Assembly: GCA_007693395.1 (NCBI GenBank)
Contig: REDS01000104.1
Coordinates: 1 to 56,723, forward strand
DNA from: Balneolaceae bacterium
GTDB lineage: Bacteria; Bacteroidota; Rhodothermia; Balneolales; Balneolaceae
Direction of reading: 5' to 3'
Length of the DNA stretch: 56,723 nt
A model generated the notes under the pieces. That model searched no databases, was not told where the DNA came from, and saw nothing but the letters and a program-made list of their open reading frames with translations. The translations under genes were made by a program, and so were the position numbers. Below, one piece after another: positions 1 through 56,723 of this stretch (positions within the stretch are counted from its first letter, which is position 1; every line of letters starts with the position of its first letter).

Positions 1-169
1 GACACTTGATTAGGAGTTTAAGGTAATAGCCTCATTGAAGCGTCCGAAGGTCCTTCAATCGTGGCGGATGAATGCTCCAACATTCGAAATCAAACTCTAA
101 ACCTGCAACTCACAACGCTTCGAGGTGCGGGCACGCTCGAAGGTTGTTAAATAATACCGCAGGAAGAGA
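1..169. other. Non-coding edge segment with inverted repeat
   Basis: I see no convincing gene here. The stretch lies downstream of serA and looks different from the A/T-rich spacers elsewhere. It holds a short inverted repeat, TTGAAG at 36-41 against CTTCAA at 53-58, with the nested palindrome GAAGGTCCTTC at 48-58. The minus-strand reading frames are interrupted by stops. It could be the end of a dispersed intergenic repeat or of an RNA, but the window edge cuts it off. No tRNA or tmRNA T-arm is recognisable. Confidence 0.3.
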
Positions 170-1759
170 TTAACTTAGTGAGATATATTTTACGTTGTGA
201 ACTCCCTCGAGTTCTGTGATGGATGTGAGCTCATCGCTGTTGAGTTGTCGGTCCACAATTACAGCAGTAATCGCGTTTGTACCTTTTCCTTCCCGGCCCA
301 GGCTTAGCGCAGCAATATTGATATCCTGGCTGGCCAGTTTACCCGCAACGGATGCAAGCATGCCCGGTCTGTCTATATTCTGATACATCAAAATATCTCC
401 TTCAAGACGCAATTCAATCCCAAATCCATCAATCTCAATGATTCTGTAATCTCCCGGGCCAAATACAGCCGCTGAAATTTGAGCATACTGCGTACTGTCG
501 CCCAGTTTGATAGTAATCAGATCATTGTAGTTTTTGTCATCGCTTTTGTTCGTCTCGCTGAGTTTAAATCCTCTTTCAACAGCATAATGGCGGGCATTAA
601 TCAAATTTACAGAATCGTCTACATATGGCGTCAGCATCCCTTTCAGAATGGAATCAGTCAGAACGTCTGAATATTTGGTACATACACCGGTGTATTCAAA
701 TGAAAAATCTGTGGCATTTTTAGGCATGATTTGGCCGGATACACGACCCAGTTTTTCAGCCAGCTCCACATAAGGCTGAACCTCTTCGTTGGTGAGAAGT
801 GAGATCGATTTACTGTTCAGACTGCCTTTATAACTCTTGTTTTCAAGTGCATCAGCAATTTGATGTGCTATTTGCACGGCTACTTTCTCTTGTGCCTCCT
901 CGGTTGATGCACCCAAATGCGGAGTTGTTATAATAGCCGGATGATTCAGGGCTTCATACATCTCCGGTGTGGGTGGTTCTTCAGAATAGACATCAAGTGC
1001 TGCACCGGCTACAATTCCCTGCTCTATGAGCGGCTTCAAGTCTGTCTCTTTATAAATTCCGCCCCGTGCACAATTTATTAACCGGATACCTTTTTTTAGC
1101 TTCTCAGCATTCTCGAGGGAAATCATATCCCTGGTTTTTTCGGTAAGTGGTGTGTGGACAGTCAGAAAATCGGATGTCTTAAGAAGTTCATCCAGTTCTA
1201 CCAACTCAACACCAAGATTTCTGGCATGCTCCTGAGTCGTAAACGGATCATAAGCATACAGCTCCATTCCAAACTGCTTCATTCGCAGTGCAACTTCGGA
1301 GCCAATTTTTCCAAGGCCCACAATACCGAGACGCTTTCCATGCACTTCAGTTCCCATGAATTTCTTTCGGTCCCATCCCCCGCTTTTCACACGCTCTACA
1401 GATTGTGGAATATTGCGCGCTAAAGCCAATATCATTCCGCATGTATGTTCTGCAGTCGAAATGGTATTGCCGTCGGGTGTATTCATCACCAGAATTCCTT
1501 TTGTGGTAGCTGCGGGGATATCAATATTATCAACCCCAACGCCTGCACGTCCAATTATCCTGAGATCCCCAGCGTGCTTCAGTAATTTTGCATCTACAGT
1601 TGTTGCACTACGAACCACAACAGCAGCATACGTACTAATAACCTTCTTTAATTCGTCGAGAGAAAGTTTCTCGGGCTGATCTGCATGAATCCCCCTTTTT
1701 TCAAAAATTTCTGCGCAAATTGGATCTACACTGTCAAGTAAAAGTACGTTGTAAGGCAT
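170..1759 (-). CDS. serA: D-3-phosphoglycerate dehydrogenase, long form
   Basis: It oxidises 3-phosphoglycerate to 3-phosphohydroxypyruvate with NAD, the first step of serine synthesis in the cytosol. At 529 residues it is the long (type 1) form: an N-terminal substrate domain, a Rossmann domain with the GLGKIG nucleotide loop near residue 150, the catalytic Arg in INCARGG near 235, the catalytic His in HLGAST near 285, an intervening ASB domain, and a C-terminal ACT domain (about 455-529) containing DRPGMLASVAG. The ACT domain usually mediates serine feedback inhibition. The start is ATG. It is the last gene of a minus-strand run purF-engB-serA, 25 bases after engB, so co-transcription is likely. 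Confidence 0.96.
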   Translation of the reverse strand: MPYNVLLLDSVDPICAEIFEKRGIHADQPEKLSLDELKKVISTYAAVVVRSATTVDAKLLKHAGDLRIIGRAGVGVDNIDIPAATTKGILVMNTPDGNTISTAEHTCGMILALARNIPQSVERVKSGGWDRKKFMGTEVHGKRLGIVGLGKIGSEVALRMKQFGMELYAYDPFTTQEHARNLGVELVELDELLKTSDFLTVHTPLTEKTRDMISLENAEKLKKGIRLINCARGGIYKETDLKPLIEQGIVAGAALDVYSEEPPTPEMYEALNHPAIITTPHLGASTEEAQEKVAVQIAHQIADALENKSYKGSLNSKSISLLTNEEVQPYVELAEKLGRVSGQIMPKNATDFSFEYTGVCTKYSDVLTDSILKGMLTPYVDDSVNLINARHYAVERGFKLSETNKSDDKNYNDLITIKLGDSTQYAQISAAVFGPGDYRIIEIDGFGIELRLEGDILMYQNIDRPGMLASVAGKLASQDINIAALSLGREGKGTNAITAVIVDRQLNSDELTSITELEGVHNVKYISLS

Positions 1760-1784
1760 TGCTACTATGCTATGAATTGGTTTG

Positions 1785-2375
1785 TTATGTTTCTAAAAAA
1801 TCGGAAATCAGTGAGCGGATGTCTTCTTCACCGGCACCGCTGTTTGCAGAGCATGGAATGATCGGCACTTCAATATTCATGTCCGCCAAAATGTCTTTCG
1901 TTTGTTTTTTAGCCGAAGCAATCTTGTTGTTCGACAGTTTGTCAGCTTTTGTGAGTAAAACGGCAAATGGCTTTTCGTTTGATGCCATCCAGTAAAAAAA
2001 CTCTTCATCGAGTGCTGTGGGATTGTGTCTTGAGTCAACAAGGTGCATAATCAATTTCAGGGTTGACCGTTTGCTGAGGTATTCATGAATGTCCCGCCCC
2101 CAGCGATCGCGCTCTTTCTTGGGTACTTTGGCAAAGCCAAACCCCGGCAGATCCACAATAAAAAATGCATCATCGATCTGATAAAAATTCATCTGCTGCG
2201 TTTTTCCCGGTGTATTACTGGTTCTCGCCAGCCTTTTTTTGTTGGTAATTCTGTTGATGAGGGATGATTTCCCCACGTTAGATCTGCCCGCAAAGCAGAT
2301 TTCAGGTAAGTCCGGCTCGGGACAATCCCTTAATGATGGTGCTGATGTAATAAACTTCGCTTTCTGAAAAGCCAT
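1785..2375 (-). CDS. engB: Ribosome biogenesis GTP-binding protein EngB/YsxC
   Basis: This is a small TRAFAC GTPase (196 residues) required for assembly of the large ribosomal subunit. The G motifs are visible: G1 GRSNVGKSS at about 30-38, G3 DLPG at 75-78, G4 TKAD at 142-145 and G5 CSA near 173. The frame stays open upstream for another 23 codons, but the ATG at 2375 begins the family-typical MAFQKAKFITSAP. It also overlaps the purF stop as ATGA (2372-2377 region), pointing to translational coupling. The longer version would be an extension into purF without family support. Confidence 0.95.
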   Translation of the reverse strand: MAFQKAKFITSAPSLRDCPEPDLPEICFAGRSNVGKSSLINRITNKKRLARTSNTPGKTQQMNFYQIDDAFFIVDLPGFGFAKVPKKERDRWGRDIHEYLSKRSTLKLIMHLVDSRHNPTALDEEFFYWMASNEKPFAVLLTKADKLSNNKIASAKKQTKDILADMNIEVPIIPCSANSGAGEEDIRSLISDFLET

Positions 2376-3877
2376 CAAACAATTTCGTTTTCTTCTTTCT
2401 CTACACCAAAATCTACCGGCACGGGATACTCGCCAGTAAAACATGCGGTGCAGTACGAATGGTTTGATTTGTTTGCTTCTTTAACCGCACTCACAAGCCC
2501 TTCCGGCGAGAGGTAGCGTACGCTATCCACACCAATTTCGCGGGCAATCTCGTTAACATCGCTATTAAATTTGTTGGCAATCAATTCTTCTGTGCTGGGA
2601 AAATCCATTCCGTAAAAACAGGGATGCGTAATAGGCGGCGAACTAACAAGAAAATGTATTTCGGCAGGGTTTGCTTCACGAATCATTTCAACAAGGTGGC
2701 GCGATGTTGTACCCCGGACAATAGAATCGTCCACTATAATTACAGAACGCCCTTCGATCACCCCACGCACCGTATTAAACTTGGTGCGTACTTTCTGTTC
2801 GCGAGATTTCTGCCCGGGAGAGATAAATGTGCGGCCTACATAATGATTTCGAATCAGGCCGATATCATATTTACAATCGAAACCTGCATTGTTGCTCTCA
2901 TGGGCATAGCCAATTGCCGCTGTATTGCTGGAGTCCGGCACAGAAATTACAATTGGCCTTTTATCAGAGGTACCTCCGGTTATTACTTCATTGAGCGGAT
3001 GCTCTTTTGCGAGTTGCTTTCCAAGGTTTCTGCGGATTTTATCCACATTTTCACCAAAAATGCGGCTGTCGGGCCGAGAAAAGTAGACATACTCAAAAAT
3101 ACACTGGCTGGTATTTGTTCCTGTTTTTGGCTCCAGGTAATAAGACTGAATATCCCCATCCTCAAACGCATTGCGGTCTATCACCAGCACTTCGCCGGGT
3201 TCTACATCACGAATATATTCAGCACCAATAATATCAAATGCGCACGTTTCACTGGCTACAGTGTAAGCACCATCAATCACACCAAGTGCCAGTGGCCTGA
3301 ACCCATTGGGATCGCGCACGGCAATCAGTTTGTCGTCGGTTAGAATTACCAGGCAATATGCCCCCTCAATTTGATTAAGGGCATCGAGAACCTGATCCAG
3401 CTGATTTTCTTTTCTACTGTGTGAAATGAGATGGAGTATCAGTTCCGTATCCGATGTACTCTGAAACAGCACCCCTTCATCCCTGAACCGTTCCCTGAGT
3501 GTTCGGGCGTTTGAAAGATTACCGTTGTGGCCAATAGCAAGATTTCCGTTTCGGTAATGCACTCTGAACGGCTGAATATTTGCCGGGTTTTTAGCCGCGC
3601 CCGATGTTGAATAACGGTTGTGCCCAATTGCTGCCCGGCCTTTAAGTTGTCGCTTTAAGATTTTAGAGTCATCAAAAACAGACAGTACAAGGCCAAAATT
3701 TTTATGCATTGGCATAATATGGCGGCGTTTGTCATCATCATAATACGTTGAAACAATGCCTGCTGATTCCTGACCACGATGTTGAAGAGCATGTAAACCG
3801 TAGTAGGTTAATAGAGCAGCATCAGGATGGTCGTGGATTCCAAAAATGCCGCAATAATCGCGGGGTTTGTCGATCAT
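2375..3877 (-). CDS. purF: Amidophosphoribosyltransferase
   Basis: This enzyme transfers the amide nitrogen of glutamine to PRPP, the committed step of purine synthesis. The N-terminal class II glutaminase domain begins with CGIFG; Cys9 is the nucleophile after removal of a short propeptide. The phosphoribosyltransferase domain has the PRPP loop VIIVDDSIVRGTT near 375. Cysteines in CIFEYVYF, HPCFYGMDF and CTACFTGE match the 4Fe-4S ligands of the Bacillus-type enzyme, so this is probably an iron-sulfur, oxygen-sensitive form. The length of 500 residues is normal. Its stop overlaps the engB start, and it is the first gene of a purF-engB-serA run. Confidence 0.97.
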   Translation of the reverse strand: MIDKPRDYCGIFGIHDHPDAALLTYYGLHALQHRGQESAGIVSTYYDDDKRRHIMPMHKNFGLVLSVFDDSKILKRQLKGRAAIGHNRYSTSGAAKNPANIQPFRVHYRNGNLAIGHNGNLSNARTLRERFRDEGVLFQSTSDTELILHLISHSRKENQLDQVLDALNQIEGAYCLVILTDDKLIAVRDPNGFRPLALGVIDGAYTVASETCAFDIIGAEYIRDVEPGEVLVIDRNAFEDGDIQSYYLEPKTGTNTSQCIFEYVYFSRPDSRIFGENVDKIRRNLGKQLAKEHPLNEVITGGTSDKRPIVISVPDSSNTAAIGYAHESNNAGFDCKYDIGLIRNHYVGRTFISPGQKSREQKVRTKFNTVRGVIEGRSVIIVDDSIVRGTTSRHLVEMIREANPAEIHFLVSSPPITHPCFYGMDFPSTEELIANKFNSDVNEIAREIGVDSVRYLSPEGLVSAVKEANKSNHSYCTACFTGEYPVPVDFGVEKEENEIV

Positions 3878-4165
3878 TAGTAAGAGTACAATTCAATAGA
3901 GTTTTAGTAAGAAAGAAGATAGGCAAAAGCGTGCAAAATAACAGTGGTGAATCCTCTCTCTGTGAATTTCCGGACAATCCATCTTCTTCGCCGGGAACCT
4001 TTTTTGTTGGTGATAAGGTTGTACTGGCCAATGCTGAACCGTAAAAATAGTAACATAAAAAGCACCATTATTCAACTTAGAAACGGTTTTTGCCCAATGG
4101 CATGAACTGTGTTCATATTCATCTTTTTTTATACTAAACACACCTCTATTTCGTATTTTTGATTG

Positions 4166-4621
4166 ATGAAGAAAGAAAATATTATCAGATACATTCGGGT
4201 ATTTTTCCGAATTCTTTTAGGTGGAATGCTCATCTTTGCCGGCATCCTGAAAATACAGGATAACACCACACTATTCGAATCGGTAGCTTACGTTCACTGG
4301 ATCCCGGTTTGGGCAAAATCACTAATTATTAATTATCTGCCATATGCAGAAATTGCTGTTGGCAGCCTGTTGCTCATTCCTTTTTTCGATAAACTCGCCG
4401 TTCCTGCAAATTTTCTCATCTATCTGAGCTTTTTCATTTTTGCGATCTGGGGACTCGGCACCGGTATGGAGTTCGACTGCGGCTGCTTTGGCGATCTGGA
4501 CAGCTCCTCATTTATCGGGCAGCTTCTTGGTAGTGAAATGGGCTGGAAAATGACCATTCGCAACGGCATTTTCACCGCTATGTCGCTCTTTCTGTTCTGG
4601 AAACCGGCTAGTACGGTTTAA
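4166..4621 (+). CDS. MauE/DoxX-like small membrane protein
   Basis: A four-helix integral membrane protein (151 residues) of the DoxX/MauE type, starting with a transmembrane segment at about 9-27. It carries a short cysteine motif DCGCFG near 108 that is typical of MauE-like proteins, which are thought to aid redox or disulfide chemistry at the membrane; the exact role here is unknown. An in-frame TTG lies at 4163, but the ATG at 4166 is the better start. The sequence TATTTTTG at 4154-4161 matches the Bacteroidota -7 consensus and sits so close that the transcript could be nearly leaderless, though no -33 TTG is present at the right distance. The gene stands alone, divergent from purF. Confidence 0.78.
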   Translation: MKKENIIRYIRVFFRILLGGMLIFAGILKIQDNTTLFESVAYVHWIPVWAKSLIINYLPYAEIAVGSLLLIPFFDKLAVPANFLIYLSFFIFAIWGLGTGMEFDCGCFGDLDSSSFIGQLLGSEMGWKMTIRNGIFTAMSLFLFWKPASTV

Positions 4622-4632
4622 TAACATCCGGG

Positions 4633-5523
4633 TTATGCATCGTATTTATCTTTCATGCGAACATCCACTGCGGTTGATACATCCGAACTGAATGTAAAAC
4701 CCTCTTCAATTAATCTTAAGCGGCATTTATTCATCAGTGTAGTTCTTACTCTTCCTAAACTGTTTTCCTGATCTTTTGATGAGATCCAGAAAAACAGCTG
4801 TATCTCCACATAATCGGGTGTGAAGCCTTTGATAGAGGCACCCACTCCGGGACTTTTTAAAACTCCACGGGTTGATTTGGCTGCCTCTTTTAGCAGTTCA
4901 ATGGCTTTATCAGCATCATCGTTATAATCAATTCCAACTGTGAAACTGCCTCTTCTGAGTCCGTCTAATGTGTAATTATGAAGTGGTTTCGTGAATAGCT
5001 GAGCGCTTGGTATAAATACATCGCAGCCGTCGGGTGTTCGTATATGAGAATGGCGCAGCTGAATGCTTTTAACCTGTCCTGTAATACCGCCTGTTTCGAT
5101 TACATCATTTGTGTTAAACGGCCGGCTGAAGGCAAGAAAAAAGCCGGCAAGAAAATTTTCACCGATATCTTTAAATGCAAAACCAAGCATTACGGTAGTT
5201 AATCCGCCTCCGGCTACCAGGCTTGCTGCAAGCGTACTGTACCCTATCAGGTTCAGAAAAATGATAATTCCAAAAAACAGAGCTAAGCCCTTAATCAGCT
5301 TTTTAAAAAATGCATGATATGTTTCCGGCATGGAGCTTCTTCTAAGTACCTGAATCACACCTTTTGAAACAAGTTTCCCAAACAGGTAGATTGCAACTGC
5401 AACAAGCAGTGCTACGGTTAATCTTGGTAAGAATTCAAGAAAAAGCTCCAGCTCCGTAGCGAAAGATTCAGCAAGTATGCCAACTAATGAGATGTTGGAT
5501 TCGGTGTAATCTGATGCAGCCAT
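4633..5523 (-). CDS. mscS: MscS-family mechanosensitive ion channel
   Basis: A 296-residue small-conductance mechanosensitive channel that opens under membrane tension to release osmolytes. After a short N-terminus come transmembrane helices at about 30-52, 75-95 and the pore-lining third helix with glycine/alanine packing (LVAGGGLTTVMLGFAFKDIGENFLAGFFLAF at about 103-133). The MscS beta domain with RPFNTNDVIETGGITGQV follows. This is the typical short MscS architecture. It reads towards the DoxX-like gene and is separated from the upstream dioxygenase by a hairpin terminator. Confidence 0.93.
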   Translation of the reverse strand: MAASDYTESNISLVGILAESFATELELFLEFLPRLTVALLVAVAIYLFGKLVSKGVIQVLRRSSMPETYHAFFKKLIKGLALFFGIIIFLNLIGYSTLAASLVAGGGLTTVMLGFAFKDIGENFLAGFFLAFSRPFNTNDVIETGGITGQVKSIQLRHSHIRTPDGCDVFIPSAQLFTKPLHNYTLDGLRRGSFTVGIDYNDDADKAIELLKEAAKSTRGVLKSPGVGASIKGFTPDYVEIQLFFWISSKDQENSLGRVRTTLMNKCRLRLIEEGFTFSSDVSTAVDVRMKDKYDA

Positions 5524-5596
5524 TTTTATTTACAAGATTGCAAGCCTTGCATAAAATTCCTAATCACTTGAGCTCGATAGTTCATGTTTTTGGAGG

Positions 5597-5640
5597 AAAT
5601 AAAAAGTCCCCTTCTGTCTTTAGCGGAAGGGGACACACTT
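5597..5640 (-). terminator. Rho-independent terminator after the dioxygenase gene
   Basis: A perfect 9-bp stem, GTCCCCTTC (5606-5614) and GAAGGGGAC (5626-5634), encloses an 11-base loop. On the minus strand the stem is followed by a T-rich tail (complement of AAATAAAAA at 5597-5605). It lies 49 bases past the dioxygenase stop and before the mscS start. T-rich sequence on the other side means it could also act on the plus strand. Confidence 0.85.
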
Positions 5641-5682
5641 TTCTATCTTTTTATCGATCTCAGGGATATCAAGCAGCAAGAT

Positions 5683-6618
5683 CTACTCAACGCTCACAGG
5701 TTGTAAACGCTGCTCTATCATATCACGGCGACTTTCGAGCCAGGGCGGCAGAAACAGTTTTTTGCCCATCTCCTCTTCACTCTCAGCAACAGATTTATAT
5801 CCCGGGCCATCCGTTGCTATCTCAAAAAGCACTCCTCCGGGTGTTTGAAAATAGACCGACATAAACACATGCCTGTCAATTAGCGGGGTTGGTGAGAGCC
5901 CCATCTCAAGCACTTTTTTACGCATTGCTTTAAGGTCTTCCTCATCGTTTGCACGGAAGGCTATGTGATGAACGTAGCCCCGCCCGTTAGTACCGCTTTT
6001 TGGTTCATCAGATTTTTCAATGATGATGGAGTGCCCAAGATGGCTGTCGGTTGTTAGCAGTAGTTCATGATCATTCTCCTCTGCTGTCTTAAAGCCCATT
6101 ACCTGTTCAAGAATGTTAACCGTTGCACTGTAATCCGTAAGCCTTAGATTAGACCCCCAAAAACCTCTGATGGAATGCTCTGCCGGCACAGTACTTCCCT
6201 GCCATGCAGGAATGTGAGCTGCTTTTTGATCTTCCACAAGTTCAAGTTTCAGTCCGTCAGGATCGTAAAAAGGCAGTACTTTTTTCCCAAAACGATCAGT
6301 GGGCGAATCAAACTTAATATCCATACCTGCAAACCGATCGATCCAAAAATCACACGAACCTTCCGGTACAGTAAATGACACCGTGCTAACAGTACCTGTA
6401 CCCGGCTTAGCCTGAATGGCCATTGACCACGGAAAGAATGTAATGCTCGAACCCGGCTGGCCCTCTCCGTTCGCATAAAACAGATGGTAGGTTCCGGGAT
6501 CATCCTGATTTACGGTTTTCAGAACAAGACGTAATCCAAGTGTTTTTACGTAAAAATCGGCATTTACCTGCGGATCGCCAGATATAATTGAGATGTGGTG
6601 AATTCCTTTGTTATTCAT
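5683..6618 (-). CDS. Ring-cleaving dioxygenase, tandem VOC domains
   Basis: A 311-residue vicinal-oxygen-chelate protein of the MhqO/YkcA/PcpA type, which cleaves hydroquinone- or catechol-like rings with a ferrous ion. The first domain starts GIHHISIISGDPQ with a metal His at about residue 7-8, and GSSITFFPW follows near 57-65, a signature of this family. The second domain has YVHHIAFRA (metal His) and GGVLFEIATDGPGY (metal Glu). These ligands are intact. In Bacillus and Staphylococcus such genes respond to quinone stress, but here no MarR-type regulator is adjacent. It is a single-gene unit with its own terminator. Confidence 0.88.
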   Translation of the reverse strand: MNNKGIHHISIISGDPQVNADFYVKTLGLRLVLKTVNQDDPGTYHLFYANGEGQPGSSITFFPWSMAIQAKPGTGTVSTVSFTVPEGSCDFWIDRFAGMDIKFDSPTDRFGKKVLPFYDPDGLKLELVEDQKAAHIPAWQGSTVPAEHSIRGFWGSNLRLTDYSATVNILEQVMGFKTAEENDHELLLTTDSHLGHSIIIEKSDEPKSGTNGRGYVHHIAFRANDEEDLKAMRKKVLEMGLSPTPLIDRHVFMSVYFQTPGGVLFEIATDGPGYKSVAESEEEMGKKLFLPPWLESRRDMIEQRLQPVSVE

Positions 6619-6717
6619 AATGGTTAATATAATTCGTTTAGTCTAATTTAGTTTAATGTTAAACTATTTTTGAACAAAAATCATTCTTTTTTTCTCAGGT
6701 TTACCTGTGAGGCATTG

Positions 6718-7860
6718 TTATATATCCCAGTAGTATGTTCGGTGTGTTTTATGATGGTAACATCCGAGCGCCTCAAGGCTTCGCTGCATCAGCCAGTTTT
6801 TTTCACTCACCCAGGTTCCCTCAAGGTATTCAAGCGTGGGCGCAGCCTCTTTCGTCATCTGGATACCACGGACAAACGTCAATGCTTCCAGACCGAGTTT
6901 ACGATATTTAGGCAGTGTACCATATACAGTAGTACGAAGATGTTTTGCCCGTTTTTTGAAACGCAGTACCTTAGGCATATGCCACCACTTCAGCTTACCG
7001 CCGGTTTCTGCTGAAAGTTCGTTCAGGTCGGGCACACAAACAATGAATGAGGCCGGTTCATCACCAACAAAAGCAATCAGAACACTTTCCGGAATCATGA
7101 TTGGCTTGAGCTGTTTTACCATCTTCTGCACATTTTCCCAGCTAAGCTCTGTGAACTCGTGCTCGCGCTCTTCAATATCCTGATTGCTCCATGCCTTGTT
7201 GTAAATTCCTCTTATGTACTCCGCATCCCGTTCCAGATTATTCATATCAATCGGCCTCAGAGAAACCTCCGGCCTGCTCTCAATTCGATCCGTAATTTTT
7301 ACAAGACGTTCCGGCAGCGGCATCTCAAATTCGCGTTTATAGCTCCAGTGGTCATCCAGTTTTTGAGCCCCGGTTTGCTCAAACAGTTCTCTGTAGTATG
7401 GTGCGTGATAATGCATGCCGTAAATGGGTGGTTCATCATAGTTTTCAACAAGAAGGCCCCAATAATTCATATTCTCACCAAAATTAACCGGCCCTCTGAA
7501 CCGCTTATACCCTCTCTTACCGTGCCATTCTTTAGCAAAACCGATCATTGCTTTCGCTACAGCTTTGTCATCAATCAGTTCCGTAAAGCCCAGGCCACCC
7601 ATTGGCGGGTTGAATACCTTATCGCGTTGAAAGTGATTCATCAGGGCAAATCTCGCTGCTATTCTATCATTCTGAAACATCAAAAACCGTTCACACTCGC
7701 CATTTTCAAATAGCACGTTTTTTTTGGGGTCGAAAATATTTTCTACTTCAAACCTGAGAGGCGGTATCCAGTTCGGATAATTCTGATAGAGTGATTCGGG
7801 AAACTCATGAAAAATCTTGATCTGTTTTTTGTTTGATACTCTTTCGAATCTGAATGCCAT
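6718..7860 (-). CDS. GNAT-like protein of unknown substrate
   Basis: A 380-residue cytosolic protein that I place among long, two-part GNAT-fold proteins conserved in Bacteroidota and some Deltaproteobacteria; this rests on recall and on general layout. The N-terminal part has the conserved block YPNWIPPLRFEVENIFDPKKN at about 29-49 (in part), then MGGLGFTE, and RGPVNFGENMNYWGLL near 121-136. The C-terminal part has LIAFVGDEPASFIVCVPDLNE, resembling the central strands of an acetyltransferase, and YGTLPKYRKLGLE, which could be an acyl-CoA loop. No substrate can be assigned. It follows the dioxygenase gene in the opposite reading order, with no obvious operon partner. Confidence 0.6.
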   Translation of the reverse strand: MAFRFERVSNKKQIKIFHEFPESLYQNYPNWIPPLRFEVENIFDPKKNVLFENGECERFLMFQNDRIAARFALMNHFQRDKVFNPPMGGLGFTELIDDKAVAKAMIGFAKEWHGKRGYKRFRGPVNFGENMNYWGLLVENYDEPPIYGMHYHAPYYRELFEQTGAQKLDDHWSYKREFEMPLPERLVKITDRIESRPEVSLRPIDMNNLERDAEYIRGIYNKAWSNQDIEEREHEFTELSWENVQKMVKQLKPIMIPESVLIAFVGDEPASFIVCVPDLNELSAETGGKLKWWHMPKVLRFKKRAKHLRTTVYGTLPKYRKLGLEALTFVRGIQMTKEAAPTLEYLEGTWVSEKNWLMQRSLEALGCYHHKTHRTYYWDI

Positions 7861-7997
7861 TTTACGATCTTATTACACCGTTATGATCTTCAAGCGGTTA
7901 CCAAAATTTGGATTTTTAACCTGTAAAGATCTTATCATTAGAAATAAAACTGAAAGTACAAGCCACCCGGGTTTGGTACAAACTAATTTCCTGATTC

Positions 7998-8450
7998 TTG
8001 AAATCAACCGGTAAACCATTCGCTAATACAAATAAAAGAAAGTGGATAGCAATTTTGCTGCTTTTAAGCTGTACGGCATCTCTTGTTCTTTTGGCTACCG
8101 CTGAACCGATTGAACAAAGAAAAGTTTTGACCAATGCTTCGCAAATAGATTCGCTTATTACAGTTACTCTTCAGGATTTCAGGATTCCAAACTCTCAAAT
8201 TCGCACTCAAACTGTTGCTATCGACTCTGTTTTTTCCCGAACAGTTTACACCGTTAGGGTACCATCACAATTTTCAAAAACCTCGTTTCACCTGAGGCTT
8301 CATGAGCATGTTTGGCCATACTCAGTGCAAACATCAGGAACGGTTCAGTTTCCGGAGAGGAATCTGCGCATTCATTTGTTGTATAATAACAATGTGTTGC
8401 GATCGGTACATCTCAATACGGACACCCGATTAAATCTATCCGGTGATTAA
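7998..8450 (+). CDS. Unknown envelope-anchored protein
   Basis: I do not recognise this 150-residue protein. It has a basic N-terminus (MKSTGKPFANTNKRK), one hydrophobic segment at about 16-34, and then a beta-rich soluble part, so it is most likely an inner-membrane-anchored periplasmic protein. The start must be TTG at 7998: a stop lies two codons upstream and the reading frame has no internal methionine codon. It is 89 bases before the lipase gene on the same strand and may be transcribed with it. Confidence 0.55.
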   Translation: MKSTGKPFANTNKRKWIAILLLLSCTASLVLLATAEPIEQRKVLTNASQIDSLITVTLQDFRIPNSQIRTQTVAIDSVFSRTVYTVRVPSQFSKTSFHLRLHEHVWPYSVQTSGTVQFPERNLRIHLLYNNNVLRSVHLNTDTRLNLSGD

Positions 8451-8539
8451 CCTGCAAACTTATTCAAAGTTCAGAAAGTAATTCGTGGCCGGTTTAAGTA
8501 ATTTGACCTGTATGGAATTCAATTTATCCAAATGAACAT

Positions 8540-9397
8540 ATGAAGTGGATAGAGCCTAAAAAGTATCTCAAAAAGCTGGAGCTTACTGAGTATCCTCAGC
8601 CTGACCTGATACGCCTTAAATATCCTGTGCTAATGTGCCATGGTTACGGCGGTTTTTCAATGTTGGTTAGTCCATCACCGATGCACAATTCATGCATGCG
8701 TTTACGCAGTTATGGAATTGAATCTTTTGCACCGAATATTGTGCCATATGCTACTATAGAAATTAGGGCGAAACAGTGGGCAGCCGTAATTAATGAGCTC
8801 AAAAAAAAGTATGGATACGATAAGCTGAATGTAGTAGCACACAGCATGGGCGGGCTGGATATGCGGTATGCCATTTCAAAACTTGGCGCTGCCGATTCTG
8901 TGGCATCTCTAACCACCATTGCAGCACCACACCGGGGAACGAGCCTTGCAGAACTGGTGCTCACTGCGCCCGACACCATCAAAGAGAAACTTGCTGAACT
9001 TGTTGACTGGTTTGGCGAGAGCATTTTTCCATCCCAAAAAAGTGATGCCGTTGCAGCTGTTGAACAGCTCACCAGAGAGTATGTAGAAAAAGAATTTAAC
9101 CCCAATGTTCCTGATGTTGAAGGAATTCCCTATTTCTCATACAGTGCAGCAGTAGGTAAGGGCACAAAACATCCGCTCAACCCGTTATACATTCTGCAAA
9201 ATCAGCTGATATACCAGCAAGAGGGAGAAAATGACTCGTTTGTTACGGTTGACAGTGCAAAGTGGGGTAAGCATCTCAAAAAGCTGGATATCAGCCATCT
9301 TGAGCAGATTGAAATCCAGGTAAGCAAAGACCGCAAGCCAAAAATTGAGATGTTTTGGAAGGATTTAGTACTGAATCTGAAATCGGAAGGATTGTAA
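8540..9397 (+). CDS. Triacylglycerol lipase-like alpha/beta hydrolase
   Basis: A 285-residue alpha/beta hydrolase resembling the Pseudomonas family I lipases. The oxyanion region is MCHGYGG at 32-38 and the nucleophile elbow is AHSMGG with Ser102. The region TIAAPHRGTSLAELV is typical of lipases that act on long-chain esters. A catalytic Asp and His are expected in the C-terminal third; FVTVDSAKWGKH and DISHLEQI are candidates. No signal peptide is visible, so it may be cytosolic or exported by another route. The ATG at 8540 was chosen; a nearby ATG at 8532 is in another frame. Confidence 0.85.
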   Translation: MKWIEPKKYLKKLELTEYPQPDLIRLKYPVLMCHGYGGFSMLVSPSPMHNSCMRLRSYGIESFAPNIVPYATIEIRAKQWAAVINELKKKYGYDKLNVVAHSMGGLDMRYAISKLGAADSVASLTTIAAPHRGTSLAELVLTAPDTIKEKLAELVDWFGESIFPSQKSDAVAAVEQLTREYVEKEFNPNVPDVEGIPYFSYSAAVGKGTKHPLNPLYILQNQLIYQQEGENDSFVTVDSAKWGKHLKKLDISHLEQIEIQVSKDRKPKIEMFWKDLVLNLKSEGL

Positions 9398-9401
9398 CTA
9401 A

Positions 9402-10166
9402 TTAAAGCTCAATATTTTTCAAATCGTTTAAAAGAGAGTACGAGGTGAGATCGTACTGAATTGGTGTGAGCGAAGCATACCCTTTTTCTATGATGCTGAT
9501 ATCGTTGTTGTCATCTTCATCAATAAGCTGAAATTTTCCGGTCATCCAGTAGTAGGAGCGGTTATGCGGATCGATTCTTCCTTCAAACTCTTCCACATAG
9601 CGGCTGTCTGCCTGCCGTGCCCACTTTATTCCTTTCAGCGGCCCTGACGGGGCATTTAGGTTAAGGGTTACCCCTCTCGGCAAGCCGTGGTTCAGCACAT
9701 AACCAATTACTTTTCTGGCAGCATCTTGAGCGCCGGTTAGATCTGCATCCTCATCAAAATCTGTACAGGATACGGCGATTGAGGGATAACCAAGAATGGT
9801 ACCCTCGGTGGCCGCACTCACTGTACCCGAATAGAGAATATTTATACCTGCATTACTGCCGTGGTTTATACCACTGACAACAAGATCGGGCTTGCGGTTT
9901 AACAGCTGATTATGAGCCAGTTTTATCGAGTCGGCCGGTGTACCCGATACCGCCTGGCCGTTAAACCGGTTATCTATTCTGAATGCACGTGTTCGCAACG
10001 GTGTTTGAATGGTAATTGCATGGCCTACAGCACTCTGCTGCCTGTCGGGCGCTATAATCTCAACATCACCAAACTCATCTGCCACCTCAGCAAGTGCTTT
10101 AATCCCGGGTGAAAAGATGCCGTCGTCGTTACAAACTAAAATCAGTGGTTTTTGATGGTTAGACAT
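9402..10166 (-). CDS. surE: 5'/3'-nucleotidase SurE
   Basis: A metal-dependent phosphatase (254 residues) that dephosphorylates nucleoside monophosphates and is linked to stationary-phase survival. The N-terminal metal site CNDDGI (residues 12-17), the DRQQSAVGHAIT block near 41 and the SGINHGSNAG motif near 97-106 are all intact. The C-terminal part contains the conserved D-x-x-Y-Y-W-like stretch near 190-195. It lies convergent to the lipase gene and downstream of panB, with a 118-base gap containing a small tandem repeat. Confidence 0.95.
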   Translation of the reverse strand: MSNHQKPLILVCNDDGIFSPGIKALAEVADEFGDVEIIAPDRQQSAVGHAITIQTPLRTRAFRIDNRFNGQAVSGTPADSIKLAHNQLLNRKPDLVVSGINHGSNAGINILYSGTVSAATEGTILGYPSIAVSCTDFDEDADLTGAQDAARKVIGYVLNHGLPRGVTLNLNAPSGPLKGIKWARQADSRYVEEFEGRIDPHNRSYYWMTGKFQLIDEDDNNDISIIEKGYASLTPIQYDLTSYSLLNDLKNIEL

Positions 10167-10180
10167 GGAGTTTATTTATT

Positions 10181-10205
10181 TGAGTCGTGAGTCGTGAGTC
10201 GTGAG
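10181..10205. repeat. Short tandem repeat, unit GAGTCGT
   Basis: About 3.4 perfect copies of the 7-base unit GAGTCGT run from 10182 to 10205. The repeat lies 15 bases upstream of the surE start codon, so changes in copy number would alter the surE leader. No other such array is seen in the window. Confidence 0.9.
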
Positions 10206-10284
10206 AAGATTTTTCTTTAGTTTTTAAAAATCAACTTACAAATCCTGTATTTAAAAAAGCTTTATCGTAACACGTTTGCCTTAG

Positions 10285-11109
10285 TCAATACTGTTCCTGC
10301 TCATTAGGGAAATCGCCGCTTTTCACATCTTTGATGTAGTTATTGACAGCTGAACTCATAGACGAATGAAGATCTGCATAGCGCCTGAGAAAACGGGGAG
10401 AAAAATCTTTGTTCAGGCCAAGCATATCATGCGTTACAAGAACCTGGCCATCGCAATGGGGGCCTGCACCTATACCTATTGTTGGAACAGAAACAGATTC
10501 TGTAACCTGTTTTGCGAGTGCACTTGGTATCTTTTCAAGAACAATGGAGAAAACGCCGGCCTCTTCAAGCCGTTTTGCATCACGCATCAGCTGTTCAGCT
10601 TCTTTCTCTTCTTTGGCACGCACTTTATAAGTTCCAAATTTGTAAATGCTTTGCGGAGTGAGACCAAGATGCCCCATTACAGGAATCCCGGCATCAACAA
10701 TCCGGCGTACGGTTGATGAGATCGTTTTACCACCTTCCAGCTTTATTGCATGCGCACCGGCCTCTTTCATCATTCTTCCAGCGCTGATTAATGCCTCTTT
10801 GGTGGTTACCTGGTAACTCATAAAGGGCAGATCTGCAATCACCAGAGCCCTTTCAACTCCACGCACCACACATGAGGTGTGGTAGATCATGTGATCAAGT
10901 GTCATCGGTACAGTTGTTTCAAAACCGGCCATTACATTACTTGCAGAATCTCCAACCAAAATCACATCAATACCGGCAGCATCCACAATTCCCGCCATTG
11001 TAAAATCGTAAGCTGTGAGCATGCTTATTTTTTCTCCCCGCTGCTTCATATCAACAACGGTTTGGGTGGTTACTTTGTCGGGCCTTCCATTTTTACCTTG
11101 AGTGCTCAT
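10285..11109 (-). CDS. panB: 3-methyl-2-oxobutanoate hydroxymethyltransferase
   Basis: This enzyme makes ketopantoate from alpha-ketoisovalerate and methylene-tetrahydrofolate for coenzyme A synthesis. At 274 residues it has the usual length. TAYDF (32-36) and VGDSASNV (52-59) form the metal and substrate site with Asp54, [10 protein letters not shown] lies in the middle, and the catalytic Glu is in VLEKIP near 190. The start ATG at 11109 overlaps the fabZ stop as ATGA, so fabZ and panB are translationally coupled. Confidence 0.97.
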
Positions 11110-11546
11110 GCATTTTCCTTTGGAACTAATGCTGCCGATGCTTCCAGCTCACATACAACTTTACCATCAACAGTGGCTTTTCCTTCCATGGTAACAAAAT
11201 TACGGCGCATGTTAACCAGTTTCACTTCCATGATTAGCTGATCGCCCGGAACCACCTGTTGCCTGAACTTTGCGTTTTTAATGCCGGTAAACACCATCAG
11301 CGAATCGTTGGGGTTTTCTACCTTTGAGTTCAACAGCATGATGCAGCCACTTTGTGCCATTGCCTCAACCTGTAAAACGCCGGGCATAATTGGCGCTCCG
11401 GGAAAATGTCCGTTGAAGAATTCCTCATTAACTGTAACATTTTTAAGGGTAACGATACGCTCATCTTCAAGTTCGAGAACACGATCAACGAGTAAAAAGG
11501 GGTATCTGTGCGGCAGGTAGTTTTTAATTTCTTCTATTTTCATCAT
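11106..11546 (-). CDS. fabZ: 3-hydroxyacyl-ACP dehydratase FabZ
   Basis: A hot-dog-fold dehydratase (146 residues) that removes water from 3-hydroxyacyl-ACP in fatty-acid elongation. [13 protein letters not shown] (11-23), the active-site His47 in NGHFPG and Glu61 in VLQVEAMAQ are all present. In many Bacteroidota FabZ activity is fused to LpxC; here it is a stand-alone protein coupled to panB. The start carries two adjacent ATG codons (11546 and 11543). Confidence 0.94.
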
Positions 11547-11647
11547 AATCTATTGGTGTTAATTATTCTATTTCCCCCAAACAGCCAGCCTGAGACCTGC
11601 AAGCCGATGGCAGCATTCAGATTAACAGGGATAAAATATAGACATTT

Positions 11648-12337
11648 TTACGCCACCGTACCTATATATACATAGGCAATGCCTCCCGTAAGGCTTTCAG
11701 CTCTTCTCTCGCTGAATACGCCGGCTTCATCCATCAGGTCCAGAAACTTATCTCCGGCCGGGAATTTTGCACTGGTTTCCGGAAGATAGGTGTAGGCATC
11801 TCTGTTTCCGCTGATCAATCCGCCAATGGTAGGCATAACATGTTTGCTGTAAAATTGAAATGGAAACCGTACAACTCCTTTTGGTTGGCCAAATTCCAAC
11901 ACCACAACCCTGCCACCCGATTTAACCACTCTTGCCATCTCTTTCAGGCAAATTAGCGGATCATCAACATTTCGTATACCAAAAGCTATACTGGCAATGG
12001 TAAATGAGTTGTCTTCATAAGGCAGATCCATCGCATCGGCCACTTCAAAATCTACAACCATTTGCTGTTTATCTGCTTTTCCGGGGGCGTGTTCAATCAT
12101 CTCCTTACAAAAATCTGTACCAATCACATAACCTTCATGTCCTACAGTTTTTTTGAATTCAAGGGCTAAATCACCGGTTCCGGTTGCACAATCCAGTATG
12201 CGGTCGCCGGGTTTTGCACCGCTTTCCATTACAGTTTTTTTACGCCATGCATTGTGCACCCCAAATGAGAGTATACCGTTAATACGGTCGTAATCATCCG
12301 CGATATCGGCAAACATGGTTCTAACTTTTTCACTCAT
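11648..12337 (-). CDS. menG: Demethylmenaquinone methyltransferase
   Basis: A class I SAM methyltransferase of the UbiE/MenG family (229 residues) that C-methylates demethylmenaquinone at the last step of menaquinone synthesis. It starts with VRTMFADIADDYDRINGILSFG-type sequence, binds SAM at ILDCATGTGDLA (about 46-57), and has the family signature IASIAFGIRNVDD near 115-127. It is the last gene of the minus-strand operon comF / membrane protein / phosphatase / menG, four bases after the phosphatase stop. No ubiquinone genes are seen, so the menaquinone role is the better reading. Confidence 0.93.
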   Translation of the reverse strand: MSEKVRTMFADIADDYDRINGILSFGVHNAWRKKTVMESGAKPGDRILDCATGTGDLALEFKKTVGHEGYVIGTDFCKEMIEHAPGKADKQQMVVDFEVADAMDLPYEDNSFTIASIAFGIRNVDDPLICLKEMARVVKSGGRVVVLEFGQPKGVVRFPFQFYSKHVMPTIGGLISGNRDAYTYLPETSAKFPAGDKFLDLMDEAGVFSERRAESLTGGIAYVYIGTVA

Positions 12338-12341
12338 AATT

Positions 12342-12968
12342 TTATCCTTTTAATATCATTAAATGCTCTGTCTTATTGAGATATACAGGCTCAAAAATTC
12401 CATTTTTACAAACAATTTGATTAACTGCGCCGTTTGTATGTTCAATCATATGCATATTTTGGAGGCCGTATCCAAGCCACTCAGAAAGCAGAATACGTAT
12501 CAAACGACCATGTACAATCAGCACCAGTGTTTCTCCTTTGTGTGATGTAATGTAATTTCTAACCGCTTCATCTGCTCTGCTAAACACTTCCTTTGGCGAC
12601 TCACCACCCGGCACTTTAACATGGACCTCTCCACTTCTCCAGGCTGTGTCCAGTCGTTTAATTTCGTCCAAAACTTCAAGAAAAGGTGCGCCTTCAAAAT
12701 CTCCAAAATCCATCTCATCGAGATCGCCATTTTTTGTCAGCGATAGCCCCGCATCGCAGCTGTAGAAACCTGCGGTCTGCTCTGCTCTTAGGAGCGAACT
12801 ACTGGCAAGAAAATCAGATCTATAGTTCATCAGATAGCCAGACAGCTGTTTTGCTTGTAGTTTACCGGTTTCGTTGAGCGGGGCGTTAATTCCTCTTCCC
12901 TGCAGCATGCCCTTCCGGTTGTATTCTGTTTCACCATGCCGGGCAATGAAGAGACGGGTTTTACTCAT
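12342..12968 (-). CDS. Histidine phosphatase family protein
   Basis: A 208-residue phosphoglycerate-mutase-like phosphatase. The catalytic RHGE is at residues 10-13, followed by TEYNRKGMLQGRGINAPLNETG, which is typical of the GpmB/CobC-like subgroup. The second catalytic His is in VLIVHGRLIRILL near 152. The substrate cannot be told from sequence; related proteins remove phosphate from small metabolites such as alpha-ribazole phosphate. It overlaps the upstream membrane-protein gene by four bases (ATGA) and sits just before menG. Confidence 0.88.
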   Translation of the reverse strand: MSKTRLFIARHGETEYNRKGMLQGRGINAPLNETGKLQAKQLSGYLMNYRSDFLASSSLLRAEQTAGFYSCDAGLSLTKNGDLDEMDFGDFEGAPFLEVLDEIKRLDTAWRSGEVHVKVPGGESPKEVFSRADEAVRNYITSHKGETLVLIVHGRLIRILLSEWLGYGLQNMHMIEHTNGAVNQIVCKNGIFEPVYLNKTEHLMILKG

Positions 12969-13606
12969 TTTCTTTTTTTCTTCTGATTGTATTCAAGTAC
13001 TGCCTGCTGAACGTGCCTGTCAAGCTTTTCTACCTCTTTAGGCGGCACATTTTGATACATTGAGTACCTCACAAGAACCATTTTCAGGGCTCGGTCATTC
13101 AGGGGCAGTTTCTCTCCGTTTTTCTTTGATTCGAATCTATCCCATAATCTTCTCAGGAGGCCAATTTTAAATAGAAAGAATGTGATGATCCCCAAAATTA
13201 CAGCAGTGTACATTCCCCAAATCCCCAAAAAACTTAATACAACTGCTGCCAGCAAAAGCTGGAAAAAGTCGTGATTGAAGATCTTTAAAAACGGAGTAGA
13301 GGGAAGGTTTATAAACGCACTTTTTTTCTGATACCAAACATAATGGAACACAAGCGATAAGCCTGCTGCCAGCCATGGATTAATGGCAAAAACCAGGGCA
13401 AAAAAGAGAATCATTGCCAGTGAATCGGCACTGTCGATCCATATAACAGCTTTCCCGATCAGGTCTTCAAACGAATAGTATTTCATTAACCCCGGCACAT
13501 ACTCATTGATCGATTTACGGGTTGCATGAAACCAGTGGCCGCTCGATGTAACCGTGGAGTAGGGAGTTTCTAAGATATTTAGTGAGTGTGAACGCTTTGA
13601 ATTCAT
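12965..13606 (-). CDS. Unknown membrane protein in the comF-menG operon
   Basis: I do not recognise this protein (213 residues). It has hydrophobic segments at about 64-98 and 117-150, a basic linker and a charged C-terminus rich in Lys. A TTG at 13615 could also start the frame, but the ATG at 13606 begins MNSKRSH and is preferred. It lies 30 to 40 bases after comF and overlaps the phosphatase start by four bases, so it is clearly part of this operon. No motif suggests a function. Confidence 0.65.
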   Translation of the reverse strand: MNSKRSHSLNILETPYSTVTSSGHWFHATRKSINEYVPGLMKYYSFEDLIGKAVIWIDSADSLAMILFFALVFAINPWLAAGLSLVFHYVWYQKKSAFINLPSTPFLKIFNHDFFQLLLAAVVLSFLGIWGMYTAVILGIITFFLFKIGLLRRLWDRFESKKNGEKLPLNDRALKMVLVRYSMYQNVPPKEVEKLDRHVQQAVLEYNQKKKRK

Positions 13607-13645
13607 AGTCTGCAAGATAGGCTCTATTCCGTAAAAATGGTACCG

Positions 13646-14344
13646 TTAAGCTTTCGCTACGGTAACGATTGCAACTCCTGTTGCACCATCTTCAAGCAAT
13701 GCTTTGGCCATTTCGAACGAAGTGGCACCTGTAGTGTACACATCATCAACAATAATTGCATAAGCGCCATGAAAGTGAGCTTTTCTGTTGATTTGAAAAG
13801 CATTCTTCAGATTTTCAGATCTGTCTGCAAGGCTTAACCCTGTTTGTGTTTTTGTTCTTTTCTCTCTTGAAATAACTCCCTTTTCCGTTAATTTCCACCC
13901 CGTGGTGCGGGAGAAACCGGCTGCAATAGCTCTTGCCTGGTTATACCCGCGTTCCCTCTCCTTTTTCCGGTGCAGTGGAACCGGAACTACCATCACAGTT
14001 TGTTCTCCAAGGACTGTAAGTATATTGTTATCAACTGATTTCAAAAATTCAATACCGGCCAAACTACCAAGCTCCTCACCGGCTCCCATCATAAAGTTAT
14101 ACTTCAGATCGTGCAACAGCTTTTGCAAATAGCCGCCCTTATCAAAAAACCAGAGAGAGAACTGAAAATGAACCCCTGCCGGCAAAATTTCTTTACCGGT
14201 CACTTCAGCACGTTCAAAACGGTCATACCGGCACCAGTTGCAAATGCTCGTTCCCGAAGCTTCTGTTGAAGCACCACAACACACACATGTTGCAGGAAAT
14301 ACTACATCAAGAAATGGTTTTATTAGTTTTGTTACGCTCTTCAT
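13646..14344 (-). CDS. comF: ComF family amidophosphoribosyltransferase-like protein
   Basis: A 232-residue ComF/GntX protein. The N-terminus has zinc-type cysteines at 20, 22, 23, 35 and 38, and the C-terminus has the PRPP-binding loop IIVDDVYTTGAT near 204-215 plus the conserved RERGYNQA near 133-140. ComF takes part in uptake of single-stranded DNA during natural transformation in some bacteria. No other competence gene is in the window, so the role here stays open. It is the first gene of the four-gene operon ending in menG and is divergent from the rodZ-like gene. Confidence 0.88.
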   Translation of the reverse strand: MKSVTKLIKPFLDVVFPATCVCCGASTEASGTSICNWCRYDRFERAEVTGKEILPAGVHFQFSLWFFDKGGYLQKLLHDLKYNFMMGAGEELGSLAGIEFLKSVDNNILTVLGEQTVMVVPVPLHRKKERERGYNQARAIAAGFSRTTGWKLTEKGVISREKRTKTQTGLSLADRSENLKNAFQINRKAHFHGAYAIIVDDVYTTGATSFEMAKALLEDGATGVAIVTVAKA

Positions 14345-14466
14345 GTTAGTATGAACCGTAAATCGAAAAAAACTTACACTATTTTCACTCTTTTTTTAAT
14401 GTATCTTTAAAATGTTCAGAAAATCAGCAAAAAGTTAATCCAGTAAATAAATAAGATTCTTTTTTT

Positions 14467-15696
14467 ATGCCCTCAATCGGTAAAGATCTCCAGAAAATTC
14501 GTGTCCATTTAGGATATACCATTCAGGATATCCAGCAATCAACCAAAATACCTGCCAGCACACTCAAGAACATCGAAAATGATTATATTTTTCAACGTTC
14601 TGATGAAGGCACTACATATATACGCAGCTTTGTGAGAAGTTATGGGCGTGCTCTTCGAATAGATGATAATGTACTAATCAAAGCTCTTGACCAGCATGCT
14701 GTTGGAAATTACAGTAATCTGCTGCTTCAAAACTTCCCGGATTTGCTGCCCTCTGTTCCTCTCAACAAACCGGCGCTATCAGAACAACCCACGCAAGAGG
14801 CTGCCCCCGCTGCCGATACAGAAGCCACTGTAGAAAAAGAGAATGAAGCGAAAGAAACTGAACAACAATCAGTACGTGATGAAGATCATGAAAAAGAAGG
14901 GATAGAGTCGGCGGAAAATGTAGAAGTAGAAGAGCCTGAAGAAGAAGTTACTGCTACCCCTAATACAGGGAAACCAGAAAATGGAGAAACACCTGTTTTA
15001 ACAACAGAAACACCGGCCGATGAACCTTCACCTGCCAAAAATACCGGTGAACCATCTGTGAGCAGTGTTAACTGGGCCAAAGTTGGCAATAAAGCTGCTA
15101 AGGAGAAGAAAAAGTCATCTGCCTGGATTTTTGGAATCATTTTACTTGTAGCTGTAATTGGAGTTGCTGCTTATGTTTTGATTGATAATGGTTTCTTTGG
15201 CTCAACTGAAGTCACTGATTCTGAAGTGATTGTAACCGATCCGCCATCACTTCCCGGCGGTGTTGATCTTGACCTTGGAGATAACAATGAAACAACTCGG
15301 GATGAAACAGCTGCAGAACAAGCACCCTCTCCAACCGCTTCGCTTGATGATGTACTCTTTATCACCATTTTTGCGGCCTATGACGTGCTTGACCCTGTTC
15401 GGGTTTGGAGTGACCTTAAGCCTCGCCTGGACCCCTACTGGCTGGAGCAGGGTTCTGCACTTAATTTTGAATTTCAGGATACAATTCGAATCCGCGGGCC
15501 GTACGCCAATATGCTGATATTCAAGAATGGGCACCGAATCAGCGATTTCCAGGAATATTTCATTGAAGATGAAAACTATGTGGAACTTACCCGTGATTAT
15601 TTTACTTCAGATGCAAAATGGTTGAATACCATACCCTTTGATATGCCGGCAGGTGTTTCGCCACCTCAAAGCGTTGAAAACAGGCCTACATTTTAA
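14467..15696 (+). CDS. RodZ-like helix-turn-helix membrane protein
   Basis: A 409-residue bitopic protein with the RodZ layout: a cytoplasmic HTH_25 domain at about 5-76 (IGKDLQKIRVHLGYTIQDI), a long acidic, proline- and threonine-rich linker at about 100-205, a basic patch, one transmembrane helix at about 219-239, and a periplasmic DUF4115-like domain at about 290-400. RodZ links MreB to the cell-wall elongation machinery. The Glu/Pro-rich linker is on the cytoplasmic side, longer than in Escherichia coli. TATCTTTA at 14402-14409 resembles a -7 element. It is 24 bases before ligA. Confidence 0.8.
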   Translation: MPSIGKDLQKIRVHLGYTIQDIQQSTKIPASTLKNIENDYIFQRSDEGTTYIRSFVRSYGRALRIDDNVLIKALDQHAVGNYSNLLLQNFPDLLPSVPLNKPALSEQPTQEAAPAADTEATVEKENEAKETEQQSVRDEDHEKEGIESAENVEVEEPEEEVTATPNTGKPENGETPVLTTETPADEPSPAKNTGEPSVSSVNWAKVGNKAAKEKKKSSAWIFGIILLVAVIGVAAYVLIDNGFFGSTEVTDSEVIVTDPPSLPGGVDLDLGDNNETTRDETAAEQAPSPTASLDDVLFITIFAAYDVLDPVRVWSDLKPRLDPYWLEQGSALNFEFQDTIRIRGPYANMLIFKNGHRISDFQEYFIEDENYVELTRDYFTSDAKWLNTIPFDMPAGVSPPQSVENRPTF

Positions 15697-17718
<2,022 letters not shown>

Positions 17719-17884
17719 AATACACTTTAGGCCGTAAAATTTTGTATTAAATATACTTATCAATCTTTTTAATTAAACAACCCTGATAGATCGTGTTAAG
17801 CTCTTTTATTTTGGTATCACCCTCCTTATACTCTTACTTGATTACACGCTGTCTCGTTATGCGTGGTGCATATAAACATTCTTT

Positions 17885-20260
17885 ATGAGCATTCTCAAAA
17901 AACTCGGTTTAGCACAGAAGAAAAGTGAAGTACCGCCGCCAATTGGCGTAAATAAAGTGAAAGAGCAAAAGGAGGCCACTGAGAGAAGAAACAAGTATTT
18001 CAGAATTGTTACCCTGCTTGTTTTTTTAGCTGTTGTGCTTGTTTCTTTACCGCAAACCACTTTTCAGCCTGTTGCCAGTTACTCAATAAACGAACCCTGG
18101 CGGGCTGATGATCTTACCGCACCGTTTACATTCGCTATTAAAAAAACAGATAGTGAACTTCAGCAGGAGCGCGAGGAAATCAGGCAGCAAACCGCCCCAA
18201 TTTTTCACGTAGATAACAATGCCTTAGTAGTTATCGAATCCAGAGTAGATTCTATTTACCGGGCCTTGCAGCCTGTTATGGACAGTTATGTTCATTGGCG
18301 CAGATCACTTTCTGCCAATGATGAATCAGCCGCAGAGAGCGACAGCCTTCAATTTATACAGGATCGCGACAATGCGAATGTGCGCCTAAACAGTGATGCG
18401 TGGAATGCACTGCTTGAAAACTATGCTTCGGTTGTAATTAACAACCAGCCCGAACGGCGTGCAGTGGTTTTTCAGATCCGGTCTCAAATCTTTGACCTGA
18501 TTGACCTGCTGATTGCAGACGGAATTATCGATCGAAGTAAAGATGAAATCGATAACAACGAAATCATCATCCGAAATTTACGCCAGCTTACGGAGAGGTC
18601 TGTTTCTCTTGCTAATGTGCGCGACCCCAGAGAGGCATCAGATTTTGCCCAGCTTCAACTTAGCAGGGCTTATTTACCCGAAGTTTCAAGGGCAGCGCAT
18701 CAGCTTTTTAATCAGGTAATTCAGCCTAATCTCTTCTACTCAGAGGCAGATACAGATGCTTACCTGGAGGAACAGCTTGCAAATATTTCCACTACCAGGG
18801 GTGCTGTAGACCAGGGGCAGATTATCGTTCGGCGTGGCGACATCGTAACACCGGAAATCGACAACATTTTGCGAAGCCTTGCTGAAGCGCGTGCCCTTAC
18901 TGCAACTGAACTTGAGCGCTGGCTGCGATACTTTGGCGAAGCAATAGTGGTAATCATAGCCACATTGATGTTTTTCATCTACATCTTCCTCTACAGAAAG
19001 AAAATCTATGAGCTGCCCTCCATGTTTTTGCTGGTATTTTTAGTGATGGGTATCGTTGCTCTTGCAAGTGCTCTGATCTATCCTTTCGATAATGTAAACA
19101 GTTATATAGTACCCATTGCGGTAGCCCCAATTATTCTCACCATTATATTTGATTCGCGGGTTGGCCTCATGGCTACGGTTACGCTTGCAATCATAACCGG
19201 AGTAGTACACGACTACAATTTTGAATACCTCGTAGCAACGATAGCCGCATGCAGCCTCGGTGTTTTTTCTGTAAGGGATATTAAAAAGAGGTCGCAGTTT
19301 TTCTTTATCACACCGGGAATTGTATTCATATCGTACATGCTTGTAATATCAGGTTTTGGGCTGGCACGCTTTACAGGCTGGGAGAAGTTTTTCAGTGATC
19401 TCTTTTTTGTTGGTGTAAATTCGGTTTTTATTCTTTTCACCTACCCACTGATTCTGCTATTTGAGAAACTCTTTAAAATCACGACTGATTTTACTCTGCT
19501 GGAGCTTGCTGATACCAATTTGCCCCTTATGAAAGAATTGATGAGCAAAGCACCGGGCACTTTTCACCATAGTTTGCAGGTAGCAAATCTTGCTGAATCA
19601 GCAGCTTCTGATATTGGTGCAAATGCTCTTTTATGCCGTGTTGGTGCAATGTATCACGACGTAGGGAAGATGGTTAAGCCATCTTACTTTATTGAGAATC
19701 AGAACAAGTCGAACGATCATGATAAGCTTAAACCCCGAATGAGTGCTCTTGTTATCAAGGCACATGTAAGTGAAGGGGTAAAAATTGCAAAAGAAAATAA
19801 CCTGCCAGATCTTATCATAGACCTGATTAAAACTCATCATGGAACATCTCTCATCAGATATTTCCACCAAAAAGCGAGTGAAGATTCTGAAACCATACAG
19901 GAAGAAGATTTCCGATACGACGGACCCACTCCTTTCACTAAAGAACAGGGTATTTTAATGCTTGCCGATGGCGTGGAAGCCTCCTGCCGTTCGATGAAAG
20001 ATACTACGTACAGCAAACTCGAAAATCAGATAGACCGAATTATTGATAGCAGTCTAAATGATGATCAGCTTAAAGATTGTCCGTTAACTTTCCGCCAGAT
20101 TCAGATAATAAAAGAGTCTTTTCTGAGGATTCTAAAAGGAGTTTATCATAGCAGAATTGAATATCCCGACGAGAAAAAGCCGGCAAAAAAAGAGCAGCTT
20201 CAGGAAAATAAGAATGAGGACATAGCAACTGATTCTGAAGAGAAAAAAGTGAATGAGTAG
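17885..20260 (+). CDS. PgpH-type 7TM HD-domain phosphodiesterase
   Basis: A 791-residue membrane protein of the 7TMR-HD family, whose characterised member PgpH cleaves the second messenger c-di-AMP. The order is one N-terminal transmembrane helix (about 40-60), an extracytoplasmic 7TMR-HDED domain with coiled-coil character (about 70-340), seven transmembrane helices (about 350-545), and a cytoplasmic HD domain with FHHSLQVANLAE and YHDVGKM near 560-600. The catalytic HD pair is intact. The C-terminus is Lys/Glu-rich. Its TAG stop touches the xerD ATG with no gap. Substrate assignment is by family; no diadenylate cyclase lies in this window. Confidence 0.92.
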   Translation: MSILKKLGLAQKKSEVPPPIGVNKVKEQKEATERRNKYFRIVTLLVFLAVVLVSLPQTTFQPVASYSINEPWRADDLTAPFTFAIKKTDSELQQEREEIRQQTAPIFHVDNNALVVIESRVDSIYRALQPVMDSYVHWRRSLSANDESAAESDSLQFIQDRDNANVRLNSDAWNALLENYASVVINNQPERRAVVFQIRSQIFDLIDLLIADGIIDRSKDEIDNNEIIIRNLRQLTERSVSLANVRDPREASDFAQLQLSRAYLPEVSRAAHQLFNQVIQPNLFYSEADTDAYLEEQLANISTTRGAVDQGQIIVRRGDIVTPEIDNILRSLAEARALTATELERWLRYFGEAIVVIIATLMFFIYIFLYRKKIYELPSMFLLVFLVMGIVALASALIYPFDNVNSYIVPIAVAPIILTIIFDSRVGLMATVTLAIITGVVHDYNFEYLVATIAACSLGVFSVRDIKKRSQFFFITPGIVFISYMLVISGFGLARFTGWEKFFSDLFFVGVNSVFILFTYPLILLFEKLFKITTDFTLLELADTNLPLMKELMSKAPGTFHHSLQVANLAESAASDIGANALLCRVGAMYHDVGKMVKPSYFIENQNKSNDHDKLKPRMSALVIKAHVSEGVKIAKENNLPDLIIDLIKTHHGTSLIRYFHQKASEDSETIQEEDFRYDGPTPFTKEQGILMLADGVEASCRSMKDTTYSKLENQIDRIIDSSLNDDQLKDCPLTFRQIQIIKESFLRILKGVYHSRIEYPDEKKPAKKEQLQENKNEDIATDSEEKKVNE

Positions 20261-21172
20261 ATGGCTTTTTTTGAAGCAGAATTGAAACGTTATCTGCAGT
20301 TTGTAAAGCTTGAAAAAGGATTATCTGAAAATTCTGTTCTCTCCTACCGCAATGATCTTGAACGCTATCTGAGATTTGCAGCCCGCGATCTCGGTTTGAA
20401 TAATCTTGGCGGAATTACACTTGCACATATCGAAAACTATCTGGTTGAGCTTACCGAGATGAACCTTGCCGTTAGCACCATAGCAAGGAATATTTCAAGT
20501 ATACGCAGTTTCCATGAATTTGCCGTGGTTGAAGGTATTGCCGCTGCAAATCCCGCAGAATTAGTAGAATTACCGAGAAAGGCCGCGAAGCTGCCTGAGG
20601 TACTTAATACAAACGAAGTTGAACAGATTATTGACGCTGCAAACCGTACTGAAAATTCAGGAATACGGGATGCCGCAATTCTTGAAACTCTCTACGCAAG
20701 CGGTATGCGAGTTAGCGAGTTAACCGCCCTTGAGCTGGACAGGCTATTTTTTGAGATTGGCTTTATCAGAGTGATTGGCAAGGGAAATAAAGAAAGACTG
20801 GTGCCTGTTGGTGGCATGGCAGAACAGGCAATAGAACATTACATGGAAACGGCAAGGCCTGTTTTTTTAAGTAGTACGAACCCTCAAAAAAGTAAGAACA
20901 GGTTATTTCTCAATCAAAGAGGCGGCCCATTAACTCGTATGAGTGTGTGGAATATTGTAAACAAATATGCCAAAAAAGCGGGTATAAAGAAGAATGTTTA
21001 TCCTCATATTTTTCGCCACTCTTTTGCCACGCACCTGCTGGAAGGAGGAGCTGATTTGCGCGCTGTGCAAGAAATGCTTGGGCATACTTCAATCACTACT
21101 ACTGAAATCTACACCCATGTAGAGCGTTCACTGCTTCACCAGGTTCATAAGCAGTTTCATCCAAGGGCGTAG
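20261..21172 (+). CDS. xerD: Site-specific tyrosine recombinase XerC/XerD
   Basis: This recombinase resolves chromosome dimers at dif. The 303-residue protein has the N-terminal SAM-like DNA-binding domain (about 5-90) and a catalytic domain with Arg150, Lys174, His249, Arg252, His275 and the nucleophile Tyr284, all present. No terminase or excisionase neighbours exist, and the gene abuts the PgpH-type gene, so it is the chromosomal Xer protein and not a mobile-element integrase. XerC and XerD cannot be separated by sequence alone; XerD is the likelier label. Confidence 0.9.
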   Translation: MAFFEAELKRYLQFVKLEKGLSENSVLSYRNDLERYLRFAARDLGLNNLGGITLAHIENYLVELTEMNLAVSTIARNISSIRSFHEFAVVEGIAAANPAELVELPRKAAKLPEVLNTNEVEQIIDAANRTENSGIRDAAILETLYASGMRVSELTALELDRLFFEIGFIRVIGKGNKERLVPVGGMAEQAIEHYMETARPVFLSSTNPQKSKNRLFLNQRGGPLTRMSVWNIVNKYAKKAGIKKNVYPHIFRHSFATHLLEGGADLRAVQEMLGHTSITTTEIYTHVERSLLHQVHKQFHPRA

Positions 21173-21191
21173 TTTACTGCAAATTATAGTG

Positions 21192-21222
21192 TTGAATAAT
21201 GGAATGAATTAACGTATATTCA
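21192..21222 (+). promoter_or_regulatory. Candidate promoter of the arsR-arsC unit
   Basis: TTG at 21192-21194 is followed after exactly 20 bases by TATATTCA at 21215-21222, which fits the Bacteroidota layout TTG-N19/21-TAnnTTTG with mismatches at two positions. The arsR operator begins inside this -7 element. Inferred from pattern only. Confidence 0.45.
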
Positions 21223-21243
21223 TCGTGTAATTACGATGAATAT
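21216..21243. promoter_or_regulatory. Candidate ArsR operator upstream of arsR
   Basis: A perfect 11-bp inverted repeat, ATATTCATCGT (21216-21226) and ACGATGAATAT (21233-21243), with a 6-base spacer, lies 13 bases before the arsR start. It overlaps the candidate -7 element, the usual place for repression by ArsR dimers. The core ATCGT-N6-ACGAT recurs before arsD. Confidence 0.75.
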
Positions 21244-21255
21244 CATTTAAACAAT

Positions 21256-21579
21256 ATGCCTGAATACACCTTAAAGCTGAATGATCCTACCGTTATAAGA
21301 TCTGCAGCAATTGCAAAAGCATTAGGGCACCCTGCGCGAATTGCTATCCTTAAAATTTTGGCTAAGCGTAACACATGTTTTTGCGGAGACATCACTGAAC
21401 TATTACCACTTGCTCAATCCACTGTTTCACAGCATTTAAAAGCATTAAAAAATGCAGGACTCATTTCCGGAACCATTGAAGGTGTTCGTACTTGCTACTG
21501 TCTTAATCCCGAAGGAATACTTGAGCTAAACACGCTCCTGTCAGAATTTAGTGATGAATTAGCAGAAACCTGCTGTTGA
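21256..21579 (+). CDS. arsR: Arsenite-responsive repressor ArsR
   Basis: A 107-residue winged-helix repressor that leaves its operator when arsenite or antimonite binds. ALGHPARIAILKIL opens the domain and AQSTVSQHLKALKNAGLI at about 53-70 is the recognition helix. Cysteines at 41 and 43 (TCFCGDI) occupy the place of the metalloid-binding pair of the CVCDL motif. Further pairs are at 80 and 82 and at the C-terminal 106 and 107. It is the first gene of the ars cluster and probably regulates both candidate operators. Confidence 0.95.
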   Translation: MPEYTLKLNDPTVIRSAAIAKALGHPARIAILKILAKRNTCFCGDITELLPLAQSTVSQHLKALKNAGLISGTIEGVRTCYCLNPEGILELNTLLSEFSDELAETCC

Positions 21580-21662
21580 ACCTAAGCATTAAATCCACAA
21601 AAACAGGATCTGCCTATTTGTATAATAGAGCCGCCACACTTATTAACTGCATAAACTTATTA

Positions 21663-22277
21663 ATGTATCCTCAACTTCAAAATTACATAAAAAAACTAAC
21701 TGATGACTTCGGCACTATCCCTGAAGCTCGGAGAAATGAGCTCGCTGAAGTTGCAGCATACATTTCAAAAGAGCTCAAAAAAAAGGACAATGCACATCTA
21801 AATTTTATATGTACCCATAACAGCCGCCGGAGCCACCTTTCGCAAATATGGGCACAAACTGCTGCTGCTTATTACAATATTGATAACGTAAAAACATATT
21901 CTGGCGGAACTGAAGCTACAGCATTTAACCCCAGAGCTGTTGCTTCCATTGAACGGGCAGGCTTTCAGGTAAAAAATCCCGGCGGGGAAAATCCGCATTA
22001 CGAAGTATCGTACAATGATAAAGCTGAACCGATGATCTGTTTCTCAAAAAAATTTGATGATCCATTTAATCCATCAAAAGGATTTGCTGCAATTATGACC
22101 TGCTCTGATGCCGATGAAAATTGCCCTTTTGTTCCGGGTGTATCTTTCCGTAAACCTATCACCTACAGGGATCCAAAAGAATCCGATGGCTCAGCTATTG
22201 AAAAAGAAACCTACGATCTGCGCTGTAAACAAATTGGTACTGAAATGTTTTACATGCTTAGCAAGGTACTCTCATAA
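21663..22277 (+). CDS. arsC: Arsenate reductase, thioredoxin-coupled type
   Basis: It reduces arsenate to arsenite so that the Ars pump can export it. The fold is that of low-molecular-weight tyrosine phosphatases. The P-loop is CTHNSRRS with Cys50 and Arg56. The stretch TCSDADENCPFVPG with Cys147 and Cys154 matches the CSDADxxC pair of the staphylococcal enzyme, and Asp170 sits in the DP motif. This cysteine triad indicates thioredoxin recycling. The Cys15 equivalent is Arg here. About 45 extra residues precede the domain. The frame is open from a TTG at 21576, but the ATG at 21663 fits the protein better. The gene lies between arsR and arsD. Confidence 0.88.
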   Translation: MYPQLQNYIKKLTDDFGTIPEARRNELAEVAAYISKELKKKDNAHLNFICTHNSRRSHLSQIWAQTAAAYYNIDNVKTYSGGTEATAFNPRAVASIERAGFQVKNPGGENPHYEVSYNDKAEPMICFSKKFDDPFNPSKGFAAIMTCSDADENCPFVPGVSFRKPITYRDPKESDGSAIEKETYDLRCKQIGTEMFYMLSKVLS

Positions 22278-22320
22278 TTCAAACTCTGCATGCGCTATTC
22301 GGCGTAAAAACAAATTGATC

Positions 22321-22356
22321 TTGGTTGCTAATTCCATTAATCGTATTTTTACGATT
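22321..22356 (+). promoter_or_regulatory. Second candidate ArsR operator with promoter, before arsD
   Basis: AATCGT (22339-22344), six T-rich bases and ACGATT (22351-22356) form an inverted repeat that extends to nine pairs with one G-T mismatch. Its core and spacer length equal those of the arsR operator. TTG at 22321-22323 and TATTTTTA at 22344-22351 are again 20 bases apart and fit the -33/-7 pattern. This suggests that arsD and the genes after it have their own ArsR-controlled promoter. Confidence 0.6.
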
Positions 22357-22380
22357 GATAAATGAAACTAATCTATACTC

Positions 22381-22965
22381 ATGAAATATCAAACTGATAC
22401 AAAAACAACAATCGAAATCTACGATCCGGCTATGTGCTGCAGCACCGGCGTTTGCGGAACAGACATTGACGATACACTGGCAGACTTTGCCAATGATGTT
22501 AAGTGGATAAAATCTCAGGGAGTTGAAGTAAAGCGATACAACTTAGCTCAGGAGCCAGAAGCGTTTAAAATGTGCGTGCCTGTACTAACTTATCTTCAAA
22601 AAGAAGGATCTGAAGTTTTACCTATCATCATTGTTAACGGAGAGATGGTTTCTCAGGGTGGCTATCCTGATCGCAAAAAACTATCTGAATGGGCTGCATT
22701 ATTTCCCGAAAAAAAGAATGGTGTTATAAATCAGACAGAACTACTTAGCGATCTGGAAAAAGCTGTATCTGAAGGAGATGAAAACGGTATGAAAACCTTG
22801 TTTTTAAAAGGTAAAAAGAACGATATATCCATCGAAGCACTTGTGGGTGCTATGCAAAGCGGGATAGACAATCGCCAGCAAGTTACCCAACGTACACTTC
22901 AAACTGCAAATGAACTGCTTGGTGTTCAACCGGGTAGCTGTGCACCGGGCAGTGGGTGTTGCTGA
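22381..22965 (+). CDS. arsD: Arsenic metallochaperone ArsD, C-terminally extended
   Basis: ArsD carries arsenite to the ArsA ATPase and has a thioredoxin-like fold. IEIYDPAMCCSTGVCG supplies Cys19, Cys20 and Cys25, corresponding to the essential Cys12, 13 and 18 of Escherichia coli ArsD. At 194 residues it is far longer than the usual 120. The extra C-terminal helical part has KKNDISIEALVGAMQSGI-type sequence and ends in CAPGSGCC (Cys187, 193, 194), resembling the distal cysteine pairs of the plasmid protein moved onto a longer arm. It precedes arsA by 41 bases. Confidence 0.92.
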   Translation: MKYQTDTKTTIEIYDPAMCCSTGVCGTDIDDTLADFANDVKWIKSQGVEVKRYNLAQEPEAFKMCVPVLTYLQKEGSEVLPIIIVNGEMVSQGGYPDRKKLSEWAALFPEKKNGVINQTELLSDLEKAVSEGDENGMKTLFLKGKKNDISIEALVGAMQSGIDNRQQVTQRTLQTANELLGVQPGSCAPGSGCC

Positions 22966-23006
22966 TCATCAGAGAGAAATAAAATAATCATCAATCAAAG
23001 AGAAAA

Positions 23007-24797
23007 ATGTTAAGAGAAATCACACCCTATATCTTCTTCACAGGCAAAGGCGGGGTTGGTAAAACCTCTCTTGCCAGCGCAACAGCTGTAAAGCTTTCGG
23101 ACGAAGGAAAAAAAGTTTTACTGATCAGTACTGATCCCGCTTCAAACCTGAAAGAAGTACTCGAAACCAATATCACAGAAAAAATTACACCGGTAAACGG
23201 GCTTCCAAATCTGCATGCAGTTAATATCGATCCGGAGATGTCGGCCGAGGAGTATCGTAACCGGGTGATCTCTCCCCTGCAGGATATTCTGCCGGAGCAT
23301 GAACTGAAAAAAATTCGCGAAGAGCTTTCCGGTGCTTGCACAACAGAAATTGCCGCTTTTGATGAATTTGCGCGTTACGTTGCCGGCGATGGCGAAGAGC
23401 AGCCTTATGATGTTATCATCTTTGACACCGCGCCAACCGGCCACACTCTCCGCTTGTTGGAACTCCCCGCAGCATGGAGTGAATTTATTGAATCCAATCC
23501 GGATGGAGCTTCTTGTATCGGTCCCTCATCTGCACTGAAAACGAGTCAGGCACGCTATCAAAAAGTAGTAGAACGCCTGCGGGATAAAGACGCAACTACC
23601 GTTTACCTTGTAACCCGACCTGACCGGCCTGCACTCAATGAAGCCGAACGATCCAGTAAGGAACTGATGGAGCTGGGTTTAAACAACCAACTGCTGCTTA
23701 TCAACGGATATTTTGAACCGATTGATGAAACGGATCAACTCGCCGGAAAGATGAAAGAGATTGCTGATGCAATGTTGGAAGATATGCCTGAACATCTGAA
23801 GGCTATGAATCAGCATCTGTTTCCACTGAGGCCATACAACCTTCTTGGCATTGCACGGCTTCGAAAAGTTTTTGAACCGCTCGATAAGGATGAGATTATT
23901 GCAGGCAGTAAAAACCTCATTTCTGATCATCATGAAAGTAATCTGCCAGATTTAAATCAGCTTGTTGCTGATCTCATTGCTGAAAAAGATCATGGTTTGG
24001 TGATGACAATGGGCAAAGGCGGTGTTGGTAAAACAGCTATCGCTGCTGCAATTGCTCTCAAGCTGGCTCGTGAAGGGTATCCTGTTCACCTCACCACAAC
24101 CGATCCTGCAGCACATCTGCTTGATCACATTGGTGAGATGGAAATCCCGGTAAACCTGACGGTTGACCGAATTGATCCGCGTGCCGAAAAAGCCGCTTAC
24201 ATCGAGAAAGTGCTCAAAAATAAGGGGAGTAAACTGAACGAGGAAGAGTTGAAGCTGCTCCGTGAAGATCTGGAATCTCCATGTACAGAAGAGGTGGCCG
24301 TTTTCCAGGCGTTTTCGAAAGCCATACAGCAGGCAAAACGGAAGTTTGTAGTAGTTGACACAGCTCCAACCGGGCATACACTTCTCTTGCTGGATACTAC
24401 CGGAAGTTACCACCGCGAAGTTCTTCGAAATACATCCATGGATGCCGGTAAATTAAAAACGCCCTACATGTATCTTCAGGATGGCGATTTTGCAAAATTG
24501 TTGATTGTAGCCCTGCCGGAAACCACTCCTATTACAGAAGCGGCAAAATTGCAGGATGATCTGAGGCGCTCAGGAATTGAACCGTACGGATGGATTGCCA
24601 ACCAGAGCTTATCGGCAACATCAGTTTCAGATCCGTTGCTAAAACAGCGTGCAGCTGAAGAAATTCCTCAGTTAAAACTGATGGAAAATGAACATACCAA
24701 GAAACTTTACGCCATACCCTGGATAGCTGAAAACCGTATTTTGGAAACACTTGTTTACTCAGATAAAAAAGAGATGGAGAACATTTTATGGGCCTGA
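23007..24797 (+). CDS. arsA: Arsenite-transporting ATPase ArsA
   Basis: This ATPase is the soluble motor of the ArsAB arsenite pump. The 596-residue protein has two homologous halves, each with a deviant P-loop (TGKGGVGKTS at 12-21 and MGKGGVGKTA at 335-344) and a DTAPTGHTL signal loop (about 140 and 452). The three metalloid cysteines of the family are preserved at 111, 170 and 426. Full-length double ATPases are the ArsD-dependent type, consistent with arsD just upstream. Its end overlaps the Usp start by 10 bases. Confidence 0.96.
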   Translation: MLREITPYIFFTGKGGVGKTSLASATAVKLSDEGKKVLLISTDPASNLKEVLETNITEKITPVNGLPNLHAVNIDPEMSAEEYRNRVISPLQDILPEHELKKIREELSGACTTEIAAFDEFARYVAGDGEEQPYDVIIFDTAPTGHTLRLLELPAAWSEFIESNPDGASCIGPSSALKTSQARYQKVVERLRDKDATTVYLVTRPDRPALNEAERSSKELMELGLNNQLLLINGYFEPIDETDQLAGKMKEIADAMLEDMPEHLKAMNQHLFPLRPYNLLGIARLRKVFEPLDKDEIIAGSKNLISDHHESNLPDLNQLVADLIAEKDHGLVMTMGKGGVGKTAIAAAIALKLAREGYPVHLTTTDPAAHLLDHIGEMEIPVNLTVDRIDPRAEKAAYIEKVLKNKGSKLNEEELKLLREDLESPCTEEVAVFQAFSKAIQQAKRKFVVVDTAPTGHTLLLLDTTGSYHREVLRNTSMDAGKLKTPYMYLQDGDFAKLLIVALPETTPITEAAKLQDDLRRSGIEPYGWIANQSLSATSVSDPLLKQRAAEEIPQLKLMENEHTKKLYAIPWIAENRILETLVYSDKKEMENILWA

Positions 24798-25699
24798 AAT
24801 TCAAACATGCTCTTGTAGCACTCGACCAATCGGAAGCCAGTGACCTTATTGCAGACAGCCTCTCTGCATTTAAACAGTTAGGAACTTCAAAATTCACTCT
24901 GTTTACATCTGTTAGTATTTCATATCCCGGGAGTCTGAGCTCAAAGAAAAAAAGTAATTTGGAAAACAAGCTAAACATCTACAAGCTCCATTTGGCAACT
25001 CACGGATTTGATGTGAATACGGAAGTACGCGCAGCCATTAATGCATACACACCGGAACAAATTCTTAAAGCAGCACATGATTCTGGTGCCAATTATATCA
25101 TCATGGCAAACAGAGGGTACAACAAATTAAGGGAGCTTTTACTTGGCAGTACTGCTACTGAGCTTTTGCAAAGGTGTGACCTGCCTGTTTATCTGATGAA
25201 ATTATCTGTTTCTGACGAATCAGAAATGAGCGAAAGAAGATATTCTGCTATGACAGCAGGCAGAAAATCACTTGAAAAAATTTTGTTCCCAACTGACTTC
25301 TCTACAACATCCGACAGAGCTTTTGAGGTTGTTAAAGAGTTTGGGGCAAAAGCTGTTATAATCGACATTTTGCATGTGCAGGCTACTGGCAGGTCAGGGA
25401 TGAACGACCCCAAGATGCTTGAGCAATTCGACAGGACAGATACTGAGCGTTTGCGTGAATTACAATTTGAATTAAGGGAATTAACAAATGCAGAAGTCTC
25501 CATCAAAGTTCGTTACGGAGCAGCAGTTAATCAAATTTTAGAACAAGCAGAAAATTCAGGATCCACATTAATTGTAATGGGCAGCCAGGGAAGGGGCTAT
25601 GTTGAAGATATTTTTATGGGGGGTGTATGCCACCAGGTAGTCAGAAAATCACCAATTCCTGTCTTAACCATACCGGCTCATCGTGCAGAAAATACTTGA
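24788..25699 (+). CDS. Tandem universal stress protein inside the ars operon
   Basis: Two Usp domains (about 1-140 and 158-300) in 303 residues. The first has NRGYNKLRELLLGST, near the ATP-binding G-x9-GST pattern; the second has GSQGRGYVEDIFMGGV, where the last position is Val and not Ser/Thr, so nucleotide binding may differ between halves. The start codon lies inside the arsA end (10-base overlap), which ties its translation to arsA. A partner role in arsenic stress is inferred from position only. It is a distant paralog of the tandem Usp at 55486. Confidence 0.85.
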   Translation: MGLKFKHALVALDQSEASDLIADSLSAFKQLGTSKFTLFTSVSISYPGSLSSKKKSNLENKLNIYKLHLATHGFDVNTEVRAAINAYTPEQILKAAHDSGANYIIMANRGYNKLRELLLGSTATELLQRCDLPVYLMKLSVSDESEMSERRYSAMTAGRKSLEKILFPTDFSTTSDRAFEVVKEFGAKAVIIDILHVQATGRSGMNDPKMLEQFDRTDTERLRELQFELRELTNAEVSIKVRYGAAVNQILEQAENSGSTLIVMGSQGRGYVEDIFMGGVCHQVVRKSPIPVLTIPAHRAENT

Positions 25700-25745
25700 T
25701 TTCAGTTGCGATCTATAAAAAACTATTAAAATCATCTGATTTTCA

Positions 25746-26447
25746 ATGACGCTTACCATTATTGCCACGATCATTTTTTTGTTTACGATCACACTTGTAA
25801 TATGGCAGCCTAAAGATTTATCAATAGGTTGGTCTGCTACAATAGGTGCAGTATTAGCACTTATTGCAGGTGTGGTTAGCTTTCAGGATGTTATTACAGT
25901 AACCGCAATTGTATGGAATGCTACACTAACATTCGTAGCAATAATTATTATTTCGCTTATTCTTGATGAAATAGGATTCTTTGAGTGGTCTGCGCTGCAC
26001 ATGGCACGATTTGCAAATGGAGATGGTCTCAAAATGTTCATCTTTATTACCCTTCTTGGTGCCATTGTTGCTGCTTTTTTTGCAAATGATGGAGCTGCGC
26101 TAATACTTACGCCAATTGTTTTGGCCATGGTACGTGCCTTAAAATTTAAAGATCGCATGATTTTGCCTTTTGTAATGGCAAGTGGATTTATAGCAGATAC
26201 AGCTTCATCTCCATTAATTGTAAGCAACCTTGTTAATATTGTATCGGCAGATTTTTTTGGCATTGGTTTTATTGAATACGCCAGCAGAATGATTGTACCA
26301 AATCTTTTTGCAGTCTTAGCGAGCATTATTGTGCTCTATTTGCTCTACAGGAAAGATATTCCGCGTGAGTACTCACTTGATGATGTGAAAGAGCCCAGAT
26401 CTGCTATCAGAGATAAAAAATGTTCAGAATGTCATGGATCATTCTAA
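25746..26447 (+). CDS. arsB: ArsB arsenite permease, N-terminal half
   Basis: This is the first half of the ArsB/NhaD-type arsenite channel: 233 residues, about six transmembrane segments, with the conserved [18 protein letters not shown] near 113-130 and [23 protein letters not shown] near 145-167. After AIRDKK the frame leaves the family sequence and stops eight codons later. The expected next block is in the neighbouring frame (second half). The break lies in the cytoplasmic loop that joins the two inverted halves of this transporter, at a run of six A (26415-26420). It could be a real split, a frameshift mutation or a sequencing error. Confidence 0.8.
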
Positions 26448-27043
26448 CCGTTTTATTGATTGGGTATTTTGTTGCCGAGTTTGTACACATTCCGGTCTCT
26501 TTTGTAGCTGGTACTATTGCAATTTTCTTCAGCATAGTGGGCCTGAAGAGTAATGCTGTGGATACCCGAAAAGTTCTGAGAACAGCTCCCTGGGCTGTGG
26601 TAATTTTTTCTATTGGAATGTATGTTGTGGTTTATGGATTGCAGAATGTGGGCCTGACAAATCTTCTTGCCGAGGTTATACAGTCTGGTGCAGATCAGGG
26701 ATTGTTTGCCGGAACCATGCTAATGGGTTTTCTTGCAGCATTTCTCTCTTCAATGATGAATAATATGCCAACAGTAATGATAAATGCACTCGCAATTCAG
26801 GCAACAGAAACCACAGGCTTAATGAATGAAGCACTAATTTATGCTAATATAATTGGTTCTGACCTGGGGCCTAAGATAACACCTATTGGTTCGCTTGCAA
26901 CATTACTTTGGCTGCATGTATTAGCAACAAAAGGAGTGAAAATTACCTGGGGATATTACTTTAAAGTTGGAATTATACTTACAATCCCAACACTTTTCTT
27001 TACACTTCTTGGATTGTATTTGTGGCTTCTGATAATTGGATGA
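26420..27043 (+). CDS. arsB: ArsB arsenite permease, C-terminal half
   Basis: The second half of ArsB in the other frame (207 residues, about six transmembrane segments). It begins [20 protein letters not shown], matching the region right after the central loop, and contains [16 protein letters not shown] and [22 protein letters not shown], the family motif of the second substrate half. One extra A in the A6 run would join both frames into about 432 residues, the usual ArsB length. Its ATG at 26420 also allows independent start with a 28-base overlap. Confidence 0.8.
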
Positions 27044-27050
27044 TGATCCA

Positions 27051-28154
27051 TCAATAATTATCAACATGCTGTACAGATGAGAATTCTGGCAAAATATCCA
27101 TTATTGCAAAGTATAATCTCGATGCACATTGTTGCGTATTATCCAGAATAATTACTGTGTATTCATTCTGCGGGAAGTATGAAACCTGTGCGGTATATCC
27201 ATGAATTTCGCCCATATGTAAAAAGGTAGCGTGCCGTTCTTCCTGAATAGTCTGATAACCTACAAAAACTCCATAACCGTAATCAGCCATGCGCCGGGTT
27301 GTCATAATGCGAAGCATTTCTTCCCCGAGAATACTCTTCTCCTTGTACAGAGCGTGCACAAATCGTTGCATATCCAATGCTGATGAATACATCATACCGG
27401 CTGAGAAGCAAACCGTTGGATGAATAATCGGCGCTGTCTCAATTCCGTTCTCTCCGCGTAAGTAACCGCTGGCATATTTTGGTATCACAGCACCGGGTGA
27501 AACGAAACCGGTTTGATGCAAACCAACAGGGTCTAAAATGTACGTTTGCATCGCTTCCTGATATGGCATACCTGTAACTTGTTCGATGATTAACCCAAGC
27601 AGATAATATTCTGAGTTACCATAATCCCAGTCGGTACCCGGTTCAAAGTTCAATTCAAGATTTTTAAAGCATTCAGGAAATGTGTTTACATCGTGGCTCA
27701 GATATGCATCATTTTCGAGGAAACCTGGCAGGCTTATATAATCGGGAATACCTGCTGATTGAAGTAATAAATGTTCAATTGTAATTCGGTTACCTGTTTC
27801 AGGGGGGTAATCCGGCAGGTGATCCGTAATAAAATCGCCAAAGCACATTTTGCCCTCTTCAATCAACTTTAAAACCATCGTTGCAGTAAAAGTTTTTGTG
27901 ATAGAAGCAATTCTGAATCTGGAATCGACAGTTTGCGGTATTTGCCACTCAAAATTAGCCATGCCGTAAGCACCGCTATATATGATATTATTATTTTTTG
28001 CCAAAAGTACTACACCGTTGAATCGGTTGTCTTCATAGAATTCCTGAACAACGGCATCAAGTTTAATGGCTTCGTCTGTCTTATCCTGAAAAAAAGTAGT
28101 TCCTGAAAACGTGAACAGTATTAAAATTAGTAGTTTGCTTAAAAGTAGAACCAT
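27051..28154 (-). CDS. Beta-lactamase-like serine hydrolase
   Basis: A class C-type penicillin-binding/esterase fold protein (367 residues) with a hydrophobic signal segment at about 1-22. The nucleophile motif SITK is at 84-87, YGN (in DWDYGNSEY) is near 180, and HMGEIHG near 325 takes the place of the KTG box. Such proteins act as esterases, D-aminopeptidases or carboxypeptidases more often than as antibiotic-hydrolysing enzymes. It converges on arsB with seven bases between the stops. Confidence 0.88.
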   Translation of the reverse strand: MVLLLSKLLILILFTFSGTTFFQDKTDEAIKLDAVVQEFYEDNRFNGVVLLAKNNNIIYSGAYGMANFEWQIPQTVDSRFRIASITKTFTATMVLKLIEEGKMCFGDFITDHLPDYPPETGNRITIEHLLLQSAGIPDYISLPGFLENDAYLSHDVNTFPECFKNLELNFEPGTDWDYGNSEYYLLGLIIEQVTGMPYQEAMQTYILDPVGLHQTGFVSPGAVIPKYASGYLRGENGIETAPIIHPTVCFSAGMMYSSALDMQRFVHALYKEKSILGEEMLRIMTTRRMADYGYGVFVGYQTIQEERHATFLHMGEIHGYTAQVSYFPQNEYTVIILDNTQQCASRLYFAIMDILPEFSSVQHVDNY

Positions 28155-28311
28155 ATCTATGGGCTTAAGATAACCTCCTGCCTCATCTCTCTTTCGTTAT
28201 AATTTATACCTACATATCTAAAATACGACTTATCCATATTTTGGCCAAGAAACAATCGTCATAAAGTATTGATTTTGAGAAAATAGAAGAAGTAAAGACA
28301 CAAGAACTTTA

Positions 28312-29076
28312 TCAGAAAAGGATATAAAGCCCTGCAGCCAATGCAGCACCAACCAATGGTGCAGTTACGGGAACCCATGAATAACTCCAGTCGCTGCTGC
28401 CTTTATGAGAAAATGGAAGAACAGCGTGTGCAATTCGAGGGCCCAGATCCCGTGCAGGATTGATGGCATACCCGGTAGGGCCACCTAAAGCAAGGCCAAT
28501 GCCAAGTACCAACAAGGCTACGGGAAGTGCAGAGAGAGCTCCTAACCCAAAACCAACCTCTTGACCGTTAATTATAATGGCAGTTAGCATTTCACCATCT
28601 GCATTCAAAAATCCGGGATCGGCAATATAGAGCACACCGTAAATCAGAATAAAAGTCCCAATAATTTCGGTGATAAAATTCGACGAATAGTTTCTGATTT
28701 CCGGACCTGTAGAGAAGACTGCCAGTTTAATGCCTTCATCTTCGGTAACGGCAAAGTGATCTTTATATGCCAGCCACACCAACACAGCACCCACAAAGCC
28801 ACCAAGAGTTTGAGCCAGCATATAAGGTATTACCATTCCCCATTCAAAAAGGCCTGCTATGGCAAGGCCTAATGTAACAGCCGGATTGATATGCGCACCG
28901 CTGAACTGACCCATTGCAAAAACAGCCACAAACACACCCATGGCCCAGCCCCATGTTATTACAATCCAGCCACTGCCATTTCCTTTGGTTTTATTCAGGA
29001 CTACATTTGCAACCACACCGCCACCAAAGAGTATTAATATTGCCGTACCGATAATTTCTGCTATAATGGGAGACAT
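28312..29076 (-). CDS. Aquaglyceroporin, MIP family
   Basis: A six-helix channel (254 residues) with two half-helix motifs, NPA at 64-66 and NPARD at 206-210. The Asp after the second motif and the extended loop before it mark the glycerol-facilitator (GlpF) branch, not strict water channels. Such channels also pass arsenite and antimonite. No glpK or glpD is present here, while the ars cluster lies about 1.3 kb away, so a metalloid role is possible but unproven. Confidence 0.93.
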   Translation of the reverse strand: MSPIIAEIIGTAILILFGGGVVANVVLNKTKGNGSGWIVITWGWAMGVFVAVFAMGQFSGAHINPAVTLGLAIAGLFEWGMVIPYMLAQTLGGFVGAVLVWLAYKDHFAVTEDEGIKLAVFSTGPEIRNYSSNFITEIIGTFILIYGVLYIADPGFLNADGEMLTAIIINGQEVGFGLGALSALPVALLVLGIGLALGGPTGYAINPARDLGPRIAHAVLPFSHKGSSDWSYSWVPVTAPLVGAALAAGLYILF

Positions 29077-29150
29077 ACGTTTCGCTCAGTTTTAGGTTTC
29101 CTCCTTATTGGATTGAGACTAATAAATGATTTTTTGCCAAATAATAAAAA

Positions 29151-30089
29151 TCACATTTTCAACTTTACAAGCATATCATCCAGTTCATTTTGTCTGATGA
29201 TCTTTTCATCTGGCAGTAAATAATGCTCTCTCATTTTCCGGTGAGTTACCAGTGTGCCGGAGTAAAAGCTTTTTAAATCGTCAATTCTCTCCTTTATAAA
29301 TAATGAAGCAAACGTTTGATCTGATTTGGCCTGCAACTTTTCAAAACCGTCGATTAACTTTTCAGACCTTCCCGAGAACCATGCAATTAACGTTCCAAAA
29401 AACAGATCCTTATTTTTTGGTTTTATGTTTTCTAAGCGGAGAAAGAAGTGATTTGGTGCCAGATTTCTTACCAGCACAGTTGGCAAAAAATGTATCTCAT
29501 AAGTTTTGTTCTGCTCCAGCCATAGCAATTGCAAAAGCGCACCCAATGAATTTCTCACCCTCTTGTGGCCTTTAAAACAGCCAAATGTTACCGATTCATA
29601 TACGTTCTCATTTGGCAAAAATGATGGCATGTGAGTTGATTCAAACAATCCGGTATGCGAACTACGTTTATCCTGATCTGCTTCCTGAAACATGGACAAA
29701 TTGAAAAGTACCCCGCTCCTGTAAATTTTTAAATGGATGTAGTAATAAGCCTCTACAGATTTATTGGCATGGTTAAAGATCGGGCGATGCATTCTGATAA
29801 TTCTATTCTCCTCAAGAATCGCCTCTTTCTCTGTTGAAAGTACGGTGTAATCCCAGGATGAAATATTGCTAAGTACCTTTGCCTCTTTTAGGGTGGAATT
29901 GCCTGATTTAGCCCTTTTGTAAGTAAAAAGTCTTCTCCGAAGATTCTTTGCTTTTCCGGCATAAATTAATGTGCCTTGCCTATCAAAAAAGCGATAAACT
30001 CCCGGGAGGGTTGGTACATCTAAGAAAAGATCAGGCCCAAATTTCTCCTTTAGAAATGGCCCTGAGGTGAATAGAGCAGTTTGCGACAT
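29151..30089 (-). CDS. GIY-YIG nuclease domain protein
   Basis: A 312-residue protein with an N-terminal GIY-YIG domain at about 25-105: GVYRFFDRQGTLIYAGKAKNLRRRL contains the tyrosine pair and catalytic Arg, and EAILEENRIIRMHRPIFN the catalytic Glu. This resembles the incision half of UvrC and Cho, as well as the nuclease part of DnaQ fusions, but the rest (about 110-312) is not recognised and no RNase H-like UvrC domain is seen. An upstream GTG at 30110 adds seven residues; the ATG at 30089 follows an A-rich stretch and is preferred. Confidence 0.78.
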   Translation of the reverse strand: MSQTALFTSGPFLKEKFGPDLFLDVPTLPGVYRFFDRQGTLIYAGKAKNLRRRLFTYKRAKSGNSTLKEAKVLSNISSWDYTVLSTEKEAILEENRIIRMHRPIFNHANKSVEAYYYIHLKIYRSGVLFNLSMFQEADQDKRSSHTGLFESTHMPSFLPNENVYESVTFGCFKGHKRVRNSLGALLQLLWLEQNKTYEIHFLPTVLVRNLAPNHFFLRLENIKPKNKDLFFGTLIAWFSGRSEKLIDGFEKLQAKSDQTFASLFIKERIDDLKSFYSGTLVTHRKMREHYLLPDEKIIRQNELDDMLVKLKM

Positions 30090-30185
30090 ATTTTCAAGAT
30101 TTGTTGACACCGAACTGCCAAAAATCTATTAAAACAGAGTGACGTCATGTTGTCACATCACATCTTTTTCGCAAAAAAATCTGAA

Positions 30186-30737
30186 TTAATTGCTGAATAC
30201 CTCAATCAAAAATAAAATATGGTCAGATAGGTCCGTTTCAATTAACTCTGCACCCTTTTGAATGTCTTCCCTTGGTACATTGGCAGCAAATCTCTTGTCT
30301 TTCAGTTTTTTTCGAACTGATTTTACCTTCATATCATCAAAACCGTTTGGACGCATCAGGGCAACGGCATTCATAAATCCGGAGATTTCGTCACAAGCAA
30401 ACAGATATCTCTCCAATTCACTTTCAGGCTCTTTTCCTGTTCGTTCCGGTGCGTGCGCATGAATGGCAGCAATCACCTCAATTGCGTAACCCAAAGGCGG
30501 TAAAATTTCTTGAACTGCTTTTTTTGGATGTTCTTCGGGATATTTTTCCCAATCCAGATCGTGCAGCAAGCCTGCAGTCCACCAGTATTCTGTCACTCTT
30601 TTACTTTTTCCAAGTTTTACTGCGTAAGCTTCCATAGCAGTGGCAACCATCTCAGAATGTTGCCTCAGGCTTTCCGATTCAATGTAAGAATAAAGCAGTT
30701 TTTGAGAGAAATCTCTGTTCGGCAGTTGCTCTATCAT
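30186..30737 (-). CDS. HD-domain hydrolase
   Basis: A 183-residue HD phosphohydrolase. HSEMVATAMEAYA gives the first metal His, GLLHDLDWEKYPEEHP the HD pair (about 52-53), and IHAHAPERTG plus FACDEISGFMNAV the remaining metal ligands. Related proteins are annotated as HDIG-domain hydrolases with unknown phosphate substrates. Its start overlaps the TM2-protein stop as ATGA, so the TM2 protein and the hydrolase are translated together. Confidence 0.85.
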   Translation of the reverse strand: MIEQLPNRDFSQKLLYSYIESESLRQHSEMVATAMEAYAVKLGKSKRVTEYWWTAGLLHDLDWEKYPEEHPKKAVQEILPPLGYAIEVIAAIHAHAPERTGKEPESELERYLFACDEISGFMNAVALMRPNGFDDMKVKSVRKKLKDKRFAANVPREDIQKGAELIETDLSDHILFLIEVFSN

Positions 30738-31081
30738 AAATTTAAATCTTTTAACGTTTCCTTTGCAATCTTTCGGTTATACTCAAAAGCAAAATTTTTG
30801 TAGTTAATCATATCAACAATAGTACCGATAAAACAGAGGCCTGCAGTTAAAAAGTATAGAATGCCCATACCGATATGGCCAACAAAAAAGCGGTGCACAC
30901 CAGCTACACCGATTAAGCCAATTAGAGCGAGCACAAGTAAGAGCACAGGGTCTCTTCTTCTCGATCTGTAAATCGCAGCAAAGGTTTTGGCTTTCTCATC
31001 GGTCATTTCCTCAATAATCATGCTAACGTATTGAGACTCATCTCCTTCAAGCTCAGGAAGCAGTGTGAATATTTTTTTCAT
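30734..31081 (-). CDS. TM2 domain-containing membrane protein
   Basis: A 115-residue protein with an N-terminal cytosolic part and a TM2 domain at about 40-100: two helices joined by a short loop, with GVAGVHRFFVGHIGMGILYFLTAG matching the G-x-HRFY-x-G signature. The function of TM2 proteins in bacteria is not known. It overlaps the DUF2752 gene upstream by 29 bases and the HD gene downstream by four, forming a compact three-gene set. Confidence 0.85.
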   Translation of the reverse strand: MKKIFTLLPELEGDESQYVSMIIEEMTDEKAKTFAAIYRSRRRDPVLLLVLALIGLIGVAGVHRFFVGHIGMGILYFLTAGLCFIGTIVDMINYKNFAFEYNRKIAKETLKDLNL

Positions 31082-31388
31082 TGTTCATCTCCGTTTTATA
31101 GGTTTTGTTTCTTTTTAAAATGTGCCCAATTCTTCCCAGAAGCACAAAAACGGCAACTATTCCTGCAGGATGCATCGCCAGGGAGGCCTGAAAATCTCCC
31201 CGGAAAAGATAAGCTACTGATCTTCCAAGGCCGCAGCCGGGGCAAAATGTAAACCCGAATCTGTCAATTATACAAAAGGAAGCTCTTTGAGCAGCCGGAT
31301 CAATAAACGCCATAAGCAACAACGCAGCGGCTAGAACAAGCCATTCAAAATGCAAAAAAAAGTAATATTTATATGATCGCGATCGCAA
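31053..31388 (-). CDS. DUF2752 membrane protein
   Basis: A small membrane protein (111 residues) with three hydrophobic segments. The DUF2752 signature FCPGCGLGRSVAYLFRGDFQASLAMHPAG lies at about 47-75, including the CPGCG cysteines. Only a TTG at 31388, or a second TTG 11 codons later, is available as start, since the first ATG falls inside the first helix. It often accompanies TM2 proteins in this phylum (recall). It is divergent from the TonB receptor with 51 bases between. Confidence 0.7.
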   Translation of the reverse strand: MRSRSYKYYFFLHFEWLVLAAALLLMAFIDPAAQRASFCIIDRFGFTFCPGCGLGRSVAYLFRGDFQASLAMHPAGIVAVFVLLGRIGHILKRNKTYKTEMNNEKNIHTAS

Positions 31389-31439
31389 TTTGCCGATTTT
31401 TATGTTGTTCGTTCAAACGATATAAATAAAAAACAATAG

Positions 31440-33479
31440 ATGAAATCAACAATACGTAAGTTCACTTTAAAAGTTTTTCTCTTCCCGCTGCTATTTTTTT
31501 TCTTATCAACTTCACTCTTTGCTCAGGAAAGTTCAACAGACACACTTACTGTTCAACTCGATGAGATTCAGGTGGAAGCAGCTCATTCATCAATAACCAT
31601 TGGCAGATCTCCGGTTTCGGTAAGTTTTCTGAACCGCTCTGAGGCCGACATCACCGCCAGGCCTGCTGTTACTATGGATGAACTTACGTTTACGCTACCC
31701 GGAATTTGGATTAGTAACCGGGAAAACGCCGCATTGGGCGAGCGAATGACCGTGCGCGGAATGGGCTGGCGGAGCCCGTTTGGCTTGCGTGGTGTTATGG
31801 TAGTGCTTGATGATATTCCCCTAACTGTAGCTGACGGTCAAACGATCATGAATATGGTTGATCCTGCAATGGTGCAATCTATTGAGCTCTTGAGGGGACC
31901 TTCTGCCACCTATTGGGGTAATAGCAGTGGTGGTGTTCTCTATATGCGTACGCGTCCGCCGGCTGACTCGCCAAGACTTATGATGCGTAGTTTTGGAGGG
32001 GCTTACAATACAATGAAGTACGAAGCACGCTGGCATGATACCATCGGAGGTGTGCGCTGGAATGCCTATGGATCATATTTTGAATCAGATGGCTTTAGGG
32101 ATCACAGCGCTTCAGAATTAATAAGAGCCGGAGTTTCTGCAGGATTCGATCTTTCTGCAAACTCTTCACTTGAAACACGCATTGCTTTTTCCGGTATGCC
32201 AAAAGCACAGCATCCCGGTTCCCTGCCAGCCGATGATGCACTAAACAGCCCATCTATGGCATGGCCAGCCTTTGTAGATGCCGGTGCAGGTAAAGATTTT
32301 ATGCAGTGGATGGCATCAACAAGATACCTTTATAGTACAGGTTCAGGCCTTTTAACAGTTTCAGCTCACGGTACCCTTCGTGATTTTAATAACCCGCTTC
32401 TGCCTAATGTAGGCTACATTATTGTAGATCGTGTTGCTGGTGGTTCAAGAGCCACGTACGATTTCGATAATTTACCATTCAACCTTCAGGTTGGTGGTGA
32501 ATTAAAATTTCAACGGGATGAGAGAGAACAGCGAAACAATGTGAACGGGCAGCCAGGAAATCAGCTCAGCATCGATCAAACTGATAAAGTGTTTAACCAG
32601 GCACTGTTTGCACAAACCGCTTTTGAGCTGAACAGGTTAACGCTAAATATTGGTTTACGTGCAGACAGAATGGTTTTTGGTGTTGATGATTTTCTTGAAA
32701 ATGAAGACTCAAATCGCTCCTTTCTTACTATAAATCCCAGTGTGGGCATCAATTACGATCTGAACAATGCTCGTCTTTTTGCAAGCATCAGCTCATCGTT
32801 CGATGCACCAACTACAACTGAATTTAAAAACAGGCCCGGTGGTGGTACTGGATTTAACCCGGACCTTCTCCCGGAACGCACCATTGGAGCTGAAGCAGGC
32901 CTCCGGGGAACAATAAATAGCAATCGCATTCAATATGATATCACCCTCTTTGGGCTCAACATCACTGATTTAATTGTACCGTTTCAGGAGATTGATGGCG
33001 GGCCCACTCTCTTCAGAAATGAGGGGAATACAGTGCACTATGGTCTTGAATCTCATATCCGTTTTTATCCGGGCCAACGCTATTCTGTTGATGTTATGTA
33101 CACCTGGATCAATGCTGAATTTGCTGATGGTGAATTCGAAGGAAATGAAATACCCGGTGTAGCTCCACACAGAATTGGTACAATGTTAACCGGCCGGTTT
33201 GGGGAGCATACAATTATAACTGATGTGGAGTGGATTGGGGAATACTTTGCCGACAGTGCAAACAGCGCCTCTAATGAATCTTACTTTTTAATAAACGGAC
33301 GTTGGTCTTTCGCCGGCCTACATTTTGATACGTGGAGATTACAGCCTTTTGTATCCGTTCAAAACATATTTAATCAACGCTATAATACTTCTGTTTCTGT
33401 TAATGCCTTTGGAGGGAGATATTTTGAGCCGGGCAGTAACAGAAATGTTAGGGCCGGAATAAGGCTCGATGTTTTTTAG
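31440..33479 (+). CDS. TonB-dependent outer membrane receptor
   Basis: A 679-residue outer-membrane barrel for energised uptake of a large ligand, probably a siderophore or metal complex. A signal peptide ends near residue 28 (SLFAQ). The plug domain follows (about 45-175) with VTMDELTFTLPGIWI, RGMGWRSPFGLRG and IELLRGPSATYWGNSSGGVLYMRT. The beta barrel fills the rest and ends in the terminal aromatic residue (DVF) typical for barrel assembly. No SusD partner or carboxypeptidase-like N-terminal domain is present, so it is not a SusC type. The ligand cannot be assigned. Confidence 0.92.
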   Translation: MKSTIRKFTLKVFLFPLLFFFLSTSLFAQESSTDTLTVQLDEIQVEAAHSSITIGRSPVSVSFLNRSEADITARPAVTMDELTFTLPGIWISNRENAALGERMTVRGMGWRSPFGLRGVMVVLDDIPLTVADGQTIMNMVDPAMVQSIELLRGPSATYWGNSSGGVLYMRTRPPADSPRLMMRSFGGAYNTMKYEARWHDTIGGVRWNAYGSYFESDGFRDHSASELIRAGVSAGFDLSANSSLETRIAFSGMPKAQHPGSLPADDALNSPSMAWPAFVDAGAGKDFMQWMASTRYLYSTGSGLLTVSAHGTLRDFNNPLLPNVGYIIVDRVAGGSRATYDFDNLPFNLQVGGELKFQRDEREQRNNVNGQPGNQLSIDQTDKVFNQALFAQTAFELNRLTLNIGLRADRMVFGVDDFLENEDSNRSFLTINPSVGINYDLNNARLFASISSSFDAPTTTEFKNRPGGGTGFNPDLLPERTIGAEAGLRGTINSNRIQYDITLFGLNITDLIVPFQEIDGGPTLFRNEGNTVHYGLESHIRFYPGQRYSVDVMYTWINAEFADGEFEGNEIPGVAPHRIGTMLTGRFGEHTIITDVEWIGEYFADSANSASNESYFLINGRWSFAGLHFDTWRLQPFVSVQNIFNQRYNTSVSVNAFGGRYFEPGSNRNVRAGIRLDVF

Positions 33480-33558
33480 ACTGACATTGCTGAATGTGTG
33501 AAAAAAAGATTCACAGAGTACTGTTTTTACGAGATTTTTACACATTTTATAAACTTTA

Positions 33559-33589
33559 TTGCTAAAAACAATAGTCTGAACTATCTTAG
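33559..33589 (+). promoter_or_regulatory. Candidate promoter of the cold-shock gene
   Basis: TTG at 33559-33561 and TATCTTAG at 33582-33589 are separated by 20 bases and fit the Bacteroidota promoter pattern TTG-N20-TAnnTTTG with one mismatch. Transcription would start near 33594, giving a leader of about 75 bases. Confidence 0.45.
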
Positions 33590-33645
33590 CCATTGATGGT
33601 AATTGTTCTTGTTAAAAGAATTATGCTGTTGTTAACTATCAATGG
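33590..33645 (+). promoter_or_regulatory. Structured 5' leader of the cold-shock gene
   Basis: CCATTGATGGT (33590-33600) can pair with ACTATCAATGG (33635-33645) in 11 pairs including one G-T. The enclosed loop contains a second small hairpin (TTCTT against AAGAA around 33605-33620). Leaders of cold-shock genes often fold this way and act as RNA thermosensors; this is inference from the fold and position. Confidence 0.45.
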
Positions 33646-33668
33646 GAACTTAGTTGGGAATTATATTT

Positions 33669-33881
33669 ATGGAAAACCGTGAAGTTGGAACCGTTAAATG
33701 GTTTCATAATGGTAAAGGTTACGGATTCATTACCAGAGAGGGTGGTGAAGATGTTTTTGTTCATTACTCAGAAATACAGAGTGACGGCTTCAGAAAGCTC
33801 ACCGAAGGGGAAAAAGTTGAATTTACTCTGGCTGACGGAGATAAAGGCCTTCAGGCTAAAGAAGTAATACCATTACAGTAA
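33669..33881 (+). CDS. cspA: Cold-shock protein, CspA family
   Basis: A 70-residue single-stranded nucleic-acid chaperone with the cold-shock OB fold. [30 protein letters not shown] carries RNP1 (KGYGFI) and RNP2 (VFVHY), all in place. The frame is open from a TTG at 33654, but [11 protein letters not shown] from the ATG at 33669 is the family-like start. The long leader and own promoter suggest post-transcriptional control. Confidence 0.95.
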
Positions 33882-33938
33882 TCTAAGGGCAAATACAGAT
33901 CATTATTATCAATCTGTTAGCACATCTCTCCTAAAGCG

Positions 33939-34265
33939 ATGCAATGGCTTAAGCATGTAACGGTTGACCTCATAACCACCATTGTTATCGCAATTGTAGT
34001 TTTTCTTGATGAAACTGAGGTGTTGGAGTATGTTCTTTATACATATACAGTACTTATGGTTTTAGCGAGATCATTCACTCTGTTTAGCAGTGATTTTCGC
34101 CAGATTACACGAAAAAAAGTTTCTCAGGCACCCGATTGGATATATCATACACTTTACGCACTAAACGTACTTTTTCTGGCTTGGGGTGCTTTTTTTCTCA
34201 CTGCTGCAGCCTGGGTATTTATATGGGGTGTGGCTGCTTACATTTCTCATAGAAAAGAGCTGTAA
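33939..34265 (+). CDS. Unknown small membrane protein
   Basis: I do not recognise this 108-residue protein. It has four hydrophobic segments (about 8-25, 30-50, 68-85 and 85-101) with a basic loop RQITRKKVS between the second and third, so it is probably a four-helix inner-membrane protein. The ATG at 33939 is the first in frame. It stands 57 bases after the cold-shock gene and 97 before msrB. Confidence 0.6.
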   Translation: MQWLKHVTVDLITTIVIAIVVFLDETEVLEYVLYTYTVLMVLARSFTLFSSDFRQITRKKVSQAPDWIYHTLYALNVLFLAWGAFFLTAAAWVFIWGVAAYISHRKEL

Positions 34266-34362
34266 CCACTCTGCCGTACAGCAGTTACATTTTGTAAGAT
34301 TTGGCTCTTGAATAATGAATGCAGTATCGCTCCGTTTTGTTTACTTCTCAAAGTAAACATTT

Positions 34363-34923
34363 ATGAAAAATCTACCCCTTTTACCACTTTTGCTTTTCTT
34401 AATTGCTGCTTGTGATACTCAAGGACAAAATCCTGTTGTAACACAAGAAGATCACACATATTTTTTAAACCAAATCACCTATCAATCTGCCATGGCCGAT
34501 TCAACCAATGAAGATAAAGTAGTTCGCACTGATGAAGAGTGGAGACAGCGCCTCACATCCGAAGAGTATCGTATACTGCGGAATAACGGCACTGAAATTC
34601 CTTTTATGAATAAGTATAACAGCCACTACGAAGATGGTGTATACATATGTAAGGGATGCGGACAACCACTATTTCATTCAGATACTAAATATAACAGCCG
34701 CTCCGGCTGGCCAAGTTACTGGGCCCCCATTCGCGAGGATGCCGTCGATGAAAAAGAAGATAGAAGCTTCTTCATGGTACGAACGGAGATTGTCTGCAGC
34801 AGGTGCGATTCTCACCTCGGCCATGTTTTTGATGATGGCCCTGAGCCCACCGGTTTACGCTATTGCATGAACTCCGCTGCGTTACACTTTGTACCTAAAG
34901 AAAGCAGTAAGGAAGAGAGTTAA
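34363..34923 (+). CDS. msrB: Peptide methionine-R-sulfoxide reductase, lipoprotein form
   Basis: It reduces methionine-R-sulfoxide in oxidised proteins. A lipoprotein signal (LLLFLIAAC, Cys17) places it in the periplasm or on the outer membrane. The MsrB domain at about 55-178 has structural zinc cysteines in YICKGCG and IVCSRCDSHLGHVFDDGP, and the catalytic cysteine in RYCMNSAAL. A recycling cysteine, if used, is not obvious. A periplasmic thioredoxin-like partner is needed, and none is encoded nearby. Confidence 0.93.
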   Translation: MKNLPLLPLLLFLIAACDTQGQNPVVTQEDHTYFLNQITYQSAMADSTNEDKVVRTDEEWRQRLTSEEYRILRNNGTEIPFMNKYNSHYEDGVYICKGCGQPLFHSDTKYNSRSGWPSYWAPIREDAVDEKEDRSFFMVRTEIVCSRCDSHLGHVFDDGPEPTGLRYCMNSAALHFVPKESSKEES

Positions 34924-34990
34924 CCAGAATAAGTTACCATAGTTAATCTGAACCGATAGCATCTTTCAGCTTAAATTTTAAAGCATCGCT

Positions 34991-35464
34991 ATGAAGTTTT
35001 TTGACCGTTATGATCCCATTATTACCAGATCAATGGCCAAATATGGCATCTATGCGCTTCGCTTAAGTATAGGATTGATCTTCATCTGGTTTGGTGCACT
35101 GAAATTCTTTCCGGGTTTTAGCCCTGCTGAGGAACTTGCAATCTCAACCATTGAAATTCTCACATTTGGTTTTGTTGCCCCTTCTGTTGCACAATTTTTA
35201 CTCGCTCTTTTTGAAGTTACCATAGGTATACTCCTGCTGTTTGGAAAATTTGTGAGGGTTACCATACTCCTTTTACTTGTACAGATGGCGGGTACAATGA
35301 GCCCAATTTTCCTATTTCCTGATATTGTTTTTGCAAACCCGCCGCTTGTTCTTACCATCGAAGGCCAGTACATCTTCAAAAACTTTGTTGTGATAAGTGC
35401 AGCTATTGTAATTGGTGCCACAGCACGCGGAGGCTATCTGCGTTCTGAACCGGATATTGTTTAG
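34991..35464 (+). CDS. DUF417/YkgB-like membrane protein
   Basis: A 157-residue membrane protein of the DoxX-related DUF417 type, with four helices at about 20-40, 62-84, 88-108 and 128-145. LRLSIGLIFIWFGALKFFPGFSPAEELA is close to the DUF417 opening. Its role is unknown; related proteins are induced by reactive chlorine in Escherichia coli (RclC), which would fit with the msrB gene just upstream. That link is inference. Confidence 0.75.
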   Translation: MKFFDRYDPIITRSMAKYGIYALRLSIGLIFIWFGALKFFPGFSPAEELAISTIEILTFGFVAPSVAQFLLALFEVTIGILLLFGKFVRVTILLLLVQMAGTMSPIFLFPDIVFANPPLVLTIEGQYIFKNFVVISAAIVIGATARGGYLRSEPDIV

Positions 35465-35529
35465 ATTTACTCTGATCAGTTAGTAAATTTCTTACTGTCT
35501 GCCTGAGTTAAATTCAAACGAAAATCATT

Positions 35530-36081
35530 ATGGAAAATCCAACTAAACCGCACCGTGCACATCAACTTATTGAAGCAAAGTTTGACCCCAGGCTGAAAAT
35601 CTACACATTCTGGGGTACCACTATTTTTCTGATAATTACTATTATTGGCATTGTTTTGCTTCCTTTTTGGCTCATTTTCGGTAACATTTATATAAACAGA
35701 CACTTTAACAGCCTTTTCTGCGAACTTACCACGAGAGCGCTCCACTTTAAAAAAGGCGTCTGGTTCCAAACGGAACGAACCATTCCTCTCGACAAAATTC
35801 AGGATCTTACTTTCAAGGAGGGGCCGGTACTTCGATATTTTGGGCTAAGCTATTTGAAAGTTGAAACAGCCGGGCAGAGCGTTCAGGGAGGTGCAGACAT
35901 GTCATTAACCGGAATTATCGACGCGCGTAAATTCCGGGAGATGGTACTCGACCAGCGTGACAAAATTACCGATAAAGCCGGTAACAGTTCTCCCGCAATC
36001 CAAAGTGAAGAGAATAATCTCATACCGCTGCTGAATGAGATTCACAAAACGCTTAAGAGTATTGAACAGAAAGTGGACTAA
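35530..36081 (+). CDS. Bacterial PH (bPH2) domain membrane protein
   Basis: A 183-residue protein with a short cytosolic N-terminus, two transmembrane helices (about 30-55) and a bPH2 domain of the YdbS/YdbT type at about 60-140, with LTTRALHFKKGVWFQTERTIPLDKIQDLTFKEG. A Ser/Asn-rich tail follows. The function of this family is unknown. Its stop lies three bases from that of the NSS transporter, which is on the opposite strand. Confidence 0.8.
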   Translation: MENPTKPHRAHQLIEAKFDPRLKIYTFWGTTIFLIITIIGIVLLPFWLIFGNIYINRHFNSLFCELTTRALHFKKGVWFQTERTIPLDKIQDLTFKEGPVLRYFGLSYLKVETAGQSVQGGADMSLTGIIDARKFREMVLDQRDKITDKAGNSSPAIQSEENNLIPLLNEIHKTLKSIEQKVD

Positions 36082-36084
36082 ATT

Positions 36085-37584
36085 TTAATTCAACATGGTT
36101 TTAGAAGCAATCTTTCTGTTGTAGAATTTAAAAAGTACCATAACTACTCCCCACTGTACAAAAACTGTTGCCACTGAAAACGGACTTAACGGATTGTACC
36201 ATGTATCAGGTGCGAAAGTTGTAGCACTCAAGTAAATCCACCAGCTTAAAAGTGTAACCACCTGAACCGGTATCACATATTTGATGATCAATACCCACCA
36301 TTTCCCAAGTTTTACTCTGCTTTCTTCTGTATTTACAAGTGTTTTTCTGAATTTATCGGCGCCAAAAGTAATTACTGCAAACGAAATAAATCCACCGGAT
36401 AGCATCAGGCCAACGCCCCACACAAAGTCCTGATTTGCAAAAATATCAAGTGAGATAGCTGATGGAAGGCCAAAAACAAAGCCCGCACTGCAAACAGCGA
36501 TCGTTGCCTTCTTACGGGTAATGCCCATATCAACAAAAACTTTGGTGGCAAGTTCAATCATAGAGATGAGCGAGCTAAAGGCAGCAAATGTAAGCCCGAG
36601 AAAGAAAAGAATGGCAAAAAACTTTCCCCCTGCCATATCATTAAAGAGTTGCGGCATCCACATAAACGTTAAGCCCGTTGATGCAGGGCCGGAATCCTTC
36701 ATCACATCTAAAATCTCGCTGTCGCTCATGCTTGCGCCGAGGGTACCAAAAACGGTTGAGAAAATGATCACAGCTGCCACAAGTGATACAATATTATTGC
36801 CAATCCCTGTCTGGAATGCACTTATGGTTATATCATCTTTCTTGCGCATATAGGCTCCGTAGGTGAGAATTAAACCCCACGCAGCACCGGTATCCCAGGC
36901 GTTTTGTGTGAGTGCTTCGAGCCATAAACCGGGCTGCTTTAATGTAGCCCAATCTGGTGTAAAGAGGTAAGCAACCCCGGCGCCACTGTTAGGCAGAGTC
37001 AGTGCTTTTATCAAAGAAATAACCAGTACCAAAAGCAGGGATGGAATTAGAATCATATTAATCCGTTCAATGCTCTTAACCCCTTTCAGAATGATTAAGC
37101 CGCCAAGAAAAATCATCATCGCATGAAAAATGGATGGCAGTGTTGAGCTTTGAAATCCGTTCCACACTACATTGGCTTCCTCAACATTTTGAGGAAGCGC
37201 TGAAATAATTGATTCAATTAAATAATATGCGCACCAGCCGGCAACTACGCTGTAGTAGAACATGATGGCTGTAGCCACAAAACCAATGAAGGAGCCCATC
37301 CAGGCAAACCTCTCCCCTGCCATTTTAATAAAAGAGCCGACCACTCCTTTGCGTCCATTTCTGCCAATGCCATATTCAGCAATAATCAGCGGTATCGACC
37401 AGATAAACAAAAAAACAATCCAGGCTATTAAAAATGCGCCGGCACCATCTTCCGTGCCATTTTGAGCGGCAATTCGCGGAAACCGCCAAATGTTTCCGGT
37501 TCCAACGGCAATTCCAAGTACACTAAGAATTAGTCCCCATTTTGTAGCAAAGCGTTCACCGGGCGGTTTTGGTGTGGAGTTCAT
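36085..37584 (-). CDS. Sodium-dependent transporter, NSS (SNF) family
   Basis: A LeuT-fold sodium symporter (499 residues, 11-12 helices) for an amino acid or related amine. Helix 1 carries the sodium and substrate site in GTGNIWRFPRIAAQNG at about 23-38, and the unwound helix 6 region is found at ALTQNAWDTGAAWG (about 226-239). An Asn-for-Phe type difference in the substrate pocket cannot be judged without a structure. No substrate is assigned. The start is ATG, and the 395-base gap upstream probably holds its promoter. Confidence 0.93.
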   Translation of the reverse strand: MNSTPKPPGERFATKWGLILSVLGIAVGTGNIWRFPRIAAQNGTEDGAGAFLIAWIVFLFIWSIPLIIAEYGIGRNGRKGVVGSFIKMAGERFAWMGSFIGFVATAIMFYYSVVAGWCAYYLIESIISALPQNVEEANVVWNGFQSSTLPSIFHAMMIFLGGLIILKGVKSIERINMILIPSLLLVLVISLIKALTLPNSGAGVAYLFTPDWATLKQPGLWLEALTQNAWDTGAAWGLILTYGAYMRKKDDITISAFQTGIGNNIVSLVAAVIIFSTVFGTLGASMSDSEILDVMKDSGPASTGLTFMWMPQLFNDMAGGKFFAILFFLGLTFAAFSSLISMIELATKVFVDMGITRKKATIAVCSAGFVFGLPSAISLDIFANQDFVWGVGLMLSGGFISFAVITFGADKFRKTLVNTEESRVKLGKWWVLIIKYVIPVQVVTLLSWWIYLSATTFAPDTWYNPLSPFSVATVFVQWGVVMVLFKFYNRKIASKTMLN

Positions 37585-37979
37585 GAATCTGATTTTTTAT
37601 AAAATTTACTCGCTTCGTTGATAACCAATTTTCAGCTTTTAAACAACCGGCTGTAACATCATTTAAATAGAATTCTGATTTGTTTTCTCCTTCGCGAAAC
37701 TGAACTGTTTAAGTGGAGAATACTTTCTGTAGATTTATCAAAGTATTGAGCAGAAAATGGTAGAACAAATTCCATTTAAGTATTAAGTAAATGTTGTGGC
37801 ATTGAAATCTCGCAACGATATAAACCAGCTATCAATAAACATTGCGCTTTCAAACAGCGATTCGGTATCTTAACCTGTTCTGAACTTTTTCAGAAATAAC
37901 TCATTCCGATTCATCGTTTACTGTCATTGAAAAGACGCTGAGATCGCACCGAATTAATACGCAATTGTAAAAGCCGAAC
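37585..37979. other. Intergenic region without a gene
   Basis: This 395-base divergent spacer between the NSS transporter and the DUF2723 gene carries no ORF I believe. One 7-bp hairpin, TTCTGAA (37878-37884) and TTCAGAA (37889-37895), is present without a T tract. It should hold the promoters of both neighbours, but I could not define them. Confidence 0.6.
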
Positions 37980-40900
37980 ATGAATTTTTCGACTATTTTC
38001 GCACAGCATAAAACGCGGAATATTTTTTTTGCAACCATAAGTTTCCTCTACGCATTTATCATTTACAGCCTTACCGTTGCACCCACTGCCTCATTTTGGG
38101 ATCCGGCTGAATACATAGCTATTTCACACACGCTGCAAATAGCCCATCCGCCCGGTTCTCCATTTTTTGCTCTTGTTGGCCGCGTTGTATCGATGTTTAT
38201 CCCCACTGAATATGTTGCATTGAGTATAAACATGATTAGTGTGACAGCATCGTCTTTTACGATAATGCTGCTCTACTTAATTGTTGTGAAGCTGATTAGT
38301 GAATGGCGCGGCTCGCCCGACGAAATGGGTTTTATGGATCTTGCAGGCCTGTACGGAGGCGGTCTTTTTGCTGCATTTACATTTACAGTAACCCACACCC
38401 ACTGGTTTAATGCTGTGGAAGCAGAGATGTATGCCTCTTCCATGTTTTTTACGGCACTCGTGGTGTGGATGGCCTTACAATGGGCTTCGAATCACCATAA
38501 ACCTTACTCAGAGCGCTGGCTTGTACTTATTGCCTATATGTTTGGTATTGGTATTGGGGTGCACCTTTTGAATCTGCTTGCCATCTTTTTTGTGGCGATG
38601 ATCTTCTATTTTAAGAAGTTCACTTTCTCAATAAAAACTTTTTTATATATGGTGGGTCTGTCCGTAGCAGGATTTCTCACCATATACCCGTTAACCATTA
38701 TTTTGATTCCTAATTTTGCCGGGCAGATTGGAGGTATCACATACGGGCTTATTGGTGCATTTACCTTTATAGTTCTCTTTGGCCTTGCTGTTGCATTCGG
38801 GGTGTACTACACCCACAAAAAGGGATATCGCGTAGCCAACCTTGTTCTGCTCTCGTATGCAATGATCATGATTGGTTACTCCAGTTATGCGCTTGTGATG
38901 ATCCGTTCGCAAGCTGAGCCACCCATCGACCAAAACAGCCCATCGGATGTACAAGCATTTGTTAATTATCTGAACCGAGATCAATACGGTACGGCTCCTT
39001 TGATTCGCGGCAACACGTTCGATGCCAGAACCGGCACCATCGACCGGTCTGCAGAAGTACTTTTCCCGAGACGCCACTCCTCGCAGCCGCATCATCTGGA
39101 ATACTACGCTAATTTCGGCTCCGATCTCGACTATTTTCTCAGCTATCAGGTAAATCATATGTATATGCGCTACCTGTTCTGGAACTTCATAGGGCGTGAA
39201 GCAGATATTCAGGATACCGGCTGGAACTCCGGCTTTTCGGACACCCGCCATAAAGATAACACAGCCAACACCGCGTACTTTTATCTGCCGTTTCTGTTTG
39301 GTCTGCTGGGCATGCTGTTTCATTTCAGGCACGATTGGCGCAGGGCCTTATCTGTTTTCGCACTGTTTATTCTTACCGGGCTCGCCATCATCTTCTACCT
39401 TAATCAAACACCTTTCGAACCTCGTGAACGGGATTATGCATATGTGGGCTCCTTTTTCGCCTATGCCATTTGGGTTGGCATGGGAGCAACTGCATTGATG
39501 GAGTTACTGAAAAGTGCTGTTAAAAACAGCAAGCCGGCAGCATTTGGTACTCTGGGTGTTATTTTCTTAGCCGTACCCGGATGGATGCTTACACAAAACT
39601 GGCCCAGCCACGATCGCAGCGAAAATTTCGTGGCACGCGATTATGCTTACAATCTTCTAAACTCTGTTGAACAGAACGCTATCTTATTTACCAACGGCGA
39701 TAACGATACATTCCCGCTTTGGTATCTGCAGGAAGTTGAGCGTGTACGAACAGATGTACGGGTTGTGAACCTAAGCCTGCTCAACACCGACTGGTATATA
39801 CGGCAAATGCGCGACCGGCAAGCGCATGAATCGCTGCCTCTCGCCATCACGCTGAGTGATGAAGAGATCGATCAAATGACAAGTACTCTGGAGCTGCACA
39901 TACCCGATGAGAGGATAATACCAGTAAATAAAGATCTTCTGAGATCTGTTTTTGAGGCAGATTTATCACAGCTTGAAGACACAACAACTGCATTTTTCAG
40001 AGAAGGCGGAATTCCAGACGATGTGCAAATGTCTCAAATGCTGCACAACCAGATTTTAATGGCAACTCCCTTTTCTGTGCCTGTAGATGGGCTGGACGAT
40101 GAGATGCGGTGGTTTCTGCAAGGCCGTTCAGCAGGAAGGGACGGGCAGGGGAACGAACGCTTTTTCCTGCAAACTCAGGATAAAATGGTGATCCATCTGC
40201 TTGAGAATAATATGTGGCTAAGGCCCATCTACTTTGCAAATACCGTTGCCCGAAGTGGCCAGCTTGGGCTTGATGATTATTTCCAGTTCGAAGGAAAAGC
40301 ATTTCGCGTAATGCCGGTAAGGAGACAGGCAGGTCCGTTTGGTTATGTTGATGCAGAAGTTCACGCAGATAGAATGGGGAACTTCCGGTTTGAACGTTGG
40401 AACTCACCAACGGTTTATTTCGATGAGAACATCCGCCGAATGCTTGGAAATTACAGATATGGATTTACTCAGCTTGCTGATGAATTTATCAGCCGAGGTG
40501 ACTATGAATCAGCCGCATACTGGCTGAAGTTTGGTGAAGACAAAATACCGTTCCGCAAAATTGAACACGACTGGACCGTGGCCACACTCTACGCTTTCCG
40601 CTACATGCGGGTAGGTGAAGAGCTTCGAGCCAACAATCTCGCTTTCTTTATCGCTGAGCGGCTGAAGCACGACCTTCGGTACGATATTAAAGATCTTGAT
40701 GAAGTTGAAGAGCAAATCAGCAGTCTTGAAGAAAACATACGTGAGGCACGCTCCCGGGCCCGAACCGAAAGAGCCCAAACCCTGCGAAACCGGCAGGACA
40801 GGCTTGTTCGAAAAAGAGAATCGATCATTCAGGATGTTAGTTTTTCGGTAAGCAGGCTAACCATTCTTCAAAATGTATTTTTTGAAAATGAGGACGACCT

Positions 40901-41012
40901 TACAGCTGATATGCTCCGGTTCGATGTTGAAACCATAACCGGCGGCCGTCTTGGCCTGCCTGAGACTATCGAAGAGAGCCGGCAACAAATTCGCCAATTT
41001 GGCCTTAATTAA
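37980..41012 (+). CDS. DUF2723 membrane protein, GT117-type
   Basis: A 1010-residue membrane protein with about 12 helices in the first 530 residues and a long soluble C-terminal part. DUF2723 at about 20-170 contains the motif SFWDPAEYIAISHTLQIAHPPGSPFFALVGR, with the acidic residue expected in GT-C enzymes. The family is classified as GT117, proposed protein O-mannosyl-type transferases of Bacteroidota. FEPRERDYAYVGSFFAYAIW marks the end of the membrane part. The C-terminus has TPR-like and coiled-coil segments (about 890-960). It probably acts in periplasmic protein glycosylation; the sugar is unknown. Confidence 0.85.
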   Translation: MNFSTIFAQHKTRNIFFATISFLYAFIIYSLTVAPTASFWDPAEYIAISHTLQIAHPPGSPFFALVGRVVSMFIPTEYVALSINMISVTASSFTIMLLYLIVVKLISEWRGSPDEMGFMDLAGLYGGGLFAAFTFTVTHTHWFNAVEAEMYASSMFFTALVVWMALQWASNHHKPYSERWLVLIAYMFGIGIGVHLLNLLAIFFVAMIFYFKKFTFSIKTFLYMVGLSVAGFLTIYPLTIILIPNFAGQIGGITYGLIGAFTFIVLFGLAVAFGVYYTHKKGYRVANLVLLSYAMIMIGYSSYALVMIRSQAEPPIDQNSPSDVQAFVNYLNRDQYGTAPLIRGNTFDARTGTIDRSAEVLFPRRHSSQPHHLEYYANFGSDLDYFLSYQVNHMYMRYLFWNFIGREADIQDTGWNSGFSDTRHKDNTANTAYFYLPFLFGLLGMLFHFRHDWRRALSVFALFILTGLAIIFYLNQTPFEPRERDYAYVGSFFAYAIWVGMGATALMELLKSAVKNSKPAAFGTLGVIFLAVPGWMLTQNWPSHDRSENFVARDYAYNLLNSVEQNAILFTNGDNDTFPLWYLQEVERVRTDVRVVNLSLLNTDWYIRQMRDRQAHESLPLAITLSDEEIDQMTSTLELHIPDERIIPVNKDLLRSVFEADLSQLEDTTTAFFREGGIPDDVQMSQMLHNQILMATPFSVPVDGLDDEMRWFLQGRSAGRDGQGNERFFLQTQDKMVIHLLENNMWLRPIYFANTVARSGQLGLDDYFQFEGKAFRVMPVRRQAGPFGYVDAEVHADRMGNFRFERWNSPTVYFDENIRRMLGNYRYGFTQLADEFISRGDYESAAYWLKFGEDKIPFRKIEHDWTVATLYAFRYMRVGEELRANNLAFFIAERLKHDLRYDIKDLDEVEEQISSLEENIREARSRARTERAQTLRNRQDRLVRKRESIIQDVSFSVSRLTILQNVFFENEDDLTADMLRFDVETITGGRLGLPETIEESRQQIRQFGLN

Positions 41013-41136
41013 TGGTACATCTTATCGGGTTTTCTGAATTTAGGCTTCTGTTCAAGGAAGTAGTTCAGGAATAAATTTAAAATCATTAAATCTGATTGTA
41101 TATTATCCATTATCGCATTCCCAAAACCTGCAAACA

Positions 41137-41604
41137 ATGATACACGAATTTACAGAAGAGAATATCCTTTCTATAGGAAAGGTACTTGGCTGTTCACCCA
41201 AGAAAGTTGGCACAGAAATGTATCGTCTCGAGATGCATAATGAAGACGATGGCCGAAAGCTTGCCCTTGAAATTCAGCTTGGTTTAGTGATAGATGAAAA
41301 ACCAATGACAATGGTATCGGTCTATTCCGGCAGTACATTTATACAACTGCACAACTGCACCGCATTTGTTGCCAGTGAAATACTTCGGCAGGTAACTTTC
41401 TTTGGCAAACAGGGTAACATTACCACAGGATTAATTGTAGAGCAGGGAGCCGGATGCAGTATCTATGCCAACGTTCACGAGTCCGTACTTAGCGGAGATT
41501 TTACACAGCTGCCAGATGATGTAATGATGTGCGGAGTTGCTTTATCTCTCACAGAGTCACTCGACACGGATGATTTCTCATTCGATGATGGCAACATTTC
41601 CTGA
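41137..41604 (+). CDS. Unknown soluble protein upstream of ybeY
   Basis: I do not recognise this 155-residue protein. It has mixed alpha/beta sequence without membrane segments or signal peptide, with a well-ordered middle part (LALEIQLGLVIDEKPMTMVSVY) and an acidic C-terminus. Its last 17-20 bases overlap the start of ybeY, so it is translated together with ybeY and presumably in the same functional unit. No motif suggests an activity. Confidence 0.65.
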   Translation: MIHEFTEENILSIGKVLGCSPKKVGTEMYRLEMHNEDDGRKLALEIQLGLVIDEKPMTMVSVYSGSTFIQLHNCTAFVASEILRQVTFFGKQGNITTGLIVEQGAGCSIYANVHESVLSGDFTQLPDDVMMCGVALSLTESLDTDDFSFDDGNIS

Positions 41605-42058
41605 CATACCCTTTCCCCCCGATACGCCAAAACTCACAATCTCGAACCCTTCGGGCGATTCAATACCGCTTGCTAAAACCGAGCTCGAAGCTCTGCTCAC
41701 TATCTTCGAGGAACAGGAAAATGTAAGATTTAGTGAAGTTGAGCTTGTTTACGTAGATGAAGTTCACATCAAAGAGATAAACACAGAGTATCTGGATCGC
41801 GATTATGTTACTGATATAATATCATTTCGCTACGATGAGGATACCGGCAATCAATCTATTGAAGGCACACTTTTTTGTTGTGCCCCGCGCATTAAAGAAC
41901 AGAGCAAAGAGGCCGGCACAACTGTAAAGAGTGAATTTTACCGGATTTTTGTCCACGGCTTACTCCATCTTTCCGGTTATGATGACCAGTCCAAAACGGA
42001 TAAAGATGCTATGACTCAACGCGAAAACCACTATTTGAATCAGGCAGGGATAGAATAG
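41588..42058 (+). CDS. ybeY: Endoribonuclease YbeY
   Basis: A zinc-dependent RNase that matures 16S rRNA ends and supports ribosome quality control. The metal site HGLLHLSGYDD has the first two histidines; the third ligand position is Asp, as in other Bacteroidota (recall), where Escherichia coli has His. LDRDYVTDIISFRYDE is the conserved strand before it. The frame opens at a TTG (41537), but ATG codons at 41585 and 41588 give the MATFPDIP start. It overlaps the upstream gene and shares its last base with the GTG of the next one. Confidence 0.9.
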   Translation: MATFPDIPFPPDTPKLTISNPSGDSIPLAKTELEALLTIFEEQENVRFSEVELVYVDEVHIKEINTEYLDRDYVTDIISFRYDEDTGNQSIEGTLFCCAPRIKEQSKEAGTTVKSEFYRIFVHGLLHLSGYDDQSKTDKDAMTQRENHYLNQAGIE

Positions 42059-43422
42059 TGAACCACTCTGTATACACCCTGTTGATTGTTGAATCTCCCG
42101 TTCTGGCCTCAGCCATTAGAGAGGTAGCGCCACAATCTATCTACCCGATTGCAACGGGCGGCTACTGTTGGTTCCCGGCATACAATGCCACAAAAAACAA
42201 TTTAACACCAAAAGCCAACCCGGATAAAATTGAAGTTCGCAGAGAACTTAAAGAGCAGGCACAATGGGCCAATAATATTATCATTGCTACAGATAGTGAT
42301 CCCTCGGGAGATTTTATAGCATGGTCGGTAGCGAAATTTCTGAAGATTCCTGTAATTCGCCGCGCACAATTACAAAACCTGAGTAAAGCCGGAATTATTC
42401 AGATGCTGGAGGAGGCTCGCGAAACAGATTTAACGTACCTCGAATCTACTCTGAAAAATCTGTTTTTGATTCAATCAAACTGGCAGAAAGAGAAAAGCCT
42501 GCCTGATATTGATCTTTCAGGCCTTGCAGTACTATTTGGCACATCCGGATATTTCACTCATTTTCTTGATGAGAATAACACTCTTTTCAGTAGTTCTGCT
42601 CCGGTTTATTGTGAAACGGATGAATGGATTCCCATAAGGCCATCCCTGGAACAGCAGTACAAAATTGTTGAACCGCTCTCAACCTTCAATCTGATTGAAC
42701 AAACTGTAAGCCATTCCATAACTAAAGGATACAATGATGCACAGGTTCTTCTTCAACGGCTTTTTCAGACGGTTTTGCCAGGCACAAAACAGTCTTTAAT
42801 CAGCTATCCAAGAAGCTCTGCCAATGCATTTTATGGCCAGACATGGGTAAATTTCAGAACCCAGTTTTTACAGGCGTCTCTTGATGGTGAATTGAAACCC
42901 AACTTTTTACAGGAAACAGCCCCCCTTGAAGAACCTCACGAAAGTATCTACCCGTTTGATTTAACCCTGAAACCTGAGGATGCAGCCGGTGAGCTGATCT
43001 CATCACTTGGCGATCTCTATACATTGATCTATTCCCACACCGTAAATGCCATCACAATTCCCGATTCAGCGGAAAAAACATTCGAAAATGATCTCAAACC
43101 GGAAGTTTACTTTTATCCTGTTACAAAAGGTTATAAAAATACCGGAGAACATACATTAAGGCCATGTTACACTGTGGCTGATATGGGTAAAAATCTCTAT
43201 GAATTGGGTGTTTGCAGGCCTTCCGGTTTTGGTGAAAAACTTGATTCCTGGATAGTGAAAAAATGGGTTTCAATAGAGGGAACAATCGTAAACCCGCTCC
43301 AGCCGGTTAAAACACTTGGCAACAGGGCAGCGGGCCTAAAACAGAAGCTTATAGATTTGAAAAGTCTGGAGAACAGAATCTCTCTGTTGCCTGAAACTGT
43401 ACATGCAGTTATAACGTCTTAG
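42058..43422 (+). CDS. Diverged topoisomerase IA-like protein
   Basis: A 454-residue protein that aligns by eye with the topoisomerase IA core. The N-terminal TOPRIM has IVESP (Glu12), then ATDSDPSGDFIAW with Asp79, Asp81, Gly84 and Asp85, where true enzymes have DxDREGE. SLISYPRSSA at 247-256 matches the active-site strand with Tyr250 and Arg252, but the following Thr-Asp is lost. PHESIYP (293-299) matches AHEAIRP, and LYELGVCRPSGFG (380-392) matches LxELGIGRPSTYA. Zinc fingers are absent. The likely outcome is altered or no strand cleavage. It starts at GTG, overlapping ybeY by one base. Confidence 0.75.
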   Translation: MNHSVYTLLIVESPVLASAIREVAPQSIYPIATGGYCWFPAYNATKNNLTPKANPDKIEVRRELKEQAQWANNIIIATDSDPSGDFIAWSVAKFLKIPVIRRAQLQNLSKAGIIQMLEEARETDLTYLESTLKNLFLIQSNWQKEKSLPDIDLSGLAVLFGTSGYFTHFLDENNTLFSSSAPVYCETDEWIPIRPSLEQQYKIVEPLSTFNLIEQTVSHSITKGYNDAQVLLQRLFQTVLPGTKQSLISYPRSSANAFYGQTWVNFRTQFLQASLDGELKPNFLQETAPLEEPHESIYPFDLTLKPEDAAGELISSLGDLYTLIYSHTVNAITIPDSAEKTFENDLKPEVYFYPVTKGYKNTGEHTLRPCYTVADMGKNLYELGVCRPSGFGEKLDSWIVKKWVSIEGTIVNPLQPVKTLGNRAAGLKQKLIDLKSLENRISLLPETVHAVITS

Positions 43423-43450
43423 AGACACATATCACCAAACTGATTATTCT

Positions 43451-44569
43451 ATGAGTGAGCTGCAGAAAAAGAGTGAACATTCCGGCAACGAAGAGAACCA
43501 TTTTGCTAAGCTGGGCACCATTCTTTCATCTTATCTTGAATTTGATGAGGATTCAAAAGAGAAAAGTACAGTTTTGAAGCCTGCACAAAAGCCGAAATCG
43601 CCGGCAATTTTGCGCTACCTTAAACCTGTTCCATGGTTTTTAATTGGCCTTTTTCTATTCTCATTCTTTTGGGATTTTCCCGGCTACACAGCGACCCTCT
43701 TTGGGTATCCGCTGCTTTTTGAAGGATTGTTACGGATAATCTCTGTAAGCGGTATGATTGGATTTCTCACCAACTGGATTGCTATCACGATGTTGTTCAG
43801 GCCTTTAAATAAGCGTCCGCTGCTCGGCCAGGGCCTTGTACCGGCTCATAAAGAGAGAATTGCCTATCGCCTTGCAACTGCAGTATCTGATGACCTGATC
43901 AATCCGGAGCTAATCAAACAAAAAATTGGCGAATCGAAAGCAATCAGCCGGTACCGTGAACTCGCATTGCGCCATGTGGAGCGCATTACTGCCAAAAAAG
44001 AGTTCAGGGAAGACCTGAAAATTTGGATTATTGATTACGTAAAATCCATGACTGAGAACCCAGAGTTTAAAAAGAGTGTAAGTTCTCATCTGCTTCATGA
44101 ACTGGATGATGCCCTTAAGGATAAAATCCTTGAACGAGCTGCCCTCAAAACATACACCTACTTCAGAGGGCAATCACTGCAGGAGTTTATTGAGGAACTG
44201 CTCGGAAAAGTGCCGCTCTCAGCCGAAAAAAATATAGGTTTTGTTGAAGATTACCTGGATGATCTTCCCAAAACTATTCAGGCAAATAGTAAGCAAATAG
44301 ATGAATTGATCACCACAGCGGTTTTCAAGCTTATTAATCAGCTGAATGTTCAGCATCTTGTGGAAGAAAACCTGCGGAAGTATGATGAGCAGAAACTGGA
44401 AAACATGATTCGAAATGCAACAAACGAGCAGTTAAAAACCATACAGTATCTTGGAGCAGTGCTTGGAACTATAGGAGGTTTTGTAATCTGGGAACCGCTG
44501 CTAAGCCTCTCGGTTCTATCACTCATTTTCGGTGCTGTGTATCTTCTCGACCATTGGTTGTATCAATAA
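43451..44569 (+). CDS. DUF445 family membrane protein
   Basis: A 372-residue protein with N-terminal helices at about 62-82 and 90-115 and a C-terminal hairpin at about 335-367. The DUF445 signature GMIGFLTNWIAITMLFRPLNKRPLLGQGLVPAHKERIA is at about 101-138. The middle part is helical and probably cytosolic. DUF445 proteins are widespread and of unknown function (YheB/YjiN relatives). It ends at a bidirectional terminator. Confidence 0.82.
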   Translation: MSELQKKSEHSGNEENHFAKLGTILSSYLEFDEDSKEKSTVLKPAQKPKSPAILRYLKPVPWFLIGLFLFSFFWDFPGYTATLFGYPLLFEGLLRIISVSGMIGFLTNWIAITMLFRPLNKRPLLGQGLVPAHKERIAYRLATAVSDDLINPELIKQKIGESKAISRYRELALRHVERITAKKEFREDLKIWIIDYVKSMTENPEFKKSVSSHLLHELDDALKDKILERAALKTYTYFRGQSLQEFIEELLGKVPLSAEKNIGFVEDYLDDLPKTIQANSKQIDELITTAVFKLINQLNVQHLVEENLRKYDEQKLENMIRNATNEQLKTIQYLGAVLGTIGGFVIWEPLLSLSVLSLIFGAVYLLDHWLYQ

Positions 44570-44600
44570 AAAAAAGCAGATGGGTTACACCTGCTTTTTT
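44570..44600. terminator. Bidirectional terminator
   Basis: AAAAAAGCAG (44570-44579) pairs with CTGCTTTTTT (44591-44600) around an 11-base loop, giving a GC core with A and T tracts on both sides. It lies between the convergent DUF445 and cyclophilin genes and can serve both. Confidence 0.85.
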
Positions 44601-44607
44601 GTACGAA

Positions 44608-45054
44608 TCAACCTTGTTCGCCGTTAGGAATTTCAATCTTTTCGATTTTATCGCCCTGGCGAATATCATCAATAACCTCAAGGCCTTTTACCACTTTACC
44701 AAAAACGGTGTGGTTTCGATCTAAATGGGCTGTATTTCTTCTGCTGTGGCAGATAAAAAACTGAGAGCCGCCGGTATTGCGTCCGGCATGTGCCATAGAC
44801 AGAACACCTCTGTCGTGATATTGATTTTCACCATCAAGTTCACAATCTATTTTGTAGCCCGGCCCTCCGGTGCCATCTCCTTTGGGGCAGCCACCCTGAA
44901 TCACAAAATCGGGAATTACCCTGTGGAATGTGAGTCCGTCATAAAAACCTTTCTTTGAGAGAGTTACAAAATTATCAACTGTTCCGGGGGCATCATCTGC
45001 AAAAAATTCCACTTCCATTTCCCCTTTTTCTGTTTTAATAATCGCGTTTTTCAT
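44608..45054 (-). CDS. Cyclophilin-type peptidyl-prolyl isomerase
   Basis: A 148-residue cytosolic peptidyl-prolyl cis-trans isomerase. [26 protein letters not shown] holds the catalytic Arg, GSQFFICHS the substrate wall, and [15 protein letters not shown] the end of the fold. No signal peptide is seen. It is divergent from the class A penicillin-binding protein and lies beside a shared 192-base spacer. Confidence 0.95.
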
Positions 45055-45246
45055 AAATCTTTATTGAGTTTACAGACTTTGTTTTGGCTCGAAAGATAGT
45101 AGTAGTTTAAGTCAGTTGCTTCAACATTTCAGCCATAATCATTGGAGAGATGGTATTTCTTTTGATAGAGAAATATCTGCACATTAAAGGCGGAACATCG
45201 CTAAACTGCGTTAGTATATACAGCGGCTGGGAAAGTAAACTACACA

Positions 45247-47562
45247 ATGCACAAGAACAATACTCAATCATACAAAACATGGCTAATCAAGGGGTTAGCC
45301 AGCTTATTTACGGCAGGGTTGCTATTTGGCAGTATCTTTTTGGTACTAATCTGGAACGGTTTTTTTGGTCCGGTACCCGACAGATCCGAACTTTTTGAAA
45401 TCAGAAATCAACAAGCTTCACAAATTTATTCGGCTGATGGCCGCCTCATTGGCACTTATTATCTTCAAAACCGTGCAGAAGTACATCTCGAATCTGTAAA
45501 TCCAATTGTTATTGATGCTCTTCTTGCCATTGAAGATGTTCGGTTTTATGATCATAACGGCATCGACAACAGGGCACTCGCCAGGGTGTTTATACGCTCA
45601 ATTCTGCTGAGGCAAAATGCCGGTGGCGGAAGCACAATCACCCAGCAACTTGCCAAAAATTTATTTCCCCGCGAAAATGGCGGCTTTTTCTATCTGGCTG
45701 CTGATAAGTTCAGGGAAATGATTATCGCGAGGCGCCTGGAATCAGTCTATTCAAAAGATGAAATTCTTGAACTCTATTTAAATACCGTTTCTTTCGGCGA
45801 GGATGTATACGGTATCAGCATGGCATCACATCGTTTTTTCAATAAAACACCGGCAGAACTCACAATTCATGAAGCGGCTACATTAACCGGTATGCTGCGG
45901 GCAACATCGTGGTATAATCCCAGAAGAAATCCTGAGAGTGCCATCCAGCGGCGTAATCTGGTAATAAGCCAGATGGCGAGGTACGGTTTTATCACTGCTG
46001 AAGAATCGGAGCTGGCAAGAAGAATGCCGATCTCCACAAACTATAACCGACTTACCGGCAGCGAAGGACCTGCCCCCTATTTTCGGGAGCATCTACGGCA
46101 GGAGGTTACCCGACTGTTACGAAACACGCCCTCTATCGACGGAAACACATACAATATTTATACCGACGGACTTGTGATCCACACCACACTCGACAGCCGT
46201 GTGCAACGCGCTGCTGAGGCTGCGGTTGATGTACAGATGAGATCTCTGCAGGCTGCATTTAACCGGCAGATTGAACGGCAGCCGGTTTTTGCCGAACGTA
46301 ATGATCCGTTTATTATACGAATCTGGCGGAATTCAGATCAATACAAACACCTCTTTGAATTGGGCTATTCAGAAAGCGACATTGAGGAGATTCTCTACAC
46401 ACCAGTTCAGTCTCATGTATATACGTGGAATGGTTACGAAGATCGCAACCTTTCTCCTTATCAGCAGATTGTGCACTATCAATCCTTCCTCCAGGCAGGT
46501 TTTATGGCGATGCATCCCGAAACGGGCGATGTACTTGCCTGGGTTGGGGGTGTTAATCACGAGCACTTTAAGTTCGATCATGTTAAATCGAAACGACAGC
46601 CCGGCTCCTCGTTTAAACCAATTGTGTATAGTGCAGCGCTTGAGGCGGGAATTAAGCCGTGTGATTACCGCCGGAATGTACTGAATGTTTACAGCGATTA
46701 CGATGACTGGACACCACGCAATGTTAGGGATGAGTATGGGGGCAGATATTCCATACAGGCAGCACTTGCCCAATCCATCAATACCATTGCAGTTGAACTT
46801 GCACTGGAAACCGGCTTAACCAACATTCAGCAGACGGCTTTAAGAATGGGGATTGAATCGCGTATTCCACGGGAGCCCTCCATTGCGCTTGGTACCGCCG
46901 AGGTATCCCTGCTTGAGTTAACCGCCGCTTACTCTGCATTTTTAAACAGCGGCAGACCGTCAGATCCTCGTATCATAACGGCTATTTATAACGCTGATGG
47001 CAACCTAATTTATGACTTTAGCCGGGATAAAGATGCTTCTCAACAACCAGCTATATCCGATCAAACCGCAGCCGCTATGATACACATGCTCACACAGGCA
47101 ATCGACAGTGGAACGGGGCAGTCACTGCGCCATCAGTTTGGAATTACTCATGCACTGGCAGGCAAAACGGGAACCACCCAGAACTTCTCTGATGGCTGGT
47201 TTATCGGTATGACTCCCGATCTGGTTTTCGGCAGCTGGGTTGGCGGACCTTCACCTCGTGTTCGCTTCAACAACAATTTCGGTTTTGCTTCGCAGACAGC
47301 ACTACCAATTGCAGGCCATTTTCTCAACAATTTGGGTAATCAAAACGGTATCGCATCACAACGCAATTTCTTCTACCCACACCAAACCGAAACGCTTTTA
47401 CGACTTACCTGCCCCGACATTGAAGATGACCGGTTCAGGGATCGCCTTCGTGATTTCCTCTCAGGCCGCGAAGCTGAGGCTCCCCACGTTGTGGAGTCAG
47501 AACGGGAAGATCGTTCAATTACCAGGAGAATCAGGGGAATTTTTTCCCGAAACAGAAATTAA
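45247..47562 (+). CDS. Penicillin-binding protein 1A, class A
   Basis: A bifunctional peptidoglycan synthase (771 residues). One transmembrane helix lies at about 15-36, then a GT51 glycosyltransferase domain with catalytic Glu in EDVRFYDHNGID (about 96-107) and GGSTITQQLAKNLFPRE (about 125-141). The transpeptidase domain has SSFK with the nucleophile Ser near 459, SIN in AQSINT, and KTGTT near 640. The C-terminal tail is Arg- and Glu-rich. The start is ATG at 45247. Confidence 0.95.
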   Translation: MHKNNTQSYKTWLIKGLASLFTAGLLFGSIFLVLIWNGFFGPVPDRSELFEIRNQQASQIYSADGRLIGTYYLQNRAEVHLESVNPIVIDALLAIEDVRFYDHNGIDNRALARVFIRSILLRQNAGGGSTITQQLAKNLFPRENGGFFYLAADKFREMIIARRLESVYSKDEILELYLNTVSFGEDVYGISMASHRFFNKTPAELTIHEAATLTGMLRATSWYNPRRNPESAIQRRNLVISQMARYGFITAEESELARRMPISTNYNRLTGSEGPAPYFREHLRQEVTRLLRNTPSIDGNTYNIYTDGLVIHTTLDSRVQRAAEAAVDVQMRSLQAAFNRQIERQPVFAERNDPFIIRIWRNSDQYKHLFELGYSESDIEEILYTPVQSHVYTWNGYEDRNLSPYQQIVHYQSFLQAGFMAMHPETGDVLAWVGGVNHEHFKFDHVKSKRQPGSSFKPIVYSAALEAGIKPCDYRRNVLNVYSDYDDWTPRNVRDEYGGRYSIQAALAQSINTIAVELALETGLTNIQQTALRMGIESRIPREPSIALGTAEVSLLELTAAYSAFLNSGRPSDPRIITAIYNADGNLIYDFSRDKDASQQPAISDQTAAAMIHMLTQAIDSGTGQSLRHQFGITHALAGKTGTTQNFSDGWFIGMTPDLVFGSWVGGPSPRVRFNNNFGFASQTALPIAGHFLNNLGNQNGIASQRNFFYPHQTETLLRLTCPDIEDDRFRDRLRDFLSGREAEAPHVVESEREDRSITRRIRGIFSRNRN

Positions 47563-47853
47563 AAGGTTCTGTATTACGATGTGCCTCAATGAGACATCTT
47601 CTAGATACTCAATGGTTTTTGCTCTCTCTTCGTGAAACTTTGTGATTTGGTGCCCACGTAGTAAAACATTGAGCTATATCCTTCATCGTAGCCTTCAGGA
47701 TTGCCCGCAGATAGAATCTATAATCGGGGTATGAGCCAGAGAAATGAGTTTCTGGTATACTTGTTTAAAAATTTTCTCACAGCTCATAAGTAAATAAACA
47801 TAGGGGTGTCGATATGTAGAAACTGTTTTCGCCGATACTCTGTTATCTGAACT
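47563..47853. other. Intergenic region without a gene
   Basis: A 291-base spacer between the penicillin-binding protein and the CIA30 gene. I see no credible ORF. A run of loosely repeated words, CTTCGTGA, AACTTTGTGA and TTTGGTGCC, lies at about 47628-47655; similar degenerate words are common in Bacteroidota spacers (recall). Confidence 0.4.
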
Positions 47854-48366
47854 ATGAACAACGAGCAAAAATATCTGATAACCGATTTCAGCAACCTTGC
47901 CGATCATAAATGGCAAATTGTAAACGATGGTGTGATGGGAGGCCTTTCCCAAAGTCATTTCCAGATTCAAGCGAACGGGCATGGCGTTTTTCTCGGAGAT
48001 GTTTCTCTTGAAAATAACGGCGGGTTTGCATCTGTTAAAAACGTGCAGTCCCTAAATCTTTACGGCTATTCCGGTATTTCGATTACCCACAAAGGAGATG
48101 GAAAACGCTACAGCTTTCGTTTCAGAACTCAGGGGCAGTCCGGGTTGAACCGGTGGGTTTACGAGCATCGATTTGATACCGAAAGCGGTGAACATGTCAT
48201 CACCCATCTGCCTTTCTCACAGTTTAAAGCTGTTTTTCGCGGGCGTGATGTACCTGATGCACCGCCACCCGATCTTCAAAACATCAAAGAGTTCGGCTTT
48301 TTGATTAGCAACAGCCAGGCAGGTAATTTCCGGCTTGAGATAGCAGAGATCTTGGCAGTGCAATAA
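47854..48366 (+). CDS. CIA30 family protein
   Basis: A 170-residue beta-rich protein of the CIA30/NDUFAF1 type. It opens with LITDFSNLADHKWQIVNDGVMGGLSQSHF (about 8-36), the hallmark of the family, and continues with FLGDVSLENNGGFASVKN and a galactose-binding-like fold. The mitochondrial member helps assemble complex I; the bacterial role is unknown. No complex I genes are in this window. It converges on a small unknown gene with eight bases between. Confidence 0.88.
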   Translation: MNNEQKYLITDFSNLADHKWQIVNDGVMGGLSQSHFQIQANGHGVFLGDVSLENNGGFASVKNVQSLNLYGYSGISITHKGDGKRYSFRFRTQGQSGLNRWVYEHRFDTESGEHVITHLPFSQFKAVFRGRDVPDAPPPDLQNIKEFGFLISNSQAGNFRLEIAEILAVQ

Positions 48367-48374
48367 ATTCACCC

Positions 48375-48662
48375 TTACGAGAAAAAGAGCTCTTCATCCA
48401 CCTCTTGTACCATTCTCCAGGTGAGAGTTTGTGCATCAAAAACAAGGTGAAAATAGCGCTCATCTTGTGTCTTAACCACATAATGATAGTGAAATGCCTT
48501 TCCAACCCGCTCCCGGTGCACTTGCCGGATCTGTGCAATTCTGTGCTTCTCTCCCTGCATCGTCTCAAAACGATAGGGTGTAATGTGGTGGGGAATTTCC
48601 GGGTGCCGAAAACTCCGGATCACATTGAGCACATTCACAGGCGGGTATTTTTCGTTATCCAT
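48375..48662 (-). CDS. Unknown small protein
   Basis: I do not recognise this 95-residue protein. It is soluble, His- and Arg-rich, with HYHYVVKTQDERYFHLVFDAQTLTWRMV forming an antiparallel strand pattern in the C-terminal half, similar to small one-domain proteins that resemble DUF6504-type sequences. The start is ATG at 48662. It lies 86 bases after the SRAP gene on the same strand. Confidence 0.6.
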   Translation of the reverse strand: MDNEKYPPVNVLNVIRSFRHPEIPHHITPYRFETMQGEKHRIAQIRQVHRERVGKAFHYHYVVKTQDERYFHLVFDAQTLTWRMVQEVDEELFFS

Positions 48663-48748
48663 AGAATCAGGTTACACATATATTATACATATATCAAGTA
48701 TCCGGATTCCATTTTTTAAAATAATCAGGTTGCCGGCAGATTCTGGTT

Positions 48749-49435
48749 TCAACTAAAAAGATCTCTGTATGGCTCCATCAGCTGTGGCCCCGAATTGCGT
48801 GCATTATTTACTTCCGTACCCACTCGGTAGTGGGTAATGGCATCATCGGGCCAGGGGCGCAGCAGATCTTGGAGAATACCCGGATTGCTGTTATTGGAAG
48901 GACTAAGCCAAGTTTCGGTTTCATCAGGCAAAAGAATAGCCGGCATGCGATCGTGCAGTTCGCCAACGGTTTTATTGGCCGCTGTAGTAATAATGGTAAA
49001 GCTGTTGGTGATCTCCCCTTCACCGCTTTTCCACTGTTCGTACAAACCGGCAAAACTGAGAGTTGAATAATCAGGTGAATAGATATAGTGGGGAATCTTG
49101 CCAGAGCTGCTTCGCTTCCATTCGTAAAATCCGCTTGCAGGCACAATACATCGCTGTGAAGAGAACGGCTTGCTGAATGAGCGCTTGCTTTGCAGGGTCT
49201 CTGCGCGGGCGTTAATCATAGAGTAGCCGGTATTGGAACTTTCGGCCCAGAATGGTACAAGTCCCCATCTGTAAGGTGCAATTATTCGCCGGTCTTCAGC
49301 CTGAAGTACTACAGGCATATACAGCGATGGCGCGATATTATAATTGGGTTCGAACTGGTACATGCCACCCGGGATGGCATGATAGGTTTTTTTTAGCTCT
49401 TCAAGCCGGGACTTCAGAACATATCTTCCACACAT
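48749..49435 (-). CDS. SOS response-associated peptidase, SRAP/HMCES family
   Basis: A 228-residue protein that forms a thiazolidine link to abasic sites in single-stranded DNA and protects them. The sequence starts MCGRY with Cys2, exposed after Met removal, as nucleophile. WGLVPFWA, INARAET and RCIVPASGFYEWKR complete the active site with the conserved Asn, Glu and His region. No LexA box was found upstream, so SOS control is not shown here. Confidence 0.95.
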   Translation of the reverse strand: MCGRYVLKSRLEELKKTYHAIPGGMYQFEPNYNIAPSLYMPVVLQAEDRRIIAPYRWGLVPFWAESSNTGYSMINARAETLQSKRSFSKPFSSQRCIVPASGFYEWKRSSSGKIPHYIYSPDYSTLSFAGLYEQWKSGEGEITNSFTIITTAANKTVGELHDRMPAILLPDETETWLSPSNNSNPGILQDLLRPWPDDAITHYRVGTEVNNARNSGPQLMEPYRDLFS

Positions 49436-49630
49436 AATGGCAGGATTGGCTTTTTTTTAACACAGCTGCGAAAAATTTATTTTAGCCGAAATTACAATAA
49501 TTACGGATGCATTTCATTTAACGGGGACAATGAAAGTAATTTATTACAATTAAAAGCAGAGATTTTTTCTTATCTGATTAAACTTTACCCTATTTTCAAT
49601 CCCTGATATTTCTTTGAACCATCAGTACTT

Positions 49631-50356
49631 ATGAACGAATCACTTGTAATTATACCAACCTATAATGAGGCTCATAATATTGGTCGATTGATCGATATCC
49701 TTTTGAGTTTAGAGATTGGTGTGGATGTTCTAATTGTTGATGACGGATCGCCTGATGGAACGGCTGATCAGGTAAAAAAGAAAATGAAACAATATGAAGA
49801 TAGAATTCATCTAATAGAGAGAAGCGGGAAGCTGGGACTGGGAACAGCATATGTAGCCGGTTTTAAATATGCACTGGAAAAAAAATATATCTATATCTGT
49901 GAAATGGATGCTGATTTTTCACACAACCCGACAGATATACCGCGCTTGATAAAAACCGTAAAAAATGGTGAAGCAGATGTGGCTGTAGGTTCACGGTATT
50001 CAAAAGGAATCAGTATTGTAAACTGGCCGCTAAGCAGGCTCATATTATCTTATGGTGCAAACTTATATGCCCGTTTTATTACAGGTTTGCCAATTAAGGA
50101 TACAACTGCCGGATTTAAATGCATCCAAAGAAAAGTTATTGAATCTATTAATCTTAACAAGATCAGTTCAAATGGCTACGCATTTCAGATTGAAATACAT
50201 TTCAGAGCCTGGAAGGCAGGCTTTACACTTAAGGAAGTGTCCATAATATTTAAAGAGAGAGAGGAAGGTGTCTCGAAAATGTCACGTTCTATTGTTAGAG
50301 AAGCCGTGTGGAGAGTTTGGAGCCTGAAATTCAAAAGCCTTGTGGGCACACTGTAA
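49631..50356 (+). CDS. Polyprenol-phosphate mannosyltransferase-like GT2 enzyme
   Basis: A 241-residue family 2 glycosyltransferase of the Dpm1 type that makes polyprenyl-phosphate mannose or glucose, a donor for GT-C transferases. VIIPTYNEAHNIGRLID (5-21), VDDGSPDGTADQV (36-48), the DxD-like EMDADFSHNP near 96-105 and VGSRYSKG near 118 are all present. It has no membrane helices, like the short bacterial version. It could supply the DUF2723 protein at 37980, but the link is inference. Confidence 0.88.
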   Translation: MNESLVIIPTYNEAHNIGRLIDILLSLEIGVDVLIVDDGSPDGTADQVKKKMKQYEDRIHLIERSGKLGLGTAYVAGFKYALEKKYIYICEMDADFSHNPTDIPRLIKTVKNGEADVAVGSRYSKGISIVNWPLSRLILSYGANLYARFITGLPIKDTTAGFKCIQRKVIESINLNKISSNGYAFQIEIHFRAWKAGFTLKEVSIIFKEREEGVSKMSRSIVREAVWRVWSLKFKSLVGTL

Positions 50357-50405
50357 GGAATGAATTAGCAGTGCGAATTCGTTTAGATCAACAAACAGCA
50401 CCATC

Positions 50406-50852
50406 ATGAAATTTCTTTTTTCAACAAAATTAGACGATCTGAAGTTTGTAGCGATACAGTTACTTCTACTAATGACTTTCGGGCTGGCTTCTCTCGGTAA
50501 ATGGAGAACCCAGAATATACCGGAAAGTTTTAGTGACAGATTTGGTGAAACATGGATGGCGGCACTCCCGGGGGACCTGTTTATTCCTTTTTATTCAATA
50601 GTTCTTCTTGAAACAGTAATTGCCCTTCTGATCGTAGTAAGTATTGTAAGAGCCGAGTGGCTGGCTAACAGTAATAAACTTTTTTTGAAGACAGGTTTAG
50701 TATTATCACTTTTTGTATTCGTTATGCTCGGTTACGGCCTCAGATTAACCGGTGACTTTGGAGGCGCCGCCAATCTGTTCTTTTATTTTGGAGCAACCCT
50801 GATTGCTCTTTTTGTAGTAGAGAACCAATTAAAAGAGAATAGAACCGAATGA
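50406..50852 (+). CDS. DoxX-like small membrane protein
   Basis: A 148-residue membrane protein with four helices (about 15-32, 58-80, 94-112 and 118-136). LLMTFGLASLGKWRTQNIPESFSDRFGETW is reminiscent of the DoxX/MauE family, but cysteines are absent, so it is a distant relative. Its last 24 bases overlap the end of the Memo gene on the other strand. Confidence 0.6.
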   Translation: MKFLFSTKLDDLKFVAIQLLLLMTFGLASLGKWRTQNIPESFSDRFGETWMAALPGDLFIPFYSIVLLETVIALLIVVSIVRAEWLANSNKLFLKTGLVLSLFVFVMLGYGLRLTGDFGGAANLFFYFGATLIALFVVENQLKENRTE

Positions 50853-52058
50853 GACGGCACTTTCGCGCTCGTGCTCATCCCACCAGTGGTAATTGATGAT
50901 TTCTCCCTTTTTATCAGGAAATGTGTTGAGATAGAGATAGAGTGGCGGAAATCCGCAAATGCGGGTTTCATCAAAGGATTTTGACAAGTGAGAAAGAATA
51001 CCTGATGGATTACCGTCAGAGGCAAACTCCAGAAAAGCATGATCATACTTTTCCACACTTCCTCTCATTTTATCAGCAGTTTTTTTATCACCAAACTTCT
51101 TGCCCACATGCGAGAGATCACCGCTAATGAGAAAGAAAGTATCTTCGTCATTTAATTCTTTAAGTTGGGATGAAAAGCTATCAATCTTCTCTTTGAGGTT
51201 TCCATTCGGCATATAAAACAGGTCATCAAATCCGGTAACAAGGATTGGCAGGATGGTGAAATCATGTTTCCAGATGGCAGATAAAAAGATAAGATGCATT
51301 TCGATGCTGTGCTCAATACGGTGGGCACGGTCATTCAGCGTGAATCCATTAACCGTGTTATTCTTAATCAGTTCATTGGTTGCAGCTGCATCAACAGGAA
51401 AAGATCTTCCTGGCAGCTGAAACATTTTATTGCTGCCAATGAATGGAGTATCAGCATACAGTTCGGGGAAAAATCCGGCATAGTGTGCTGTTGCAAGAAT
51501 AATTACTCGTTTTGGTTTTAAACCTTTTAGAAGTGAGAAGGATTGAGCATAAACGGATGCACCGACTCTGAGATCAATATGGGGAGCGTATAAGGCTTTG
51601 GCCTGTTTTACCGGTTCGCTTCTGTTTAGTGAGAGAATTTCATGCGTCTGCTGATTAAACAGATCGGGGTGCTCTGAATAGCTGATCCCGGCCAGTGATG
51701 GCAATCGTTCATCCATCGATTCGAAATCAGATTCAATCTCATTTTTTCTTTTTGTGAAGTTTTCTGACTGAAGGGCACTGTGCTTATCCAGCAGATGGAT
51801 AAAGGCGTGCAGATCATCAACGGATATTTGACCTTTTAGCAGTGAGGCCATTTGGTTGATAGAAATTGTTCCTGTAATGAGATTCAAAAGTGGTTCGACT
51901 GACCGATCAAGTGCAAAATCTGCAGGCATGTACCCCATCGAATCGAGAAAGTAGAGCAGTGAAGTTCCATTCTGTTCAACCGGAATGATGTCAATATCCC
52001 GTCGTATTTCCGGTACAGCACCGGTTAAAAAATCACCATTCAGAGGATCACTCTCCAC
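50829..52058 (-). CDS. Memo-like (AmmeMemoRadiSam system B) protein with N-terminal extension
   Basis: A 409-residue protein whose C-terminal part (about 150-409) is the Memo fold: APHIDLRVG (His160, Asp162), EHSIEMHL near 248-255 and SGDLSHVGKKFGDK near 312. These correspond to the metal-site residues of the family. The first 140 residues are extra and include a helical segment DRSVEPLLNLITGTISINQMA resembling a PqqD-like winged helix. Radical SAM and AMMECR1 partners are not adjacent. The start is GTG, with an 11-base overlap onto the end of nth. Confidence 0.75.
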   Translation of the reverse strand: MESDPLNGDFLTGAVPEIRRDIDIIPVEQNGTSLLYFLDSMGYMPADFALDRSVEPLLNLITGTISINQMASLLKGQISVDDLHAFIHLLDKHSALQSENFTKRKNEIESDFESMDERLPSLAGISYSEHPDLFNQQTHEILSLNRSEPVKQAKALYAPHIDLRVGASVYAQSFSLLKGLKPKRVIILATAHYAGFFPELYADTPFIGSNKMFQLPGRSFPVDAAATNELIKNNTVNGFTLNDRAHRIEHSIEMHLIFLSAIWKHDFTILPILVTGFDDLFYMPNGNLKEKIDSFSSQLKELNDEDTFFLISGDLSHVGKKFGDKKTADKMRGSVEKYDHAFLEFASDGNPSGILSHLSKSFDETRICGFPPLYLYLNTFPDKKGEIINYHWWDEHERESAVSFGSILF

Positions 52059-52740
52059 CAGCCTGGCCTCTCATTTTATAACACTCACACTTTTTTCCAT
52101 ACTTTACACAAATAGGATGTTCGGGTGGTGCAGAAAGACGGGCTTTGCACGCGTTTCTTCCATGAAAAATCAGAAGATGGGAAAGGTCAGTCCACAGCTC
52201 CCGTGGGAAAAGTGCCATTAAATCGCGCTCTATTTTATCGGTATTCTTTTTCTCTCTTGTAAACCCCAGCCGATTGGAAATACGTTTCACGTGGGTATCA
52301 ACCACAACACCCTCATTGATGTTAAATGCATTTCCCAGTACCACGTTTGCTGTTTTTCGGGCAGCTCCACGCAGTGTCAGGAGTTCGGCCATGGTTTGCG
52401 GAACCTCACCGTTGAACTCTTCAACAAGAGTCTTTGAAGCTTCCTTGAGAGAAAGTGCCTTGTTTCTGTAGAAGCCGGTTGTTCGTACAAGCTCTTCAAG
52501 CTCTTCGATTGGTGCCTCTGCCATCGTTTCTGGGGTGGGATAAGCTTCAAAAAGTGCTGGTGTTACTTTATTTACACGAACATCGGTACACTGCGCGCTC
52601 AAAATGGTGGCTATCAGAAGTTCGAACGGGTTTCGGTGATTTAACTCACAATGCGGATTAGGGTAGTGCTCAAGGAGTTCATCGAAAATTTTTCGTGCCC
52701 GCTCTTTCTGTTTCACTGTTTTTCTTGGAAGTTTTGCCAC
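52048..52740 (-). CDS. nth: Endonuclease III with unusual cluster cysteines
   Basis: A bifunctional DNA glycosylase/AP lyase for oxidised pyrimidines (230 residues). Lys129 and Asp148 (in VVDTHV), the catalytic pair, are present. The helix-hairpin-helix loop reads LRGAARKTA instead of the usual LPGVGRKTA. Cysteines at 198, 211, 218 and 220 have spacing 12-6-1 where the family has 6-2-5, so the 4Fe-4S cluster may be remodelled or absent. The start is GTG; no ATG fits. It overlaps the Memo gene by 11 bases. Confidence 0.9.
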   Translation of the reverse strand: MAKLPRKTVKQKERARKIFDELLEHYPNPHCELNHRNPFELLIATILSAQCTDVRVNKVTPALFEAYPTPETMAEAPIEELEELVRTTGFYRNKALSLKEASKTLVEEFNGEVPQTMAELLTLRGAARKTANVVLGNAFNINEGVVVDTHVKRISNRLGFTREKKNTDKIERDLMALFPRELWTDLSHLLIFHGRNACKARLSAPPEHPICVKYGKKCECYKMRGQAGGE

Positions 52741-52833
52741 GATAATAAACTGGATTATAGTATTTTCAAAAGTTCGGTAATTGCCCGTATCTCTTCAAGC
52801 GAAGATACATAGTAAGGGTATCATTTTACCGTC

Positions 52834-52950
52834 ATGAAAAAAATCACATTTTGCCAGAAAATGGTTCCTCTTTGTGAAAAGATGTACCTTGTCATTTCAA
52901 AAAAATGTGATAAGATGCTGAAACAGACGGATGTAAAATCAGAAGAATGA
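52834..52950 (+). CDS. Small ORF coupled to the MFS gene
   Basis: A 38-codon ORF starting ATG-AAA-AAA (MKKITFCQKM) and ending in TGA at 52948-52950, which overlaps the ATG of the transporter as ATGA. It encodes a Lys-rich peptide with cysteines at 7, 14 and 25. The overlap suggests a leader peptide or a small partner protein. Codon use is not distinctive, so it may be chance. Confidence 0.35.
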   Translation: MKKITFCQKMVPLCEKMYLVISKKCDKMLKQTDVKSEE

Positions 52951-54200
52951 ACAGTAAGAAGGTTCTTGGTACCGTATTCGTGTTTACGGTTATCTACATT
53001 CTCAGTTTTGTTGACCGGCAGATTATTGCAGTGCTTGGCGTTCAAATAAGAGACTCACTTCTGCTAACCAATTTTCAGATTGGTTTATTGTACGGCCCTG
53101 CATTCTCCTTTGTTTATGCCCTGACAGGTATCCCAATGGGCCGCCTTGCAGACAGAACCTCGCGTAAGGTGATGATCTGTATTGGTCTTTTCATTTGGAG
53201 CTTCATGACAGTTCTTAGTGGTTTTGCCGCTTCTTTCACATTTTTAATTACTGCCCGTCTTTTTGTTGGGTTGAGCCAGGCTATGCTAAGCCCGGCAGTG
53301 TATTCGTACATGGCAGATACATTTTCGGCTGAAAAACGGGCTACCATATTTTCAATTTATGCAAGTGGGATATTTATTGGAATTGGCCTTTCATTCCTTG
53401 CGGGGGGTACTATTGCTTTGCAGTACGATTGGCGAATGGCATTGATTGTGGTTGGCTTGCCTGGCATCTTGCTGACGCCCTTTGTGTGGTGGTATCTTAA
53501 AGAGCCGGAGAGATCAGAAAGAGTACAGGTTGCTGAAAACTCTGCATTGAGTGAGATTATTGAAATGCTGAAAAAACCCGCCATTCGCTGGCATCTTATC
53601 GGCTTTTCGAGCCTTGCGTGTGTTGGTTATACTATTCTTGCCTTTGCAGGTAATGTATTTAATGATGTGTTTAACAGCCCGCAATATATTTCAAGATATG
53701 GGTGGTTTATGTTTGGTGTAGCGGCGACTGTGATACTATCCGGTAAAGCGGCCGACCAGTTAGCGAAAAAATCACCAAAAAGAAGGTTTTGGATGGGTAT
53801 TTTTGCAGCAACAGGGGGTATCCCTTTCTACTTTGTTGGCCTATTCAGCGAGAGCGTAGTAATGGCTTTCATCTGTATGGGTTTGGGGGTTTTGGTATCC
53901 TCTTCTTACAATGGCGTGGCAGCGGCACTGCTACAATATTTTGTTAAATCAAATCAGCGCGCTTTGGCAGGCGGGCTTTATCTTTTTGTGATAAGCATAG
54001 CAGGTTTCGGGTTGGGTCCGCCTTTGGCAGGTTGGCTTACAGACAGTGTTTTTACCGGATACTATGCCGTATCTTACGCCATCTTTACGATTATTCTTTT
54101 TTGCGCAGCCATAGCCGTAATTTCATTTCTAAGAGCAATGCAGTTTTATGATCTGGATGCGATTAAGGAATCCAATGAACCAAATTTTGAACATCGATAA
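52947..54200 (+). CDS. MFS transporter, Spinster-like
   Basis: A 12-helix major facilitator (417 residues). Helix 1 has FVDRQIIAVLGVQIRDSLLLTNFQIGLLYG, a signature of Spinster-related MFS members, and loop 2-3 has GRLADRTSRKVM, the usual MFS motif A. The second half repeats GKAADQLAKKSPKRRFW. The substrate is unknown; eukaryotic Spinster proteins move lysolipids or sphingosine phosphate. Nine bases separate it from the DUF368 gene. Confidence 0.88.
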   Translation: MNSKKVLGTVFVFTVIYILSFVDRQIIAVLGVQIRDSLLLTNFQIGLLYGPAFSFVYALTGIPMGRLADRTSRKVMICIGLFIWSFMTVLSGFAASFTFLITARLFVGLSQAMLSPAVYSYMADTFSAEKRATIFSIYASGIFIGIGLSFLAGGTIALQYDWRMALIVVGLPGILLTPFVWWYLKEPERSERVQVAENSALSEIIEMLKKPAIRWHLIGFSSLACVGYTILAFAGNVFNDVFNSPQYISRYGWFMFGVAATVILSGKAADQLAKKSPKRRFWMGIFAATGGIPFYFVGLFSESVVMAFICMGLGVLVSSSYNGVAAALLQYFVKSNQRALAGGLYLFVISIAGFGLGPPLAGWLTDSVFTGYYAVSYAIFTIILFCAAIAVISFLRAMQFYDLDAIKESNEPNFEHR

Positions 54201-54209
54201 TTTTTATTT

Positions 54210-55352
54210 GTGGATAGCGATAAAGCAGAAGATTTAAATAAAGATCAAACCGAGTGGAGAGAAACCCCATATCTGCTGATAAAAGGATTCCTGATGGGCT
54301 CGGCAGATATAGTGCCAGGGGTAAGCGGTGGCACCATGGCACTGATTACTGGGATTTACGACCGCTTTATTTTTGCCATAAAAAGCTTCGACTCAAAAGC
54401 AGTTGCAAGTGTACTGACGTTCAGGTTTAAAGAGCTCTTCAGCCAGATCCACTGGAAGTTTGTGATGCTTTTGGCTACAGGCGTAATCATGGCCGTTTTC
54501 TTTTTCACCAGAGTTGTACCGCTTCAGATCTATATGTTTACCCATCCTGAGTTGATATATGGAATATTTTTCGGGCTGATATTGGGGTCTATTTTTCTAC
54601 TTATCGCAGAGATCGACACCAAAGACAGAAATTGGAAATACAGTATCCCTCTGATTCTTGGAGCACTATTCGGTTTCTGGATTGTAACACTGGTTCCGGC
54701 TGATACACCTGAAACATTCTGGTTTGTTTTTCTTACCGGTTCGGTATCCATATCTGCAATGGTATTGCCGGGAATTTCCGGTTCGTACATCCTGCTGATT
54801 TTCAGAAAATACGATTACGTACTAATGCAGCTTAGCGCACTTGGCACATCGGATACATTTACAGCAATAGTGAACCTGATTCCTTTTGCACTTGGAGCAA
54901 TTACCGGCCTTGTTGTTTTCTCGCGGATACTTTCCTGGCTGCTGAAAAATTACTACACAGTTACAATAGTTGTACTTGTAGGATTTCTGGTGGGTTCGCT
55001 TTACGTAATCTGGCCGTACCAGGATCGTGAGTATACAGAAAGTGTACGTAGTGTAGAGATAATGTCTGTAAACGATCCGTTTGTGCTTGATTTATTGCAG
55101 CGCCAAGTACTGCCCGATACTCCGTACTACTACTATCTTGGAGATTTGGTAAATCCTGATGAACCGTCAATGGATGAAAAAAAAATTGAGGTTAAACGAG
55201 TTTCCAGAAAAATAATTAAATCATCACCCTTTCTTCCCTGGCTGAATGACAGGCGCGCCGATGATGATGTGCACACGGCAAACGGGCTTAAAGGTTTTTT
55301 GATCGGTATTCTTTTAATTTTTGGGATTTCTTACCTGAGAAACAGACAGTAA
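54210..55352 (+). CDS. DUF368 membrane protein, PopT-type
   Basis: A 380-residue membrane protein with about ten helices. MGSADIVPGVSGGTMALITGIYDR (30-53 in part) is the DUF368 signature, and PGISGSYILLIF near 190 repeats it in the second half. DUF368 proteins (PopT) recycle undecaprenyl phosphate across the membrane for wall synthesis. The loop at about 270-345 is charged and longer than I would expect. The start is GTG at 54210, and the gene follows the MFS gene in the same run. Confidence 0.88.
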   Translation: MDSDKAEDLNKDQTEWRETPYLLIKGFLMGSADIVPGVSGGTMALITGIYDRFIFAIKSFDSKAVASVLTFRFKELFSQIHWKFVMLLATGVIMAVFFFTRVVPLQIYMFTHPELIYGIFFGLILGSIFLLIAEIDTKDRNWKYSIPLILGALFGFWIVTLVPADTPETFWFVFLTGSVSISAMVLPGISGSYILLIFRKYDYVLMQLSALGTSDTFTAIVNLIPFALGAITGLVVFSRILSWLLKNYYTVTIVVLVGFLVGSLYVIWPYQDREYTESVRSVEIMSVNDPFVLDLLQRQVLPDTPYYYYLGDLVNPDEPSMDEKKIEVKRVSRKIIKSSPFLPWLNDRRADDDVHTANGLKGFLIGILLIFGISYLRNRQ

Positions 55353-55485
55353 AACGTTGCAATAGTATGGTCATCCGGACGGATTATGAATAAAAAGTTA
55401 TTCATGTCTGAAACTCTATAGTTATAGTTCTCAACTCTTTTCCGTATCATTAAGTAGTAACAGGAATTAATTATTAGGTAATATT

Positions 55486-56478
55486 ATGATTGAGTTAAAA
55501 AAGATTTTGGTACCAACAGACTTTTCAAAAGGAGCTGAAGTTGCGTATTCCGTTGCGCAGAATATTGCAAACACATTTGGCGGAAAAATTGATTTTATCC
55601 ATATCATACCTACAATTAAATATTTCAATGAGAGCTTAAAGCGTCTTGGTGTGCCGCTCGATATGAATAAAGATGTTTATCCCCGTATCATTGATGAGTC
55701 GGAATCTAAAATCAAAAAAGCGATGGATCAGTATCTGAAAGAGATAAATAAAGGCACTCATGTTGTTAAGATTGGCCGCCGTCCTTCAGAAACCATTATC
55801 GAATATGCAGCAGAAAATGGATATGATCTAATCATTATGGGTGCACGTGGTAAGGATGAATCGAGATTCACTCGCGGTGTTACTACCGAGCGTGTTATCA
55901 GAAAATCAAGAGTACCAGTATTTTCTGTGGATAGCCGTTTTGATAAAGACAAGATAAAGAATGTTGTACTAACCACAGATACATCAGAACTTTCGCTTTC
56001 TGCATTTCCTCTTGCAGTATCCATTGCAGATACCTTCGGGGCAGACCTTACCCTTTTCCATGTAATTGAGCTCTACGGAACCGTATCAGAAGATATTCCA
56101 AGAAATCCTGAAAAAGGTGAAGCTGTGTCTATCTACGAAGGAATTATTGACCGGATCAATTCGTATCTTACAAAACGAAAGTTCGATAATTTGCATGTTC
56201 AGCGAACCGGGGTAATGTTTGAAGATGAGGTAGTTATTTCAGAAGGAGATAGTAGCCGAAAAGTGCAGTTATTTACCAAAATTGAGAAAGGAATTTCGGC
56301 ACATTACGAAATTGAATCGTACTCTTCTGAACATGCAGACTTGGTGGTTATGGCCACCCACGGCCACAGTGGTTTTGCTCACCTTATTCTTGGGTCAACT
56401 GCAGAGAAGGTTGCTCAATATGTTAAAAAGCCGGTTATTACCATTCGCCCTGAGGAGAATGATTTCTCGAGTAGATAA
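55486..56478 (+). CDS. Tandem universal stress protein
   Basis: Two Usp domains (about 1-150 and 155-325) in 330 residues. The first opens KKILVPTDFSKGAEVAYSVA and has GARGKDESRFTRGVTTERVIRKSRVPVFSV; the second has THGHSGFAHLILGSTAEKVAQYVKKPVITIRP with an intact G-x2-G-x9-GST nucleotide motif. It probably binds ATP in the second half. It is followed by a strong terminator and looks like a single-gene unit. Confidence 0.92.
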   Translation: MIELKKILVPTDFSKGAEVAYSVAQNIANTFGGKIDFIHIIPTIKYFNESLKRLGVPLDMNKDVYPRIIDESESKIKKAMDQYLKEINKGTHVVKIGRRPSETIIEYAAENGYDLIIMGARGKDESRFTRGVTTERVIRKSRVPVFSVDSRFDKDKIKNVVLTTDTSELSLSAFPLAVSIADTFGADLTLFHVIELYGTVSEDIPRNPEKGEAVSIYEGIIDRINSYLTKRKFDNLHVQRTGVMFEDEVVISEGDSSRKVQLFTKIEKGISAHYEIESYSSEHADLVVMATHGHSGFAHLILGSTAEKVAQYVKKPVITIRPEENDFSSR

Positions 56479-56517
56479 AAATTGTAGCATAATATTTGTT
56501 GATAAAAAGTATCTGTT

Positions 56518-56549
56518 AAATACCCCGAATTCCGGGGTATTTTTTTTAT
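56518..56549 (+). terminator. Rho-independent terminator after the Usp gene
   Basis: AAATACCCCG (56518-56527) pairs perfectly with CGGGGTATTT (56533-56542) around the 5-base loop AATTC and is followed by a run of T to about 56547. It closes the Usp transcript 40 bases after the stop. Confidence 0.92.
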
Positions 56550-56705
56550 CATCATAACATAATTTAAATCAGGTTTTTTAAGGGTTGTTTTTTTTGTAAA
56601 AACATTGCATTATAGCCAACTAATTCATTCGCCGGTATAACCAGTTTTAACTATCATTCATCGTTAATCCGGCAGATTATTCAACTCTAAATAAATTCAA
56701 ATCGC

Positions 56706-56723
56706 ATGAAAGTTACCTACAAA
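56706..56723 (+). CDS. Possible start of a gene cut by the window edge
   Basis: ATG at 56706 opens MKVTYK and stays open to the end, after an A-rich stretch. Six codons are too few to identify anything. Confidence 0.25.

Follow-up and report, generated by a model that had tools for sequence, protein, structure and literature searches.

A compact type IA topoisomerase-like protein encoded next to ybeY in Balneolales

Introduction

The literature divides type IA topoisomerases into three subfamilies, namely Topo I, Topo III and reverse gyrase (PMC8185306). In the cleavage chemistry established for the TopA enzymes of Mtb and E. coli, a tyrosine acts as the nucleophile, an arginine contacts the phosphate, a glutamate serves as general acid together with an Asp-His relay, and a DxD motif holds Mg2+ (PMC6101483); the glutamate and the DxD pair are the catalytic acids of the TOPRIM domain (PMC10969213). 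E. coli TopA needs Lys13 for cleavage (PMC5983628), while Mtb TopI places no lysine at the scissile phosphate (PMC6101483). Mutants of the E. coli acidic triad D111/D113/E115 are impaired in religation and trap cleavage complexes (PMC7823277). On the genomic level, dprA-smg-topA is a known operon (PMC5817196). A literature search of incomplete coverage returned no paper linking Rhodohalobacter or Balneolaceae with a topoisomerase.

The window analyzed here is the whole 56,723-nucleotide stretch of contig REDS01000104.1 from a Balneolaceae bacterium. It encodes a 454-aa type IA topoisomerase-like protein at positions 42058-43422, for which we use the name TL (gene and protein). TL remained under the NCBIfam family cut-offs of TopA, TopB and reverse gyrase. 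TopA is its nearest relative by fold (Z ~24), profile and tree, and the two have in common the TOPRIM domain and toroid of core domains I-IV, the Tyr-x-Arg, Glu, DxD and His residues, an HE(A/S)I motif and a PS loop. In contrast to TopA, TL lacks Lys13, His33, Glu115, LSAGRVQS, the C-terminal domain and ~130 core residues. The best NCBIfam model, topA_bact (TIGR01051, an equivalog), reached an E-value of 9.7e-15, its 54.6 bits lying below the cut-off of 456.4. With Topo III (TopB/TOP3), TL shares the fold (Z 21), a Y-P-R active site and an aliphatic residue at the Lys13 position, whereas it has Ser13 in place of Lys8, has no HH motif, is divided from Topo III by a starred branch of the tree and scores 10.5 on the topB model (cut-off 515.75). 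Similarity to the topoisomerase half of reverse gyrase covers the fold and a weak sequence match near DxD; in contrast, TL starts directly at TOPRIM without a helicase half (rgy model, 21.6 bits vs 471.7). Finally, RNase M5, which acts on RNA, shares the TOPRIM fold (Z 12.8 over 95 residues), but the match is limited to this domain, RNase M5 having neither the type IA toroid nor the active tyrosine.

Gene locus and sequence relationship

The TL gene is positioned within a group of closely spaced genes on the same strand:

41137..41604, + strand: 155-aa gene of no known family, its end overlapping the ybeY start by 17 nt
41588..42058, + strand: ybeY, rRNA maturation endoribonuclease (Pfam YbeY, 1.1e-28; TIGR00043, 5.8e-32)
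42058..43422, + strand: TL, compact type IA topoisomerase-like gene, 454 aa (Pfam/NCBIfam matches, AF2 fold, conservation in 42/128 Balneolales genomes)
43451..44569, + strand: DUF445 membrane protein, next gene downstream of TL and conserved neighbour (Pfam DUF445, 2.2e-32)

Inspection of the window sequence showed the TL reading frame to be real, with a GTG start and 454 codons for amino acids. One nucleotide is common to this GTG and the ybeY stop (TAG, 42056-42058), in agreement with the preliminary description, which had placed TL and ybeY in one overlapping unit; the unit is conserved in relatives. The product of the 155-aa gene had no match in Pfam or NCBIfam, and the gene precedes ybeY at most Balneolales loci examined, irrespective of the presence of TL. 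An Rfam search of the window detected no RNA element, promoter matches were no commoner than in shuffled sequence, and PADLOC gave no defence-system match for TL.

The proposed relationship to topoisomerase IA is above chance. Pfam Toprim matches TL residues 8-102 with an E-value of 6.7e-8, Topoisom_bac follows below threshold (2e-4), and a profile-profile comparison with TopA yielded 1.5e-22 across 400 columns. When family members were scanned singly, 23 of 26 matched Toprim and 22 of 26 Topoisom_bac at E <= 0.01. The absence of zinc fingers, also part of the preliminary description, was confirmed: a Pfam search revealed no zinc finger, zinc-ribbon, Toprim_C_rpt or other C-terminal repeat in TL, and the protein ends at the core. 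The window TL is acidic (net charge -10, pI 5.4), compared with +2 to +5 for TopA and TopB cores.

Predicted structure

An AlphaFold2 model of TL based on 27 homologues reached a mean pLDDT of 90.6 and a pTM of 0.86. The structures that matched it best were without exception type IA topoisomerases, aligned along the entire protein: residues 4-454 align to M. smegmatis TopI with Z 24.6 (402 aligned residues, 4.7 A), and E. coli TopA and Topo III follow with Z 24.4 and 21.0, respectively (TopA range, 22-24.6). A divergent member of 508 aa from group f4, modelled separately, showed the same fold and the same set of matches (Z 22.6). According to these models, the TL fold is the entire four-domain type IA toroid with TOPRIM as domain I. 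Thus, the profile search found a topoisomerase IA match and the overlay on TopA a TOPRIM fold, the two points on which the preliminary description had made its reading depend.

The shortened core that the preliminary description had claimed was confirmed, TL having ~130 residues fewer than the E. coli TopA core. In E. coli TopA numbering, the absent parts comprise 35-78, 174-188, pieces of 220-266, 434-467, parts of 533-574 and almost all residues past 581, so that the hinge, domain IV and the C-terminal parts are trimmed. No other complete type IA toroid compared in the present analysis is as small as TL.

Active site and nucleic-acid groove

For residue-level comparison, 38 aligned TL homologues and one further protein (L143), in total 39, were examined alongside 26 TopA and three TopB rows. 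The positions of interest in the window are:

42091..42093, + strand: Glu12 codon, TOPRIM catalytic Glu (E. coli TopA E9), invariant in 39 homologues
42103..42105, + strand: Leu16 codon at the E. coli Lys13 position; nearly every homologue has an aliphatic residue here (rarely Thr)
42292..42300, + strand: Asp79-Ser-Asp81 codons, DxD metal motif, invariant
42304..42306, + strand: Ser83 codon at the E. coli Glu115 position (DDE triad, third acid); every homologue has Ser, Ala or Pro here
42805..42813, + strand: Tyr250-Pro-Arg252 codons, active-site Tyr and Arg (E. coli Y319, R321), invariant
42937..42939, + strand: His294 codon (E. coli H365), invariant

All landmarks named in the preliminary description were found, i.e., E12, D79-x-D81, S249-Y250-P251-R252, H294-E295 and CRPSG at 386-390. 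The equivalents of E. coli E9, D111, D113, Y319, R321 and H365 are kept in 39 of 39 homologues. Of the 397 ungapped columns in a deliberately divergent set of 26 TL proteins, whose mean column identity is 36%, just 18 are invariant, all six catalytic residues being among them (chance 3.5e-9). Close TL pairs show dN/dS values of ~0.07-0.16, with synonymous sites partly saturated in some pairs, and these comparisons indicate that TL is under purifying selection. With the six core residues invariant and selection of this kind, the designation as "degenerate" does not hold. TL is a genuine variant of the type IA topoisomerases, and as a conserved subfamily it is more interesting than a relic.

Other positions, several of them in contact with nucleic acid and held by residues almost universal among TopA proteins, changed throughout the family. 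The acidic stretch of the window TL reads DSDPSGD vs DxDREGE; the loss of REGE was correctly recognized earlier, and the absence of the third acidic ligand (E. coli E115) extends across the family. The reported loss of Thr-Asp after the active tyrosine applies to the window, where R-S-S follows, but not to the family: Thr is found in 35 and Asp in 8 of 38 homologues. Judged from the alignment, this loss is confined to the species of the window and its nearest relatives. Three family-wide losses had gone unnamed, Lys13, His33 and GRVQS. The Lys13 position is occupied by Ile, Leu, Met, Val or rarely Thr, the His33 position by Tyr or Phe, and the LSAGRVQS motif is lost, whereas all 26 TopA rows have these three features. 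The Arg168 position is mostly Asn. In turn, Trp38, Arg61 and Phe86 (window numbering) appear as new, family-specific invariants.

Distribution and evolution

TL was detected in 42 of 128 Balneolales genomes and is found only in this order of salt-loving bacteria. Among the genomes listed, every Rhodohalobacter-type genome (g1) of >80% completeness carries it, and named Rhodohalobacter genomes are among the relatives of the window genome. Further carriers belong to g19, g132 and g135 in f1, g146 in f3, and g4, g140 and g142 in f4. A species-genome scan revealed no TL outside Balneolales, and the phylum search beyond the order gave just TopA-level scores. The sole matches of the scan from other orders (L056-L059) were rejected as ordinary TopA adjoining dprA or smg. 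A mobile origin was likewise considered and rejected, plasmids, phage records and viral contigs containing no full-length relative; one weak, TOPRIM-only match was seen in the faecal phage MT835528.1.

Conservation of the gene order, which the preliminary description had put forward as a check, was observed, TL occupying one locus wherever contigs show it. In f1, the arrangement is [155-aa gene]-ybeY-TL-DUF445 where the contig shows the order. In f3 and f4, it is ybeY-smg(DUF494)-TL, with DUF445 next in f4; the intervening smg/DUF494 gene is seen at L026:996-1442, L160 and L197-L201 and was absent among the f1 genomes searched; in other phyla, smg lies next to topA. Relatives without TL show ybeY-DUF445 (f1; many Balneolaceae) or ybeY-smg-DUF445 (f5). 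At most f1/Balneolaceae loci, the TL start overlaps the ybeY TGA by 4 nt, which is consistent with translational coupling. In genus g135, one of the two genomes G282 and G288 carries TL, and in the other an unclassified 94-aa ORF separates ybeY from DUF445 (L146), possibly representing a loss in progress.

The window genome encodes a separate full-length TopA (TopA score 782). TopB gave no match in Balneolaceae with or without TL; a role as Topo III replacement was therefore discarded, the presence of TL being unlinked to TopB loss. Between genomes whose TopA share 85-90% identity, TL identity amounts to 40-45%, and by this comparison TL evolves several times faster than the TopA of the same genomes. 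In the phylogenetic tree, the TL proteins group as a single clade (support, 100), which lies on TopA's side of TopB; its stem is very long (3.76 changes per column) and the root position of the clade is therefore unsure. Mapped on the TopA tree of a 30-genome sample, the TL gain count is two changes, fitting two gains or one gain plus losses; the shared locus position argues for a single origin. Because smg and topA are adjacent in L057 and L059, as in the dprA-smg-topA operon, TL may have arisen from a copy of topA that moved together with smg.

Possible function

Based on sequence and model, we consider it probable, at roughly 60%, that TL constitutes a distinct compact type IA subfamily, i.e., a catalytically competent, diverged paralogue with an altered nucleic-acid groove, kept by some Balneolales in addition to TopA. 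Tyr250 would probably make and reseal a single-strand break, with Arg252 stabilizing the scissile phosphate, Glu12 serving as the general acid/base in a relay with Asp79 and His294, and Mg2+ being bound by the DxD motif. The strand-binding groove appears to have been rebuilt by the loss of Lys13, His33, Glu115 and GRVQS and the gain of Trp38, Arg61 and Phe86. Since the hinge and C-terminal parts are trimmed as well, we infer that TL likely acts together with a partner or targets a special single-stranded substrate instead of working as a general supercoil relaxase, presumably in a role accessory to TopA. Several observations speak against competence: Lys13 (PMC5983628) and Glu115 (PMC7823277), both important in E. 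coli, are absent, GRVQS and R168 are gone, an acidic protein may bind nucleic acid poorly, and the fast divergence (45% vs 85-90% for TopA) could equal relaxed constraint outside the active site.

The same losses (Lys13, Glu115, GRVQS and, in most members, R168), together with the trimmed hinge and domain IV and the acidic character, would also fit a pseudo-enzyme that kept the fold and its single-strand-binding cavity and serves as nucleic-acid clamp or scaffold without strand passage. We regard this as unlikely, although it is the best of the alternatives: even at ~25% identity, with nearly everything else drifting, the Tyr, Arg, Glu, DxD and His residues do not vary, and a pure binder would have no reason to retain Tyr250, Arg252 and His294.

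A DNA/RNA-structure role, as initially suggested, is possible, the RNA side of it being drawn from the gene neighbourhood. TL could be an RNA topoisomerase or rRNA-maturation factor working with YbeY on structured precursor rRNA, given the overlap of its start with the ybeY stop at most Balneolaceae loci; furthermore, RNA can serve as a substrate of type IA enzymes in vitro, and a part in rRNA processing has been proposed for M. smegmatis TopI (PMC10969213). All of this support for TL itself is synteny, however, and smg/DUF494 stands between ybeY and TL in f3 and f4, many Balneolaceae carry ybeY-DUF445 without TL, and smg adjoins ordinary topA elsewhere (PMC5817196), so that shared ancestry of the gene pair fits equally well. 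We therefore rate this reading somewhat lower still, and its stricter version, a dedicated bacterial RNA topoisomerase or RNA breaking-rejoining factor that is translated with YbeY and remodels or untangles precursor rRNA, as doubtful by a further step. If true, the latter would represent a cellular RNA function via a covalent intermediate, undemonstrated for a bacterial type IA enzyme (PMC10969213).

The replacement of Glu115 by Ser, Ala or Pro in all homologues, viewed together with the religation-deficient E. coli triad mutants that trap cleavage complexes (PMC7823277), could point to an enzyme cleaving without resealing, i.e., a regulated single-strand nickase. This is improbable: both D111 and D113 have intact equivalents, the third Glu is not part of the basic TOPRIM acid set (PMC10969213), and a constitutive nicking activity beside housekeeping genes would be toxic. 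Hardly credible is a functionless, decaying remnant of a topA duplication, for despite patchy presence and fast divergence nearly every genome with TL has a full-length frame free of internal stops (most seeming fragments lie at contig ends), and the dN/dS of 0.07-0.16, the invariant active site and the conserved start overlap contradict decay.

As a diverged type IA subfamily, the TL clade offers a natural experiment in which the chemistry would have been kept and Lys13, His33, Glu115 and GRVQS discarded. It can thereby test which of these four the chemistry requires, and whether some bacteria retain a type IA enzyme for tasks other than supercoil relaxation.

Other genes in the window

Distant from the TL locus, the + strand encodes a 7TM-HD receptor-type protein (17885-20257; PF07698, PF07697, HD), directly followed by a tyrosine-recombinase-like gene, called by eye, which starts at 20261. 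Genes for ArsD and a double-domain ArsA ATPase are located at 22381-24794 (+ strand), and a universal stress protein gene comes after them.
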